Shown: positions 1-64,000 of the stretch, one piece after another
Position numbering within the stretch: the first letter of the stretch is position 1
Layout of the letters: each line of letters opens with the position of its first letter
NCBI RefSeq assembly: GCF_003008515.1
Contig: NZ_CP027668.1
Coordinates: forward strand, 2,955,001 to 3,019,000
Direction: 5' to 3'
From: Phreatobacter cathodiphilus
GTDB taxonomy: Bacteria > Pseudomonadota > Alphaproteobacteria > Rhizobiales > Phreatobacteraceae
DNA: 64,000 nt
Translations under genes and position numbers: made by a program
Notes under the pieces: model-generated
What the model was told of the DNA's origin: nothing
Database searches by the model: none
Seen by the model: only the letters and a program-made list of their open reading frames with translations

Positions 1-1
1 G

Positions 2-100
2 CCGACGCTCGCCGCCTTCCGTACCGAGCGCGAGCGCATCGACAACCTGATGACCCGCGACCGCGCCGAAACCCGCGTCACGGCGCAGACCGGGCGCTGA
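2..100 (+). CDS. C-terminal end of an unidentified protein (cut by window edge)
   Basis: The plus strand is open from base 2 to a TGA at 98-100, giving the last 32 residues of a protein that starts outside the window. The fragment is polar and charged, rich in Arg, Glu and Thr, and probably helical. It carries no motif I can name. It ends 3 bp before the stop codon of the convergent trmFO gene, which is why I accept it as a real gene end rather than chance. Function cannot be assigned from this piece. Confidence 0.45.
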   Translation, partial: PTLAAFRTERERIDNLMTRDRAETRVTAQTGR

Positions 101-103
101 GGC

Positions 104-1519
104 CTATTCCGCGGCGATGCGCGCGGCGCCGCCGAGCCAGGCGTCGAAATCGGCCAGCGCCCGCGCGCTTAGCACCCTCTTGCGCGCCTGGCTCTTGGCC
201 GAGCCCTTCAGCCGCTGGCCGTCCGGCCCCTTGGTCGGCACGCCGGAGACCGGCGGGAACAGGCCGAAATTGACGTTCATCGGCTGGAACGAGCGCGGCC
301 CCTCGTCGATGGTCACCACGTGCCCGCCGGTGATGTGGTTGATCAGCGCGCCGTGGGCGGTCGTCGCCGGCGGCAGGGCCGGAGCCAGCCCCAGCCGCTC
401 GGCCGCCGCAAAGCGGCCGACCATGCCGCCGATGGCGGCGCTCTCCACATAGCCCTCGCATCCCGTGATCTGGCCGGCGAAGCGCAGCCGCGGCTCGGCC
501 TTGAGGCGCAGCGTCTCGTCCAGCACCTTCGGCGAATTGAGATAAGTGTTGCGGTGGATGCCGCCGAGCCGGGCGAACTCGGCCTTTTCCAGACCGGGGA
601 TCATGCGGAAGATCGCGGCCTGCTCGCCATATTTCAGCTTGGTCTGGAAGCCGGTCATGTTGAACAGCGTGCCGAGCTTGTTGTCCTGGCGGAGCTGGAC
701 GACGGCATAGGCCTTGACCGTCGGATTGTGCTTGTTCGTGAGGCCCACCGGCTTCATCGGCCCCCAGCGCAGCGTCTCGCGGCCGCGCTCGGCCATCACC
801 TCGATGGGCAGGCAGCCGTCGAAATAGGGCGTGCCCTCCCACTCCTTGAACTCGGTCTTCTCCGCCGCCAGCAGCGCGTCGATGAAGGCCTCGTACTGGT
901 CCCTGTCCAGCGGGCAGTTGATGTAGTCGGCGCCGGTGCCGCCGGGCCCCGCCTTGTCGTAGCGCGACTGGAACCAGGCCTTGTCCATGTCGATGGAGTC
1001 GAAATGGACGATCGGCGCGATGGCGTCGAAGAAGGCGAGCTCCTTCTCGCCCGTGAGCCCCCCGACGGCGGCGGCGAGCGCGGGAGACGTCAGCGGACCC
1101 GTTGCGATGATCACGCTGTCCCAGTCCGCCGGCGGCAGGCCGGCGACCTCCTCCCGCACGATGGTGACGAGAGGATGGGCCTCGAGCGCCGCGGTGACCG
1201 CCTGCGAGAAGCCGTCGCGGTCGACGGCGAGCGCGCCGCCCGCCGGCACCTGATGGGCGTCGCCCATGCGCATGATGAGCGAGCCCATACGCCGCATCTC
1301 CGCATGCAGCAGGCCGACGGCGTTGGTCTCGGCGTCGTCCGACCGGAAGGAATTGGAGCAGACGAGCTCGGCGAGGCCCTCGGTCTTGTGGGCCTCCGTG
1401 CCGCGCACCGGGCGCATCTCGTGCAGCACCACGGGCACGCCGGCCTCGGCGATCTGCCAGGCGGCCTCGGATCCGGCGAGGCCGCCGCCGACGACATGGA
1501 TGGGGGCGATCTGGGTCAT
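104..1519 (-). CDS. trmFO: methylenetetrahydrofolate-tRNA-(uracil-5-)-methyltransferase TrmFO
   Basis: Folate- and FAD-dependent enzyme that makes 5-methyluridine at position 54 of the tRNA T-loop, acting in the cytoplasm. The 471-residue protein has the usual family length. An FAD-binding glycine-rich loop ([11 protein letters not shown]) lies at residues 11-21. Two cysteines in conserved settings, C54 in LVCSNSF and C202 in NCPLD, match the two functional cysteines known in the family. The C-terminal half carries the TGCEGYVES segment that contacts FAD. The reading frame stays open 15 codons further upstream, but only the ATG at 1519 places the FAD loop at the normal distance from the N-terminus. 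It converges with the truncated gene at 2-100 and stands alone. Confidence 0.93.
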
Positions 1520-1564
1520 GCGGGGACTTCTAGGGCGCAGAGCCTTCGGCGGCAAGCAAGGCAC

Positions 1565-1840
1565 TCAATCCGTCGCTGCGCGCACCGGTCGGCAATCATA
1601 GAGAGCGGAATGCAGATCGCGCAGAAAGGCGTCCGAAAATACCCGCTCCCGGATGGCCTCCTTCATCAGCGGCAGCAATCCGGCCTCGGACAAGTCCAAT
1701 GGACGGTTGGCCATTCGTCCATTCGTCCACCAGGAAAATCGGATTTCCTCTTCGTTCTTCGATTTGATCAGAAGCCTCTCGATGCGGTGACCGCCAATAT
1801 CCGCTCTCGCAAGTTCCTTCGCATAGTCCGTATCCCTCAC
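1565..1840 (-). CDS. small conserved-looking hypothetical protein
   Basis: A 91-residue soluble protein of unknown function. It starts with GTG, preceded by a GGAG ribosome-binding site about 8 nt upstream. That start overlaps the TGA of the upstream hydrolase-like gene by 4 bp (GTGA), so the two are probably translationally coupled. The protein is highly charged at the N-terminus and contains two Trp in a row (SWWTN, about residues 36-40). It has no signal peptide, membrane segment or recognisable domain. Coupling suggests it works with, or regulates, the membrane hydrolase, but that is inference. Confidence 0.6.
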   Translation of the reverse strand: MRDTDYAKELARADIGGHRIERLLIKSKNEEEIRFSWWTNGRMANRPLDLSEAGLLPLMKEAIRERVFSDAFLRDLHSALYDCRPVRAATD

Positions 1841-3762
1841 TTCTTTTCTCCCTGCTGGACTCCTGCCTGAGAAGCCCGCGCGGCGATCACCCTGCGGAAG
1901 GCCGGCTCGCCGAGGACTGCGAGGGCGAGCGCGCGGATGTGCTCGGTCTCGGCTTTCCTGCCCGGTTCGCGCTTCCAGTAATGGGTGTGGTTGAAGTAGC
2001 CGCCGAGGAGGGTGGTCCGCAGCGGCACGTTCACCGTCCCCGGGGAGAGCTTGTCGTTGATCGGCCCGCCGATGAAATCGCCCTTCACGACGAAGCGCTG
2101 TGAAAAATAGAGATTGGTCCAGCAGGTCAGTGCGAACATCGCCGAATGCTGCAGGCGCTCAGGCACGTCCGGCACGTGCCTGTCGTCTGCACTGCCCTCG
2201 CGAAACAGGACACGGCCCTTCTCACCGGGGCTCTCGGCCGGCGGTGCCACCGGGAATTCGCGGAGCTTTACCTTCTTCCCCAGGGTCTTCGGGTCACCGT
2301 CATCGGTCAAGAGCAGCGCGGCGAGAGTGAGCGGGCTGCCCAGCGTGACGAAATCGCTGATGCGCCACGGCGAGGCCGTCAGGCCATTGGCAAAGCCTGT
2401 CCGCTGTTCGCGACAGAACACCTCGAAGGCCCAGCGGACCACCGCCTGATAGGTGAGCGCCGTTCCCGCGCGCGGGCCGCTCTCCGGCTCCCAGGTCAGG
2501 CCGCTGTCAGTCTCGGCGAGGCGGAAGGTGGTCTTGCGCAGGGCATCGTCGGGCATGGTGTCGATCGGACGGAGGGCTGCGGCCGTCATGTCCGTCAGCT
2601 GCAGGCTCGACATCTGCTTAACGAAGAAGGCGCGCAGCACGTCGTAGGCGATGACGGTGCCGAGGCTGTGCGAGACGACGACGATGCGGTCGTAGCGCGG
2701 CCGGCCGCCGGACCGGCGCTGGTGCAGATCCGTCAGCACCTCCAGTCCCAGTTGGCGAATACGGTTGCGCGCCTCGATGTTGTCCGGCGCGTCGCGCAGG
2801 TAGCGGGCGCAGTCGCCGACATAGGGCACCAGAAAGATCGCCGCGAGTGCGAGGAACAGCGCCAGGAAGCCGAGGAGCCAAGGCGCGGCAGCCTTGAACA
2901 TCACAGTCAGGAATATGAGGTCGAAGGCGGTCTGGACATCGACGACGGAGCCGCTTGCGGCACGGATGCCGACGGTCAGCGACAGGAACGGTCCCCAGAG
3001 AACGATGCCGAGCGCCACTCCCGCCACGACGAGCATGCCGCCGATGGCAGCGCGGGTTCCGAGGAAGATGAAGAGGCCGGCCAGGACCGGGACGAGGGTC
3101 AGGAGGACGATGCCGTTCCAGTACCCGACGAAGGCGAGGACCGCGAACGCGGCGAAGACGGCGAGCGCCGCCGGCACCCCCTTGGCAAGACAGAACCCGG
3201 CGACCACCGAAGCGACGGCGCCGAGGACGAGAAAGGCGGCGGCGACCGGCTCGGCCGCTTCGACGGCACGCTGCTGCAAGGCTGCTGTCGAAGTACCGGT
3301 CAGGGTAAGGCCGATCACCCAGGCGAGATGCACCGTGGCCATCATCGCCCCGGTCATCAGGCCGACAACGGCATACCACAGCCAGGTGGCGTCGCGCGGC
3401 AGGGCGCTGCGATCGCGCTTGGCGAGGTCGCAGAGCCACAGCAGCACGGCGACGAGGCGGGTTCCCGACATCTGGTCCGCCCAGTAGAGCTCGAAGAAGT
3501 CGTAGCGCCGGCCCTCGCCGCCGATCGCCTTGGTCGACACGGACTTGAGGTCGAAGAAGCCGTCCTTGCCGACATAGGGCTTGATCCAGCGGCCGATGGC
3601 GCCGGCATCCTCCGGCTCGCCCAGGACGGCATTCGCCACGCCCAGCATGGTCTCCATCGGGCGCTGGTCGCCGATGCCGTGGAACACGAGGACTGCTGTG
3701 CGCGGCGCCGGCGGCGGAACCGCCTTCTCCTGCTGCTTATCGACCGGCGTCGGGTCAGCCAT
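1837..3762 (-). CDS. membrane-embedded alpha/beta-hydrolase-like protein
   Basis: A 641-residue protein that looks like a serine hydrolase split by a membrane domain. Near the N-terminus is VFHGIGDQRP (about residues 26-35), an oxyanion-type HG loop of alpha/beta hydrolases. Five or more hydrophobic helices follow between about residues 100 and 320. The nucleophile-elbow-like VVSHSLGT then appears, with candidate Ser366. A later DFVTLGSPL segment is typical of lipase-like folds. I chose the ATG at 3762 because a GGAGGG site precedes it by about 7 nt. The upstream in-frame ATG at 3801 lies inside a strong hairpin and has no such site. Substrate is unknown; lipid or ester hydrolysis at the inner membrane is a guess from the fold. 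Confidence 0.7.
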   Translation of the reverse strand: MADPTPVDKQQEKAVPPPAPRTAVLVFHGIGDQRPMETMLGVANAVLGEPEDAGAIGRWIKPYVGKDGFFDLKSVSTKAIGGEGRRYDFFELYWADQMSGTRLVAVLLWLCDLAKRDRSALPRDATWLWYAVVGLMTGAMMATVHLAWVIGLTLTGTSTAALQQRAVEAAEPVAAAFLVLGAVASVVAGFCLAKGVPAALAVFAAFAVLAFVGYWNGIVLLTLVPVLAGLFIFLGTRAAIGGMLVVAGVALGIVLWGPFLSLTVGIRAASGSVVDVQTAFDLIFLTVMFKAAAPWLLGFLALFLALAAIFLVPYVGDCARYLRDAPDNIEARNRIRQLGLEVLTDLHQRRSGGRPRYDRIVVVSHSLGTVIAYDVLRAFFVKQMSSLQLTDMTAAALRPIDTMPDDALRKTTFRLAETDSGLTWEPESGPRAGTALTYQAVVRWAFEVFCREQRTGFANGLTASPWRISDFVTLGSPLTLAALLLTDDGDPKTLGKKVKLREFPVAPPAESPGEKGRVLFREGSADDRHVPDVPERLQHSAMFALTCWTNLYFSQRFVVKGDFIGGPINDKLSPGTVNVPLRTTLLGGYFNHTHYWKREPGRKAETEHIRALALAVLGEPAFRRVIAARASQAGVQQGEKK

Positions 3763-3782
3763 TCCCATCCCTCCACAGCACG

Positions 3783-3816
3783 AGGCCGCCCGATCGGACA
3801 TCCGAACGGGCGGCCT
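3783..3816 (-). terminator. strong hairpin between clpB and the hydrolase gene
   Basis: AGGCCGCCCG (3783-3792) pairs with CGGGCGGCCT (3807-3816). Inside these arms TCGGA and TCCGA pair again, with one A/A mismatch between the two stems. It lies in the 93 bp between clpB and the downstream gene. No T-run follows on the minus strand, so it may be a weak terminator or an mRNA-stabilising structure rather than a classical intrinsic terminator. Confidence 0.5.
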
Positions 3817-3855
3817 GGCAAGAGGGTTGTATTCCCGATGCGGTGCAGCCGGTAG

Positions 3856-6453
<2,598 letters not shown>

Positions 6454-6788
6454 GAAAGGTCACTCCCTTGCCCGTCCCTCTCGTCTCCGCTGAGCCCGAA
6501 AGAAAACGTCCGACCGTTGGATTGCCGGCCCCGAAGGCACCGGCTTGCCGCGGATATGGGGGCCTCACGCGGCCGTGAGAAGAGCGGGCGGCGGACTTTT
6601 TGAGGCGGGTCAAACGGGCCGGCATGGACCGCCGGCGGGGAACACGATCGGACACGGCAACGGCGCCGCCCCCTCACCCGCACGGCCCCTCGCTCTGCGG
6701 GCTCGCCGGGGATGACGGCCGGTGTTTGCAAGGTTGAGCCGCGTCTTCGTCGCTTGACCCCGGCGGAGGCTATGCCTCACTTCCCGCC
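6454..6788. other. intergenic region between divergent clpB and MOSC gene
   Basis: A 335-bp gap between two divergently transcribed genes. Besides the heat-shock promoter candidate at 6554-6582, it holds GC-rich sequence with no convincing reading frame or RNA. The plus-strand promoter for the MOSC gene must lie in the right part; a TTGACC at about 6755 has no clear -10 partner. Confidence 0.5.
6554..6582 (-). promoter_or_regulatory. candidate RpoH (sigma-32) promoter of clpB
   Basis: Read on the minus strand, CTTCTCA (6582-6576) is followed after 13 nt by CCCCCATAT (6562-6554), about 100 bp upstream of clpB. The second element matches the heat-shock -10 consensus CCCCATNT. The first keeps only the CTT of the usual CTTGAAA. 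The spacer itself is a small palindrome, CTCACG-CGGC-CGTGAG. The location before a classical heat-shock gene makes the assignment plausible. Confidence 0.45.
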
Positions 6789-7589
6789 ATGACCGACACA
6801 GCCCCCGCCCGCATCACCGCCCTCTACCGCTATCCCGTGAAGGGCCTCTCCGCCGAGCCGCTGACCGAGGCCGCCCTGGCCGGCGGCGCCCATTTCCCCG
6901 GCGACCGCCTTTTCGCCGTGGAGAACGGCCCCTCCGGCTTCGACCCGGCGAACCCCGAACACCAGCCGAAGCAGAAATTCCTCGTCCTCGCCCGCCAGGC
7001 CGCGCTGGCGAAGCTGAAGACGCGCTACGACGATGCCGGCCACACCCTCTCCATCGTCACCGACGAGGTCGAGGTCGCCCGCGGCGATCTGCGGACGCCG
7101 GAGGGCCGCGCCGCGATCGAGGACTTCTTCCGCATGTTCCTCGCCAAGGAGCTCGCCGGCGCGCCGAAGGTGCTGGAGGGCCCGCCCGGCTTCCGCTTCA
7201 TGGATTCGCGCTCCGGCTTCGTCTCGATCATCAACCTCGCCAGCGTCCGCGCGCTGGAGACGGAGACGGGCATGTCCATCGATCCCATCCGCTTCCGTGC
7301 CAACATCTACATCGACGGCGTGCCGGCCTTCTCCGAGTTCGACTGGGTCGGCAAGCGCATCACCCTCGGCGGCGCCGCCCTGCGTGGCCTGAAGCGCACC
7401 GAGCGCTGCGCCGCGACGACCGTCAACCCGGCCACCGCCGTGCGCGACCTGATGATCCCCGCCGTGCTGATGCGCAGCTACGGCCATGCCGACTGCGGCA
7501 TCTATTGCGCCGTCGCCCAGGGCGGGCGCATCGCCGTCGGCGACACGCTGAAGATCACCGACGAGGACGCGGCGGGCGTCGCGTTCTGA
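6789..7589 (+). CDS. MOSC domain-containing protein
   Basis: Molybdenum-cofactor-sulfurase C-terminal (MOSC) family protein of 266 residues. An N-terminal beta-barrel-like MOSC_N segment (about 8-95, starting ITALYRYPVKGLSAEPL) precedes the MOSC domain (about 110-255). The domain carries the family signature RCAATTVNPATAVRD and the YGHADCGIY segment with its conserved Cys. Family members bind molybdenum cofactor or its sulfurated form; some act as N-hydroxylated-compound reductases (YcbX, mARC). No electron-transfer domain is fused here, so a partner would be needed for such activity. The stop lies 3 bp from the convergent stop of the carboxylase gene. The physiological substrate is unknown. 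Confidence 0.85.
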   Translation: MTDTAPARITALYRYPVKGLSAEPLTEAALAGGAHFPGDRLFAVENGPSGFDPANPEHQPKQKFLVLARQAALAKLKTRYDDAGHTLSIVTDEVEVARGDLRTPEGRAAIEDFFRMFLAKELAGAPKVLEGPPGFRFMDSRSGFVSIINLASVRALETETGMSIDPIRFRANIYIDGVPAFSEFDWVGKRITLGGAALRGLKRTERCAATTVNPATAVRDLMIPAVLMRSYGHADCGIYCAVAQGGRIAVGDTLKITDEDAAGVAF

Positions 7590-7592
7590 CGG

Positions 7593-10500
7593 CTAGCGCG
7601 GTGCGATGAAGGGCCGGCGCTTGGCCGGGCCCTTCTCGACCGGCGCCGCCGACTTCAGCGCCCGCATGATCCAGTGGCGGGATTCCGCCGGGTCGATGAC
7701 GCCGTCGATCTCCAGGAAGGCCGCCATGTTGACCGCCTTGCCCTTCTGGTAGAGCTCGGCGACGTGGCGCTGGTAGGTCGCCTCGCGCTCGGCCGGGTCG
7801 GCGATGGCGGCGAGTTCGTTGCGGTAGGCGAGCCTGACGGCCCCTTCGAGGCCCATGCCGCCGAACTCGCCGGTGGGCCAGGAGACGATGAAGACCGGCG
7901 CCTGGAACGAGCCCGCCGCCATGGCCTGGGCGCCGAGCCCGTAGCCCTTGCGCAGCACGATGGTCATCAGCGGCACGGTGAGCGTCGCCCCCGACAGGAA
8001 CAGCCGCGAAACCCGCCGCACCAGCGCCGTCTCCTCCGCCGGCGGCCCCACCATGAAGCCGGGCGTGTCGCAGAGGGAGAGGACCGGCAGGCCGTAGCCC
8101 TCGCAGAGTTCGAGGAAGCGGGCGCCCTTCTCGGCGCCCTCGGCGTCGATGGCGCCGCCGAGGTGTCGCGGATTGTTCGCGATGAGCCCCATCGGCCGGC
8201 CCTCGACCCGGATCAGGGCGGTGATCATGCCGACGCCGTGGGCGGCCCTCAGTTCCATCACCGAGCCCGCGTCGGCGAGGAGGTCGATCACCGCGCGGAT
8301 GTCGTAGGCACGCAGCCGGTTTTCCGGGATGGCGGCGCGCAGCCGTTCCTGATCGGCGGCGGTCCACTCCGCCACCGGCCCCTGGAAATAGGCGAGGTAG
8401 CGCTTGGCCGCAGCCACCGCCTCCGCCTCGTCCTTCACCAGCAGGTCGACCACGCCGTTCGGCACCTGTACCGCCATCGGCCCGACCTCCTCGGGCGTGA
8501 AGACGCCGAGGCCCCCGCCCTCGATCATGGCGGGGCCGCCCATGCCGAGATTGGCGTTCTCGGTGGCGATGATGACGTCGCAGCAGCCGGCGACCGCGGC
8601 GTTGCCGGCGAAGCAGCGGCCGGAGACGATGGCGACCGTCGGCGCCCGCCCGCTGTGGCCGGCGAGCATGCGGAAGGTCGGCACGTCGAGCCCGGCGACG
8701 CCCATGTAGTCGGTCTCGCCCGGCCGCCCTCCCCCGCCCTCGGCGAAGACGACGATGGGCAGGCGCTGCTCCTCCGCCAGGCGGAACATCCGGTCCATCT
8801 TCTTGTGGTTCATGAAGCCCTGGGTGCCGGCGAAGACCGTGTAGTCGTAGGTCATCGCCATGCAGCGGGCGGCCTCCTCGCCGAACAGGCCGGCATTGAC
8901 CGTGCCGACGCCGCAGATCAGCCCGTCTGCCGGGCTCATCTCGCGCAGCTCCTCGAGGCTGCGGCGGCGGCGCTGGGCCGCCAGCGCCAGGGCGCCGTAT
9001 TCCATGAAACTGCCGTCGTCGCAGAGGTCGGCGATGTTCTCGCGCGCCGTGCGCTGGCCGGTCTTGCGCCGCCGCGCCACGGCCTTCGGGCGGCGATGGT
9101 CCTGGAGCGCGTCGTGCATGTCGAGGACTTCGGCGAGATCGGCACGGATGGCCCCGTGGGCATCCCCCGCCCCGGTCTCCCCGGCCTCGGCGGCGATGTC
9201 GGCGGGTTCGAGGAAGGCCAGCGCCTCGCCGGCATCGGCCTGATCTCCGGCCTTCAGCGGCAGGGCGCGGACGATGCCGGCGCGTTCCGCCAGCACCACG
9301 TGCTCCATCTTCATCGCCTCGATGACGGCGACCTGCCGGCCCGCGGCCACCGCCTCGCCCTCGGCGACGTCGATGGAGACGATGCGCCCGCTCATCGGTG
9401 CCGCCACCGGCTCGGTGCCCTCGGGGCGGGAGGCTGCGAGCTTCGCCATGGCGGGCCCCGCGGCCCCCGCCGCGAACCGCGTCACCCGCGGCGTCGCGAT
9501 CAGCCGCGCCGCGTTCCTTTCGACGTAGGCGGTGTCGACCCGAGCCGCCAGCACGTCATCGTCCGCCAGCAGGGCCTGCAGCACGGAAAGATTGGTCTCG
9601 ACGCCCTCGATGCGGAACTCGGCCAGCGCCCGGAAGGCCTTGGCTGCCGCGGCGCGCCAGTCGCCGGACGGTGCGTGGGCGATGACCTTGGCGAGCAGCG
9701 AGTCGAAGCTCGTCACCGTGCGATAGCCGGCATGGGCGAAGGTCTCGACGCGGATACCCGGCCCTCCCGGCGGATCGAAGGCGGCGAGCGTGCCGCCGGT
9801 CGGGGTAGCGCTGCCGTCGGCGGCCATGCGCTCCATGTTGACGCGCAGCTGCACCGCCGTGCCGCGGGCGCTCACCCTCTCCTGCGACAGGCCGAGAGCG
9901 GCCAGCGTCTCGCCCGCCGCGAGGCGGATCTGCGTCTGGACGAGATCGACGCCAGTGATCTCCTCGGTCACCGTGTGCTCCACCTGAAGGCGCGGATTGG
10001 CCTCCATGAAGACGAAGCGGCCGGCGGCCTCGTCGACGAGGAATTCCACCGTCGTCAGCGTGCGCACCTGCGCGGCGCGGGCGAGCGACACCGCCGCGGC
10101 GAAGATCGCCTCGCGCAATGCGGGGCCGAGACCCGGCGCGGGAGCGATCTCGATGAGTTTCTGATGGCGACGCTGCAGGCTGCATTCCCGCTCGAGCAAA
10201 TGCATCACCGCACCGCCCGCATCGCCGAGGATCTGCACCTCTACGTGTTTCGCCGGCCGGATCAGTTCCTCGACATAGAGCGCGTCGGAGCCGAAGGCGG
10301 CCTTCGCCTCCGATCCCGCGCGGAGAAAGGCGTCCGCGAGGCCGGACGCGTCGTCGACGACGCGCATGCCGCGGCCGCCGCCGCCGGCGAGCGCCTTGAC
10401 CATGACCGGCCGGCCGCCGAGGGACGCCATGAAGGCCTCGGCCTCGGCAAGCGTCGTCGCGCCAGAGGTGCCCTCGGCCAGCGGCACGCCGACCTCCGCC

Positions 10501-10865
10501 GCCAGCCGGCGGGCGGCGGCCTTGTCGCCGAACAGGGCGAGGGTCTCCGGCGCGGGGCCGATGAAGGTCAGGCCGGCCGCCGCACAGGCCCGGGCGAAAT
10601 CCGCATTCTCCGACAGGAAGCCGTAGCCGGGATGCACCGCTTCGCAACCCGCCTCCACCGCCGCCGCGACAACCGCGGCGATGTCGAGATAGGCGGCGGC
10701 ACCCGCGCCCGGCAGCGCGACGGCCGCGTCGGCGCGCACCACGTGCAGCGAGGCCTTGTCGTCGGAGGAATAGACCGCCACCGAGGCGATGCCGAGATCG
10801 GCCAGCGCCCGCGCCACCCGGATGGAGACCTCGCCACGGTTGGCGATCAGCACTTTCTGGAACAT
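7593..10865 (-). CDS. single-chain biotin-dependent acyl-CoA carboxylase (BC-BCCP-CT fusion)
   Basis: A 1090-residue polypeptide carrying all parts of a biotin-dependent carboxylase. Biotin carboxylase occupies about 1-455, with the ATP-grasp loop GGGGRGM near 161-167 and EANPRLQVEHTVTE near 288-301. The biotin carrier domain spans about 485-555, with the biotinylation motif EAMKM and Lys519. The carboxyltransferase, of the propionyl-CoA carboxylase beta type, fills about 570-1080. Normally these lie on two or more subunits. It converts an acyl-CoA plus bicarbonate and ATP to a carboxyacyl-CoA; which acyl-CoA is not evident. It lies 36 bp downstream of an acyl-CoA ligase gene on the same strand, so ligase product is the likely substrate. 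The ATG at 10865 gives the standard MFQKVLIANRGE start. Confidence 0.9.
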   Translation of the reverse strand: MFQKVLIANRGEVSIRVARALADLGIASVAVYSSDDKASLHVVRADAAVALPGAGAAAYLDIAAVVAAAVEAGCEAVHPGYGFLSENADFARACAAAGLTFIGPAPETLALFGDKAAARRLAAEVGVPLAEGTSGATTLAEAEAFMASLGGRPVMVKALAGGGGRGMRVVDDASGLADAFLRAGSEAKAAFGSDALYVEELIRPAKHVEVQILGDAGGAVMHLLERECSLQRRHQKLIEIAPAPGLGPALREAIFAAAVSLARAAQVRTLTTVEFLVDEAAGRFVFMEANPRLQVEHTVTEEITGVDLVQTQIRLAAGETLAALGLSQERVSARGTAVQLRVNMERMAADGSATPTGGTLAAFDPPGGPGIRVETFAHAGYRTVTSFDSLLAKVIAHAPSGDWRAAAAKAFRALAEFRIEGVETNLSVLQALLADDDVLAARVDTAYVERNAARLIATPRVTRFAAGAAGPAMAKLAASRPEGTEPVAAPMSGRIVSIDVAEGEAVAAGRQVAVIEAMKMEHVVLAERAGIVRALPLKAGDQADAGEALAFLEPADIAAEAGETGAGDAHGAIRADLAEVLDMHDALQDHRRPKAVARRRKTGQRTARENIADLCDDGSFMEYGALALAAQRRRRSLEELREMSPADGLICGVGTVNAGLFGEEAARCMAMTYDYTVFAGTQGFMNHKKMDRMFRLAEEQRLPIVVFAEGGGGRPGETDYMGVAGLDVPTFRMLAGHSGRAPTVAIVSGRCFAGNAAVAGCCDVIIATENANLGMGGPAMIEGGGLGVFTPEEVGPMAVQVPNGVVDLLVKDEAEAVAAAKRYLAYFQGPVAEWTAADQERLRAAIPENRLRAYDIRAVIDLLADAGSVMELRAAHGVGMITALIRVEGRPMGLIANNPRHLGGAIDAEGAEKGARFLELCEGYGLPVLSLCDTPGFMVGPPAEETALVRRVSRLFLSGATLTVPLMTIVLRKGYGLGAQAMAAGSFQAPVFIVSWPTGEFGGMGLEGAVRLAYRNELAAIADPAEREATYQRHVAELYQKGKAVNMAAFLEIDGVIDPAESRHWIMRALKSAAPVEKGPAKRRPFIAPR

Positions 10866-10901
10866 GCGGAGCTTTCGCTTCTGGAAGGAAGGGGCGCGGC
10901 C

Positions 10902-12521
10902 TCAGCCGGCCAGTTTCTCGCGCCGAATGGAGATGCCGGCAGCCTCGCGGTCCCAGGTATCGGGGGTGAGGCCGGACTGGCGGACGAGATATTTCTCGAC
11001 CTTGCGGGTCGGCGTCTTCGGCAGGTCGTCAACGATGCGCACATAGCGCGGCACCATGAAATGGGCCATGCGGGGCTTAAGGAAGGCGATGAGGTCCGCC
11101 GGGTCGAGGCTCTGCCCCTCGGCGAGCGACACCGCAACCAGGATGTCGTCCTCACCGAATTCGCTCGGCACCGCCACCGCCGCCGCCTCGCGCACCGCCG
11201 GATGGGCCGCCACCTCCAGCTCCACCTCGAAGGACGAGACGTTCTCGCCGCGCCGGCGGATGGCGTCCTTGAAACGGTCGACGAAGAAGTAGTTGCCGTC
11301 GGCATCGGTGCGGAAGGCATCGCCCGTGTGGAACCAGCCGTTGCGCCAGGCGGCGGCCGTGGCCTCCGGATTCGCGTTGTAGCCGTGGTTCAGCGCCCAG
11401 GGCGCGTCGGTGCGGATGACGAGCTCGCCGATCTCGCCCGGCGCCACCTCCACGTCGTGGGCATCGACCAGGCGGAGTTGCACCCCCTTGCGGGGCTTGC
11501 CGCAGGTGGCGACGACGGTCGGGTTCGGCTCGGCGATGAGCGGGCAGGACACCTCGCTCATGTTGAAGAGCGTGCGCGTCGTCATGCCGAAGCGCTCGCG
11601 GAAGGCGACGCCCTCCGCCCCGAGCGGGATGATGATGACATTGGCGAGCGGCGTGTCGCGCTCGCCCGGCCGCACCGGCTCCTTCATCAGGAAGGAGGCC
11701 ATGACGCCGAGCAGGATCACCGCCGTCGTGCCGGTCGCCTCGACGGTTTGCCAGAAGGTGGAGGTCTCGAAGGCGTCGAGCAGGCTGATCGAGCCACCGC
11801 AGGCGAGCATGGCATAGGTCGGGGCCGTACCGCCGACATGGAACATCGGCAGGTTGACCATGAAGCGGTCGTCGGCGCCGACGAAGGGCGTGCCGTCGCG
11901 CTCGGCGGCGAGCGAGGTGCCCATGGCGTGGAGATGGGCATAGGAGGACAGGACGCCCTTCGACGGGCCGGTCGTGCCCGAGGTGTAGATGATGGACTGG
12001 GTGTCCCAGGCCTCGACGGGACGGGAAAGCGGCTTCACCTCGCCGTCGCTGGCGAGCGCCTCGGCGCCGAGCACGTCGAGGCCGGGAACGTCGGGGCGCT
12101 CGCCGCCCAGCACCACGACGCGCTCCAGCGCCGAGCGATCGATGTCGGCGAGGCGGCCGGCGAGCCCGCCATGGGCGATCATCAGGCGGGCGCCGGAATT
12201 GCGCACCACGTGTTCGAGAATGCCGCCGCGATAGGCCGTGTTGATCGGCACATAGACGGCGCCGGCATAGTTGATGGCGAACCAGACCCGCAGCACGTCG
12301 AGGCCGTTCGGCATCCAGACGAGCACGTGCTCGCCCTGCTGCACGCCGAGGTCCTGCAGCGCCCGCGCCATGGCGCGCACCTCCGCGCGCAGCCGCGCGT
12401 AGCTGACCGCGCCGCCGTCCGGCAGCACGACGAAAGCCTTGTCGGGCGTCGCCGCCGCGTGGCGGTCGATGAGGTTCGACAGAACGCAGCTGTCTCGGTC
12501 GGGCACACCGCCGACGGTCAT
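10902..12521 (-). CDS. AMP-forming acyl-CoA ligase (CaiC-like)
   Basis: Acyl-CoA synthetase of the ANL superfamily, 539 residues, that activates a carboxylic acid with ATP and joins it to CoA. Visible motifs are the P-loop YTSGTTGPSKG (around residue 165-175), NGWFHTGDAF with the hinge region DRFKDAIRRRGENVSS, and the C-terminal catalytic lysine region TPTRKVEK. Sequence style is closest to crotonobetaine/carnitine-CoA ligases. I start at the ATG at 12521, which has GGGAGG about 7 nt upstream, rather than the ATG six codons earlier. It is the first gene of a likely two-gene operon with the carboxylase. It is divergent from tetR, with a candidate operator between them. The acid substrate is unknown. 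Confidence 0.88.
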   Translation of the reverse strand: MTVGGVPDRDSCVLSNLIDRHAAATPDKAFVVLPDGGAVSYARLRAEVRAMARALQDLGVQQGEHVLVWMPNGLDVLRVWFAINYAGAVYVPINTAYRGGILEHVVRNSGARLMIAHGGLAGRLADIDRSALERVVVLGGERPDVPGLDVLGAEALASDGEVKPLSRPVEAWDTQSIIYTSGTTGPSKGVLSSYAHLHAMGTSLAAERDGTPFVGADDRFMVNLPMFHVGGTAPTYAMLACGGSISLLDAFETSTFWQTVEATGTTAVILLGVMASFLMKEPVRPGERDTPLANVIIIPLGAEGVAFRERFGMTTRTLFNMSEVSCPLIAEPNPTVVATCGKPRKGVQLRLVDAHDVEVAPGEIGELVIRTDAPWALNHGYNANPEATAAAWRNGWFHTGDAFRTDADGNYFFVDRFKDAIRRRGENVSSFEVELEVAAHPAVREAAAVAVPSEFGEDDILVAVSLAEGQSLDPADLIAFLKPRMAHFMVPRYVRIVDDLPKTPTRKVEKYLVRQSGLTPDTWDREAAGISIRREKLAG

Positions 12522-12619
12522 CGCGTTTCCTCCCGTCATGCCCCGTTCCGGGGGTCTTTGGGCCGTCGAGGGCCTGAGGCGGCCCCTCGCAGTCCGATGC
12601 TGAGGGGCCCGGCGGTCAA

Positions 12620-12642
12620 AATCAATAGACTAAATAATTATT
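12620..12642. promoter_or_regulatory. candidate TetR operator between ligase and tetR
   Basis: An AT-rich patch in very GC-rich DNA. It begins with AATCAATAG (12620-12628), identical to one arm of the perfect palindrome at 13488-13507. After 2 bp comes a degenerate right arm that matches 5 of 9 expected bases, overlapping the small palindrome AATAATTATT (12633-12642). It lies between the starts of the divergent ligase and tetR genes, where an autoregulating TetR would bind. Confidence 0.55.
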
Positions 12643-12709
12643 GTGCTCGTCCGTCCGGCTGATAGCATCCGGCCTCCCGTGCAACCACCGAGGCTGCAGT
12701 CCAGCATCC

Positions 12710-13450
12710 ATGACCAGCGCCGACAAGAGGGCCGCCCCGACCCCCGCCACGCGCGCGCCGCGCCGCCGACCGCCCGGTCGTCCGAAGCTCGCCGAGCGCG
12801 AGGGCCGCGATCCCACCCGCGACCTGCTCCTCGACGCCTCCATCGCCCTCTTCGCCCGCCACGGATTCGAGACGGTCACCACCGGCCAGATCGCCGAGGC
12901 GGCCGGCCTCACCCAGTCCATGGTGCACTACCATTTCGGCTCGAAGTCGAAGCTGTGGGAGGAGGCGATGCGCCGGCTGATGCGCCAGCGCGGCCGCCTG
13001 TTCCGCGCCACGGCCCGCGACCTCGCCGGGCTCGATCCGGTGGAGAAGCTGAAGGTGCTGATCCGCCGCCTCGTCGAGGCCAATGCCGAGAACCCCGACT
13101 ATGTCCGCATCGTCGTCCACGAGGGCACCACCCGCAGCCCGCGGCTCGCCTGGCTGGTGGAGACCTATCTCGCCCCCGGCTTCGGCGTCTTCGACCAGGC
13201 GCTGCGCGAGGCCATGGACGCCGGCGCCATTCCGCGCCGCCCGATCCACGACGTCACCAACGCCATCACCTCGGCCGCCTCGCTCAGCTTCGCCCTCCAC
13301 GCCATCGTCGAGGACATGTACGCCGTCGACCTCACCGCGCCGGACCGCATCCGCTCCTTCGCCGACACCATCGTCGACATCCTGTTCAACGGCCTGCTGG
13401 CGCGCCCCACCGTCCCGCCTGGCGGGTCGACCGGCGCCGCGGCCTCCTGA
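12710..13450 (+). CDS. TetR/AcrR family transcriptional regulator
   Basis: A 246-residue one-component regulator. The N-terminal helix-turn-helix domain (about 35-85) contains LFARHGFETVTTGQIAEAAG followed by the recognition helix SMVHYHFGSKSKLW. The rest is a ligand-binding helical domain without a nameable ligand signature. A basic, Pro-rich leader of about 30 residues precedes the domain. I start at the ATG at 12710; the frame runs further upstream but through the operator region. Candidate palindromic operators sit before it and after it, so it most likely represses itself, the divergent ligase-carboxylase operon and the downstream ligase-binding-protein operon. An acyl-CoA or free acid ligand is plausible by analogy with FadR/PaaR-type TetR members. 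Confidence 0.88.
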   Translation: MTSADKRAAPTPATRAPRRRPPGRPKLAEREGRDPTRDLLLDASIALFARHGFETVTTGQIAEAAGLTQSMVHYHFGSKSKLWEEAMRRLMRQRGRLFRATARDLAGLDPVEKLKVLIRRLVEANAENPDYVRIVVHEGTTRSPRLAWLVETYLAPGFGVFDQALREAMDAGAIPRRPIHDVTNAITSAASLSFALHAIVEDMYAVDLTAPDRIRSFADTIVDILFNGLLARPTVPPGGSTGAAAS

Positions 13451-13487
13451 CATCCGTCGGGAGACGGATGGGCCCACCACCCGCAAC

Positions 13488-13507
13488 AATCAATAGGGCT
13501 ATTGATT
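13488..13507. promoter_or_regulatory. perfect palindrome, probable TetR operator
   Basis: AATCAATAG-GG-CTATTGATT: two perfect 9-bp arms around a 2-bp centre, an AT-rich island in GC-rich surroundings. It lies 38 bp after the tetR stop and about 48 bp before the next CoA-ligase gene, so a repressor bound here would block that gene. The left arm recurs exactly at 12620-12628 upstream of tetR. Confidence 0.7.
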
Positions 13508-13554
13508 TTATGGCCTGACGGCGTCAGCCTGACCTCCAACGAAAAAAACCTGCG

Positions 13555-15267
13555 GTGGAGGATCGCTTGGACGAGAAGGCCTATCTCGCCATGGTGTCGG
13601 CGGTGCAGGATCGCCGCTGGCCGAAGGACTTGCCGCGCGAGCCGCAATATCCCTTCGGGCCCGTGCTGCTGACCGAGCACCTCGCCCGCTGGGCCGGGGT
13701 CCAGCCGGACAAGGCGGCGGTGAACTTCTACGGCGCCATCACCACTTTCGCCGAGCTCCACCGCCGGAGCGACGCCTTCGCGCAGCTCCTGCACTCGCTC
13801 GGCGTTCGGAAGGGCGACCGCGTCGCGGTCTTCCTGTCCAACTGCCCGCAATTCCTCGTCGCCTTCTACGGCATCCTCAAGCTCGGCGCGGTCCACGTGC
13901 CGGTGAACCCGATGTTCAAGGCGCCGGAGCTCGCCTACGAGCTCACCGACACCGGCGCCACCGTCCTGCTCGCCCTCGATCAGCTCTGGGACACCGTCGC
14001 CGAAGTCCTGCCGAAGACGAGCGTGAAGCACGTCATCGTCACCTCGCTCGCCGAGGCCGCGCCGGCCGTTCCCGCCATCCCCGCTCCGGCCTCCCTGTCG
14101 GTGCCGAAATGCGTGCCCGATGGCACCATCGACATGATGGCCGCGCTCGCCGCCTTCACCGGCCCCTTCACGCCGCCAGAGCCGGTCTCCCCCGACGACA
14201 TCGCCGCCCTCAACTATACCGGCGGCACCACCGGCATGCCCAAGGGCTGCATCCACACGCAAGGGGACATGGTCTACACGGCGGCCACCACCGTGCCCTT
14301 CTCCCTCGGCACGACGAAGGACTCGACCTATCTCTGCTACCTGCCGGTCTTCTGGGTCGCCGGCGAGGTCTTCGGCGTCATCTTCCCCATCTTCGCCGGC
14401 TGCACCTGCGTCCTCCTCAACCGCTGGGATCCCGTCGCCTCCATGGCGGCGATCGACCGCTTCCGCGTCACCCATGCGAGCTTCCTGGTCGACGGCGCCG
14501 TCGACATCCTCGACCACCCGGACCTGCCGAACTACGACCTCACCAGCCTCGAACGCACCGGCGGCGTCTCCTTCGTCAAGAAGCTGAACCCCGACCTGCG
14601 CCGCCGCTGGCGCGAGGTGACGGGCTCGACCATCCGCGAGGTCGCCTGGGGCATGACCGAGACCCACACCTGCGACACCATGAACTACGGGCTGGACGCG
14701 GACGATTTCGACCTCAACTCCCAGCCGGTCTTCGTCGGCTTTCCCGTTCCCGGCACCGAGTTCAAGATCTGCGACTTCGAGACCGGCGCGCTCAAGCCCC
14801 TCGGCGAGGAGGGCGAGATCTGCATCCGCTCGCCCTCGCTCTTCAAGGGCTACTGGAACCGCCCGGAGGCCAACGGCGAGGTGTTCCGCGCCGGCTGGTT
14901 CCACACCGGCGACATCGGCCTCTACGACGAGGACGGCATCCTGCACTTCCTCGGGCGCCGCAAGGAGATGCTCAAGGTCAACGGCATGAGCGTCTTCCCC
15001 GGCGAGCTCGAGGCGATCCTCGGCCAGTATCCCGGCCTCCTCGGCTCCGGCGTCATCGGCCGGCCGGACGAGGCCAAGGGCGAGGTTCCCGTCGCCTTCG
15101 TCTGGCTGCCGGAGGACCAGCGCAACCCCGCCGGCCAGACGGCCTTCGCCGACTGGGTGGGCACGATGATGTCCTCCTACAAGCGCCCCGAAATCCGCTT
15201 CGTCGATGCCCTGCCGATGACCGAGACCGGCAAGGTCAAGAAGGAGCAGCTGAAAGCCCTGCTCTGA
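13555..15267 (+). CDS. AMP-forming acyl-CoA synthetase (class I adenylate-forming)
   Basis: Second ligase of the locus, up to 570 residues. It shows the P-loop LNYTGGTTGMPKG (about 219-231), the adenine-binding WGMTETHTC, the hinge region GWFHTGDIGLYDEDG...LGRRKEMLKVNGMSVFP, and the C-terminal PMTETGKVKK with its catalytic lysine. It is only distantly similar to the minus-strand ligase at 10902-12521, so it is not a simple duplication and may use a different acid. The GTG at 13555 is the longest start. A TTG at 13567, with GTGGAGG about 5 nt before it, is an equally plausible start. The palindrome at 13488-13507 sits at its promoter. A binding-protein gene follows 64 bp downstream and is likely co-transcribed. 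Confidence 0.87.
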   Translation: MEDRLDEKAYLAMVSAVQDRRWPKDLPREPQYPFGPVLLTEHLARWAGVQPDKAAVNFYGAITTFAELHRRSDAFAQLLHSLGVRKGDRVAVFLSNCPQFLVAFYGILKLGAVHVPVNPMFKAPELAYELTDTGATVLLALDQLWDTVAEVLPKTSVKHVIVTSLAEAAPAVPAIPAPASLSVPKCVPDGTIDMMAALAAFTGPFTPPEPVSPDDIAALNYTGGTTGMPKGCIHTQGDMVYTAATTVPFSLGTTKDSTYLCYLPVFWVAGEVFGVIFPIFAGCTCVLLNRWDPVASMAAIDRFRVTHASFLVDGAVDILDHPDLPNYDLTSLERTGGVSFVKKLNPDLRRRWREVTGSTIREVAWGMTETHTCDTMNYGLDADDFDLNSQPVFVGFPVPGTEFKICDFETGALKPLGEEGEICIRSPSLFKGYWNRPEANGEVFRAGWFHTGDIGLYDEDGILHFLGRRKEMLKVNGMSVFPGELEAILGQYPGLLGSGVIGRPDEAKGEVPVAFVWLPEDQRNPAGQTAFADWVGTMMSSYKRPEIRFVDALPMTETGKVKKEQLKALL

Positions 15268-15331
15268 CATTTCCCCGACCATCGGGGCCAACGATCAACG
15301 ATAGCCGGCACGGCCGGCAAGGAGGACACCC

Positions 15332-16567
15332 ATGACATTCCTGTCCGGCAAAGGCCTGAGGCCCGCCGCATTCGCCCTCGCGGCCGCGATCCTGTCCCTG
15401 CCGCTCGCGGCGCCCGCCGGCGCCCAGCAGGGCGGCCCCATCCGCATCGGCATTCTCAACGACATGGGCGGCCCCTATTCCGCCATCACCGGTCCGGGCT
15501 CCGTCGCCGCCGCCCGCATGGCGGTGCAGGAGCTCGGCGGCACCGTCCTCGGCCGCCCGGTCGAGGTGCTCTCCGCCGACCACCAGCACAAGCCGGACCT
15601 CGGCTCCGCGCTCGCGCGCGAGTGGTACGACGTCCAGGGTGTCCGGGCGATCTTCGACATCTATTCCTCCGGCGTCGCCCTCGCCATCCAGAAGGTGGCG
15701 CAGGACAAGGACCGGCTGCTCGTCGTCTCCATGGCCTCGTCCAGCCTCATCGGTGGCGCCCAATGCTCCACCCACGGCATGCAGTGGGCCAATGACGGCT
15801 ACGTCGTCTCCAACCTCACCGTGAAGGGCGCCCACGCCACCGGTGGCAACACCTGGTACTTCCTCACCGTCGACTACGCCGCCGGCCACGGCATCGAGGC
15901 CGACGCGACCAAGATGATCGAGGCCGCCGGCGGAAAGGTCCTCGGCGCGGTTCGCTTCCCGCTCGGCACCGCCGACTTCTCGTCCTTCCTCCTGCGCGCC
16001 CAGGCCTCGGGCGCCAAGAACATCGGCTTCATCGGCGGCGGCTCCGACATGATCAACTCGGTCAAGCAGGCCGACGAGTTCGGCATCCGCGCCGCCGGCC
16101 AGCGCTACGTGCCCTTCTCCATGACCACGGTGGACATCCAGGCGGTGGGCGCCCAGGCGACCCAGGGCATGCCCGTCGTGCTCTCCTACTACTGGGGCGA
16201 GAACGCCGAGACGCGCGCCTTCGCCGACCGCTTCAAGCGCGAGGTCGGCCGCCTGCCGACGGACCCCCAGGCCAACGTCTACAGCGCCGTGCGGCACTAT
16301 CTGCGCGCCGTCGCTGCGGCAGGCACGATCGAGACCGGCCCGGTGCTCGCCAAGATGCGCGAGATGCCGGTGGAGGACGTCTTCACCCGCGGCGCCCGCA
16401 TCCGCGCCGACGGCCGCCTGATGCGCGAGGTCCTCTACGCCGAGGCCAAGGCTCCGGCCGAGATGCAGAATCCGGAGGATCTCCTCAAGATCGTCCAGCG
16501 CGTGCCCGGCGACCAGGCCTTCACGCCGGTGGCCCAGAGCCAGTGCCCGCTGCTGCGCACGCAGTAA
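15332..16567 (+). CDS. periplasmic binding protein of a branched-chain-amino-acid-type ABC transporter
   Basis: A 411-residue exported ligand-binding protein of the LivK-like (Peripla_BP_6) family. Residues 1-31 form a clear signal peptide, with probable cleavage after the APAGA stretch. The mature part starts with GGPIRIGILNDMGGPYSAITGPG, the typical opening of the first Rossmann-like lobe, and reaches the usual length of about 380 residues. Alphaproteobacterial members often bind aromatic or aliphatic carboxylates rather than amino acids. An AAGGAGG site lies 6 nt before the ATG. It follows an acyl-CoA synthetase in the presumed TetR-controlled operon, suggesting it captures the acid that the ligase activates. 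No permease or ATPase gene is in the window. A terminator follows directly. Confidence 0.87.
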   Translation: MTFLSGKGLRPAAFALAAAILSLPLAAPAGAQQGGPIRIGILNDMGGPYSAITGPGSVAAARMAVQELGGTVLGRPVEVLSADHQHKPDLGSALAREWYDVQGVRAIFDIYSSGVALAIQKVAQDKDRLLVVSMASSSLIGGAQCSTHGMQWANDGYVVSNLTVKGAHATGGNTWYFLTVDYAAGHGIEADATKMIEAAGGKVLGAVRFPLGTADFSSFLLRAQASGAKNIGFIGGGSDMINSVKQADEFGIRAAGQRYVPFSMTTVDIQAVGAQATQGMPVVLSYYWGENAETRAFADRFKREVGRLPTDPQANVYSAVRHYLRAVAAAGTIETGPVLAKMREMPVEDVFTRGARIRADGRLMREVLYAEAKAPAEMQNPEDLLKIVQRVPGDQAFTPVAQSQCPLLRTQ

Positions 16568-16588
16568 GCGACGCCTCCCGACGACAGC

Positions 16589-16619
16589 ACGGGCGCCGGA
16601 GCATCCCTCCGGCGCCCGT
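16589..16619. terminator. bidirectional hairpin terminator
   Basis: ACGGGCGCCGGA (16589-16600) pairs perfectly with TCCGGCGCCCGT (16608-16619) around a 7-nt loop, followed by a short TTT on the plus strand. It lies between the convergent binding-protein and nitroreductase genes, so it probably serves the former. Confidence 0.75.
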
Positions 16620-16637
16620 TTCCGTTCGCCGGACGGC

Positions 16638-17327
16638 TCACTCCTCCCAGCGCACGACCTCAGCCAGACCCGCGCGCACCGTGCGGTAGCCGTTGACGGG
16701 GGCCGCGGTGTCGGCCCGGCCGAAGGAGATGCCGCAGACGACGCGCTGCTCCTCGGCAATCCCGAAATGCGTGCGGATGGCGCCCGCATGAACCGCCAGC
16801 GCCGCCTGGGCGATGGTGGCGACCCCATGGGCGGTGGCCGCCGTCATGAAGTTGCTGACATAGGCGCCGCAGTCGAGCGCCCCGTAGGCGCCGAGCGCCT
16901 CGTCGGTGGTGACGATGGCCACGTGCGGCGCGTCGAACAGCGCGAAGTTTCGCAAGCTCTGCCGGGCATAGGCGGCCTTGTCGCCGCGCTGTACGCCGAC
17001 CGCGTCGTAGAGCTGGAAGCCGCAGGCCCGGCGCCGCTCCAGCAGCACGCCGCGATATTCGCGCGGGAAGGGAAAGTCGCTCGTCGGCTCGGCCCCGCTG
17101 GACGCGAGCTGGAGCATCAGCGCGCGGAACCGCTCCACCGCGGCACCGCTGGCGATCACCACCTGCCAGGGTTGGGTGTTGTTCCAGGAGGCGGTCTTCT
17201 GGGCGGTCGAAAGGATCGCCTCGATCGTCTCCCGCGGGATCGGCTCGGGCAGGAAGGCCCGGCAGGAATGGCGCGCGCCCATCAGGCGGTCGAAAGCTTC
17301 GGCGTCGGTCGGCAGGGGGCTGGTCAT
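16638..17327 (-). CDS. nitroreductase family protein
   Basis: FMN-dependent oxidoreductase of the nitroreductase superfamily, 229 residues. The N-terminal RHSCRAFLPEPIPRETIEAIL with the arginine pair that contacts FMN phosphate is typical. So are NNTQPWQVVIASG (about 48-60) and the C-terminal VVCGISFGRAD segment. The family reduces nitroaromatics, quinones or enones with NAD(P)H. The in-frame sequence upstream of the ATG at 17327 adds 20 Pro-rich residues that do not fit the family, so I exclude them. It is a single gene, convergent with the binding-protein gene and divergent from the fatty-acid-hydroxylase-like gene. Substrate cannot be predicted. Confidence 0.86.
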   Translation of the reverse strand: MTSPLPTDAEAFDRLMGARHSCRAFLPEPIPRETIEAILSTAQKTASWNNTQPWQVVIASGAAVERFRALMLQLASSGAEPTSDFPFPREYRGVLLERRRACGFQLYDAVGVQRGDKAAYARQSLRNFALFDAPHVAIVTTDEALGAYGALDCGAYVSNFMTAATAHGVATIAQAALAVHAGAIRTHFGIAEEQRVVCGISFGRADTAAPVNGYRTVRAGLAEVVRWEE

Positions 17328-17512
17328 CGGTCTCGGAGGCTCGTGCGTCGATAGGCCATCGTCTCCGCTCGCCGGCCCTTCCGCCATCCGCCGTTCGGCA
17401 TGCCGTCGTCGCGGCGGCCGATCACGGCGGAGTGCCTTCCCCTCGCCACGATCGATGGGTTAGAGGAGGATACCGGGGCCGCCGCCGCTGATCCCCATCC
17501 GAGACGCACCCC

Positions 17513-18232
17513 ATGACCCTGACCCAGGAAATCCGGGCGCTGGCCGCCGACGCGTTCGCCGTGCTGCGCCACCCCGACGCCCGCGGCGCCGTCCTGCTCT
17601 ATTCAGCGCTCGCCGCCGTCTTCTTCGTCTATTCCGTCGTCACGGCCGGCATCCTGTGGACGCTGGCCTCGGCGCTCATCGGCATTGCCCTTCTGCCGGC
17701 CGTCGAGTTCGTCACCCACAAATACGTCCTGCACTGGCTCGACCTCGCCCGCACCTCGCCCACCGCGCAGTTCTGGAACCGTGTCCACTACGCCCACCAC
17801 ATGGACCCCAAGGACACGCGGGTGATCCTCGCCCACCCGGCGAGCGTCGTGCTTCTCGTGTCGGTGGTGGCGGGCCTCTCCTGGCTCGTCGGCCTCCGGC
17901 CGATCGCGCCCGTGATGGCCATCGCCTTCGCCCTCTTCGCCTTCTACGAGATCGTCCATTTCGCCTGCCACATGGATGGCGACATGCGCTCGCGCTATTT
18001 CACCGCGCGCCGGCAGGAGCACGCCCTGCACCACTATGTCGACGAGAACCGCAATTTCGGCATCACCAGCGCCATCGCCGACCGCGTGCTCGGCACCCGC
18101 ATCGTCGACAAGAAGACGCTGACGCGGTCACCCACCGCACGCAACCTCGGCTATACGGGCGAATTCGCCGACCGCTATCCCTACCTCAAGCGCGACGAGA
18201 CGCCGCCGGCCGGGCGGACCCGCCCCGAGTGA
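17513..18232 (+). CDS. sterol desaturase / fatty acid hydroxylase family membrane protein
   Basis: Integral-membrane di-iron hydroxylase-like protein, 239 residues with about four hydrophobic helices. The family's histidine clusters are present: HKYVLH (about 67-72), HYAHH (about 91-95), HFACH and the C-terminal HALHH. These coordinate the iron pair that activates oxygen for hydroxylation of a lipid chain. Members act on fatty acids, sphingoid bases, carotenoids or hopanoid-type lipids; the substrate here is unknown. The stop codon overlaps the GTG start of the next gene, a flavoprotein, so the two are translationally coupled. A flavoprotein partner could feed electrons, but BaiN-type enzymes are not known for that, so treat it as inference. 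Confidence 0.85.
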   Translation: MTLTQEIRALAADAFAVLRHPDARGAVLLYSALAAVFFVYSVVTAGILWTLASALIGIALLPAVEFVTHKYVLHWLDLARTSPTAQFWNRVHYAHHMDPKDTRVILAHPASVVLLVSVVAGLSWLVGLRPIAPVMAIAFALFAFYEIVHFACHMDGDMRSRYFTARRQEHALHHYVDENRNFGITSAIADRVLGTRIVDKKTLTRSPTARNLGYTGEFADRYPYLKRDETPPAGRTRPE

Positions 18233-19419
18233 TACGCACGCCCTCCGTCGACGTCCTGGTCATCGGGGCCGGCGCCGCCGGCATGATGTGCGCCGTCGAG
18301 GCGGGCAAGCGGGGGCGCTCCGTCCTCGTCGTCGATCACGCCGACGCGCCGGGCGAGAAGATCCGCATCTCCGGCGGCGGGCGCTGCAACTTCACCAATC
18401 TCGGCTGCTCCCCGAAGAACTTCCTGTCGCAGAACCCGCGCTTCGCCATTTCGGCGCTCGCCCGCTACACCCAGCACGACTTCATCGCCCTGGTCGACCG
18501 CCACCGCATCGCCTGGCACGAGAAGACGCTGGGCCAGCTCTTCTGCGACGGCTCGGCGAAGCAGATCATCGCCATGCTGACGGAGGAGATGGAGCGCGCC
18601 GGCGCCGTCCTTCGCCTGTCCACGGCCATCGACGACATCGTCCGCACCGAGGAGGGTTTCGACGTCAGGCTGTCGGGCCGGGACGTGCGTTGCACCTCGC
18701 TCGTCGTCGCCTCCGGCGGCAAGTCCATTCCGAAGATGGGCGCCACGGGCCTCGCCTACGACATCGCGGAGCGCTTCGGCCTCGCCGTCGTCCCGCCCCG
18801 GCCGGCCCTCGTGCCGCTGACCTTCGGCCCCGCCATGCTGGCCCGCCTCTCGCCCCTCGCCGGCATCGCGGTGGAGGAGGCCGAGGTCGGCCACGGCAAG
18901 ACGCGCTTCCGCGAGGCCGTGCTCTTCACCCATCGCGGCCTGTCGGGGCCCGCCGTGCTGCAGATTTCCAGTTACTGGCGCGACGGCGAGGATATCGTCG
19001 TGTCCCTCGCCCCCGGCGTGAACGTGCTCGAGGGCCTGCGCGCCGCCCGCGCCCGCCACGGGCGCCAGGCGGTGCAGACCGTCCTCGCCGAAATCCTCCC
19101 CAAGCGCCTCGCCCAGGCGATCGTCGAGGCCGAGGGGATCACCGGCAATCTCGCCGACTGCTCCGACAAGGTGCTCGCCCGCATCGATCAGGCGGTGAGC
19201 GCCTGGCGCATCCGCCCCGAGGGCACCGAGGGCTGGCGCACGGCGGAGGTGACCCTCGGCGGCGTCGACACGGCCGGCCTCGACCAGCAGACCATGGCCG
19301 CGAAGGCCGTGCCGGGCCTCTTCTTCGTCGGCGAGGCGGTGGACGTCACCGGCTGGCTCGGCGGCTACAATTTCCAGTGGGCCTGGTCGTCGGGCTGGGC
19401 GGCGGGACAGGCGGCCTGA
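18229..19419 (+). CDS. BaiN/HI0933-like NAD(P)/FAD-dependent oxidoreductase
   Basis: A 396-residue flavoprotein of the HI0933/BaiN family. The N-terminal dinucleotide-binding fold reads VDVLVIGAGAAGMMCAVEAGKRG (residues 6-28), followed by the family hallmark ISGGGRCNFTN (about 45-55). Near the C-terminus is GLFFVGEAVDVTGWLGGYNFQWAWSSG, the FAD-binding closure of this family. The frame is open much further upstream, but the GTG at 18229 (overlapping the preceding stop as GTGA) places the Rossmann fold at the N-terminus. Some relatives reduce bile-acid intermediates; most members have no assigned substrate. Probably co-translated with the hydroxylase-like gene. Confidence 0.85.
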   Translation: MIRTPSVDVLVIGAGAAGMMCAVEAGKRGRSVLVVDHADAPGEKIRISGGGRCNFTNLGCSPKNFLSQNPRFAISALARYTQHDFIALVDRHRIAWHEKTLGQLFCDGSAKQIIAMLTEEMERAGAVLRLSTAIDDIVRTEEGFDVRLSGRDVRCTSLVVASGGKSIPKMGATGLAYDIAERFGLAVVPPRPALVPLTFGPAMLARLSPLAGIAVEEAEVGHGKTRFREAVLFTHRGLSGPAVLQISSYWRDGEDIVVSLAPGVNVLEGLRAARARHGRQAVQTVLAEILPKRLAQAIVEAEGITGNLADCSDKVLARIDQAVSAWRIRPEGTEGWRTAEVTLGGVDTAGLDQQTMAAKAVPGLFFVGEAVDVTGWLGGYNFQWAWSSGWAAGQAA

Positions 19420-19519
19420 CGGGGCGCAGCCCCTCTCCGCCTCACGGCCCGTTGCCGTCCCGGTGGACGCACCCTATGGTCCCCCTCCCCTCCGAGGAAC
19501 GCTGCAAGAAGAACCCGCC

Positions 19520-21800
<2,281 letters not shown>

Positions 21801-21805
<5 letters not shown>

Positions 21806-21819
21806 GGAGGCTCCTCAGC
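21801..21819. terminator. palindrome containing two convergent stop codons
   Basis: GCTGAGGAG-G-CTCCTCAGC, a perfect 9-bp inverted repeat. The TGA of maeB (21803-21805) and the TGA of the minus-strand PAS/GGDEF/EAL gene (complement of 21815-21817) sit symmetrically inside the arms. With only one central base a tight hairpin loop would have to open some pairs. No T-run follows on either side, so terminator function is uncertain. Confidence 0.45.
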
Positions 21820-24397
21820 CCATCAGCACGGCGAGCGCAGGGGGACCGCGCTCCGCCCGGATCGGCCGCGGGCCCCACTCGACCAGCGGCGTCCGCTCGA
21901 TCGCGTCGGCCACCACCGGCGCCTTGTCCGGCGCCACGGGGCGCGAATAGACATAGCCCTGCACCACGTCGCAGCCGAGGTCGCGGAGGACGTCGACTTC
22001 GGCGGCCCGCTCGGCCCCCTCTGCCACGACCGACATGCCGAGACCGCGGGAGAGGGCGATGATGCCGCCCAGGAGCTTGCGCTTCTCGGGCTGGGTGGAC
22101 ACGCCGTCCACGAAGGACCTGTCGACCTTGAGCCGGTCGAAGGGCAGCCGCGTGAGATAGCCCAGCGAGGAATAGCCCGAGCCGAAATCGTCCAGAGCCA
22201 GGCGAACGCCGAGCCCGGACAGGGCACCGAGCGTCCGGCTGATCTGGTGCTCGCTCTGGTCGACGAAGAGGCTCTCGGTCAGCTCGAGGCACAGAAGATT
22301 GGGCGGCAGACCCGTCTCCGCCAGCACCGCCGAGACCGCCGTCTCGAAATCCATGTTCCAGAACTGGGCCGGCGAGACGTTCACGGCGATGGTGCGCGGC
22401 GGCAGCCCCTGATCGAGCCAGTCGCGGCCCTGCCGGCAGGCCTCCCGCAGGATCCACAGCCCGAGGTCGACGATGATTCCCGAACTCTCGGCCACCGGAA
22501 TGAACACGGCGGGCGAGATCGGCCCGCGCTCCCTGTGGGTCCAGCGCAGCAGGGCCTCGAACCCGACGACCCGGCCGGTGGCGAGCTCCACCTGCGGCTG
22601 ATACTGGGCGTGGAGTTCGTTCTCCTCGATGGCGTGGCGCAGGTCCCGGGCCAGGAGCAGACGCTGCTCCACCGCTTCCGCATAGGCCGGTTCGAACACC
22701 ATGCAACGGCCGCGCCCCGTCTCCTTGGCCATGCAGAGGGCGAGATCGGCGTTGCGCATCGCCAGCTCGGTCGTCGCGGCGTCCTCCGGCAGCTTGGCGA
22801 TGCCGACCGTGGCGCCGACGAAGGCCTCGCCGTTGGCGAGGTCGATGGGTCCCGACAGCCGGGCGATGAGGTGCTCGGCCAGCTCCCGCATGTCGTCGCG
22901 GATGCTGGGTCGCTCGACCAGCACGGCGAATTCGTCGCCCCCCAGCCTGGCGATGAAGGCCTCGCCGCCGAGTTCGTGCCGCAGCAGGCCGGCCACCCGG
23001 CACAGCAGTTCGTCACCGGCGGCATGGCCGAGCGAATCGTTCACCTCCTTGAAGCGGTCGAGGTCGATGAGCAGCAGCGCACCGAACCTGTCCTCCAGCA
23101 GGGCTCGCCCCACCATGCTGGTGAGCGAGCGCTTGAACTGCGTGCGGTTGGCGAGCCCGGTGAGCGAGTCGGTGAAGGCGAGTTCCTCGAGCTGGCGCTG
23201 CGCCAGCTTGCGTTCGCTGATGTCCTGAACCGTGCCGATCAGGCCGACGACCTTGCCGTCCGCCAGTTCGGCCTTGCAGTTGAGGGCGAAATCGCCCACC
23301 CGGCCGTCGGCGCACCGGAACCGGAGATCGGCCGTGGCGGCGCCACCGGTCTTCAACACCTGTTTCTGCAACGCCACGAGCTTTTCGGCGTCGGCCGGCT
23401 CGAAATGGGCCAGGACCGCCTCGTGGCGCAGGTCGAAGGTCGCGGGGTCGTAGCCGGTGAGCGCGAAGAGCTCCTCGCTCCAGGCGACTGTGTCGCAGCC
23501 CAGCCGGTAGTGCCAGGATCCCATCCGGCCCAGGCGATGCGCCTCGGCCAGGGCGGCGGTGCGGCGGACCAGCAGGTCTTCGGCGACCCGCAGGTCCGTG
23601 ACGTTGCTCGCCGTGCCGCGATAGCCTTGGAAGGTGCCCTGCTCGTCGAAGACGGGCTTGCCGCTGGACCGGATCGTCGCCTTCTCGCCGCCGGGCCCGA
23701 TCAGCGTATAGACGAAGTCGCGGAACGGGCGATGGTTCTCCATGTCGGCGCGATGGCGCTCCATGGCCTCGCGGTGCTCCGGCACGACGGGCAGTTCCCA
23801 GCGGGCCACCCCGCCGGCTGCGATGGTGCGGATCGCCGAGTTCCGCTCGCTCGGCAGGGCGAGGGGCAGGAAGCGGTGGTCGGGGCCGGTCTGCCAGCAC
23901 CAGTCGGAGGCCGTGCCGATGAAGTCGGAGAGGCGCTGCTCGCTCTCGGTGACGGAGCGCAGGGCCGCCTGCTCCTCCGAAATGTCGCGCACGATGCCCG
24001 ATATGCCGGTGATGGCGCCGGAGGCGTCGCGTTCCGCCTCGCCGTGCACCGCGAAGTCGATGGTCTGCCCGAGGGGGTGGAGATACTGGGCATGGACCGA
24101 ATAGGGCGTTCCGTCCTTCCAGCAGCAGGCGAGGCCCCGCAGCAGTTCCTCCGGCGCGGTGCCGAGAAAGCGGGCGCGGATCTCCGCGACGGGCAGAAAG
24201 CCGTCGCGCGTCGCGAGGCCGTACATGTCGGAGAGTTCCGGGGATATCCACAGCGTCGGATGGTCAGGGCCGGCCGAGCGCCAGTAGCCCATGCGGGCGA
24301 TGGCCATCGCCCGCTTGAGCAGCGCGGCCTCGCGTGCTGAAGATACGGCATCCTGCCGCACTCCGTGGCTCCGCGTCGTTCTCTTCGTCCCGGCCAT
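21815..24397 (-). CDS. PAS-GGDEF-EAL cyclic-di-GMP signalling protein
   Basis: An 860-residue cytoplasmic signalling protein with no membrane segment. Two or three PAS-type sensor modules with PAC-like segments fill about residues 25-400. They are followed by a diguanylate cyclase domain starting TDSLTGLANRTQF with the signature GGDEF near residue 487, and an EAL phosphodiesterase domain with EALLRW near 612. The EAL part keeps metal-binding elements such as the DDFGSGYSS stretch and KVDRSFV, so it is probably active. The GGDEF motif is intact, and no RxxD inhibitory site is seen five residues before it. Whether net activity makes or breaks cyclic di-GMP cannot be read from sequence. It converges with maeB, the two stops lying in one palindrome. 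Confidence 0.93.
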   Translation of the reverse strand: MAGTKRTTRSHGVRQDAVSSAREAALLKRAMAIARMGYWRSAGPDHPTLWISPELSDMYGLATRDGFLPVAEIRARFLGTAPEELLRGLACCWKDGTPYSVHAQYLHPLGQTIDFAVHGEAERDASGAITGISGIVRDISEEQAALRSVTESEQRLSDFIGTASDWCWQTGPDHRFLPLALPSERNSAIRTIAAGGVARWELPVVPEHREAMERHRADMENHRPFRDFVYTLIGPGGEKATIRSSGKPVFDEQGTFQGYRGTASNVTDLRVAEDLLVRRTAALAEAHRLGRMGSWHYRLGCDTVAWSEELFALTGYDPATFDLRHEAVLAHFEPADAEKLVALQKQVLKTGGAATADLRFRCADGRVGDFALNCKAELADGKVVGLIGTVQDISERKLAQRQLEELAFTDSLTGLANRTQFKRSLTSMVGRALLEDRFGALLLIDLDRFKEVNDSLGHAAGDELLCRVAGLLRHELGGEAFIARLGGDEFAVLVERPSIRDDMRELAEHLIARLSGPIDLANGEAFVGATVGIAKLPEDAATTELAMRNADLALCMAKETGRGRCMVFEPAYAEAVEQRLLLARDLRHAIEENELHAQYQPQVELATGRVVGFEALLRWTHRERGPISPAVFIPVAESSGIIVDLGLWILREACRQGRDWLDQGLPPRTIAVNVSPAQFWNMDFETAVSAVLAETGLPPNLLCLELTESLFVDQSEHQISRTLGALSGLGVRLALDDFGSGYSSLGYLTRLPFDRLKVDRSFVDGVSTQPEKRKLLGGIIALSRGLGMSVVAEGAERAAEVDVLRDLGCDVVQGYVYSRPVAPDKAPVVADAIERTPLVEWGPRPIRAERGPPALAVLMG

Positions 24398-24446
24398 GCC
24401 TTGCGGACCCTACGTCATGTGTCAGGGATTGTCGGGTTTGCGCGTT

Positions 24447-24463
24447 ATCAGTTCGTTACTGAT
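24447..24463. promoter_or_regulatory. inverted repeat in divergent promoter region
   Basis: ATCAGT-TCGTT-ACTGAT, two perfect 6-bp arms, in the relatively AT-rich 128 bp between the divergent PAS/GGDEF/EAL and HAD genes. It could be an operator shared by both genes. No regulator is identified. Confidence 0.35.
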
Positions 24464-25081
24464 GGACGATTATTGCGCGGTTCAACTGTTACACCGCCGT
24501 CACACCGTCTTGCCAAAAGGCCTCCATGTCCGGTCCCTCCCCCATACCCGTCTTCGATATCGGTCAGGTTCTGCTGCGGTGGGACCCGAAGGGCGCCCTG
24601 GCCCGGCATTTTCCCGAGACCGCGGCGCTGGAGGCCTTCATGGCCGAGGTCGGTTTCATGGAGTGGCATGCGCACCAGGATGCCGGGCGCCCCGTGGCCG
24701 AGGGGGTGGCCGACCATGCGGCGCGCTATCCCCACCACGGTCCCGTCTTCGCCGCCTTCTACGAGGACTGGCTCGAGGCGATCCCCGGCGAGGTGGACGG
24801 CACGCGGGCCATATTCGAGGGACTGGCGGCGCGTGGACCGGTCTACGGCATCTCGAACTTCTCGCGCGAGCTCTTCGACCGGACGCTTCCCTCTCACCCG
24901 TTCCTGGGGCGGTTCTCCGGTCTCGTCCTCTCCGGCGATGTGGGCATCAACAAGCCCGACCCGCGCATCTATGCCCGGCTCTGCGAGGGATTCGGGCTTC
25001 GCCCCGGCGATTGCCTGTTCATCGACGACTCGCAGCGCAACGTCGAGGGCGCGCGCGCCGTCGGCATGGATGCCGTGCTCT

Positions 25082-27169
<2,088 letters not shown>

Positions 27170-27332
27170 GGCAAGTCTCCACGCGCCACCCGGCCAAGCC
27201 GGCACGACTCTAGGCCGACAGGGTTGACGGGGTGTTACCGCAGGCGGCGCGAGGCCGGGTGCCGCCGCGGCGCGGGAGGGGCGGGCAGGCGCGGCGCCTC
27301 AATCCCTGCGCAGTCGGCGGCCGTCGCCGCGC

Positions 27333-27665
27333 GGGACGGTGCGGCGATCGCGGTGGCCCCGCCGGGACCTGAGGTCAGGCGGCGGCGCGCAGGGCATCGG
27401 TGGCGCCGCGGCGGTCCGAGACGGTGCGGCGACCGCGGTGGCTCCGCAGGGACCTGAGGTCAGGCTGCGGCGCGCAGGACATCGGTGGCGCCGCGGCGGC
27501 CCGGGACGGTGCGGCGACCGCGGTGGCTCCGCGGGAACCTGAGGTCAGGCTGCGGCGCGCAGGGCATCGGTGGCGCCGCGGCGGCCCGGGACGGTGCGGC
27601 GACCGCGGTGGCTCCGCCTGGACCTGAGGTCAGGCGGCGGCGCGCAGGGCATCGGTGGCGCCGCG
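27333..27665. repeat. four-copy 85-bp tandem repeat derived from the 3' end of comM
   Basis: Near-identical units start at 27333, 27418, 27503 and 27588; the fourth stops at 27665 where comM coding sequence continues uniquely. The motif GAGGTCAGGC recurs at 27371, 27456, 27541 and 27626, exactly 85 bp apart. The 27588 copy contains the last codons and stop of comM. The other three copies repeat those codons plus about 50 bp of downstream DNA, so the array grew by duplication at the gene end. Each unit carries the palindrome GACCT-x-AGGTC overlapping the stop codon (imperfect in the third copy). Confidence 0.95.
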
Positions 27666-29165
27666 ATAGCTGATGGCCTCCGCAAGATGGACGCGGCGGA
27701 CGGCGGCGCTGGCGTCGAGATCGGCGATGGTTCGGGCGAGCTTCAGCACCCGGTGATAGCCGCGGGCCGTGAGGCGCAGCGCCTCCGCAGCGTCCCGGAG
27801 CAGCGCGAGCCCGGCGGCGTCGGGCGCAGCCACCTCGTCGAGCACGGCCGGCGGCGCATGGGCGTTCAGCCGCACCGGCAGCCCCTGGCTCTCGTAGCGG
27901 AGAGCCTGGACCCGCCGCGCCGCAGCAACCCTGAGGCCGATCTCGTTGCTGCCCTCCGCCGGCGCCGGCAGGATGAGGTCGGCGGCGGCGACGGCGGGCA
28001 CCTCGATCACCATGTCCATCCGATCGATGAGAGGCCCGGAAATCTTCGCCTGGTAATCGGCCATGCAGCGCGGATTGGGCATGCGGGGGCAGGCGAATCC
28101 CGGCTCGGTGGCCTTGCCGCAGCGGCACGGATTCATCGCCGCGACGAGCTGGAACCGGGCGGGAAAACTGACGCGCTGGTTCGCCCTGGCGATGACCGCC
28201 TCGCCCGATTCGATCGGCTGGCGCAGGCCGTCGAGGACATGGGGCTGGAATTCCGGCAGTTCGTCGAGGAACAGCACCCCGTGATGGGCGAGCGACACCT
28301 CGCCCGGGCGCACCCGAAGCCCACCGCCGATCAGGGCCGCCATCGAGGCGGAATGGTGGGGATTGCGGAAGGGCCGGCGCGTCGTCAGCTGGCCGCCTTC
28401 CAGCTCCCCGGCCACCGAATGGATCATCGAGACCTCCAGCAGCTCCGCGGCCGTCAACGGCGGCAGGATGGAGGGCATGCGGCTGGCGAGCATGGACTTT
28501 CCCGAACCCGGCGGCCCGTTCATCAGCAGCGCGTGGCCTCCCGCCGCCGCGATCTCGAGCGCACGCTTGGCGCTCTCCTGACCCTTGATGTCCCGCAGGT
28601 CGGCGAGCGGCGCATCCACGGTCCGGATCCCCGGCATCGGCCGGGAGAGGACCTGCGTGCCGCGGAAATGGTTGGCGAGCTGCACAAGATTGTCCGGCGC
28701 CAGCACCTCCACGTCCTCCCCGGCCCAGGCGGCCTCGGGGCCGCAGGCGGCGGGGCAGATGATGCCGAGCCCGAGGGCGTTGGCCGCCATCGCCGCCGGC
28801 AGCACCCCCGCCACCGGCGTGATCCGGCCGTCGAGCGCGAGCTCGCCCAGCACCACGAAGCCGCCCAGTGCATCGGGCGGAATGGCACCGATGGCCGCCA
28901 TCAGGCCCAGCGCGATGGGCAGGTCGAAATGCGAACCCTCCTTCGGCAGGTCCGCCGGCGCCAGATTGACGGTGATCCGCTTCCCCGGCAGCGCCAGCCC
29001 GGACGCCACCAGGGCGGAACGGACACGCTCGCGCGCCTCGCTCACCGCCTTGTCGGGCAGGCCGACGATGTTGAAGACGATCTGACCGGAGAGGACATGG
29101 ACCTGCACGTCCACGGGCTTGGCCTCGATGCCCTCGAATGCCACCGTCGCGACGCGTTGCACCAT
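27630..29165 (-). CDS. comM: YifB/ComM family Mg chelatase-like AAA ATPase
   Basis: A 511-residue AAA+ protein. ComM is a branch-migration helicase that helps integrate incoming DNA during natural transformation. The N-terminal Lon-like domain (about 1-165) is followed by the magnesium-chelatase-type ATPase with Walker A GPPGSGKS at 217-224 and Walker B GVLFLDELPEF. A cysteine cluster CRCGKATEPGFAC...C sits around 350-375, and the C-terminal Mg-chelatase extension completes the family length. The frame runs further upstream, but MVQRVATVAFEGIEA at 29165 is the family start. Two LexA-type boxes precede it, matching the known SOS control of comM in Alphaproteobacteria. Its last codons are the template of the 85-bp repeat array. 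Confidence 0.94.
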   Translation of the reverse strand: MVQRVATVAFEGIEAKPVDVQVHVLSGQIVFNIVGLPDKAVSEARERVRSALVASGLALPGKRITVNLAPADLPKEGSHFDLPIALGLMAAIGAIPPDALGGFVVLGELALDGRITPVAGVLPAAMAANALGLGIICPAACGPEAAWAGEDVEVLAPDNLVQLANHFRGTQVLSRPMPGIRTVDAPLADLRDIKGQESAKRALEIAAAGGHALLMNGPPGSGKSMLASRMPSILPPLTAAELLEVSMIHSVAGELEGGQLTTRRPFRNPHHSASMAALIGGGLRVRPGEVSLAHHGVLFLDELPEFQPHVLDGLRQPIESGEAVIARANQRVSFPARFQLVAAMNPCRCGKATEPGFACPRMPNPRCMADYQAKISGPLIDRMDMVIEVPAVAAADLILPAPAEGSNEIGLRVAAARRVQALRYESQGLPVRLNAHAPPAVLDEVAAPDAAGLALLRDAAEALRLTARGYHRVLKLARTIADLDASAAVRRVHLAEAISYRGATDALRAAA

Positions 29166-29205
29166 GGCCCACCCCCCGCAGCCATCCTGCACGAAAGCCG
29201 CACCG

Positions 29206-29243
29206 GAACAATCCGGGAACATACGGATGTTCCATTTTTGTTC
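29206..29243 (-). promoter_or_regulatory. two LexA (SOS) boxes upstream of comM
   Basis: GAAC-N7-GAAC at 29206-29220 and GTTC-N7-GTTC at 29229-29243, the latter reading GTTCCATTTTTGTTC. The alphaproteobacterial LexA site is GTTC-N7-GTTC. The inner half-sites also form GGAACAT-ACGG-ATGTTCC (29216-29233). Both boxes lie 40-80 bp before the comM start. The second box, with its T-rich spacer, is the better match. Confidence 0.8.
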
Positions 29244-29302
29244 GCAGGCAGGCAACGTCGCGAAGCCGTCGTGCGGCACCGCTTCGGGAGCCATCGGGGC
29301 AG

Positions 29303-29689
29303 TCAGTCGTCCCCGCGCCGTGTATCCGCGGTCGTCGTCCCGAGGGTTGCCCAGCCGCCACTCGCCCGCACGTCCGGCAGGTGAGGCCGCAGGTCCGGGT
29401 GTCTGAGGATGTAGGCCTTGGCCACGAGATGGGCCGTGACCGGGGCGGTGATGAACAGGAACAGCGTGATCATCAGTTCGTGGAAGGAGGGCATCCCCAT
29501 GGCGAAGGTGAAATAGACCATCGAGGCGATCAGGAGTGCGCCGATGCCGAGCGTCGTCGCCTTGGTCGGCGCATGCAGCCGCCGCATCATGTCCGGCAGC
29601 TTGGCGAGGCCGAAGGAGCCCACGAGCAGGAAAAAGCTGCCCGTGAGAAGGAGTGCGGTCACCAGGAGATCCACGATCCACGCCGTCAT
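29303..29689 (-). CDS. mnhG: Na+/H+ antiporter subunit G
   Basis: Last gene of the mnh (mrp/pha) operon; 128 residues with three hydrophobic helices in the first 95. The family pattern LVGSFGLAKLPDMMRRLHAPTKATTLGIG is clear. The hydrophilic tail after about residue 95 is longer than minimal. It is a small membrane subunit needed for assembly or function of the seven-part antiporter complex. It starts with ATG 7 bp after the mnhF stop. A 137-bp gap with the LexA boxes separates it from comM, so the operon ends here. Confidence 0.92.
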   Translation of the reverse strand: MTAWIVDLLVTALLLTGSFFLLVGSFGLAKLPDMMRRLHAPTKATTLGIGALLIASMVYFTFAMGMPSFHELMITLFLFITAPVTAHLVAKAYILRHPDLRPHLPDVRASGGWATLGTTTADTRRGDD

Positions 29690-29696
29690 GTCGGCC

Positions 29697-29966
29697 TCAC
29701 TCGATCACGTTGCCGCGCAGCAGGTACTTGCAGAAGGCCACCGTCGACAGGAAGCCGACCATGGCGAAGAGCAGGGCCGCCTCGAAGAAGATGGTGACCC
29801 CGAACCAGATGCCGAGCACGACGACGAGGCCGATCGCATTGATGACCATGGTGTCGAGCGCCAGCACGCGGTCGAGCGCGTGGGGGCCGACGGCGAGGCG
29901 GTAGAGGTTGAGGAGGAGGGCGAGGGAAATCGCCGCGAGGGCGATCAGACAGGCCGTCGCGATCAT
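29697..29966 (-). CDS. mnhF: Na+/H+ antiporter subunit F
   Basis: An 89-residue protein with three membrane helices. It shows the subunit-F core VGPHALDRVLALDTMVINAIGLVVVLG, including the conserved Arg-Val-x-x-x-Asp stretch. The ATG at 29966 overlaps the mnhE stop by 4 bp (ATGA), the usual coupling in these operons; longer upstream readings of the frame lie inside mnhE and are not real. It is part of the Mrp complex that exchanges cytoplasmic Na+ or K+ for external protons. Confidence 0.92.
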   Translation of the reverse strand: MIATACLIALAAISLALLLNLYRLAVGPHALDRVLALDTMVINAIGLVVVLGIWFGVTIFFEAALLFAMVGFLSTVAFCKYLLRGNVIE

Positions 29967-30454
29967 GCGAAAATCTCCATGAGACGTCGTTCGTAGCGCT
30001 GTTTGATGGCGGTCACCGTGGCCTCGGGATCGTCGGTCTCCAGGCAATGGACGAGGATGGCGGTGCCGTCGGCCGACAGGTCGGCGCTGACCGTGCCCGG
30101 CGTCATGGTGATGGTGCCGGCGAGAATGGTGATGGCCTCCGGATTGGTGAGGTCCAACGGAACGCGAATGAACTGCGAGCGCAGGCTGTCGCCGCGGCGA
30201 AACAGGATGAGCCAGGCGACCTGGATGTTGGAGACGACGATGTCCCACAGCACGACCAGGGCGAAGTCGACGATCCGCCAGGGCTTGCGGAACCGCGGCC
30301 GGTCCGGCCAATAGGCCTGGGTCAGCAGCGGCACGGCGAGGCCGAGGGCGAGGCCGAGAACGGCGTTTCCGAGGGAGACGCTATTGGCGAGCGCCATCCA
30401 CACGCCGGTGATGACGAGCGTGAGGGCCGGCTGCGGCAGGAGGCGCGTGCCCAT
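29963..30454 (-). CDS. mnhE: Na+/H+ antiporter subunit E
   Basis: A 163-residue membrane protein: hydrophobic N-terminal helices (about 8-45), then a helix VDFALVVLWDIVVSNIQVAW, and a soluble C-terminal part with the family motif LTNPEAITILAGTITMTPGTVS. The ATG at 30454 shares one base with the mnhD stop (TGATG). It is a structural subunit of the antiporter complex and not ion-translocating by itself. Nothing is unusual in length or motifs. Confidence 0.93.
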   Translation of the reverse strand: MGTRLLPQPALTLVITGVWMALANSVSLGNAVLGLALGLAVPLLTQAYWPDRPRFRKPWRIVDFALVVLWDIVVSNIQVAWLILFRRGDSLRSQFIRVPLDLTNPEAITILAGTITMTPGTVSADLSADGTAILVHCLETDDPEATVTAIKQRYERRLMEIFA

Positions 30455-32376
30455 CAAGGCCTCCCTGCGGCGGCGGTGGCCGCGGGGCCGAGCACCGCAC
30501 GCACATAGGCGCCGGTGTCGAGGGTCTGCGCCGCCGTCAGGCCCATCTCGCGCCGCACCGGGCCGGCCAGGGCGGTGAGCGCCACCGTGGCGCCGAGAAG
30601 GATCGTCAGGACCGCGACCGGCAGCGGCTGCAGCCGCGGCGGTGCCGGGACGCGTGCGCGCGCGGGTCGCTCATACGAGGCGTGCGAGGACGACGCCTGG
30701 CTCGGCATCCCCTCCCCCGTCGTGCCCTGCCCCGGCGCAACAGGCGCGGACGCGCCCTGCTTCGCCGCAGCCTCGCCGGGCGCCACCCCGGCGGGGAGTT
30801 CCGGTGCGTCGGCCGTCGAGGATACCGCGTGCGGCGCCGGTGTCGCCATCCCGGGTGTCACGGCCGCGTCGGCTGTCGAGGATGCCGCGTGCGGCGCCGG
30901 TGTCGCGATCGCGTGTGTCACGGCCGCGTCGGCTGTCGAGGATGCCGCGTGCGGCGCCGGTGTCGCGATCGCGGGTGTCACGGCCGCGTCGGCTGTCGAG
31001 GATGCCGCGTGCGGCGCGGCCGCCGGGCCCGCGGGCGCCGCGCCCCTGGCCGGCTTCCAGAACACCACGCTGCCGGCGCGGGCGAAGGCGAGGATCGCCA
31101 CGAGGCTCGTCGCCAGGATCATGCCCCAGATCCAGACGGCCGCGGTGCTGCCGCGGCTCGCCTCCATGATCATCAGCTTGCCGAGGAAGCCGGAGAGCGG
31201 CGGCAGGCCGGCCATGGCGACGGCGGTGGCGAAGAACAGGCCGGCCAGCAGCGCCGGATGGGCGAGCGGCGCCGGCACCAGCCGGTCCTCCGCTGTCCCG
31301 CGCTGCGGCACGAGCATGTCGACGAGGAGGAACAGGCTCGCGCCCGCCAGCGTCGAGTGCAGGACGTAGTAGAGCCCGGCGCCGATGCCCCCGGTGTCGA
31401 ACAGGCCGAAGGCGACGAGCAGCGAGCCCATCGACCAGACGACGGCGAAACAGGCGAGGCCGAGGAGGCTGCGCGCCGCCAGCATGCCGATCGCCCCCAC
31501 CGCGAGGGTCGCCAGCGCCGCCGGCAGCATCCAGGGCGTGACGATGCCGGCGAGCGCCCCGGCATCGGCCCCGAAGATCAGCGTATAGACCCTCAGGATC
31601 GTGTAGGCGCCGACCTTGGTCATGATCATGAACAGGGCCGCCGAGAGGCCCGGTGCCGCCGCATAGGCGGTGGGCAGCCAGCCGTGCAGCGGCGCCACCG
31701 AGGCCTTCAGCGCGAAGACGAGGAACAGCATCACGGCGCCGACCCCGAGCAGCGCCGTGTCTCCCGCCGGCACCGCGGCCACCTTGCGCGCGAGGTCCGC
31801 CATGTTGAGCGTGCCGGTCACCGCATAGATGGTGCCGACGGCGAAGAGGAACAGCGTCGAGCCGATGAGGTTCACCGTGACATAGCGGAAGCCCGCCTTC
31901 AGCCGCCGCGCCCCGCCGCCATGCAGCATCAGCCCGTAGGAGGCGATCAGCATCACCTCGAAGAAGACGAAGAGGTTGAACACGTCGCCGGTCAGGAAGG
32001 CGCCGTTGACGCCCAGCACCTGGAACTGGAAGAGCGGATGGAAGTGCCGGCCGCGCAGGTCCCATCCGGCCGTGGCATAGACCACGATGGCCAGCGCCAG
32101 CACGGCGAAGAGCAGCACCATGGTCGCCGACAGCCGGTCGAGGATGAGCACGATGCCGTAGGGCGCCGGCCAGGCGCCGACGAGATAGGGCCGCACCGTG
32201 CCGTCCTGCGCCAGCCCATAGAGGCCGACGGCGACCGCCAGCAGGGCGGCGGCCGCGGCGATGGAGATCACCCTCTGGGCGGCGAGATTGTGGCGGCTGG
32301 CGAGGATCAGAAGCGGCGCCACCACGGCCGGCAGAACCAGGGGAACGACGATCCAGTGGGTCATGGCTGTCTGCAT
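30454..32376 (-). CDS. mnhD: Na+/H+ antiporter subunit D with repeat-containing insertion
   Basis: A NuoN/NuoL-like proton-translocating subunit, 640 residues, clearly longer than the usual 490-540. About 13 membrane helices fill residues 5-450 and carry family motifs such as VFFEVMLIASYGLMLHGGG and ALKASVAPLHGWLPTAY with its essential Lys. An Ala/Pro/Ser/Thr-rich hydrophilic stretch from about 440 to 585 then intervenes, including nearly four copies of a 20-residue repeat, before one last helix (PVAVLTILLGATVALTALAG). Such an insertion before the last helix is not a normal part of the subunit. ATG at 32376 shares a base with the mnhC stop; an in-frame GTG lies just before. Proton antiport function is expected to be retained. 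Confidence 0.92.
   Translation of the reverse strand: MQTAMTHWIVVPLVLPAVVAPLLILASRHNLAAQRVISIAAAAALLAVAVGLYGLAQDGTVRPYLVGAWPAPYGIVLILDRLSATMVLLFAVLALAIVVYATAGWDLRGRHFHPLFQFQVLGVNGAFLTGDVFNLFVFFEVMLIASYGLMLHGGGARRLKAGFRYVTVNLIGSTLFLFAVGTIYAVTGTLNMADLARKVAAVPAGDTALLGVGAVMLFLVFALKASVAPLHGWLPTAYAAAPGLSAALFMIMTKVGAYTILRVYTLIFGADAGALAGIVTPWMLPAALATLAVGAIGMLAARSLLGLACFAVVWSMGSLLVAFGLFDTGGIGAGLYYVLHSTLAGASLFLLVDMLVPQRGTAEDRLVPAPLAHPALLAGLFFATAVAMAGLPPLSGFLGKLMIMEASRGSTAAVWIWGMILATSLVAILAFARAGSVVFWKPARGAAPAGPAAAPHAASSTADAAVTPAIATPAPHAASSTADAAVTHAIATPAPHAASSTADAAVTPGMATPAPHAVSSTADAPELPAGVAPGEAAAKQGASAPVAPGQGTTGEGMPSQASSSHASYERPARARVPAPPRLQPLPVAVLTILLGATVALTALAGPVRREMGLTAAQTLDTGAYVRAVLGPAATAAAGRP
30803..31018. 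repeat. 60-bp tandem repeat inside mnhD
   Basis: About 3.6 in-frame copies of a 60-bp unit (starts 30803, 30863, 30923, 30983). Each encodes a 20-residue unit of the form PHAASSTADAAVTxAIATPA on the minus strand. Copies differ at only a few bases, so the expansion is recent or homogenised. The unit length is a multiple of three, so copy-number change would not break the gene. Confidence 0.95.
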
Positions 32377-32750
32377 CACGGCCGCGCCAGGTCTGTCGTC
32401 ACCGTCGCGTCCTCACCCGCGACGGCCGAGGGATCGCCCTCGACCGAATCCGAGCCGGTCTCCAGGAAGCCGCGCAGCGCCAGCACCACCACCAGAGCGG
32501 TCATGCCGAAGGAGATGACGATGGCGGTGAGCACGAGGGCCTGCGGCAGCGGATCGGCATAGCCGGCCGCCCCGCTCGCATAAATCGGCGGGCGGTTGAT
32601 GGTCAGGCGGCCGGTGGCGAAGAGGAACAGGTTCACCGCATAGGAGAGGAACACGGTGCCGATGATCACCGGGAAGGTCTGGCGCCGCAGCACCAGATAG
32701 ACGCCGACGGCAGTCAGAAGTCCAATGCCGGATGCGACGAGAACTTCCAT
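32376..32750 (-). CDS. mnhC: Na+/H+ antiporter subunit C
   Basis: NuoK-like subunit of 124 residues with three membrane helices. Typical elements are VYLVLRRQTFPVIIGTVFLSYAVNLFLFATG and DPLPQALVLTAIVISFGMTALVVVLALR. The latter is the most conserved part of MnhC/NuoK and lines the ion path. The C-terminal tail of about 25 residues is acidic and specific to this protein. It starts 1 bp after the stop of mnhA and shares one base with mnhD, so it is tightly embedded in the operon. Confidence 0.94.
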   Translation of the reverse strand: MEVLVASGIGLLTAVGVYLVLRRQTFPVIIGTVFLSYAVNLFLFATGRLTINRPPIYASGAAGYADPLPQALVLTAIVISFGMTALVVVLALRGFLETGSDSVEGDPSAVAGEDATVTTDLARP

Positions 32751-32751
32751 G

Positions 32752-35619
<2,868 letters not shown>

Positions 35620-35770
35620 CGGGCCTGCTCCGGCGGAGCCCCGGCCTTACGATCGATCTGTTCAGCCCCCATCCGGCCCGCCGCTCCCTCTCTTTCCCGA
35701 TCCGCGGCCTCGCCCGGACGGGCGCGGCGCGGACGTCCGCGCGCCGGCCCCCCGGCGCATGAACGGCCTG

Positions 35771-35807
35771 ATTGCCACAAGGGGCCCCCGGGGGTCGTTG
35801 TGGCAAT
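35771..35807 (-). terminator. inverted repeat downstream of gshB, upstream of mnh operon
   Basis: ATTGCCACAA (35771-35780) pairs perfectly with TTGTGGCAAT (35798-35807) around a 17-nt G/C-run loop. It begins 27 bp after the gshB stop in the direction of transcription. No T-run follows on the minus strand. It could end gshB transcripts or act as a regulatory site for mnhA, which starts about 150 bp downstream. Confidence 0.5.
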
Positions 35808-35833
35808 TGGCTGCATGGGGCGATCCGCCGCCT

Positions 35834-36772
35834 TCAGCGACGCTTTTCGATCGCCTCCCAGACGGTCGCCGCGATGTCCGGTCCGCCCAGCCGGCGGATG
35901 GCGCGGATGCCCGTCGGCGCGGTCACGTTGATCTCGGTGAGATTGCCGCCGATCACGTCGATGCCGGCGAGGATGATGCCCTGTGCCTTCAAATCCGGCC
36001 CGATCGTCTCGCAGATCTCGCGCTCGCGGTCGCTGAGCTGTGTCGTCTCCGCCGCGCCGCCGCGCACCATGTTGGAGCGCAGGTCGTCCGCGGCCGGCAC
36101 CCGGTTGACAGCGCCGGCGAAGACGCCGTCGACGAGGATGATGCGCTTGTCGCCGTCGCGCACGGCCGGCAGGTAATGCTGGATCACCCAGGGCTCGCGA
36201 GTCAGCGCGGCGAAGGTGTCGAGGAAGGAGCCGAAATTCTCGTCGCCCTCGCGGATGCGGAACACGCCGGCGCCGCCATGGCCGTAGAGCGGCTTCATGA
36301 CGATGTCGCCCATCTCCTTGCGGAAGGCGCGGATCTCGTCGAAGTCGCGCGTCACCAGCGTCTTCGGCATGAGCTGCGGGAACCGCGTGACGAAGATCTT
36401 CTCCGGCGCGTTGCGCACGCTGGTCGGATCGTTCACCACCAGCGTCTTCGGATGGACGCGCTCGAGGAAATGCGTCGCGGTGATGTAGTGCAGGTCGAAG
36501 GGCGGATCCTGCCGCATGAGGATCACGTCGAACGTATCGAGGCCGACGCGCGCGCCTTCGCCGAGGGTGAAGTGGTCGCCCTCGACGTCGCGCACCTCAA
36601 GCGGATAGGCGAGCGCCGAGGGCACGCCGTCGCGCATCGCCAGGCTGTCGGGGTGGTAATAGAAGACCTCGTGGCCGCGCCGCTGCGCCTCCAGCATCAG
36701 GGCGAAGCCGGAATCGCCCCGGATCTTGATCGATTCCATCGGGTCGGTCTGGACGGCGACCTTGAGGCTCAT
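35834..36772 (-). CDS. gshB: glutathione synthase
   Basis: ATP-grasp ligase that adds glycine to gamma-glutamylcysteine, the last step of glutathione synthesis. The 312-residue length is standard. It opens [30 protein letters not shown], typical of proteobacterial GshB. Visible ATP-grasp elements are [18 protein letters not shown] (about 157-174) and the metal-binding [20 protein letters not shown] near the C-terminus. A GAAAGGA site precedes the ATG. It is the last gene of the rsmI-yraN-gshB series, 12 bp after yraN. Regulation is not evident. Confidence 0.95.
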
Positions 36773-36784
36773 CGGGCATTCCTT

Positions 36785-37162
36785 TCAGACATCGGCGTCG
36801 AACGCCCCCTGTATATGGCGCGGCCAGCCGCCGTGCGATACCAGCATGAGGTCGTAGCGCCGCTCTCCGCCCGCATGGCGGGGATGCCGCGCCAGGAATA
36901 CCTCGGCCGCGCGGGTGATGCGGCGCCGCTGCCCCGCCGACAGGGCCTGCGTGGCGAGGTCGAGCGAGCCCCGCGCCTTGACCTCGACGAAGACGACCGT
37001 GTCGCCGCGCCTGGCTACGATGTCGATTTCGGCGCCCGGTGCCCGCCAGCGCCTGGCGAGGATGCGGTAGCCTTTGGCGAGAAGCAGGACGAGGGCGGCC
37101 GTCTCGGCGATGCGCCCGCGGCCCCAGGCGGCCGAGCGCCGCGGATCGGCCTCCCGCCTCAC
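36785..37162 (-). CDS. YraN family (UPF0102) endonuclease-fold protein
   Basis: A 125-residue protein with a predicted restriction-endonuclease-like fold. The signature is GAEIDIVARRGDTVVFVEVKARG (about 43-65), whose Asp, Glu and Lys resemble a nuclease active site of E-x-K type. GRIAETAALVLLLAKGYRILARRWR precedes it. The family's cellular role is not settled. The ATG overlaps the rsmI stop by 4 bp, and gshB follows closely; this three-gene order is common in Alphaproteobacteria. Confidence 0.9.
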   Translation of the reverse strand: MRREADPRRSAAWGRGRIAETAALVLLLAKGYRILARRWRAPGAEIDIVARRGDTVVFVEVKARGSLDLATQALSAGQRRRITRAAEVFLARHPRHAGGERRYDLMLVSHGGWPRHIQGAFDADV

Positions 37163-38070
37163 CCCTCCTCCTTCGCCAGCAGCAGCGCCCGCTGGTAGAG
37201 GTCGCGTCGGGGCAGGCCGGTGGCCGACGCCACCGCCGCCGCGGCGTCCTTCACCGATTTCTCGGCCAGCGCCGCGCGCAGCAGGGCCTCGATATCCGTC
37301 TCCGCCGGCGGCGGCGCCTCGCCCGGTGGCCCGACCACCAGCACGATCTCCCCCTTCGGGTCAGCCTCGCCGGCATAGGCGTCGGCCAGGGCCGCGAGCG
37401 AGCCGCGCCGCACCTCCTCGTGCAGCTTGGTGAGCTCCCGGCACACCGCCGCCGGTCTGTCGCCGAGCACCGCCGCGAGATCGACCAGCGACGCGGCGAG
37501 GCGCGGTCCCGTCTCGAAGAAGACCAGCGATCCCGGCACCGCGGCGAGCGCGCTCGCCCGGGCCCGGCGCCCCGTCGTCTTCGGCGGCAGGAAGCCGGCG
37601 AAGAAGAAGGCGTCGGTCGGCAGCCCCGCCACCACCAGCGCCGCCATGACGGCGGAGGGCCCCGGAACGGGAACGACGCGGTGGCCGGCCTCGCGCGCCG
37701 CCTCCACCAGCTTGAAGCCGGGATCGGAGACGAGCGGCGTTCCCGCGTCCGAAACCAGCGCCACCGATTCGCCGGCGGCGAGCCGCTCGAGCAGCTTCGG
37801 GCGCATCTCCGCGGCATTGTGCTCGTGATAGGGGACGAGTTTGGCGGTCAGGCCGAAATGGTCGACGAGCCGGCGGGTCACGCGGCTGTCCTCGCAGGCG
37901 ACGAGCGACGCCGCCGCCAGCGTCTCAACGGCCCGCACTGTCATGTCGCGCAGATTGCCGATGGGCGTCGCGACCACGTGCAGGCCCGGCTCCAGCGGCC
38001 GGGCGAGAAAGCGTGTCCCGCCGAGGACATAGTGCCGGTCGGGCGGCTTCGGCGCGGGAATATCGGTCAT
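37159..38070 (-). CDS. rsmI: 16S rRNA (cytidine(1402)-2'-O)-methyltransferase RsmI
   Basis: S-adenosylmethionine-dependent enzyme that methylates the ribose of C1402 in the decoding centre of 16S rRNA. The 303-residue protein has the tetrapyrrole-methylase fold: LHVVATPIGNLRDMTVRAVETL near the N-terminus, CEDSRVTRRLVDHF, and the SAM loop LVSDAGTPLVSDPGFKLV with PVPGPSAVMAAL. The open frame runs far upstream, but MTDIPAPKPPDRHYVLGG at 38070 is the sensible start. It is divergent from the LpoA-like gene and translationally coupled to yraN. Confidence 0.94.
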   Translation of the reverse strand: MTDIPAPKPPDRHYVLGGTRFLARPLEPGLHVVATPIGNLRDMTVRAVETLAAASLVACEDSRVTRRLVDHFGLTAKLVPYHEHNAAEMRPKLLERLAAGESVALVSDAGTPLVSDPGFKLVEAAREAGHRVVPVPGPSAVMAALVVAGLPTDAFFFAGFLPPKTTGRRARASALAAVPGSLVFFETGPRLAASLVDLAAVLGDRPAAVCRELTKLHEEVRRGSLAALADAYAGEADPKGEIVLVVGPPGEAPPPAETDIEALLRAALAEKSVKDAAAAVASATGLPRRDLYQRALLLAKEEG

Positions 38071-38187
38071 GGGCAGGTCTCTTTCGGCGACCATAGGCGC
38101 TGGTCCCGTCCCGCGTCCATGCCCGCCGCCATAGGCCTCGCAGGCCCGCCTGTTGCCGGAGAGCCACGCAAAAGCCGCCCTTGTGGT

Positions 38188-38216
38188 TTGACCTCGGCCC
38201 TCGCTCACGGCTATTC
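38188..38216 (+). promoter_or_regulatory. sigma-70-type promoter of the LpoA-like gene
   Basis: TTGACC at 38188-38193 and CTATTC at 38211-38216, separated by exactly 17 bp, a good match to alphaproteobacterial housekeeping promoters. Transcription would start near 38223, leaving a leader of roughly 40 nt before the ATG at 38261. Confidence 0.6.
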
Positions 38217-38260
38217 CGGTGCACAGGGCGGGCATCCAGGGCATGTGGAGGCGATCGGAC

Positions 38261-39454
38261 ATGGCGGAAGCGGCGACACGGCGCGGTGAACTCGCGCGCG
38301 GCACGACCCTGCGCGGCCTTCTGGTCGGCGCGGCGGCCCTGGCCCTGGCGGCCTGTTCGGGCGCCGCCATCCAGGGCCCCGGCCCATCGGCCGGTCCTGC
38401 TCCGACGGCTCCCGCCGCACCGGGCTCCACCATCGGCACCGGCTCCGTGAAGGTCGCCCTGCTGCTGCCGCTGTCGGCGGGCGGCGCCGCCGGCAACACC
38501 GCCACCGTCCTGCGCAACGCCGCGGAGATGGCGGTCGCGGAGTTCCAGGGCCCCGACATCACCATTCTCGTCAAGGACGACGGCGGCACCGCCGCCGGCG
38601 CCCAGGCGGCGGCTCAGGCTGCCATCCAGGAAGGCGCCGAGCTCATCCTCGGCCCGCTGCTCGCCGAATCCGTCCGCGGTGCGGCGGCGGTGGCCCGCCC
38701 CGCCGGCAAGCCGATGATCGCCTATTCCACCGACACCAGCGTCGCCACCCGCGGCGTCTATCTCATGAGCTTCACGCCGCAGAACACGGTGGACCGCATC
38801 GTCCAGCACGCCACCCAGGCGGGCAAGCGCTCCTATGCCGCCTTCATCCCCGACTCGGCCTTCGGCCAGGTGGTGCAGGGCGCCTTCCAGGAGGCCGTCA
38901 GCCGCGCCGGCGGCCGCGTGGTCGCCATCGAGAAGTTCCCGCTCGAGGCCAGCGGCATCGGCGCCGCGGCCTCGCGCCTCTCCGGCATCGCCGGCCAGAT
39001 CGACGCGATCTTCGTCCCCGATCCCTATGATGGCGCGGCGATCCAGGCGCTCTCCACCGCCGGCATCGACACCCGCCGCGTCCAGGTTCTCGGCGTCGGC
39101 CCCTGGGTCGGCAACACCGCCGCCGCCCGCGCCGCGCCGACGGCCCTCTATGCCGCGCCCGACGAGGCGGGTTTCCGCTCCTTCTCCGAGCGCTATCGCG
39201 CCCGTTTCGGCCAGGACCCGGCGCGCATCGCCTCGCTTACCTACGACTCGGTCTCGCTGATCGCCGCCCTGGTGCGCACCCAGGGCTCGCAGCGCTTCTC
39301 CGAAACCATCCTCACCAACTCTTCGGGCTTCAACGGCGTCGACGGCCTCTTCCGCTTCCGCGCCGACGGCACGCCGCAGCGCGGCCTCGCCGTCATCCAG
39401 GCCGGCGGCCGCGTCGTCAGCCCGGCTCCGCGCACCTTCTCCGGCGGCTCGTGA
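38261..39454 (+). CDS. LpoA-like penicillin-binding protein activator lipoprotein
   Basis: A 397-residue outer-membrane or periplasmic lipoprotein. A signal sequence ends in the lipobox LAAC at about residues 29-32, followed by an Ala/Pro/Gly-rich linker. A two-lobed periplasmic-binding-type domain begins VKVALLLPLSAGGAAGN. Relatives in E. coli (LpoA) activate penicillin-binding protein 1A. The chromosomal position next to rsmI and yraN is the same as for lpoA (yraM) elsewhere, which supports the name. I use the ATG at 38261 because GGAGG lies 9 nt upstream; in-frame GTG and ATG codons further up lack this. A strong terminator follows. Confidence 0.8.
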   Translation: MAEAATRRGELARGTTLRGLLVGAAALALAACSGAAIQGPGPSAGPAPTAPAAPGSTIGTGSVKVALLLPLSAGGAAGNTATVLRNAAEMAVAEFQGPDITILVKDDGGTAAGAQAAAQAAIQEGAELILGPLLAESVRGAAAVARPAGKPMIAYSTDTSVATRGVYLMSFTPQNTVDRIVQHATQAGKRSYAAFIPDSAFGQVVQGAFQEAVSRAGGRVVAIEKFPLEASGIGAAASRLSGIAGQIDAIFVPDPYDGAAIQALSTAGIDTRRVQVLGVGPWVGNTAAARAAPTALYAAPDEAGFRSFSERYRARFGQDPARIASLTYDSVSLIAALVRTQGSQRFSETILTNSSGFNGVDGLFRFRADGTPQRGLAVIQAGGRVVSPAPRTFSGGS

Positions 39455-39483
39455 CGGCAGGCGTCCCGCCAAACTCATGACGG

Positions 39484-39511
39484 AAAAGGCCGGCGCGAAG
39501 CCGGCCTTTTT
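39484..39511. terminator. strong bidirectional intrinsic terminator
   Basis: AAAAGGCCGGC (39484-39494), loop GCGAA, GCCGGCCTTTTT (39500-39511). It is GC-rich with T-runs in both directions and sits between the convergent LpoA-like and chrA genes. It is the clearest terminator in the window. Confidence 0.92.
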
Positions 39512-39533
39512 CTGTGTCGGCGGCGAGGCGCCT

Positions 39534-40853
39534 TCACCCGAGGGTGAGCTTCACCGCGACGCCGAGCGCCGCCATCACCGCGATCAGCGGCAGCAGGCCG
39601 AGCTTCAGGCGGAAGGCGAGGACGAAGGCGATGACGGCGAGGGCCGCCGCCTTCCAGTCGAGCGCCAGGGGATCGAAGGTCGGCACCCGCACCGGGCCGA
39701 AGGCGAAGCTGCCGACCGCGCCGAAGAACACGTGCAGGCCGAACCAGATGGCGAGATAGAGGATGACACCGACCACCGCCGCGGTGATGCCCTTGAGGGC
39801 GCCGGCGAGCAGGCGGTTGTGCCTGAGGTCCTCGACGAAGGGCGCGCCTGCGAAGATGAACAGGAAGGACGGCGCGAAGGTCACCCATGTCGTCACCGCC
39901 GCGCCGAGAATGGCCGCAACCATCGGCGAGAAGGGATCGGGCGCGCGGAAAGCGGCGAGGAAGCCGACGAACTGCGTCACCAGGATCGTCGGTCCGGGCT
40001 TGGTCTCGGCGAGGCCGAGGCCGTCGGCCATTTCCACCGCCGTGACCCAGCCCTTCTGCTCGACCGCCGCCTGGGCGAGCCAGACCAGCAGCGCATAGGC
40101 GCCGCCGAAGGTGACGACGGCGAGCTGCGAGAAGAAGATGCCGATCTGGGTGAGGATGTGCCCCGGCCCGAGAAGCAGCGCGGCGAGCGCGACCGGCGCC
40201 CACCAGACCGCCCCCCAGACGAGCGTGTTGCCGAGGAGCGCCGCATAGCGGCCGGGCGCCGGCCTCGCCGGGGGGGCCGCCTCCTCGGGCGGCGGCAGCA
40301 GCAGCGCGCCGAGCCCCGCCGCGGCGAGGACGATCAGCGGATAGGGCACCTGGAAGAGCAGGATGGCGAAGAGCGAGCCTGCCATGATCGCCTTCAGCAC
40401 CGGCGCGTCGCCCACCCGCTTCGCCATCTTGATCACGGCCTGGACGACGATGACCAGCACGGCCGCCTTGATGCCGAAGAAGATGCCGTCGACCACCGGC
40501 AGGCCGCGGGCGGTGACGTAGAGCATCGACATGGCGAGGACGATGAGAGCCCCCGGCAGGACGAAGAGCAGCCCCGCCGTCAGGCCGCCGCGCACCCCGT
40601 GCAGCAGCCAGCCGATATAGGTGGCGAGTTGCTGGGCCTCGGGCCCCGGCAGCAGCGTGCAGTAGTTCAGCGCATGAAGGAAGCGCTTCTCGTCGAGCCA
40701 TTTCTTCTCCTCGACGATGATCGTGTGCAGCATGGCGATCTGCCCCGCCGCCCCGCCGAAGGAGAGAAGGCCGACCCGCACCCAGACGGCGAGCGCTTCG
40801 GCGAAAGGCACGGCGACGGGCCGGTCCGTGGCGGTCGGGTCGAGGGCGGTCAT
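39534..40853 (-). CDS. chrA: chromate efflux transporter ChrA
   Basis: Member of the CHR family, 439 residues, the long bidomain type with two homologous halves. Each half carries the family signature: VGLLSFGGAAGQIAMLHTIIVEEKKWLDEKRF and YCTLLPGPEAQQLATYIG in the first, VTFGGAYALLVWLAQ and KPGPTILVTQFVGFLAA in the second. About ten membrane helices are expected. It exports chromate using the proton motive force, giving Cr(VI) resistance; some homologues also carry sulfate. The ATG at 40853 overlaps the stop of the upstream ChrB/rhodanese gene (ATGA), so both proteins are made together. Confidence 0.92.
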   Translation of the reverse strand: MTALDPTATDRPVAVPFAEALAVWVRVGLLSFGGAAGQIAMLHTIIVEEKKWLDEKRFLHALNYCTLLPGPEAQQLATYIGWLLHGVRGGLTAGLLFVLPGALIVLAMSMLYVTARGLPVVDGIFFGIKAAVLVIVVQAVIKMAKRVGDAPVLKAIMAGSLFAILLFQVPYPLIVLAAAGLGALLLPPPEEAAPPARPAPGRYAALLGNTLVWGAVWWAPVALAALLLGPGHILTQIGIFFSQLAVVTFGGAYALLVWLAQAAVEQKGWVTAVEMADGLGLAETKPGPTILVTQFVGFLAAFRAPDPFSPMVAAILGAAVTTWVTFAPSFLFIFAGAPFVEDLRHNRLLAGALKGITAAVVGVILYLAIWFGLHVFFGAVGSFAFGPVRVPTFDPLALDWKAAALAVIAFVLAFRLKLGLLPLIAVMAALGVAVKLTLG

Positions 40854-41665
40854 GAGCGATGTGTCCAGTTGTGGGTTTCCGTGCGAGCACCCGTCACCCA
40901 AGCGTAAAGCCCATCGAGCATGACGAACCCATGACGAAGCATGGCGGCATCGTCGTCACCCGACAACACCGACAGGCCGAGCGAGACGGCAAGGAAGCCC
41001 GCCGCCTGCGGGCTGGAGCCGAGGTCGCCGGTATCGGCGGCGCGAATGATCGTCGCCATGGACTGCAAGGGCGGAAACCCGTCGAGCCCCACGGCATCGA
41101 GAAGCGTGTCGAAGGAACAGCGATCTCCGTCATGCTCGATCGGCGCCCCGGGCGTGTCGAAGGCGATCCCGGCGGACTCCTTCGCGACCGCCAGCACCTG
41201 GTCCGGCTCGACGAAGAAAATGACGGCGCCGGGATCGATGAAACGGCGGATCAGCCAGGGGCATGCGACCCGGTCGATCTTCGGACGACGCCGCGTCACC
41301 CATGTTCGGCCATAGCCTCCCCAGACATCGGCGGCCTGGCGGGGCACCATGGGATACCCGGCCGCGGCATAGGCCATCGACCCGCCTTCGAGGACCCTGG
41401 CGGCGATACCGATCGCCCGAAGCTCGGCGGCGGCGCGCTGGCTGCGGTTGTGCCCGGCCTTGCAGGCCACGACCACGGCGCGCGACGGATCGATCATCTG
41501 CGCGATGGCCGCGCCCGACGGATCGTCGGACCACCGTGATGCCGGCAGATCGGGCTGCACGGCACGGATCTCGGCTGCCCGGACGTCGATGACCTGCGGC
41601 CATGAGGGACCGCCGAGCAAAGCCGCGAGTTCATCCGGTCCGATGAAGAATGATGGTGCCGACAT
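40850..41665 (-). CDS. rhodanese-ChrB fusion chromate resistance protein
   Basis: A 271-residue protein with two parts. Residues 1-110 form a rhodanese domain with active-site Cys68 in CKAGHNRSQRAA. Residues about 125-265 match the ChrB C-terminal domain, including RPKIDRVACPWLIRRFIDPGAVIFFVEPDQV. ChrB is a chromate-responsive factor in other bacteria; rhodaneses transfer sulfur or reduce oxyanions through the catalytic Cys. The ATG at 41665 has GGGAGG 7 nt upstream; the frame extends beyond it but without domain content. It overlaps chrA by 4 bp. Fusion suggests thiol chemistry coupled to chromate sensing or detoxification, which is inference. Confidence 0.85.
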   Translation of the reverse strand: MSAPSFFIGPDELAALLGGPSWPQVIDVRAAEIRAVQPDLPASRWSDDPSGAAIAQMIDPSRAVVVACKAGHNRSQRAAAELRAIGIAARVLEGGSMAYAAAGYPMVPRQAADVWGGYGRTWVTRRRPKIDRVACPWLIRRFIDPGAVIFFVEPDQVLAVAKESAGIAFDTPGAPIEHDGDRCSFDTLLDAVGLDGFPPLQSMATIIRAADTGDLGSSPQAAGFLAVSLGLSVLSGDDDAAMLRHGFVMLDGLYAWVTGARTETHNWTHRS

Positions 41666-41855
41666 AGCAGGACCTCCCACCGCGGATGCGGTCTGGAGGC
41701 GGTGCTTGGGCCGCCGCAGCAGCCTCGCGGGGCGACCGCCGTCGGCCCCGTCTGTTCTGTGTAGGGCCGAGGTGGCACGTCGCGCAAGCCCTCCGCACGG
41801 CTCCCATGCGGGTGGGAGGAGACGCTGGCCGCTCAAATCGGCTAGTGCTCCTCGG

Positions 41856-42797
41856 ATGGCAACAGATGGACAGATGGCGCCCCCTGCGGGCGACGAGGCC
41901 GCGGCGGAAAACCGGGCCGCCGCCGCCGCCCGGGCGCGCCTCAAGGGCATCGGCCTCATGTGCGCGGCGCTCGCCTGTTTCGCCTGCCTCGACGCGCTCG
42001 CCAAATGGCTCGGCACGCAGATGGACCCGATGCAGGTGGTGTGGGCCCGCTACACGGCGGCCCTGGCGATGATCCTCATCATCTTCAATCCCATCCGCAA
42101 TCCCGGTGTCTTCGTCACCCGTCGCCCGTGGATCCAGGCGATCCGGTCGGCGCTGCTGTTCGGGTCGACGGCCTTCAACTTCATCGCGCTGCAATATCTG
42201 CAGCTCGACCAGACCGTCTCCATCATGTTCGCGACGCCCTTCATCGTCGCCATCCTGTCGGGCCCCTTCCTGGGCGAGTGGATCGGCATGCGCCGCTGGA
42301 TCGCCGTCATCGTCGGTTTCCTCGGCGTGCTGGTGGTCACCCGCCCCTGGAGCGCCGACCTGCACTGGGCCATGCTGCTCACCTTCGCCGGCACCTGGGT
42401 CTACGCGCTCTACAACATCCTGACCCGCATGCTGGCCGGCCATGATTCCGCAGCCACCACATCCATCTATTCCGTCGCCTTCGGCGCCGCGGTGGCGACC
42501 ATTCTCGTGCCCTTCATCTGGACGACACCGCCGACGCTGGGCGCGGTCGCCGGCATGATCGCCATCGGCGCCTTCGGCGCTTTCGGCCACTGGCTGCTCA
42601 TCGTCGCCCACGGCTATGCGCCGCCGGGTATCCTCGCGCCCTTCATCTACACGCAGATCGTCTGGATGACGGCCCTCGGCTGGCTCGTCTTCGCCCAGGT
42701 GCCCGCGGCCAACACCCTCGCCGGCGCCGCCATCGTCATCGCATCCGGGCTCTATCTCCTCTACCGCGAGCGGGTCGTCGCCCGCGGCGGGCGCTGA
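41856..42797 (+). CDS. DMT family (EamA) transporter
   Basis: A 313-residue inner-membrane protein with ten predicted helices in two EamA repeats (about 30-165 and 175-305). Characteristic stretches are GIGLMCAALACFACLDALAKW at the start of repeat one and LAPFIYTQIVWMTALGWLVFAQVPAANTLAGAAIVIASGLYLLYRE at the end of repeat two. Members export metabolites or drugs; the substrate here cannot be predicted. I start at the ATG at 41856, because upstream codons in the same frame are Arg/Ala-rich and unlike the family. It is a single gene, divergent from the chromate pair. Confidence 0.87.
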   Translation: MATDGQMAPPAGDEAAAENRAAAAARARLKGIGLMCAALACFACLDALAKWLGTQMDPMQVVWARYTAALAMILIIFNPIRNPGVFVTRRPWIQAIRSALLFGSTAFNFIALQYLQLDQTVSIMFATPFIVAILSGPFLGEWIGMRRWIAVIVGFLGVLVVTRPWSADLHWAMLLTFAGTWVYALYNILTRMLAGHDSAATTSIYSVAFGAAVATILVPFIWTTPPTLGAVAGMIAIGAFGAFGHWLLIVAHGYAPPGILAPFIYTQIVWMTALGWLVFAQVPAANTLAGAAIVIASGLYLLYRERVVARGGR

Positions 42798-42904
42798 CCT
42801 GACCCTGCGTCAATACGCCGCATAGGGCCTTACCCCCGCGCAACGGACACTGCCCCGACGTCGGGCTCCGCGCCCGGTGAATTCGGTCGAGCGAGCCGCG
42901 GGGG

Positions 42905-43552
42905 ATGGCGGTCATGCGGACGGACACGGACAGGTGCGGCGACCTCTTCATCGTGGATGACGATGCCCCGGTGCGCGAGGGTCTTTCCATCGTCTTCGAA
43001 CAGGCCGGCTATCGCGTCGCCGCTTTCGCCGATGCAGCCTCGCTGTTCATCGCCATGCAGCAGCGCCACCCCGACGCCATCCTTCTCGACGTCTGCCTGC
43101 CCGGCGTCGGCGGCGTGGAGGTTCTGCGCCAGATCTCGCTCCGCCGCTTCGAGGGGCCCGTGGTGATGATGTCCGGCCGCGCCGACATTCCCATGGCCGT
43201 GGCGGTGATCCGGGCGGGCGCGGCCGACCTGGTGGAAAAGCCGGTCGACGCCGAACACATCCTCCGGCACGTGGGTGACGCCCTTGCCGGACACGCCCGC
43301 CGCGCGGCGGAGCGGGCCGATCCCGTCTCGGCCCTCGGCCCGGGCGGGGCGAGCCTGCTGACCCCGCGCGAGCGCGACGTTCTGCAGGAACTGGTGCGCG
43401 GCGCCTCCAACAAGGAAGCCGGCCGCAGCCTCGGCATCAGTCCGCGCACCATCGAGGTGCACCGCGCCCGCATCATGGAAAAGCTCGGCGCCCGCAACGC
43501 CGCCGACCTCGTCCGCGTCATCTACGACGAGCGTCGCCACGACGCCCGCTGA
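42905..43552 (+). CDS. FixJ-type two-component response regulator
   Basis: A 215-residue regulator with a receiver domain (about 12-125) and a LuxR-type helix-turn-helix (about 148-210). The receiver keeps the acidic cluster at 18-20, phospho-acceptor Asp62 in LLDVCLP, and the Lys in VEKPVD. The output domain reads LTPRERDVLQELVRGASNKEAGRSLGISPRTIEVHRARIMEKL. FixJ-like proteins activate transcription when phosphorylated by a PAS-containing kinase, but no kinase gene is adjacent. A second ATG three codons in is possible. Targets are unknown. Confidence 0.9.
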   Translation: MAVMRTDTDRCGDLFIVDDDAPVREGLSIVFEQAGYRVAAFADAASLFIAMQQRHPDAILLDVCLPGVGGVEVLRQISLRRFEGPVVMMSGRADIPMAVAVIRAGAADLVEKPVDAEHILRHVGDALAGHARRAAERADPVSALGPGGASLLTPRERDVLQELVRGASNKEAGRSLGISPRTIEVHRARIMEKLGARNAADLVRVIYDERRHDAR

Positions 43553-43677
43553 AAACCGACAGGCGCGGCCCTCCGCGCCTGGCTGCGAGTGCCTGATCCC
43601 ACCACCGGCGCGGCTGCCGCGGCGAGGGTCCCGCGGCGGCGGACTCCCGTCGCGCCATGGCCGGCGAGAGGACCCCC

Positions 43678-43902
43678 ATGGCGCAGGAGCCCGTCATCTA
43701 TGCCCGCCTCCAGGGCGACGTCCTCGAGGTGGTGACCGACCGGCTGACCCTGCGCAGCGAAACGGGGACGCTGGTCGCCATCGAGGACCATGTCCGCCAG
43801 CTCTTCGCGTGCGTGGCGGAGATCCGCGTCATGACGCTCGACGAGGCGCCATGGTCGCTGGCGCAGCATGTCATCGCCCCGCCGCTCCAGCGGGCGGCCT
43901 GA
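43678..43902 (+). CDS. small hypothetical protein
   Basis: A 74-residue soluble protein, balanced in charge, with no signal peptide and no domain I recognise. The ATG at 43678 has a GAGAGG-like ribosome-binding site about 8 nt upstream; an ATG seven codons earlier is less well placed. It lies between the FixJ-like regulator and the DUF2336 gene on the same strand. Codon usage matches the neighbours (G/C at third positions), supporting that it is coding. Confidence 0.6.
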   Translation: MAQEPVIYARLQGDVLEVVTDRLTLRSETGTLVAIEDHVRQLFACVAEIRVMTLDEAPWSLAQHVIAPPLQRAA

Positions 43903-43956
43903 GCCCTCGCTTGACGAAAAGTGCGGATTTTCGCGCTGTTCATTGCTTTTCACATC

Positions 43957-43973
43957 CCAAATCAGGCATTTGG
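43957..43973. promoter_or_regulatory. AT-rich promoter region with inverted repeat before the DUF2336 gene
   Basis: CCAAAT-CAGGC-ATTTGG lies in an unusually AT-rich stretch (about 43915-43995) that also has TTGACG at 43911 and TATAGT at 43989. Spacing between these does not make one clean promoter. The stretch is the only plausible promoter for the gene at 44077. Confidence 0.35.
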
Positions 43974-44076
43974 TTACACTTGTCCGCCTATAGTGCGGAG
44001 AGAACGGGTTCCGCTGTCGTCTGCGCGGACCGGTACCGTCGCACCCGCGCCGATCGACGCCGCCGAAAGGGCGAAC

Positions 44077-45201
44077 ATGGCTGACACGCTCGTCAACGAG
44101 ACCAGTGCCTTCATCGAGCAGCTCGGACGCCTGGGCATCGAGAAGGACAGCGAGAAGCGCCTCGCCCTGCTGCGGGGGGTGGCGGATCTCTATCTGTCCC
44201 GCACCGTCAGCCCCACCCTGGCGGAGGAATATCTCTTCTCCGAGATCGCCAACGCGGTGCTGCGCAAGCTGCAGCCCCACCAGCGGCCGCAGGTCAGCAC
44301 CGCCCTCTGCGACAGCGAGCGCGTGCCGCACAGCCTGGCGCTGGCACTCGCCTCCGACTCCGACATCGAGGTCGCCCGCCCCGTCCTGTCCCGCTCGCCC
44401 GTGCTGACCGAAGGCGACATCGTCGCCCTCGCCCAGGCGAGCAGCGACGAGCACCTTCAGGCGATCGCCACCCGCGCGAGCCTGACGGCGCGGGTCACCG
44501 ACGTTCTGATCGACCGCGGCAGCAACACCGTGCTGCGCACCGTGTCCGGCAATGCCGGTGCCGAGTTTTCCGAGCAGGGCATGCTCAGCCTCGTCACCCG
44601 CGCCCGCGAGGACGATGAGCTCAGTCTCGCCCTCGCCGACCGCGGCGATCTCTCCCCCGCGGTCCTGGAACAGCTCAACGGGCTGATCTGCGCCCGCGTC
44701 TCCGCCGAGGCGGAAGGAGACGACACCTCCGGCACGGTCGCCAGCCTGCGGGCCCGCGCCCAGGCGCTGATCACCGAGGAGCTGCGCAAGCGCAAGGCCA
44801 ATATCGGGAGCACCGAACGGGTGATCGCCGCCGTCGAGGCGGGCTCCATGACCCTCGACGACGGCCTCGGCCCGCTGCTCGCCGGTGGCCGGCTCCTCGA
44901 CCTGTCGCAGGTCCTGGCGCATTTCCTGCGCTTCGACCGCAACTTCGTCTTCCAGCAGATGGCCGCGGGCGAGATCAACACCATCGTTCTCGCCTTCCGG
45001 GCCCTGAACATCGCCTATCCCCACCTGGAAGCGACCCTCGCCCTTCGCGCCCGCAAGAGGCGCAGCGGTCAGGCCGGCGAGACCACCGTCACCCGCCAGG
45101 ACTACGAGGCCATCAACCCCGCCGACGCCCAGCGCGCCATGCGCTTCCTCAAGGTCCGGATGACGGTCGGCCGCCAGGCCCCCACGGAGAACGCCGCCTG
45201 A
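44077..45201 (+). CDS. DUF2336 domain-containing protein
   Basis: A 374-residue, mainly helical, soluble protein whose body (about 20-330) resembles the DUF2336 family of Alphaproteobacteria, built from short HEAT-like helical pairs. Phrases such as RLALLRGVADLYL and VLTEGDIVALAQASSDEHLQAIATRASLTARVTDVLIDRGSNTVLRTVSGNAGA are typical. Family members are of unknown function; some lie near motility or stress-response genes. The frame opens further upstream, but only the ATG at 44077 follows the AT-rich promoter region and gives a sensible N-terminus. Neighbours are a FixJ-like regulator and phosphomannomutase. Confidence 0.8.
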   Translation: MADTLVNETSAFIEQLGRLGIEKDSEKRLALLRGVADLYLSRTVSPTLAEEYLFSEIANAVLRKLQPHQRPQVSTALCDSERVPHSLALALASDSDIEVARPVLSRSPVLTEGDIVALAQASSDEHLQAIATRASLTARVTDVLIDRGSNTVLRTVSGNAGAEFSEQGMLSLVTRAREDDELSLALADRGDLSPAVLEQLNGLICARVSAEAEGDDTSGTVASLRARAQALITEELRKRKANIGSTERVIAAVEAGSMTLDDGLGPLLAGGRLLDLSQVLAHFLRFDRNFVFQQMAAGEINTIVLAFRALNIAYPHLEATLALRARKRRSGQAGETTVTRQDYEAINPADAQRAMRFLKVRMTVGRQAPTENAA

Positions 45202-45292
45202 CACACGGCATGATGGCCAGAACCGCCGCGTCTGGTTAGAAGAGCGTCAGGAGGCCCCCCTCCCATCCGACGTGACAGAGGCGCTCTTCCGC

Positions 45293-46792
45293 ATGTTTCC
45301 GAAGCCGCTGGCCAGCCTGAAGCCCAACACCGCCGCCTACGAATCCCTGCCCATGGTGAAGCCGACGGGCTTCCGCGAATACGACGCCCGCTGGTTTTTC
45401 GGCGAGGAGCTGAACCTGATGGGCGTGCAGGCCGTCGGAATGGGCCTCGGCACCCTGATCGGCCGCATGGGCGTGACGCGCGAGATCGTCGTCGGCCACG
45501 ATTTCCGCGGCTATTCCGCCTCCATCAAGATGGCGCTGGTCACCGGCCTGATGGCGGCGGGCTGCAAGGTGCACGACATTGGCCTCGCCATGTCGCCCAT
45601 GGCCTATTTCGCCCAGTTCGAACTCGACGTGCCCTGCGTCGCCATGGTGACCGCCAGCCACAACGACAACGGCTGGACCGGCGTGAAGATGGGCGCCCAG
45701 CGTCCCGTCACCTTCGGCCCCGACGAGATGGGCGCGCTGAAGACGATCGTGCTGGGCGCCGATTTCGACCTCGTCGGCGGCGGCTCCTATCGTTTCGTCG
45801 AGGATTTCGCCGCCCGCTACATCCGCGACCTCACCACCCGCCCGAAGGTGACCCGCAAGCTGAAGGTTGTCGCCGCCTGCGGCAACGGCACCGCCGGCGC
45901 CTTCGCGCCGCAGATCCTCGAGGCGCTCGGCGTCGAGGTGGTCCCGCTCGACGCCGAGCTCGACCATTCCTTCCCCCGGTACAATCCCAACCCCGAGGAC
46001 ATGAAGATGCTCCACGCCATGGCGGTGGCGGTGAAGGAGCACGGCGCCGACGTCGGCCTAGGCTTCGACGGCGACGGCGACCGCTGCGGCGTGGTCGACA
46101 ACCACGGCGAGGAGATCTTCGCCGACAAGATCGGCGTCATGCTCGCCCGCGACCTCTGCAAGGTGCACGGCCCCTCACAATTCGTCGTCGACGTGAAGTC
46201 GACCGGCCTCTTCGACGCCGACCCGGAGCTCAAGCGTCTCGGCGCCAGGACCGACTACTGGAAGACGGGCCACTCCTACATCAAGCGCCGGGTCCGCGAC
46301 CTCAACGCCCTCGCCGGCTTCGAGAAGTCCGGCCACTTCTTTTTCAACGCGCCGGTCGGGCGCGGCTACGACGACGGTCTCGTCACCGCCATCGCCGTCA
46401 TCGACATGCTCGACCGCAACCCGGCCAAGTCCATGGCGGAGCTCTATGCCGAGGTGCCGAAGACCTGGGGCTCGCCCACCATGTCGCCGAAATGCGCCGA
46501 CGAAGTGAAGTACGAGGTGGTCGAGCGGGTGGTGAAGCGCTTCGAGGCGATGAAGGCGGCGGGCGACACCGTCGCGGGCGCGCCGATCACCTCGCTGGTC
46601 ACCGTCAACGGCGTGCGTGTCGGCACGCCCGACGGCACCTGGGGTCTCGTTCGCGCCTCGTCGAACAAGCCCGAACTGGTCGTGGTGGTGGAGAGCCCGG
46701 TCTCCGAGCAGCGCATGCGCGACATGTTCGCAGCGGTCGACACGGTGCTGCGCGAGAACCCGGAAGTCGGTGCCTACAACCAGACGATCTGA
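45293..46792 (+). CDS. phosphomannomutase/phosphoglucomutase
   Basis: Alpha-D-phosphohexomutase of 499 residues that interconverts hexose 1- and 6-phosphates, feeding polysaccharide and lipopolysaccharide synthesis. The catalytic phosphoserine loop TASHN has Ser122, and the metal-binding loop is GFDGDGDRCG. The sugar-binding loop FEKSGHFFF and the C-terminal phosphate loop VRASSNKPEL are also present. I start at the ATG at 45293, giving MFPKPLASLKPNTAAYES as in relatives; a GTG seven codons upstream is possible but less standard. It is a lone gene between the DUF2336 gene and a small unknown gene. Confidence 0.93.
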   Translation: MFPKPLASLKPNTAAYESLPMVKPTGFREYDARWFFGEELNLMGVQAVGMGLGTLIGRMGVTREIVVGHDFRGYSASIKMALVTGLMAAGCKVHDIGLAMSPMAYFAQFELDVPCVAMVTASHNDNGWTGVKMGAQRPVTFGPDEMGALKTIVLGADFDLVGGGSYRFVEDFAARYIRDLTTRPKVTRKLKVVAACGNGTAGAFAPQILEALGVEVVPLDAELDHSFPRYNPNPEDMKMLHAMAVAVKEHGADVGLGFDGDGDRCGVVDNHGEEIFADKIGVMLARDLCKVHGPSQFVVDVKSTGLFDADPELKRLGARTDYWKTGHSYIKRRVRDLNALAGFEKSGHFFFNAPVGRGYDDGLVTAIAVIDMLDRNPAKSMAELYAEVPKTWGSPTMSPKCADEVKYEVVERVVKRFEAMKAAGDTVAGAPITSLVTVNGVRVGTPDGTWGLVRASSNKPELVVVVESPVSEQRMRDMFAAVDTVLRENPEVGAYNQTI

Positions 46793-46869
46793 CGGCGGCG
46801 CGACGGTACATCTTCACCACCCGTTAACCATGGCGTGACAGCTTGTTGCGGAGAGCGAGGGGGCCTTCC

Positions 46870-47148
46870 GTGAAGCTTGTGTCCGTCAGCCAGAACATGC
46901 AGCGCCCGAACGGCCTGTCGGAGCTGGAAATCCTGCGCACCGTCACCACGGGCTTCGCCGCCTTCGGCAATGCCGTGCGGGCCAGCGCCATCTCGGACGC
47001 GCAGAAGTCCCGGGTGCTCGCCGAACTCGCCGACGCCTCCAACCGCATGATGGACGCCACCAACGCCTATCTCTTCGCCCTCGGCGAGGCCCACAAGGCC
47101 ATGGACGCCAAGGCCGCGAACGCGCCGCAGCTGAAGATAGCCGACTAA
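46870..47148 (+). CDS. small helical hypothetical protein
   Basis: A 92-residue soluble protein, almost entirely helical by composition (LSELEILRTVTTGFAAFGNAVRASAI). There is no signal peptide and no domain I recognise. GTG at 46870 with a G-rich ribosome-binding stretch upstream is my preferred start; a TTG at 46843 is an alternative. TTAACCAT, a CtrA-type half-site, lies at 46824-46831 in the presumed promoter. It is a single gene. Confidence 0.6.
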   Translation: MKLVSVSQNMQRPNGLSELEILRTVTTGFAAFGNAVRASAISDAQKSRVLAELADASNRMMDATNAYLFALGEAHKAMDAKAANAPQLKIAD

Positions 47149-47268
47149 GGGCGACCACGCGTCACCGTCCCGTCGTCGAGACGTCATCGCGCCGTCGGCC
47201 AGCTGCGGCACGAGGTCGTCTCACGCCGGTCCCGCCGATTCGGGTAGGGTCCGGACGAGGGACTTCCG

Positions 47269-48225
47269 ATGCTCGATCCCGTTGCCCGGACCAGCAACAG
47301 CCTTGCCAGCCACTTCCGCCCCTCGGCCTGGGCCGACCAGGGACGCAAGATCATCCCCATGATGCGCGCCTATGGCGGCCTCTCCCCCCGCGCCGGCGCC
47401 GTGGCCCTGCCGCGCACGCTCGGCCGCATCGGCAGCCTGGAGGTCCGGCTCGCCGCCAACGCGGCCGAGGTCCGCCGCGCCCAGCGGCTGCGCTGGCACG
47501 TCTTCTACGAGGAGATGAAGGCCATCGCCGACGGCCCCTCCCGCCTCGCCCGCCGCGACATCGACGCCTTCGACGCCATCTGCGACCACCTCGTCGTCAT
47601 CGACCACGCGGTCACCGAGCGGCCGCCCTTCGGCGCCCCGCGGCCCGCCATCGTCGGCACCTACCGCCTGCTGCGGCAGGAGGTGGCCGATCGCAACGGC
47701 GGCTTCTACACCGCCAGCGAGTTCGACATCTCCGGCCTCCTGGAGCGTCACCGCGGCAAGCGCTTTCTCGAGCTCGGCCGCTCCTGCGTCCTGCCCGCCT
47801 ATCGCAACAAGCGCACGGTCGAGCTGCTGTGGCACGGCATCTGGACCTATGTCCTCGCCCACCGGGTCGACGTCATGTTCGGCTGCGCCAGCCTCGAGGG
47901 CACCGATCCGCGCGCCCTGTCGCTGGAACTCTCCTTCCTCCATCATCACGCCGGCGCCCCGGCCGCCTGGGCCGCCCGCGCCCTGCCCTCCCGCCACGTC
48001 GAGATGGGGCGCCTGTCGCGCGAGGCCGTGGACGGCCGGAAGGCGCTCCACGCCCTGCCGCCGCTGGTGAAGGGCTATCTGCGCCTCGGCGCCTATATCG
48101 GCGAGGGCGCGGTGGTGGATCGCCAGTTCAACACCACCGACGTGCTGGTCGTCCTGCCGGTGAGCGCCATCAACCCGCGCTACATCGGCCATTTCGGCGC
48201 CACCGCCGACCGCCACGCCGCCTGA
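47269..48225 (+). CDS. olsB: L-ornithine N-alpha-acyltransferase OlsB
   Basis: GNAT-fold enzyme of 318 residues that transfers a 3-hydroxyacyl chain from acyl-carrier protein to ornithine, giving lyso-ornithine lipid, a membrane lipid made without phosphate. It carries the OlsB/hemolysin-like pattern: IGSLEVRLAANAAEVRRAQRLRWHVFYEEM, DIDAFDAICDHLVVID, ELGRSCVLPAYRNKRTVELLW and the C-terminal FNTTDVLVVLPVSAINPRYIGHFG. OlsA, the second acyltransferase, is not in the window. The N-terminal 40 residues before the domain are family-typical. Phosphate limitation usually regulates this pathway, but I see no pho box. Confidence 0.88.
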   Translation: MLDPVARTSNSLASHFRPSAWADQGRKIIPMMRAYGGLSPRAGAVALPRTLGRIGSLEVRLAANAAEVRRAQRLRWHVFYEEMKAIADGPSRLARRDIDAFDAICDHLVVIDHAVTERPPFGAPRPAIVGTYRLLRQEVADRNGGFYTASEFDISGLLERHRGKRFLELGRSCVLPAYRNKRTVELLWHGIWTYVLAHRVDVMFGCASLEGTDPRALSLELSFLHHHAGAPAAWAARALPSRHVEMGRLSREAVDGRKALHALPPLVKGYLRLGAYIGEGAVVDRQFNTTDVLVVLPVSAINPRYIGHFGATADRHAA

Positions 48226-48250
48226 CCGGGGTTGCCGGGCCTGCCGTGCG

Positions 48251-48302
48251 GCGGAGTTAACTCCGCCCGCGCCGGTGCTATCGTTCCGCAAAAGACGGAA
48301 CG
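48251..48302. promoter_or_regulatory. 16-bp palindrome and hairpin upstream of CoA ligase
   Basis: GCGGAGTTAACTCCGC at 48251-48266 is a perfect palindrome. CGTTCCG-CAAAAGA-CGGAACG at 48282-48302 can form a 7-bp hairpin ending 12 bp before the ATG at 48315. The first could be an operator, or part of an olsB terminator; the second may influence translation of the ligase. Confidence 0.45.
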
Positions 48303-48314
48303 GAAACGCCTGCC

Positions 48315-49958
48315 ATGCCCGATACCCTCGGACCCCGCCTCGCCGCCGACGGCGCCATGATCCCCGCGCCCATGTCCCGGCGGGTGATGAACCTTGCCGA
48401 CCTGCTGCACGGCACCGCCCGGCGCCTGGCCGACCGGCCGGGGCTCGTCTGGCGCGACCGCACCTGGACCTGGGGCGAGATGGCGGCGCGGGTGGACGCG
48501 GCGGCGGTGGCGCTGCGCGCCCGCGGTATCGGCAAGGGCGACCGCGTCGTCTGCCAGGCGCGCAACGGCAACGCCATGTTCGAGGCCATGTTCGCGGTCT
48601 GGACGATCGGCGCCATCTGGGTGCCGACCAATTTCCGCAACACCCATCAGGAGGTCGCCTATATCGCCGCGGCGGCGCGGGCCAAGGCGCTGATCTGCGA
48701 GGCCATCTTCGAGGGCCACGCGGCCGCCGTGGCCGAGAGCGACCCCGACCTCGCCCTCACCATCTCCATCGGCGAGGCGGCCTTCGCCGCCGTCGACTGG
48801 GAGGAGCTGATCGCCGAGGGCGAGCGGCATGGGTCCCCCGGCCCGGTGGCGGCCGTCGACTACGACGATCCCTGCTGGTTCTTCTTCACCTCAGGGACCA
48901 CGGGCCGCCCCAAGGCCGCCGTCCTCACCCACGGCCAGATGGGCTTCGTGGTGACGAACCATCTCGCCGACCTCGTGCCCGGCACCACCGAGCACGACGC
49001 CTCGCTGGTCGTCGCCCCGCTCTCCCACGGCGCCGGCATCCACCAGCTCACCCAGGTCGCGCGCGGCGCCCGCACCATCCTCCTGTCGAGCGAACGGCTC
49101 GACTGCGAGGAGGCGTTCCGGCTGATCGAGGAGCACCGGGTCACCAACATGTTCACGGTGCCCACCATCCTCACCATGCTCGCCGGTCACGAGGCCGCCG
49201 ACCGCCACGACCACACCAGCCTCAAGCACGTCATCTATGCCGGCTCGCCCATGTACCGCGCCGACCAGCAGATGGCGCTGACGCGCCTCGGCAAGTGCAT
49301 CGTGCAGTATTTCGGGCTCGGCGAAGTCACCGGCAACATCACCGTCTTCCCCACGCGCGAGCACGACATCGACGACGCCGTGCAGGGCCGCATCGGCACC
49401 TGCGGCTTCCCGCGCACCGCCATGGACGTGCGCATCCTCGACGAGGCCGGCCTCGAACTCGCGCCCTTCCAGACGGGGGAGATCTGCGTCGCGGGCCCGG
49501 CCGTCTTCGCCGGCTATTTCGACAATCCGGAGGCCAACGCCAAGTCGTTCCGCAACGGCTTCTTCCGCACCGGCGACCTCGGCCACAAGGACAAGGAGGG
49601 CTATGTCTACATCACGGGACGGGCCTCCGACATGTACATTTCCGGTGGCTCCAACGTCTATCCGCGCGAGATCGAGGAGGTGATCCTCACCCATCCCGCG
49701 GTGGCCGAGGTGGCGGTGCTCGGCGTCCCCGACCGGCGCTGGGGCGAGGCCGGCGTCGCGGTGCTGGTGGAGCGGCCGGGCGCCAGCGTCGCCGAGGGCG
49801 ACATCCTCAGGCATCTCGACGGCAAGCTCTCCCGCTACAAGATGCCCCGCCAGGTCTTCGTCTGGGAGGAACTGCCGAAGTCGGGCTACGGCAAGGTGCC
49901 GAAGAAGCTCATCCGCGAGATGCTGATCGAGAGGGGCGAGGTCGCCGCGGAGGGGTGA
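48315..49958 (+). CDS. AMP-forming acyl-CoA synthetase
   Basis: Third adenylate-forming CoA ligase of the window, 547 residues. Motifs: P-loop FFTSGTTGRPKAAVLTHG (about 196-213), YFGLGEVTGN in place of the usual GxTE adenine loop, NGFFRTGDLGHKDKEGYVYITGRASDMYISGGSNVYPREIEE, and catalytic Lys in PKSGYGKVPKK. Sequence style points to medium- or long-chain fatty acids or similar acids; the exact substrate is unknown. It follows olsB by 89 bp with a palindrome between. It may have its own promoter. It is not close in sequence to the other two ligases. Confidence 0.88.
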   Translation: MPDTLGPRLAADGAMIPAPMSRRVMNLADLLHGTARRLADRPGLVWRDRTWTWGEMAARVDAAAVALRARGIGKGDRVVCQARNGNAMFEAMFAVWTIGAIWVPTNFRNTHQEVAYIAAAARAKALICEAIFEGHAAAVAESDPDLALTISIGEAAFAAVDWEELIAEGERHGSPGPVAAVDYDDPCWFFFTSGTTGRPKAAVLTHGQMGFVVTNHLADLVPGTTEHDASLVVAPLSHGAGIHQLTQVARGARTILLSSERLDCEEAFRLIEEHRVTNMFTVPTILTMLAGHEAADRHDHTSLKHVIYAGSPMYRADQQMALTRLGKCIVQYFGLGEVTGNITVFPTREHDIDDAVQGRIGTCGFPRTAMDVRILDEAGLELAPFQTGEICVAGPAVFAGYFDNPEANAKSFRNGFFRTGDLGHKDKEGYVYITGRASDMYISGGSNVYPREIEEVILTHPAVAEVAVLGVPDRRWGEAGVAVLVERPGASVAEGDILRHLDGKLSRYKMPRQVFVWEELPKSGYGKVPKKLIREMLIERGEVAAEG

Positions 49959-50014
49959 GGCGGCGGGAAACGGCGGCGCCCCCCGAGGGCAAGTGCGTCG
50001 GCAACGCGCGGAAC

Positions 50015-50545
50015 CTAGTGCTCCGGGGGCAGCGTCCTCATCACCTTCTCGAACTGGAACGCATCACCGTCCCCCGGCAGGTCGTCCGCCTCGTCCGCTT
50101 CATGGGGGTTCGGGTGGCGCTTGTTGAAGAACTCGACGATCCTGAAACCGCACTTGTTGACGTAGAAGTGGATGTTTCGCTTCTCGAAATAGGGCGTGTG
50201 CGTCTGCCACGTGATCGTATCGGGGTAGCGGCGCTCGATGGCGCGCCATGCCTCCAGCCCGATCCCGAGGCCGTGCTCCCCCACGTTCACGAAGAAGAGG
50301 TCGAGCGAGTTGTGATGGTTGTCGTTGATCGTGACGACGGCTCCACCGACCTTGCGCCCGTCGCGAAGGATCCGCAGCACCTCGGCTCCGGGGGCGCTGA
50401 TGGCGCCGTCGAGGACTTCGTCCGACGGAATCGGCCCGTCCGGCAGGTCTCCGTACTCGTCCACGACGGCCAGGGCGAAGGCTGCCTGGAGCTCCGTCTT
50501 GAACGCCGCGATATCGTCGTCCTGAATGTCCGCGAGAGAGATCAA
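50015..50545 (-). CDS. GNAT family N-acetyltransferase
   Basis: A 176-residue acetyltransferase. The acetyl-CoA-binding region is recognisable in [44 protein letters not shown], and the C-terminal part [11 protein letters not shown]-like (here [28 protein letters not shown]) is typical of a common subfamily. No upstream ATG exists in frame. The TTG at 50545 fits the fold best, although it lacks a clear ribosome-binding site. The longer frame up to 50842 is Arg/Pro-rich and unlikely to be coding. It is convergent with the CoA ligase. Substrate unknown. Confidence 0.75.
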
Positions 50546-50659
50546 TTCGCAACCCGTAAGTGGTGAGGGCGAGGCCCGTCTGAGCCGATTATCGGGTCGG
50601 ACGGAGTGCGTCCACCGCCGTCTTGCGGCGGGCACCGGATGGCGCTTTGCTGCCGGTGC

Positions 50660-51211
50660 ATGGCACAACCGGAGCCGAGGAACGTGTCCAGGGACAGTAC
50701 TGCATCGACCCGGATGGAGGTCCTCAAACAGAAGAACCTGGCCCGGCTGAAGCGTGTCGATACCGCCTCGGTCCTTGCCCGGACCGCGCCTGTCGTGGCC
50801 GGTCTGTGCGACCGGTTCACGATCGCGGCAGACGCGGACCACGCGAGCGAACTGGCACGTTTCGGCGGCCGCTTCCCCCAGTCCGGTGACTGGTACGCGA
50901 AGGGCCTATGCTACGGCCCGCCGCATGGATCCGTGACGCGCGAGGCGCTTCGCCAGATCATCGCCGCGGAAGACCTGTCGGGGTGGGTCGAGTTCTGCGC
51001 GCGGACGGCCAACACCGACGCGGTGATCATCATCGGCGTCGACACGGCCGCCTTGCCGGATCTGATTCCCGAGCTGCTCGACATGGACCAGTTGCCCGAA
51101 GCGCGCCATGCGGAAACACCGCAGTTGGACGACTGCTGGATCATCAACCGCGCTGCCCGATGGGGCCTGCTGCTGTGGCACGAGGGCCGGATCGTGCTGG
51201 AACGGCTGTAG
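50660..51211 (+). CDS. hypothetical protein
   Basis: A 183-residue soluble protein that I do not recognise. It has a positively charged N-terminus, then a region [48 protein letters not shown], and ends [16 protein letters not shown]. No signal peptide or membrane helix is present. ATG at 50660 is taken as start; a GTG at 50684 is preceded by GGAGCCGAGG and could be the true one. It stands beside the GNAT gene (divergent) and before the non-coding island, a setting that suggests accessory DNA. Confidence 0.6.
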
Positions 51212-51250
51212 GCGGCACACTTCGCCCGCCGGCCGACCAAGGGGTCACTT

Positions 51251-51275
51251 GACCCTCCCCTGGAGGGGGAGGGTC
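51251..51275. repeat. REP-like palindrome (type 1)
   Basis: GACCCTCCCC-TGGAG-GGGGAGGGTC, two perfect 10-bp arms. It is followed by a GC-rich tail (to about 51310) ending GGGTGGGGTGAAG. The style is that of dispersed intergenic repeats of high-GC Alphaproteobacteria. Confidence 0.7.
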
Positions 51276-51374
51276 GCTTGAGCGGAGCGAAAGCAGGGTG
51301 GGGTGAAGCCATGGCTGCCTGCGCGCGCCTTGGAGCGGCGCCCGTCACGACACCTCCGCGTCAGGGGCTGCGAT

Positions 51375-51454
51375 CCTTCTCCCCTCGTGGGAGAAGGTGG
51401 CGCCGCATAGCGAGATGCGACCGCATCTCGCGTTCGCTCGATGCTATGCGCCGG
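51375..51454. repeat. complex palindromic repeat (type 2)
   Basis: CCTTCTCCC-CTCGT-GGGAGAAGG (51375-51397) is followed by a second foldback. There GGCGC...GCATAGC pairs with GCTATGCGCC, enclosing the perfect stem GAGATGCG-AC-CGCATCTC. A GGATGAGGGGG tail ends it. Several nested stems in one intergenic block suggest a mobile or structural repeat. Confidence 0.65.
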
Positions 51455-51496
51455 ATGAGGGGGCCTGCCGTACACCGCGCATCCGCCCGCTCACCC

Positions 51497-51537
51497 GCCC
51501 GCTGACGCGGGCACCCTCTCCCACGGGGGGAGAGGGT
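51497..51537. repeat. tandem hairpins (type 2 partner)
   Basis: GCCCGC-TGAC-GCGGGC (51497-51512) directly abuts ACCCTCTCCC-ACGGG-GGGAGAGGGT (51513-51537). The second resembles the CCTTCTCCC and CACCTCTCCC palindromes at 51375 and 52413. Confidence 0.65.
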
Positions 51538-52131
51538 TGCCCCAGCGTCGCGCCCCTGACACCGGGGACAAGTCCACGCCCCTCCCGCGTCGCCCTCCGC
51601 CCAACCCGCTGATCCCCAGCCTCTTTCCCGCACCCCCGAAAAAATCCGCGCGAAACATCTCCCCATTTGGCGAACCTGCCGCATGCTTCCCCCACCTTCT
51701 GCCTTCATCGAGGCATCGTCCGGTGGTGCGGGCGATGGGGCGGAGGGGCGGTTCCCTTGGCGGGCGGCCTCACCAGCCCGCGCGCCGAGGGCGTCGCCGG
51801 GAACACCGCCCCTTCGGGCCCTGCGGGCGCATCCGCGCCGGGGGTGACCGTTGTGCGAGGAGCATCGCTAGGCGGGCGAGCAGGACCGGCGGGCGGGCGC
51901 GACCCTCCCTGCCGGGGGGCTTCGGGCATGCGGGACACCGCGTCCTCGAGGCCAGGCCGGAGGCCGTCGCAGGGTCCGCCCCCCGACGGTTCTCGGCCCG
52001 GGAGGCTGTCGGGGCATCGCGTCCCGCCCTCCCGCCCCGCTCGCCCCGGACGCGCGGCCCGGTGAACGACAAATGCCGCGGTGAAGCGCCGTGAGGCGCG
52101 CCGGCTCGCGTGGGGTCCGTTTCCTCGGGTC

Positions 52132-52154
52132 AGCCCGGATGCTTGATCCGGGCT
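52132..52154. repeat. REP-like palindrome (type 3)
   Basis: AGCCCGGAT-GCTTG-ATCCGGGCT, perfect 9-bp arms. A second small foldback, CGGAGGC-TTTTTC-GCCTCCG, lies at 52226-52245. Confidence 0.65.
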
Positions 52155-52412
52155 ACCAACGGAATCCCCGCGAGCCGGCGGGCTTCGGCACACGAAGTCC
52201 GGGCCTGCGGGGGGACCCGCCGGCCCGGAGGCTTTTTCGCCTCCGCGCCTGACGGCGCTTCACCCCTCGCGCGTCTCGATGGAGCGGCGCGGGGACCGCG
52301 AGGAGCAAACCCCGGCCTGTCGAGGCGCGGGAACGGGGAGGCGTGGGTGGAGGGATGGCGGAATGGCGCGGCGGGCTCCGGCTCACCTCTTCGCGGCGGG
52401 CAGGGGTCCAAT

Positions 52413-52437
52413 CACCTCTCCCCGCCAGGGAGAGGTG
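52413..52437. repeat. palindrome at 3' end of leucyl aminopeptidase gene
   Basis: CACCTCTCCC-CGCCA-GGGAGAGGTG, perfect 10-bp arms, 43 bp beyond the aminopeptidase stop. It could also act as transcription terminator for that gene, but has no T-run. Confidence 0.6.
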
Positions 52438-52479
52438 GGGGCGCGCTGCGTCAGGCCGGGCGGCGTTCTCCGTGGAACC

Positions 52480-53862
52480 TCACCCGAACCTTGCCTTCAG
52501 CACGGCGAACAGCGCCCGCGCCGCCTGCATCTCGCCGCCCTGCGGCCGTCCGGGCTTGTCCGCCGGCACCCAGCCATAGACGTCGGCATGCAGCCAGCTC
52601 TGCGCCTTCTCGACGAACCGCTCGAGATAGAGCGCGGCGGTGATCGAGCCGGCGAAGCCGCCCGTCGTGACGTTGTTGAGATCGGCGATCTTGCTGTCGA
52701 GCCCGCCGGCATAGGGCTTCCACAGCGGCAGCCGCCAGACGGGATCGCCGACCGCGAGGCCTGCGGCCGCCAGCTCCGTCGCCAGCCCGTCGTCGTGGGT
52801 ATAGACCGGCGGCAGGTCCGGCCCCAGCGCCACCCGCGCCGCGCCCGTCAGCGTCGCGAAATCGGCGAGGAGCACCGGCGCCTCCTCGTCGGCGAGCGCC
52901 AGCGCGTCGCAGAGGACCAGCCGCCCCTCGGCGTCGGTATTGCCGATCTCCACCGTCAGGCCCTTGCGGGTCGGGAACACGTCACCGGGGCGGAAGGCGG
53001 CGCCGGAGACGGCGTTCTCCACCGCGGGAACGAGCAGGCGCAGGCGGACGGGGAGCTTCGCCGCCATGATCATGTGGGCGAGGCCGATGGCCGCGGCCGC
53101 GCCGCCCATGTCCTTCTTCATCAAGAGCATGGCGGAGGAGGGCTTCAGGTCGAGCCCGCCGGTGTCGAAGCACACGCCCTTGCCGACCAGGGTCACCTTC
53201 GGGTGCTTCTCGTTGCCCCAGACGAGGTCGACGAGCCGCGGCTCGCGCGGCGAGGCGGCCCCCACGGCGTGGATCATCGGGAAGTTCTGCTTCAGGAGCG
53301 CCTCGCCGACGACCGAGGTCACCTTGGCCCGGTGGCGCTTGCCGAGGTCGCGGATCGCCGCTTCCAGCTCCGCCGGCCCGAGATCGTTGGCCGGCGTGTT
53401 GATGAGGTCGCGGGCGAGCGCCGTCGCCTCGGCGGCCTGGCTCACCGCCGCGCCGTCGACGCCGTCCGGCACGACCAGCAGGGCCGGCTTCGCCGAGGCC
53501 TTCTTGTAGCGGGTGAAGCGATACTGGCCGGTGACGAAGGCGAAGGCCGCCCGCTCCGCGTCGCCGGGATCGTTGGCGAAGCGGTAGAGACCGGGCGGGA
53601 TCTGTCCCGGCAGCTTGCCGGCGAGCAGGGGATCGCGATGGGCGGCACCCTCCGCCTCGATGCCGAACAGCACGGTGGCCACGGCGCCCTTGGCGTCCGG
53701 GACGACGACGGCCTTGCCCGCCTTCGGCTCGAAGCCGACGGCGTCGAGATAGGCCTGTTGCGGGGCTTTCAGTTTCGCCTTCGCGTCCGGATAGGTGCTG
53801 GGGGTGACGAATGTGACGGGCGTGGCGCCGGTGGTGCCGGCCGGACGAAGAAGCGGGTGCAT
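52480..53862 (-). CDS. leucyl aminopeptidase family M17 protein
   Basis: Two-metal aminopeptidase of 460 residues that removes N-terminal amino acids from peptides. The metal and catalytic residues are all present: K228 and D233 in VGKGVCFDTGGLDLKP with catalytic K240, D251, and D310, E312 and R314 in the signature NTDAEGRL. The N-terminal 150 residues form the variable macro-like domain. The protein is slightly shorter than E. coli PepA, like other alphaproteobacterial second paralogues (PepB-like). It is a lone gene bordered by the palindrome-rich island on its 3' side. Confidence 0.92.
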   Translation of the reverse strand: MHPLLRPAGTTGATPVTFVTPSTYPDAKAKLKAPQQAYLDAVGFEPKAGKAVVVPDAKGAVATVLFGIEAEGAAHRDPLLAGKLPGQIPPGLYRFANDPGDAERAAFAFVTGQYRFTRYKKASAKPALLVVPDGVDGAAVSQAAEATALARDLINTPANDLGPAELEAAIRDLGKRHRAKVTSVVGEALLKQNFPMIHAVGAASPREPRLVDLVWGNEKHPKVTLVGKGVCFDTGGLDLKPSSAMLLMKKDMGGAAAAIGLAHMIMAAKLPVRLRLLVPAVENAVSGAAFRPGDVFPTRKGLTVEIGNTDAEGRLVLCDALALADEEAPVLLADFATLTGAARVALGPDLPPVYTHDDGLATELAAAGLAVGDPVWRLPLWKPYAGGLDSKIADLNNVTTGGFAGSITAALYLERFVEKAQSWLHADVYGWVPADKPGRPQGGEMQAARALFAVLKARFG

Positions 53863-54022
53863 GGGAATCCTGTGCCGCGAGCGTTCCGACAGGCTAGAGC
53901 CGCGCGATACCGCCTGTCACCCCCGCGCGCCACGCGCATGGAGGGGGCGCGCCCGCCATGGTTTACGCCGGCCGGAGCAGGCCCTTTGATGCCGCCCCGA
54001 CAAGAACGATCCGAGGACGCCC

Positions 54023-54631
54023 ATGCCCCCCGAAGCCATGACCACCCAGCCCAAGACCCTCCTGGAGCTCGCCGGCCGGAAGCCGGTGCCGCCGAAGCTC
54101 GGCGAGAGCATCCTCGTCCTCATCGACATCCAGAACGAGTATCTCGACGGCCCCATCGCCCTGCCCGGCTCCCGCCCCGCCGTGGCCAAGGCGGCGGATC
54201 TCCTCGCCCGTGCCCGCAAGGCCGGGGCCAAGATCGTCCACGTCGCCCACAAGGGTGGCAAGGGCTCGCTCTTCGACCGCGAGGCCCATCGCGGCGCCAT
54301 CGTCGACGCCGTGGCGCCCGTCGCCGGCGAGGCGGTGGTGGAGAAGCCGCGGCCGAATTCCTTCTCCGGCACCAACCTCGCAGAGATCGTCGGCGCGCCC
54401 TCGGCGCCGCTGATCCTCGTCGGCTTCATGACGCATATGTGCGTCTCCTCCACCGCCCGCGCCGCCCTCGATCTCGGCTACCAGACGGCCATCGCGGCGG
54501 ACGCCTGCGCCACCCGCGACCTGCCGACGCCGGCCGGCGGCGTCATCGACGCGGCGAGCCTGCACGAGGCGGAACTGGCGGCTTTGGCAGACCGGTTCGC
54601 GGGGGTGTTCAGGGCGGACGAGATCGTCTGA
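54023..54631 (+). CDS. isochorismatase-family cysteine hydrolase
   Basis: A 202-residue alpha/beta hydrolase of the isochorismatase superfamily. The catalytic triad is visible: D35 in LVLIDIQNEY, K108 in VVEKPRPNSFSGT and C140 in GFMTHMCVSSTARAA, with the expected cis-peptide context before the Cys. Members hydrolyse amides or vinyl ethers (nicotinamide, isochorismate, carbamates). The substrate is not predictable; the sequence does not carry nicotinamidase metal-site histidines that I can identify. A GAGGAC site precedes the ATG. Single gene. Confidence 0.88.
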   Translation: MPPEAMTTQPKTLLELAGRKPVPPKLGESILVLIDIQNEYLDGPIALPGSRPAVAKAADLLARARKAGAKIVHVAHKGGKGSLFDREAHRGAIVDAVAPVAGEAVVEKPRPNSFSGTNLAEIVGAPSAPLILVGFMTHMCVSSTARAALDLGYQTAIAADACATRDLPTPAGGVIDAASLHEAELAALADRFAGVFRADEIV

Positions 54632-54652
54632 GGGCGCGGGGCTGCATCACCG

Positions 54653-54847
54653 AAGTGCGTCCTTCGAGGCTCGCTCCGCTCGCACCTCAGGATGAGGAAG
54701 GTGGAGGTTGGCAGACCGTGGGCATGCTCAGGGGGCGCAGCGGGCCACTGACTGGCCGAACTGCAAATCTCCAACGTCCTCATCCTGAGGTGCGAGTCCG
54801 GGCGATGCGACAGCATCGTCCCGGACGAGCCTCGAAGGACGCACTCG
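54653..54847. repeat. inverted pair of dispersed repeats
   Basis: The stretch from 54655, GTGCGTCCTTCGAGGCTCG, then CTCCGCTCGCACCTC and AGGATGAGGA, is repeated in inverse orientation at 54776-54847. The second copy differs by an extra hairpin-forming segment, TCCGGGCGATGC-GACA-GCATCGTCCCGGA, at its centre. Both lie between the cysteine hydrolase and pheT. This family of repeats (CCTTCGAGGCTCG...CACCTCAGGATGAGG) is widespread in Rhizobiales genomes. Confidence 0.8.
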
Positions 54848-54918
54848 CGAAGTGCAAAGCCGGGTTCACCAGGCCGGGCGCGGGACAAGCTGATCCGCGA
54901 CGGTGCCCGCCCCTGACC

Positions 54919-57336
54919 TCACGCCCGCAGCGTGCCGCCGGTCTTCTTCGTCACCTCGGCGACGATCTTCGCGGCGACGGCGTCGATCTCGGCGTCGGTG
55001 AGCGTCTTGTCCTTCGGCTGCAGCGTCACCGCAATGCCGACCGACTTCTTCGCCTCGTCGATGCCCTTGCCTTCGTAGACGTCGAAGACCTGCACGCCGG
55101 TGATCAGCTGCTTGTCGACGCCCTGGGCCGCCTTGACGAGATCGCCCGCTTTCACCGTCCTGTCGACGAGGAAGGCGAAGTCGCGCTCCACCGGCTGGAA
55201 GGGCGAGAGCACGAGCTGCGGCTTGGTGCGGGTTGGACGGACCTTCGGCGGCGGCAGCTTGTCCAGCAGGATCTCGAAGGCCAGCACCGGCCCCTTGACG
55301 TCGAGCGCTTCCAGCACCCGCGGGTGCAGCTCTCCGAAGGACCCGAACACGGTCTGCGGACCCATCTGGAACGTGCCCGAGCGGCCGGGATGGAACCAGG
55401 CAGGGCCGCCCTGCACCACCTGGATGCCTGCCATCGGCGCGCCGACGGCGGCGAGCACCGCCATGGCGTCCGCCTTGATGTCGTAGACGTCGGCGGCAGC
55501 CGTGCCCTGCCAGTGCCGTCCGGTGCCGGTCGGCTTGGCGAGGCCGCGGCGGAGACCCGTCGCCGCCATGAACTGGTCCTCGGGGCGGTCGCCCTTGAAC
55601 ACCTGTCCGACCTCGAACAGGGCGACGTCGCCATAGCCGCGATCGGAATTGCGCTGGGCCGCGGCGGCGAGGCCGACGAGCAGGGTCGGCCGCATGTCGG
55701 AGAGGTCGGAGGCGATGGGGTTGGCCAGCGCCAGCGCCGGCTGCCCGCCGCCGAACAGCTCGGCCTGAACCTTGGAGATGAAGCTCCAGGTCACCGCCTC
55801 CACCATACCGCGGCCGGCGAGCGTGCGCTTGGCCATGCGGGTGCGCTTCTGGATGAGGGTGAGCACCGGCTTCGGCACCGTGCCGCCCCGGTCGAGCGGG
55901 GTGGACGGCACCCGGTCGACGCCGGCGATGCGCATCACCTCTTCCGTCAGGTCCGCCTTGCCGTGGATGTCGGGACGCCAGGAGGGGGGCGAGACCTTCA
56001 CCATCGGCCCGTTGCCCGAGACGTCGAAGCCGAGCGCTTCGAGAATGCGCTTCTGCTCGCGGTCGGTCACGTCGAGTCCGGTCAGCCGCCGGGTCTCGGA
56101 GAGCGGGAAGTTGATGATGAAGCCGGTGTCCGGAATGGCGCCTTCCAGCGTCACCTCCGACGGCTCGCCGCCACACAGGTCCATGACCAGCTTCGTCGCC
56201 AGTTCGACGCCGGAGAGCGTGAAGTTCGGATCGACGCCGCGCTCGAAGCGGTAGCGCGCATCGGTGACGATGCCGAGATTGCGCCCGGTGCGGGCGATGT
56301 CCATCGGGTCCCAGAGGGCCGACTCGATGAGCACGTCGGTCGTTCCCTCGTCGCAGCCCGAATGCTCGCCGCCCATGACGCCGGCGATGGATTCGACGCC
56401 GTTGTCGTCGGCGATCACCGTCTCGTGGCCGGTGAAGCCGTAGACGCGGCCGTCGAGGCCGAGCACGGTCTCCCCCGCCTTCGAGCGGCGAACGACGAGC
56501 GTGCCGGCAACCTTCTTCGCGTCGAAGACGTGGAGCGGCCGGCCGCGGTCGAAGGTCACGTAGTTGGTGATGTCCACCAGCGCATTGATCGGCCTGAGGC
56601 CGATGGCCTTCAGCCGTCGCTGCATCCACTCCGGCGAGGGGCCGTTCTTGACGCCGCGCACCAGGCGCAGGGCGAAGGCCGGGCAGTACTTCTCCTCGCC
56701 CTTGGCGAAGGCGAGTTCCACCTTATGCGGGTTGGGGAAGGTGCCCTTCACCTGCGGGACGACGTCGGTCTTCAGCTTGCCGAGACCGGCGGCGGCGAGG
56801 TCGCGCGCAATGCCGTGGATGGAGGTGCAGTCCGGCCGGTTCGGGGTCAGGTTGATCTCGATGACCGGATCGGAGAGTTGGGCCCAGTCGACATAGCGCG
56901 CGCCGAGAGGAGCGTCCGCCGGCAGGTCGATGATGCCGTCATGGTCCTCGGAGAGTTCGAGCTCGGCGGCAGAGCACAGCATGCCGCGGCTCTCGACGCC
57001 GCGGATCGTGCCGACACCGAGGGTGATCCCCTTGCCGGGAATGAAGGTGCCGGGGGGCGAGAAGACCGACTTCATGCCGGTGCGGGCGTTCGGCGCGCCG
57101 CAGACGACCTGAACGGGCTCGCCCGTGCCGGTGTCGACCATGCAGACACGCAGCCGGTCGGCATTGGGGTGCTGCTCGGCCGAGATGACATGGGCGATGG
57201 TGAAGGCCGCCAGCTTGGCGCCGGGATCGTCCAGCCCCTCGACCTCGAGGCCGATGCGGGTGAGCGTCTCTGTGATCTCGGCGAGGGAGGCCTCGGTGTC
57301 GAGATGGTCCTTGAGCCAGGAGAGGGTGAATTTCAT
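54919..57336 (-). CDS. pheT: phenylalanyl-tRNA synthetase beta subunit
   Basis: An 805-residue subunit of the tetrameric enzyme that charges tRNA-Phe. Domains in order: N-terminal tRNA-binding EMAP-like domain (about 40-150, with [15 protein letters not shown]), B3/B4 editing domain (about 200-390), B5 (about 400-475), a catalytic-like core, and the C-terminal ferredoxin-fold anticodon-binding domain (about 710-803, [25 protein letters not shown]). GGGAGA lies before the ATG. It follows pheS by 12 bp, so pheST is an operon. Length and domains are normal. Confidence 0.96.
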
Positions 57337-57348
57337 CGGATGTCTCCC

Positions 57349-58431
57349 TCAGCTCGACAGGCCGCCGGCCAGCGACGGCAGGTCGAGCGGGCGGAAGCCG
57401 TAGTGGCTCAGCCAGCGCACGTCGGCCTCGAAGAACTGCCGGAGGTCGTTGATGCCGTATTTCAGCATGGCGATGCGGTCGATCCCCATGCCCCAGGCGA
57501 AGCCCTGGTAGACGTCCGGATCGAGGCCGCAATTGCGGATGACGTTGGGATGCACCATCCCGCAGCCGAGGATTTCCAGCCAGTCCTCGCCCTCGCCGAA
57601 GCGCACCTCGCCGCCCTGGCGGTTGCACTGGATGTCGACCTCCATGGAGGGCTCGGTGAAGGGGAAGAACGAGGGGCGGAAGCGCATCTTCACGCTGTCG
57701 ACCTCGAAGAAGGCCTTGCAGAACTCTTCGAGGATCCACTTGAGGTGGCCGATATGGCTGCCCTTGTCGATGACGAGGCCCTCGACCTGGTGGAACATGG
57801 GCGTGTGCGTCTGGTCCGAGTCGCAGCGATAGGTGCGGCCCGGGCAGATGACGCGGATCGGCGGCTTGTTCGACAGCATGGTGCGCACCTGCACCGGGGA
57901 GGTGTGGGTGCGCAGCAGCATGCGCTCGCCGTCGGCCTTCGGATTGAAGAAGAACGTGTCGTGCATCTCGCGGGCCGGATGACCCTCGGGAAAGTTCAGC
58001 CTGGTGAAGTTATAGTCGTCCGTCTCGATGTCCGGCCCTTCGGCGATGGCGAAGCCCATGTCGGCGAAGATGGCGGTGAGCTCGTCCATCACCTGGCTGA
58101 TCGGGTGGATGCGGCCGGTCTCCGTCGGGCTCTCGCGCACCGGCAGCGTGACGTCGACCGTCTCGGCGGCGAGCCGGGCGTCGAGCGCGGCGCTCTTCAG
58201 CACCTCGCGGCGCTGGCTGAGTGCCTCCGTGACGCGGTCCTTCACCTGGTTGATGGCGGCGCCGGCCGTCTTGCGCTCCTCGGGCGCCATCTGGCCGAGG
58301 GTGGCGAGCAAGGCCGAGAGCGAGCCTTTCTTGCCGAGGGCGGCGACCCTGACGGCCTCCAGGGCCGCCTCGTCGGCGGCGGCGGCGATCTGCGCCGTCA
58401 GGTCGTTTTCGAGCGTTGCGAGATCGGTCAT
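57349..58431 (-). CDS. pheS: phenylalanyl-tRNA synthetase alpha subunit
   Basis: Catalytic class II subunit of 360 residues. It has an N-terminal coiled coil (about 1-85), motif 1 with [18 protein letters not shown], and motif 2 with [47 protein letters not shown]. Motif 3 ([22 protein letters not shown]) closes the ATP site. The ATG at 58431 gives the standard [15 protein letters not shown] start; the frame continues 18 codons upstream without homology. It forms an operon with pheT, and an intrinsic terminator and possible promoter separate it from rplT. Confidence 0.96.
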
Positions 58432-58461
58432 GGCTCTGGTCACGGATGATGGGGCTGGGAT

Positions 58462-58490
58462 CGTGTGGCGGGCGGCGGAAGGCACGTCAA
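58462..58490 (-). promoter_or_regulatory. possible pheST promoter
   Basis: On the minus strand TTGACG (58490-58485) is followed 17 nt later by CACACG, a poor -10. The -35 element is good and sits between the rplT terminator and pheS, where an independent promoter is expected. Confidence 0.3.
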
Positions 58491-58500
58491 GCCGCGAACG

Positions 58501-58538
58501 AAAAAGCCCGCGCCACCCTCGGGGAGGGTCGCGCGGGC
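58501..58538 (-). terminator. intrinsic terminator after rplT
   Basis: Read on the minus strand, GCCCGCGC pairs with GCGCGGGC (58538-58506), enclosing a further ACCCTC/GAGGGT stem. TTTTT (58505-58501) follows. It lies 28 bp after the rplT stop and before pheS, so it ends or attenuates rpmI-rplT transcripts. Confidence 0.88.
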
Positions 58539-58566
58539 CGAATTGTCAGACTTCAGGAGTGAGAAG

Positions 58567-58932
58567 TCAGGCGTTCGCCGGCAGCGATCCCTTGGCCTTT
58601 TCGACCAGGGCCGCAAAACCGTCCGGCGCCGTGATGGCGAGGTCGGACAGGACCTTGCGGTCGACGGCGATGCCGGCACCGATGAGGCCGGCGATGAAGC
58701 GCGAATAGGTCAGGCCGTGCTCGCGGACAGCGGCGTTGATGCGCTGGATCCAGAGGGCGCGGAAGTTGCGCTTCTTGTTGCGGCGGTCGCGCGTGGCGTA
58801 CTGCATCGACTTGTCGACGGCAGCCTTCGCGGCGCGGATGGTGTTCTTGCGGCGGCCCCGGAAGCCGGAGGCGGCCTTGAGGACTTTCTTGTGCTTGGCG
58901 TGGGACGTGACGCCCCTTTTGACGCGGGCCAT
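58567..58932 (-). CDS. rplT: 50S ribosomal protein L20
   Basis: A 121-residue early-assembly protein of the large subunit that binds 23S rRNA through its basic N-terminus ([30 protein letters not shown]). The globular part ([39 protein letters not shown]) is normal. L20 also represses its own operon in many bacteria by binding the leader or intercistronic mRNA. It follows rpmI by 49 bp and is followed by a terminator. Confidence 0.97.
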
Positions 58933-58981
58933 GGCTGATCTCTCTTACAATTTCGTTGGGGTGCTTCTCGAACCGGGCCGA

Positions 58982-59182
58982 TCAGCCGTTCGGGAGGAAG
59001 TACCGCTTGACGTTGTAGGCATCGGTTTCGAACATGGCAGTGGTGCCGCGATGCTCGCGGATCTGCTTGTTCGACCGCTTGATCATGCCGTGGCGCTTGC
59101 CGGACTGGGTGTACATCACCTTGCCGGTCGCCGTGATCTTGAAGCGCTTTTTGGCGCCCGACTTCGTCTTCATCTTGGGCAT
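58982..59182 (-). CDS. rpmI: 50S ribosomal protein L35
   Basis: A 66-residue, very basic ribosomal protein ([20 protein letters not shown] at the start, [18 protein letters not shown] later), matching L35 in length and sequence. It is first gene of the rpmI-rplT operon. infC, which commonly precedes it, is not present upstream. A promoter candidate and leader hairpin lie before it. Confidence 0.96.
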
Positions 59183-59216
59183 TTGGCTCTCTTCATTCGT
59201 TGCGAGGCGCCCGACT

Positions 59217-59234
59217 GCCGGTCGTGAAACCGGC
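59217..59234 (-). promoter_or_regulatory. leader hairpin upstream of rpmI
   Basis: GCCGGT-CGTGAA-ACCGGC, a perfect 6-bp stem, falls in the transcribed leader between the promoter candidate and the rpmI start (59182). It could take part in L20-type feedback regulation, though no known leader consensus is recognised. Confidence 0.4.
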
Positions 59235-59315
59235 GGGGTTCCTCTGAAGGCTCAATGGTGAGCTTTCGGGATCGCCACGGCAGCCCTGATCAGCCGGTCG
59301 ATCCGAAGAGCCGGG

Positions 59316-59344
59316 CGTATACAGGAGAAGGGGCGGGCCGGCAA
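59316..59344 (-). promoter_or_regulatory. promoter candidate of rpmI-rplT
   Basis: Minus strand TTGCCG (59344-59339), 17-bp spacer, TATACG (59321-59316). Both boxes and the spacing fit a housekeeping promoter, leaving a leader of about 125 nt. Confidence 0.55.
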
Positions 59345-59359
59345 GAGGCCGTGGCGGCG

Positions 59360-59662
59360 TCAGCGGCGGGCGCGCGCGGTGGCGTAGGCTGGCATTGCCG
59401 GCGCGGGCAGACGATGGCCTCCTCGAGGGCCGGCATCGTGCTCTTTCGGCAGCAGCATCACCGCCGCGCCCATCTGCACGCTGGCGAAGGTGAGGCCTAG
59501 GAAGAAGGTCAGCACCGAGACGGCGAGGGGCGCGACGTCGGAGCCGGACGCGAGCGTGGCGAAGCCGCCGATGTCGAAGACGATGAGGGAGGCGACGAAG
59601 AAGCCGGCGATCCCGAACCCGATGACCGCGTGGACCAGAAGGAACTGCAGGAGCTTCGGCAT
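59360..59662 (-). CDS. small membrane protein of unknown function
   Basis: A 100-residue protein with two hydrophobic helices, LLQFLLVHAVIGFGIAGFFVASLIVF (about 4-29) and VAPLAVSVLTFFLGLTFASVQMGAAVML (about 44-71), and a basic, Pro-containing tail. The ATG at 59662 has GGGGAGG about 6 nt upstream, a strong ribosome-binding site. No family could be named. It lies upstream of the rpmI promoter and is probably independent. Confidence 0.7.
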   Translation of the reverse strand: MPKLLQFLLVHAVIGFGIAGFFVASLIVFDIGGFATLASGSDVAPLAVSVLTFFLGLTFASVQMGAAVMLLPKEHDAGPRGGHRLPAPAMPAYATARARR

Positions 59663-59828
59663 GGCGGCCTCCCCATCCGAATGCGACGACGGCATCCGCG
59701 GGTGAAACGGGGGGAACGGCGTCCTGTTCCCATGACCCGGGATACGACGCAACCCGCTCCGCCGATCACCCGTCTTGCGCGGCGGGCATGAGTGGCGGGA
59801 TGGTAGCGCCCCACTGAGGAGGAAGAGC

Positions 59829-60134
59829 ATGCCCAAGGGATACTGGATCGCCCGCGTCGATGTCCACGACACGGAATCCTACAAGAACTACGTCGCCAAG
59901 AACGGCATCGCCTTCGCCAAGTTCGGCGGGCGCTTCGTCATCCGCGGCGGCCGGTTCGAGACGCTGGTCGGAACCAGCCGCTCGCGCAACGTCGTCATTG
60001 AATTCCCGAGCTACGAACAGGCCCTCGCCTGCTGGCGCTCGGAGGAATACCAGGCCGCCCGCGCCGAGCAGAAGGGCGGCGCCGAGATGGATGCCATCGT
60101 CATCGAAGGCTACGACGGGCCGCAGCCCGGTTGA
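59829..60134 (+). CDS. DUF1330 domain-containing protein
   Basis: A 101-residue protein of the DUF1330 family, which has a dimeric alpha/beta-barrel (ferredoxin-like) fold. It starts MPKGYWIARVDVHDTESYKNYVA and contains FGGRFVIRGGRFETLVG, SRNVVIEFPSYEQALACWRSEEYQAA and a terminal MDAIVIEGYDG, all typical. Function of the family is not established. AGGAGGAAGAGC precedes the ATG. A tiny membrane-peptide frame follows 4 bp downstream. Confidence 0.88.
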   Translation: MPKGYWIARVDVHDTESYKNYVAKNGIAFAKFGGRFVIRGGRFETLVGTSRSRNVVIEFPSYEQALACWRSEEYQAARAEQKGGAEMDAIVIEGYDGPQPG

Positions 60135-60138
60135 ACCG

Positions 60139-60237
60139 ATGGACCTTCGCTTCCGGTCGCCCCCCCGCCGCTGGCTGGCGGTTCTGGTTCTGCTCGCGGT
60201 CATGGCGGCGCTCGCCATGACCGTCGGGCTTTCCTGA
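60139..60237 (+). CDS. possible 32-residue single-span membrane peptide
   Basis: ATG at 60139 opens 4 bp after the DUF1330 stop and runs 32 codons: a basic N-terminus (MDLRFRSPPRRW) then one hydrophobic helix (LAVLVLLAVMAALAMTVGLS). Position, charge and hydrophobicity fit a small membrane protein co-translated with the DUF1330 gene. There is no clear ribosome-binding site and no known family, so this is tentative. Confidence 0.35.
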   Translation: MDLRFRSPPRRWLAVLVLLAVMAALAMTVGLS

Positions 60238-60244
60238 GCCCCCG

Positions 60245-61522
60245 TCAGCCCCCCGTCGCCTCGATGACGTCGTCGAGCGTGCGCAGGCCCGGACGCGGCG
60301 AATTGACCAGCACGGCCATGTTGCCCGGCGCGTGCTTGTTCGCCTGCATCAGCGCGTGCGCCGCCGGGATTTTGTCCCAGGGGAAGAGCTCGCTCATGCA
60401 GGGATCGACGCGCCGGTCGAGCACGAACTGGTTGGCCGCTGCCGCCTGCTTCAGATGGGCGAAATGCGAGCCCTGGATGCGCTTCTGCCGCATCCAGACG
60501 TAGCGGGCGTCGAAGGTAATGTTGAAGCCCGAGGTGCCGGCGCAGAACACCACCATGCCGCCGCGCTTGGCGACGAGGCAGGAGACCGGGAAGGTCGCCT
60601 CGCCCGGATGCTCGAAAACGATGTCCACGTCCTTCTTGCCGGTGATGTCCCAGATCGCCTTGCCGAACTTGCGGGCCTCCTTCAACCAGACGCTGTACTC
60701 GTCCGAGTTCACCGTCGGCATCTGGCCCCAGCAGGCGAAGTCCTTGCGGTTGATGACGCCCTTGGCGCCGAGCTGCAGCACGTAGTCGCGCTTGGTCTCG
60801 TCGGAGATCACGCCGATGGCGTTGGCGCCGGCCGCCGCGACGAGCTGCACGGCGAAGACGCCGAGGCCGCCCGAGGCACCCCAGACGAGGACGTTGTCGC
60901 CCGGCTTCAACGTGTGCGGCGGATGGCCGAACAGCATGCGATAGGCGGTCGCCAGCGTCAGCGTGTAGCAGGCGGCCTCCTCCCAGGGCAGGTGCTTCGG
61001 CTTCTCCATGAGCTGGCGCGACTGGACGCGGCAGAACTGGGCGAAGGACCCATCCGGCGTCTCATAGCCCCAAATGCGCTGCGAGGGCGAGAACATCGGA
61101 TCGCCGCCGTTGCACTCCTCGTCGTCGCCGTCATCCTGGTTGCAGTGGACGATGACCTCGTCGCCGACCTTCCAGCGCTTCACCTTGGCGCCCACGGCCC
61201 AGACGATGCCCGAAGCGTCGGACCCGGCGATGTGGAAAGGATGCTTGTGGCCGTCGAGAGGCGAGATCGGCTGGCCGAGGCCGGCCCAGATGCCGTTGTA
61301 GTTCACGCCGCCGGCCATCACGTAGATCAGCACCTCGTCCTCGCCCAGCGTCCAGGTCGGCACGACCTCGACCTTGAAGGACTGTTCCGGCGGACCATGA
61401 CGGTCCTTGCGGATCGCCCAGGCATACATGGTGGCGGGCACGTGGCCGAGCGGGGGCACCTCGCCGAACTCGTAGAGATCCTTGACGGGGCGCGACTGGG
61501 GGGTGGGAGCAACGGCTGCCAT
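60245..61522 (-). CDS. ccr: crotonyl-CoA carboxylase/reductase
   Basis: Key enzyme of the ethylmalonyl-CoA pathway: NADPH-dependent reductive carboxylation of crotonyl-CoA to ethylmalonyl-CoA. The 425-residue medium-chain reductase has a GroES-like N-terminal domain and a Rossmann domain with VLVWGASGGLGVFAVQLV. Distinctive Ccr elements are NYNGIWAGLGQPIS (about 74-87), HCNQDDGDDEECNGGDPMFSPSQRIWGYETPDGSFAQF and FEHPGEATFPVS. The conserved Asn and a His in GSHFAHLKQ match residues that hold CO2 in characterised enzymes. It converges on the small plus-strand peptide frame. The mutase of the same pathway is divergent, 0.7 kb away. Confidence 0.95.
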   Translation of the reverse strand: MAAVAPTPQSRPVKDLYEFGEVPPLGHVPATMYAWAIRKDRHGPPEQSFKVEVVPTWTLGEDEVLIYVMAGGVNYNGIWAGLGQPISPLDGHKHPFHIAGSDASGIVWAVGAKVKRWKVGDEVIVHCNQDDGDDEECNGGDPMFSPSQRIWGYETPDGSFAQFCRVQSRQLMEKPKHLPWEEAACYTLTLATAYRMLFGHPPHTLKPGDNVLVWGASGGLGVFAVQLVAAAGANAIGVISDETKRDYVLQLGAKGVINRKDFACWGQMPTVNSDEYSVWLKEARKFGKAIWDITGKKDVDIVFEHPGEATFPVSCLVAKRGGMVVFCAGTSGFNITFDARYVWMRQKRIQGSHFAHLKQAAAANQFVLDRRVDPCMSELFPWDKIPAAHALMQANKHAPGNMAVLVNSPRPGLRTLDDVIEATGG

Positions 61523-61839
61523 TGGTGTTACCTCGGGTGTCGGGCGCCTTCTCGAGGGGGCGCTTCAGGCGGCGAGTATGTGCAGTGCAACATGGATGTG
61601 CAAGCGCGAAATGCCGGGTCCGGAGGCGGCATTATCGCCCCTTCGACCGATCCTCTGGCCCCCAACCGCAACGGGCCAGCCCCTACCCTGTTCCCGCCGA
61701 CGGTATTTTTTCGCCGGGGACGGGGACCCGCAGGACGGTGCGCGCGTTGCCCTTCCGCGGTTCCGGCTCTCGTCGGCATCCGCGTGATGTCTTGCGCCCG
61801 GCCGGAAGCCGGCTGCGGCGCCTTGAGGAGGATTGCATC
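61523..61839. promoter_or_regulatory. intergenic region upstream of ccr
   Basis: A 317-bp gap between divergent ccr and the GlsB-like gene. No reading frame of note. A direct repeat GTGCAA occurs at 61585-61590 and 61598-61603, 13 bp apart, within the likely ccr promoter. GAGGTAACACCA directly precedes the ccr start as ribosome-binding site. TGAGGAGGA serves the plus-strand gene. Confidence 0.45.
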
Positions 61840-62094
61840 ATGCCCGTCGAAAGTCTGCTCGTTCTGATACTCATCGGCGCCATCGCCGGCTGGCTCGCCG
61901 GCCTCATCGTCAAGGGCTTCGGCTTCGGACTCGTCGGCAACATCGTCATCGGTATTCTCGGCGCCCTGATCGCCACCTGGCTCTTCCCCCGGCTCGGGGT
62001 CTCGCTCGGCGCCGGCATCCTCTCGGCCATCGTCAGCGCAACCCTCGGTGCCGTGATCCTGCTGGTCATCGTCGGCCTGATCCGCAGGGCCTGA
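61840..62094 (+). CDS. GlsB/YeaQ/YmgE family stress-response membrane protein
   Basis: An 84-residue, very hydrophobic protein with three membrane helices and Gly-rich turns: LLVLILIGAIAGWLAGLIVKG, GLVGNIVIGILGALIATWLF and AIVSATLGAVILLVIVGLIRR. This is the transglycosylase-associated (YeaQ/YmgE) pattern. E. coli relatives are induced in stationary phase or stress; molecular role is unknown. TGAGGAGGA lies before the ATG. It sits between ccr and the mutase without obvious functional link. A hairpin follows. Confidence 0.9.
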   Translation: MPVESLLVLILIGAIAGWLAGLIVKGFGFGLVGNIVIGILGALIATWLFPRLGVSLGAGILSAIVSATLGAVILLVIVGLIRRA

Positions 62095-62100
62095 CCACGC

Positions 62101-62129
62101 GGCCCGGCCCCCTCGATGTGGGCCGGGCC
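62101..62129 (+). terminator. hairpin after the GlsB-like gene
   Basis: GGCCCGGCCC (62101-62110) pairs perfectly with GGGCCGGGCC (62120-62129) around CCTCGATGT, 7 bp beyond the stop. Only a weak CCCCTTTC follows, so termination may be partial. Confidence 0.6.
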
Positions 62130-62145
62130 ATGCCCCTTTCGCTGC

Positions 62146-62153
62146 ATTGCAAT
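62146..62153. promoter_or_regulatory. ATTGCAAT palindrome upstream of the mutase gene
   Basis: A perfect 8-bp palindrome within GCATTGCAATAAG, about 55 bp before the mutase start. It shares the GCAA core with the direct repeat in the ccr promoter (61585, 61598), suggesting a common regulator. Confidence 0.35.
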
Positions 62154-62207
62154 AAGTCGCATGACGGCACAGAATGATCGCCAAAGAACCCCGCTCGGGA
62201 GGCGACA

Positions 62208-64000
62208 GTGCGCAACAACGACAAGCGCGACAAACCCTGGCTGATCCGCACCTATGCGGGTCACTCCACGGCCGAGAAGTCCAACGCCCTCTATCGCGCC
62301 AATCTCGCCAAGGGGCAGACCGGCCTCTCCGTCGCCTTCGACCTGCCGACACAGACCGGCTATGACGCCGACCACGTCCTCGCCCGCGGCGAGGTCGGCA
62401 AGGTCGGCGTTCCCGTCTCCCATCTCGGGGACATGCGCACGCTTTTCGACGGCATCCCGCTCGCCGAGATGAACACCTCGATGACCATCAACGCCTGCGC
62501 CGCCTGGCTGCTGGCGCTCTATGTGGCGGTCGCCGACGAGACCGGCGCGCCGCGCACGAAGCTCGCCGGCACGACGCAGAACGACATCCTCAAGGAATAT
62601 CTGTCGCGCGGGACCTACGTCTTCCCGCCGGAGCCCTCGCTCAGGCTCACCAAGGACACCATCCTCTTCACGACGGTCGAGATGCCGAAGTGGAACCCGA
62701 TGAACGTCTGCTCCTACCACCTGCAGGAGGCGGGGGCGACGCCGGTGCAGGAGCTCGCCTTCTCGCTCGCCAACGCCGTCGCCATCCTCGATACGGTGAA
62801 GGCCTCCGGAGAGGTGCCGGAGGGCGGCTTCGGCGAGGTCGTCGGCCACATCTCGTTCTTCGTCAACGCCGGCATGCGGTTTGTCACCGAGATGTGCAAG
62901 ATGCGCGCCTTCGTCGAGCTCTGGGAGGAGCTGGTCGAGACCCGCTACGGCGTCACCGATCCCAAGCACAAGCTGTTCCGCTACGGCGTTCAGGTGAACT
63001 CGCTCGGCCTCACCGAGCAGCAGCCGGAGAACAACGTCTACCGCATCCTCATCGAGGCGCTGGCGGTGACCATCTCGAAGAAGGCGCGCTGCCGCGCCCT
63101 GCAGCTTCCGGCCTGGAACGAGGCGCTCGGTCTGCCGCGCGCCTGGGACCAGCAATGGTCGCTGCGCCTCCAGCAGATCCTCGCCTACGAGACCGACCTC
63201 CTCGAATTCGGCGATCTCTTCGACGGCAACCCGGCGGTCGCCGCCAAGGTGGAGACGCTCAAGGCCGAGGCCACCGCCGAGATGAAGCTCATCGAGGAGA
63301 TGGGCGGGGCCATCGCCGCCGTCCCCTACATGAAATCGAAGCTCGTCGAGAGCAACACCCGCCGCCTCGAGGCCATCGAGAGCGGCGAGCAGGTGGTCAT
63401 CGGCGTCAACCGCTTCACCGAGACCGAACCCTCGCCACTCACCACGGGCGAAGGCTCGATCATGGTGGTCGATCCCGCCGTGGAGGCGCAGCAGGTCGAG
63501 AGCCTGAAGGCCTGGCGCGCCGCCCGCGACGCCAAGGCCGTGGAGAAGGCGCTCGCCGCGCTACGCGCCGCCGCGAGCGAGGGTCGCAACGTCATGGAGC
63601 CGTCCATCGCCGCCGCGAAAGCCGGCGTCACCACCGGCGAATGGGGCCAGGTGCTGCGCGAGGTCTTCGGCGAGTACCGCGCGCCCACCGGCGTCGGTCG
63701 CGCCGCCCGCGCCGAGACCGGCGACCTCGCGCCCATCCGCGCCGAAGTGGAGAACGTCTCGCGCAGCCTCGGCCGCCGCATCAAGTTCCTCGTCGGCAAG
63801 CCGGGTCTCGACGGCCATTCCAACGGCGCCGAGCAGATCGCCGTGCGCGCCCGAGACTGCGGCATGGAGGTGGTCTACGAGGGCATCCGCCTGACCCCCG
63901 CCGAAATCGTCAACGCGGCGCTGGAGGAAGGCGTCCACGTCGTCGGCCTGTCGATCCTCTCCGGCAGCCACATTCCGCTCGTCACCGAGGTGATGGAGCG
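62208..64000 (+). CDS. ecm: ethylmalonyl-CoA mutase (3' end outside window)
   Basis: Coenzyme-B12-dependent mutase converting ethylmalonyl-CoA to methylsuccinyl-CoA in the ethylmalonyl-CoA pathway. The first 597 codons are present. The GTG start at 62208 has GGGAGG 5 nt upstream. The N-terminal barrel opens RDKPWLIRTYAGHSTAEKSNALYR and contains VAFDLPTQTGYDADH, GTTQNDILKEYLSRGTY and FFVNAGMRFVTEMCKMRAF, as in MeaA/Ecm and distinct from methylmalonyl-CoA mutase. The cobalamin domain begins near residue 520, with the axial-ligand motif D535-G-H537-S-N-G. Close linkage to ccr supports the ethylmalonyl rather than another acyl substrate. Confidence 0.93.
   Translation, partial: MRNNDKRDKPWLIRTYAGHSTAEKSNALYRANLAKGQTGLSVAFDLPTQTGYDADHVLARGEVGKVGVPVSHLGDMRTLFDGIPLAEMNTSMTINACAAWLLALYVAVADETGAPRTKLAGTTQNDILKEYLSRGTYVFPPEPSLRLTKDTILFTTVEMPKWNPMNVCSYHLQEAGATPVQELAFSLANAVAILDTVKASGEVPEGGFGEVVGHISFFVNAGMRFVTEMCKMRAFVELWEELVETRYGVTDPKHKLFRYGVQVNSLGLTEQQPENNVYRILIEALAVTISKKARCRALQLPAWNEALGLPRAWDQQWSLRLQQILAYETDLLEFGDLFDGNPAVAAKVETLKAEATAEMKLIEEMGGAIAAVPYMKSKLVESNTRRLEAIESGEQVVIGVNRFTETEPSPLTTGEGSIMVVDPAVEAQQVESLKAWRAARDAKAVEKALAALRAAASEGRNVMEPSIAAAKAGVTTGEWGQVLREVFGEYRAPTGVGRAARAETGDLAPIRAEVENVSRSLGRRIKFLVGKPGLDGHSNGAEQIAVRARDCGMEVVYEGIRLTPAEIVNAALEEGVHVVGLSILSGSHIPLVTEVME

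Follow-up and report, generated by a model that had tools for sequence, protein, structure and literature searches.

A TetR-linked gene set around a single-chain acyl-CoA carboxylase in Phreatobacter cathodiphilus: a candidate module for acid assimilation

Five genes lie between positions 7593 and 16567 of the window, i.e., the whole 64-kb stretch of P. cathodiphilus DNA that was analysed. The open reading frames bear out the layout proposed by the first-pass annotation, with a regulator gene, tetR, in the centre and two arms diverging. The minus strand carries the gene of a single-chain acyl-CoA carboxylase (LCC) of 1090 amino acids (7593–10865) and, 36 bp upstream of it on the same strand, lig1, which is assigned to the AMP-forming acyl-CoA ligases by family models and orthologues (10902–12539). 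The plus strand carries tetR (12710–13450), lig2, encoding an AMP-forming acyl-CoA synthetase (13555–15267), and the gene of a periplasmic binding protein (15332–16567). The tetR open reading frame extends from 12641 to 13450, and the ATG at 12710, 23 codons into it, is the likelier start. TetR_N and TetR_C_29 matches place the product in the TetR family; its DNA-binding domain (PF00440, residues 63–108) scored 51.1 bits against a Pfam cut-off of 24.

The carboxylase unites BC domains (residues 1–449), Biotin_lipoyl (487–550) and Carboxyl_trans (600–1073) in one chain, as assigned by Pfam. The same one-chain arrangement of BC, carrier and CT domains occurs in the long-chain acyl-CoA carboxylase 4rcn, to which residues 4–1071 of the 1090 align with 1132 bits, the EAMKM biotin motif being present. 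What sets the Phreatobacter gene apart is its association with a local TetR, a pair of ligases and a binding protein. None of the best 25 of 49 curated NCBIfam carboxylase models was matched at its cut-off, and the best score, 596.9 bits against the pyruvate carboxylase model NF009554, was below the required 965. For lig1, the nearest NCBIfam model was NF004808 (PRK06155, ATP-dependent acyl-CoA ligase), with 471.8 bits and a cut-off of 722; lig2 exceeded the curated cut-off of NF004822 (PRK06178; 849.6 vs 782 bits). The binding protein belongs to Peripla_BP_6, and its predicted fold matches those of its nearest solved relatives, 3i09 and 3n0w (37–38% identity). In the accessible part of the source, the ligand of 3n0w is described as not known (PMC3354956). 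Binding proteins for aromatic acids, urea and amides (4evs, 4ey3, UrtA, AmiC) share the fold, and several are also sequence matches, but their identity to the Phreatobacter protein is just 17–23%. Modelled structures, with pLDDT 75.5 for the binding protein and 74.7 for the lig1 product, gave matches to general folds that name no substrate. No gene for an ABC permease or ATPase was found among the five locus genes and the three flanking genes scanned.

Two predicted operators lie in the intergenic regions. The perfect palindrome that had been claimed at 13488–13507 is present in the tetR/lig2 interval as AATCAATAG-GG-CTATTGATT (9+2+9; predicted operator 2) and ends 47 bp upstream of lig2. It was the sole match at ≤3 mismatches in the window, none of 100 shuffles gave one, and with the same tolerance the pattern was found in one place of the 4.49-Mb genome. 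The exact pattern is also present in two viral contigs. The arm AATCAATAG occurs in the window only at 12620 (+), 13488 (+) and 13499 (−), with 0.01 occurrences expected. Its recurrence at 12620–12628 is an exact copy, as the first-pass annotation had it, but this copy is not a lone half-site. It forms half of an imperfect 20-bp palindrome in the tetR/lig1 divergent promoter region, AATCAATAG-AC-TAAATAATT (12620–12639; predicted operator 1), whose second half is largely kept in relatives as well. Predicted operator 1 is the best-conserved 20-column block in the tetR/lig1 intergenic alignment of seven genomes (15 of 20 columns invariant), and predicted operator 2 lies inside the best-conserved block of the tetR/lig2 alignment (13 of 20). 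With a degenerate operator pattern and ≤3 mismatches, the 4.49-Mb genome yielded no sites beyond the two at the locus. Away from the locus, this pattern matched 11 places in 12 genomes with 2–3 mismatches, compared to 4 for the reversed control. A promoter and terminator scan of 12400–13700 found neither a sigma-70-like promoter nor a terminator. In a literature search for TetR regulators with the operator core, the titles among the matches listed were on unrelated subjects.

Conserved synteny with the same palindrome was sought in related genomes and found: all five genes and both predicted operators occur in 7 of 12 Phreatobacter genomes. The same number holds for tetR orthologues and for lig1 (source genome included), although the LCC of one genome, G001, is on a different contig from lig1. 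Conserved palindrome-like sites at the promoters of tetR itself and of its neighbours were present in all seven tetR-bearing genomes. In G007 and G010 the LCC is kept and the other locus genes are not nearby; the second LCC loci of G005 and G011 had no such operator.

Among 385 sampled alphaproteobacteria, tetR orthologues at about 50% identity were found in three Tistrella genomes, where the genes form an operon in the order lig1, LCC, binding protein and tetR. A predicted operator precedes lig1 and is the sole match in each of the three genomes. An operator matrix built from 14 Phreatobacter sites, with an own minimum score of 30.9, gave this site 29.8; the next best scores were 8.9 (L171) and 14.4 (L173), the scan covering these two of the three Tistrella genomes. 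Since the Tistrella operon has lig1 without lig2, lig2 is not obligatory there. No permease or ATPase of the ABC type was found among the annotated genes of the Tistrella region; an MFS transporter gene lies about 3 kb beyond tetR. A lig1 homologue was found in 20 other alphaproteobacteria, and beside an LCC only in the three Tistrella; in eight the LCC-type match was on a different contig, and nine had no such match at E≤1e-150. The earlier proposal of one regulator for both arms gains from these comparisons: that a single local TetR would serve this locus is well supported, because seven of the 12 Phreatobacter genomes share genes and operators and the Tistrella operon has both a TetR orthologue and a similar site.

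The LCC was also followed into other lineages. Among 50 LCC loci, a ligase or CoA-transferase gene was found within three genes in 22, an importer gene within six genes in 21, and both in 19; the remaining 28 had no activation gene within three genes. Ligases made up 24 of 283 genes at ≤3 positions and 1 of 284 at ≥6, in a comparison that counts related genomes repeatedly and uses seeds chosen after some loci had been seen. The importers beside the LCC vary in type (Liv, Opp, TRAP, TctC), and the regulators vary between lineages. In Paracoccus jeotgali, one run of genes comprises a binding protein, two unlike ligases, the LCC and a branched-chain-type ABC transporter with its two permeases and two ATPases. 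Bradyrhizobium betae has homologues of lig1 (67%), lig2 (54%), the binding protein (67%) and the LCC (58%), with the lig1 homologue one gene from the LCC, a MarR gene and no TetR match. Ligases of the PRK06178 model adjoin the LCC in Ralstonia (L079) and Deinococcus radiodurans, and a lig2-type ligase sits with the LCC in Ralstonia and Cupriavidus. At 12 LCC loci (11 from Burkholderiaceae or Comamonadaceae plus Undibacterium), a palindrome search near the TetR genes found no similar motif among the best four per region. The TetR proteins of these loci are about 33% identical to that of Phreatobacter over 78–97 amino acids and their binding proteins 25–27% identical; given these distances, the like architecture in these groups may be of separate origin.

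The reading we favour, with moderate confidence, is a locally regulated assimilation module in which an acid would be captured, converted to a CoA thioester and carboxylated under the control of TetR at two operators. TetR would bind both 20-bp sites, in the tetR/lig1 divergent region and upstream of lig2, and would most likely repress its own gene along with the units formed by lig1 and the LCC and by lig2 and the binding-protein gene. The path would operate in the presence of the TetR ligand, for which the acid itself and its CoA thioester are the probable candidates. To judge from protein families and repeated gene partnerships, the binding protein would pass the acid to an ABC transporter whose genes lie outside the locus, one or other ligase would form the thioester, and the LCC would add CO2, probably at the alpha carbon, to give an alkylmalonyl-CoA-type product for central metabolism. 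The path of capture, activation and carboxylation suggested earlier finds partial backing in the gene partnerships of other lineages, such as that of P. jeotgali. The carboxylation chemistry requires an acid whose CoA thioester has an enolisable C-H in the adjacent or a vinylogous position, which makes simple benzoates improbable substrates. The binding-protein ligand, the acid activated by the ligases and the compound releasing the regulator offer three handles on the substrate. The palmitoyl-CoA Km data in the accessible part of PMC6491548 would fit a plain fatty acid equally.

It appears rather unlikely that the LCC belongs instead to general fatty-acid and lipid metabolism, carboxylating long-chain acyl-CoA at the alpha position, with plain FadD-type ligases and the binding protein as a chance or sensory neighbour. 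Acyl-CoA dehydrogenase genes do neighbour several LCC loci, no permease was found beside the Phreatobacter binding protein, and the characterised LCC, active on C2 to C16, has much the lowest Km for palmitoyl-CoA in what is accessible of its description (PMC6491548). Yet the binding protein stays with the LCC in Phreatobacter, Tistrella and B. betae, different importers recur next to the LCC in other lineages, and the joint recurrence of lig1-like and lig2-like ligases in Paracoccus, both below their models' cut-offs, likewise argues against it.

Two separate paths under a shared regulator, with lig1 and the LCC for one acid and lig2 and the binding protein for another, are quite improbable. 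The arms are transcribed in opposite directions and the Tistrella operon does without lig2, as such a division would allow. However, the binding protein of that operon sits with lig1 and the LCC, and the lig2-type ligase is beside the LCC in Ralstonia and Cupriavidus; therefore, each ligase, like the binding protein, is partnered with the LCC in some lineage. That another conserved factor binds the operators, a reading favoured by their being AT-rich stretches in promoter regions, is very improbable: both sites occur in all seven tetR-bearing Phreatobacter genomes and neither in the tetR-less LCC regions of G007 and G010, and Tistrella retains TetR and operator despite its rearranged operon.

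Beyond this locus, we would propose, tentatively and at somewhat less than an even chance, that many LCCs are not lipid enzymes and instead complete a widespread route that is modular and so far undescribed: acid import, thioester formation and carboxylation. The carboxylase would be constant and its partners swapped between lineages: the importer (Liv, Opp, TRAP or TctC), the activator (lig1, PRK06178-type lig2 or a family III CoA-transferase) and the regulator (TetR, MarR or others). If true, the wider pattern would name a general bacterial way of assimilating acids by carboxylation.

No title or abstract opening describing this gene set was found in the literature searched, in which subscription papers were mostly outside coverage, so that absence is not proven. 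The stambomycin acyl-CoA carboxylase likewise carboxylates an acyl-CoA thioester directly to alkylmalonyl-CoA, but it is described by its beta-subunit and feeds a polyketide synthase, and the abstract names no uptake genes (PMC5187497). The single-chain carboxylase of D. radiodurans is of the same enzyme kind, and a TetR gene adjoins it together with the ligase mentioned above. This TetR, however, is similar to that of Phreatobacter only over residues 11–112 (32%), and the nearest binding protein is UrtA of a urea operon, about 7 kb from the LCC. PDB entries 5fif and 5h80 presumably represent this carboxylase, and we take PA1400 to be the LCC of P. aeruginosa. In the accessible part of a study of biotinylated proteins, PA1400 is listed among them and called a pyruvate carboxylase, with no substrate given there (PMC9894557).

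All five open reading frames described by the first-pass annotation were recovered by ORF calling in the window, which lies on a single contig of 4.49 Mb. Pfam and NCBIfam assign them to a one-chain, biotin-dependent acyl-CoA carboxylase (LCC, 7593-10865, minus strand), two AMP-forming acyl-CoA ligases sharing only about 27% identity (lig1, 10902-12539, minus strand; lig2, 13555-15267, plus strand), a TetR family regulator (ORF 12641-13450, plus strand) and a Peripla_BP_6 binding protein (15332-16567, plus strand). Residues 4-1071 of the 1090 in LCC align with 4rcn, a solved long-chain acyl-CoA carboxylase, at 1132 bits; none of the best 25 of 49 NCBIfam models reached its cut-off with LCC. 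Lig2 scores above the cut-off of NF004822/PRK06178, and lig1 well under that of PRK06155. ABC permease or ATPase genes were not found among the annotated genes of this locus or of the corresponding Tistrella region. The longest tetR ORF opens with TTG directly after a putative operator. The start of the gene is likely the ATG at 12710, so automatic annotation, by including the extra stretch 12641-12709, may overextend the protein by 23 residues.

At up to three mismatches, the palindrome at 13488-13507 is unique in both window and genome, and it had no match in 100 shuffles of the window. Its left arm was reported earlier to recur at 12620; a site is indeed present there, but it extends over a full 20-bp imperfect palindrome (12620-12639). 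Conserved synteny with the palindrome, the check proposed in the first-pass annotation, was found within the genus, as the gene set and both sites recur in seven of 12 Phreatobacter genomes. TetR, lig2 and a close binding-protein homologue (at least 72% identity) each occur at neighbouring coordinates in these seven (G000, G001, G003, G005, G006, G008 and G011). Lig1 and LCC adjoin them, except that LCC of G001, an assembly of 480 contigs, lies on another contig. LCC-level matches were lacking in three genomes (G002, G004, G009), where the best E was about 1e-109 vs 0 in the nine others.

All seven tetR-bearing genomes among the 12 examined have a site of this kind in each of the two intergenic regions, and the sites are the most conserved 20-column blocks of the respective alignments. 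At 12620, 15 of 20 columns are invariant vs 39 of 284 for the whole alignment; at 13488, the figures are 13 of 20, tied with overlapping windows, and 38 of 155. No operator was found in 19 kb around LCC in G007 and G010, which have LCC and no tetR nearby. Off the locus, the degenerate operator pattern matched 11 places in the 12 genomes, each with two to three mismatches (reversed control, 4), and none in the window's own genome; these 11 matches are unproven as operators.

That regulator, operator and the lig1, LCC and binding-protein genes belong together is best supported by a site that was held out of the matrix, likewise by sequence comparison. Among 385 alphaproteobacterial genomes drawn, eight had TetR matches at E<=1e-25. 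The window aside, identity of about 50% was restricted to three genomes of one genus (g108, Tistrella), and the remaining four reached 28-33%. These Tistrella genomes have the order lig1-LCC-binding protein-tetR, all in one direction, and each of the three has only one operator match (pattern, up to three mismatches), located before lig1, at a distance of 53 bp in the annotated record (Tistrella mobilis plasmid pTM2, NC_017966.1). A matrix built from 14 Phreatobacter sites, with Tistrella left out, scores this operator 29.8 in two regions (L171 and L173). Comparison gives good support for a locally acting TetR regulator with two putative operators. The lig2 homologue of Tistrella lies elsewhere, outside the lig1-LCC operon.

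Lig1 homologues (E<=1e-130, few candidates scored per genome) were found in 20 non-own genomes, 11 of which had an LCC-type match (E<=1e-150). Lig1 adjoined LCC only in the three Tistrella; in the other eight, the match was on another contig.

LCC neighbourhoods were counted in other lineages. From 80 loci, 62 (L033-L094) were drawn, leaving out L032 (Phreatobacter) and L095-L111, assumed to be other or two-subunit enzymes. Fifty of these were counted, namely those with six or more ORFs in which the LCC ORF reached 1000 aa; gene classes were taken from seed proteins. An activation gene (ligase or family III CoA-transferase) lay within three genes of LCC in 22 loci and was not seen within that distance in 28; an importer gene lay within six genes in 21, both were near LCC in 19, and a TetR gene lay within three genes in 15. 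By genus-level label, activation was found in 14 of 39, and activation with importer in 11 of 39. Ligases made up 24 of 283 genes at up to three positions from LCC vs 1 of 284 at six or more (Fisher 5e-7, an optimistic value because relatives repeat and some loci had already been looked at when the seeds were chosen). The carboxylase of one counted locus, Hydrogenophaga L085, is divergent (39%, on a very long branch) and may not be an LCC.

In Ralstonia, Cupriavidus and Variovorax, LCC occurs with a ligase, a TetR and a binding protein of LivK type, but this TetR and binding protein are distant from those of the window. Homologues of lig1 (67%), lig2 (54%), binding protein (67%) and LCC (58%) occur in B. 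betae together with a MarR gene and a CoA-transferase. Annotated plasmid records were added for five further lineages. Paracoccus jeotgali has LCC, a binding protein (37%), four ABC transporter genes and two ligases (lig1-like, 31%; lig2-like, 40%), both below NCBIfam cut-offs. Pseudosulfitobacter has TetR, LCC, a lig2-like ligase (52%) and TRAP genes; Haematobacter has a CoA-transferase, LCC, oligopeptide-type ABC genes and a lig2-like ligase (52%); Deinococcus radiodurans has TetR, LCC and a ligase above the PRK06178 cut-off; and Acuticoccus has LCC with a lig1-like ligase (50%). In the P. aeruginosa record, a LysR gene is a neighbour, and no ligase is annotated within 9 kb. A quick phylogeny of 77 LCCs, with SH-aLRT as its sole support measure and several long branches, spreads the uptake-and-ligase context over several separate branches and puts Tistrella and the second Phreatobacter copies nearest to the window's clade.

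The enzyme families and this repeated partnership suggest a metabolic route in which an imported acid would be converted to its CoA thioester and carboxylated. Against it count lig1 adjoining LCC in only three of the 20 genomes, the position of lig2 elsewhere in Tistrella, the lack of ABC permease or ATPase genes among the annotated genes of the locus and of the Tistrella region, and the 28 of 50 LCC loci in which no activation gene was seen nearby. A fold search with the binding protein showed relatives whose ligands are aromatic acids, urea, amides or amino acids. Carboxylases of this chemistry need an enolisable position in the substrate, which argues against simple benzoates.

Several further regions were noted. 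Two Phreatobacter genomes retain LCC, but with none of tetR, the ligases and the binding protein close to it (L113, G010:C26; L116, G007:C1), and the neighbours differ (OpgC and TctC; 2Fe-2S and pyridine-nucleotide oxidoreductase genes). Two others possess a further LCC copy (62%) that shares a gene run with a lig2-like ligase (54-55%; L119, G011:C5, 9872-18608; L120, G005:C13, 9520-18262). The L119 run includes oligopeptide-type permease and ATPase genes (Pfam) and is followed by a response regulator and a histidine kinase. The operator palindrome pattern occurs exactly in two viral contigs (L195, 9728-9747; L196, 505-524). In the sole Tistrella lig2 region read (L174, G261:C4, 7534-11026), the lig2 homologue (56%) and a stand-alone carboxyltransferase gene point away from each other, another case of a ligase beside a carboxylase part. 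Finally, plasmid 9 of Rhodococcus opacus PD630 (L178, 2904-22625) clusters LCC, a two-subunit carboxylase and three CoA ligases with genes annotated as 4-hydroxybutyryl-CoA dehydratase, alpha-methylacyl-CoA racemase and shikimate transporter; this is a fuller pathway, which may hint at a substrate.
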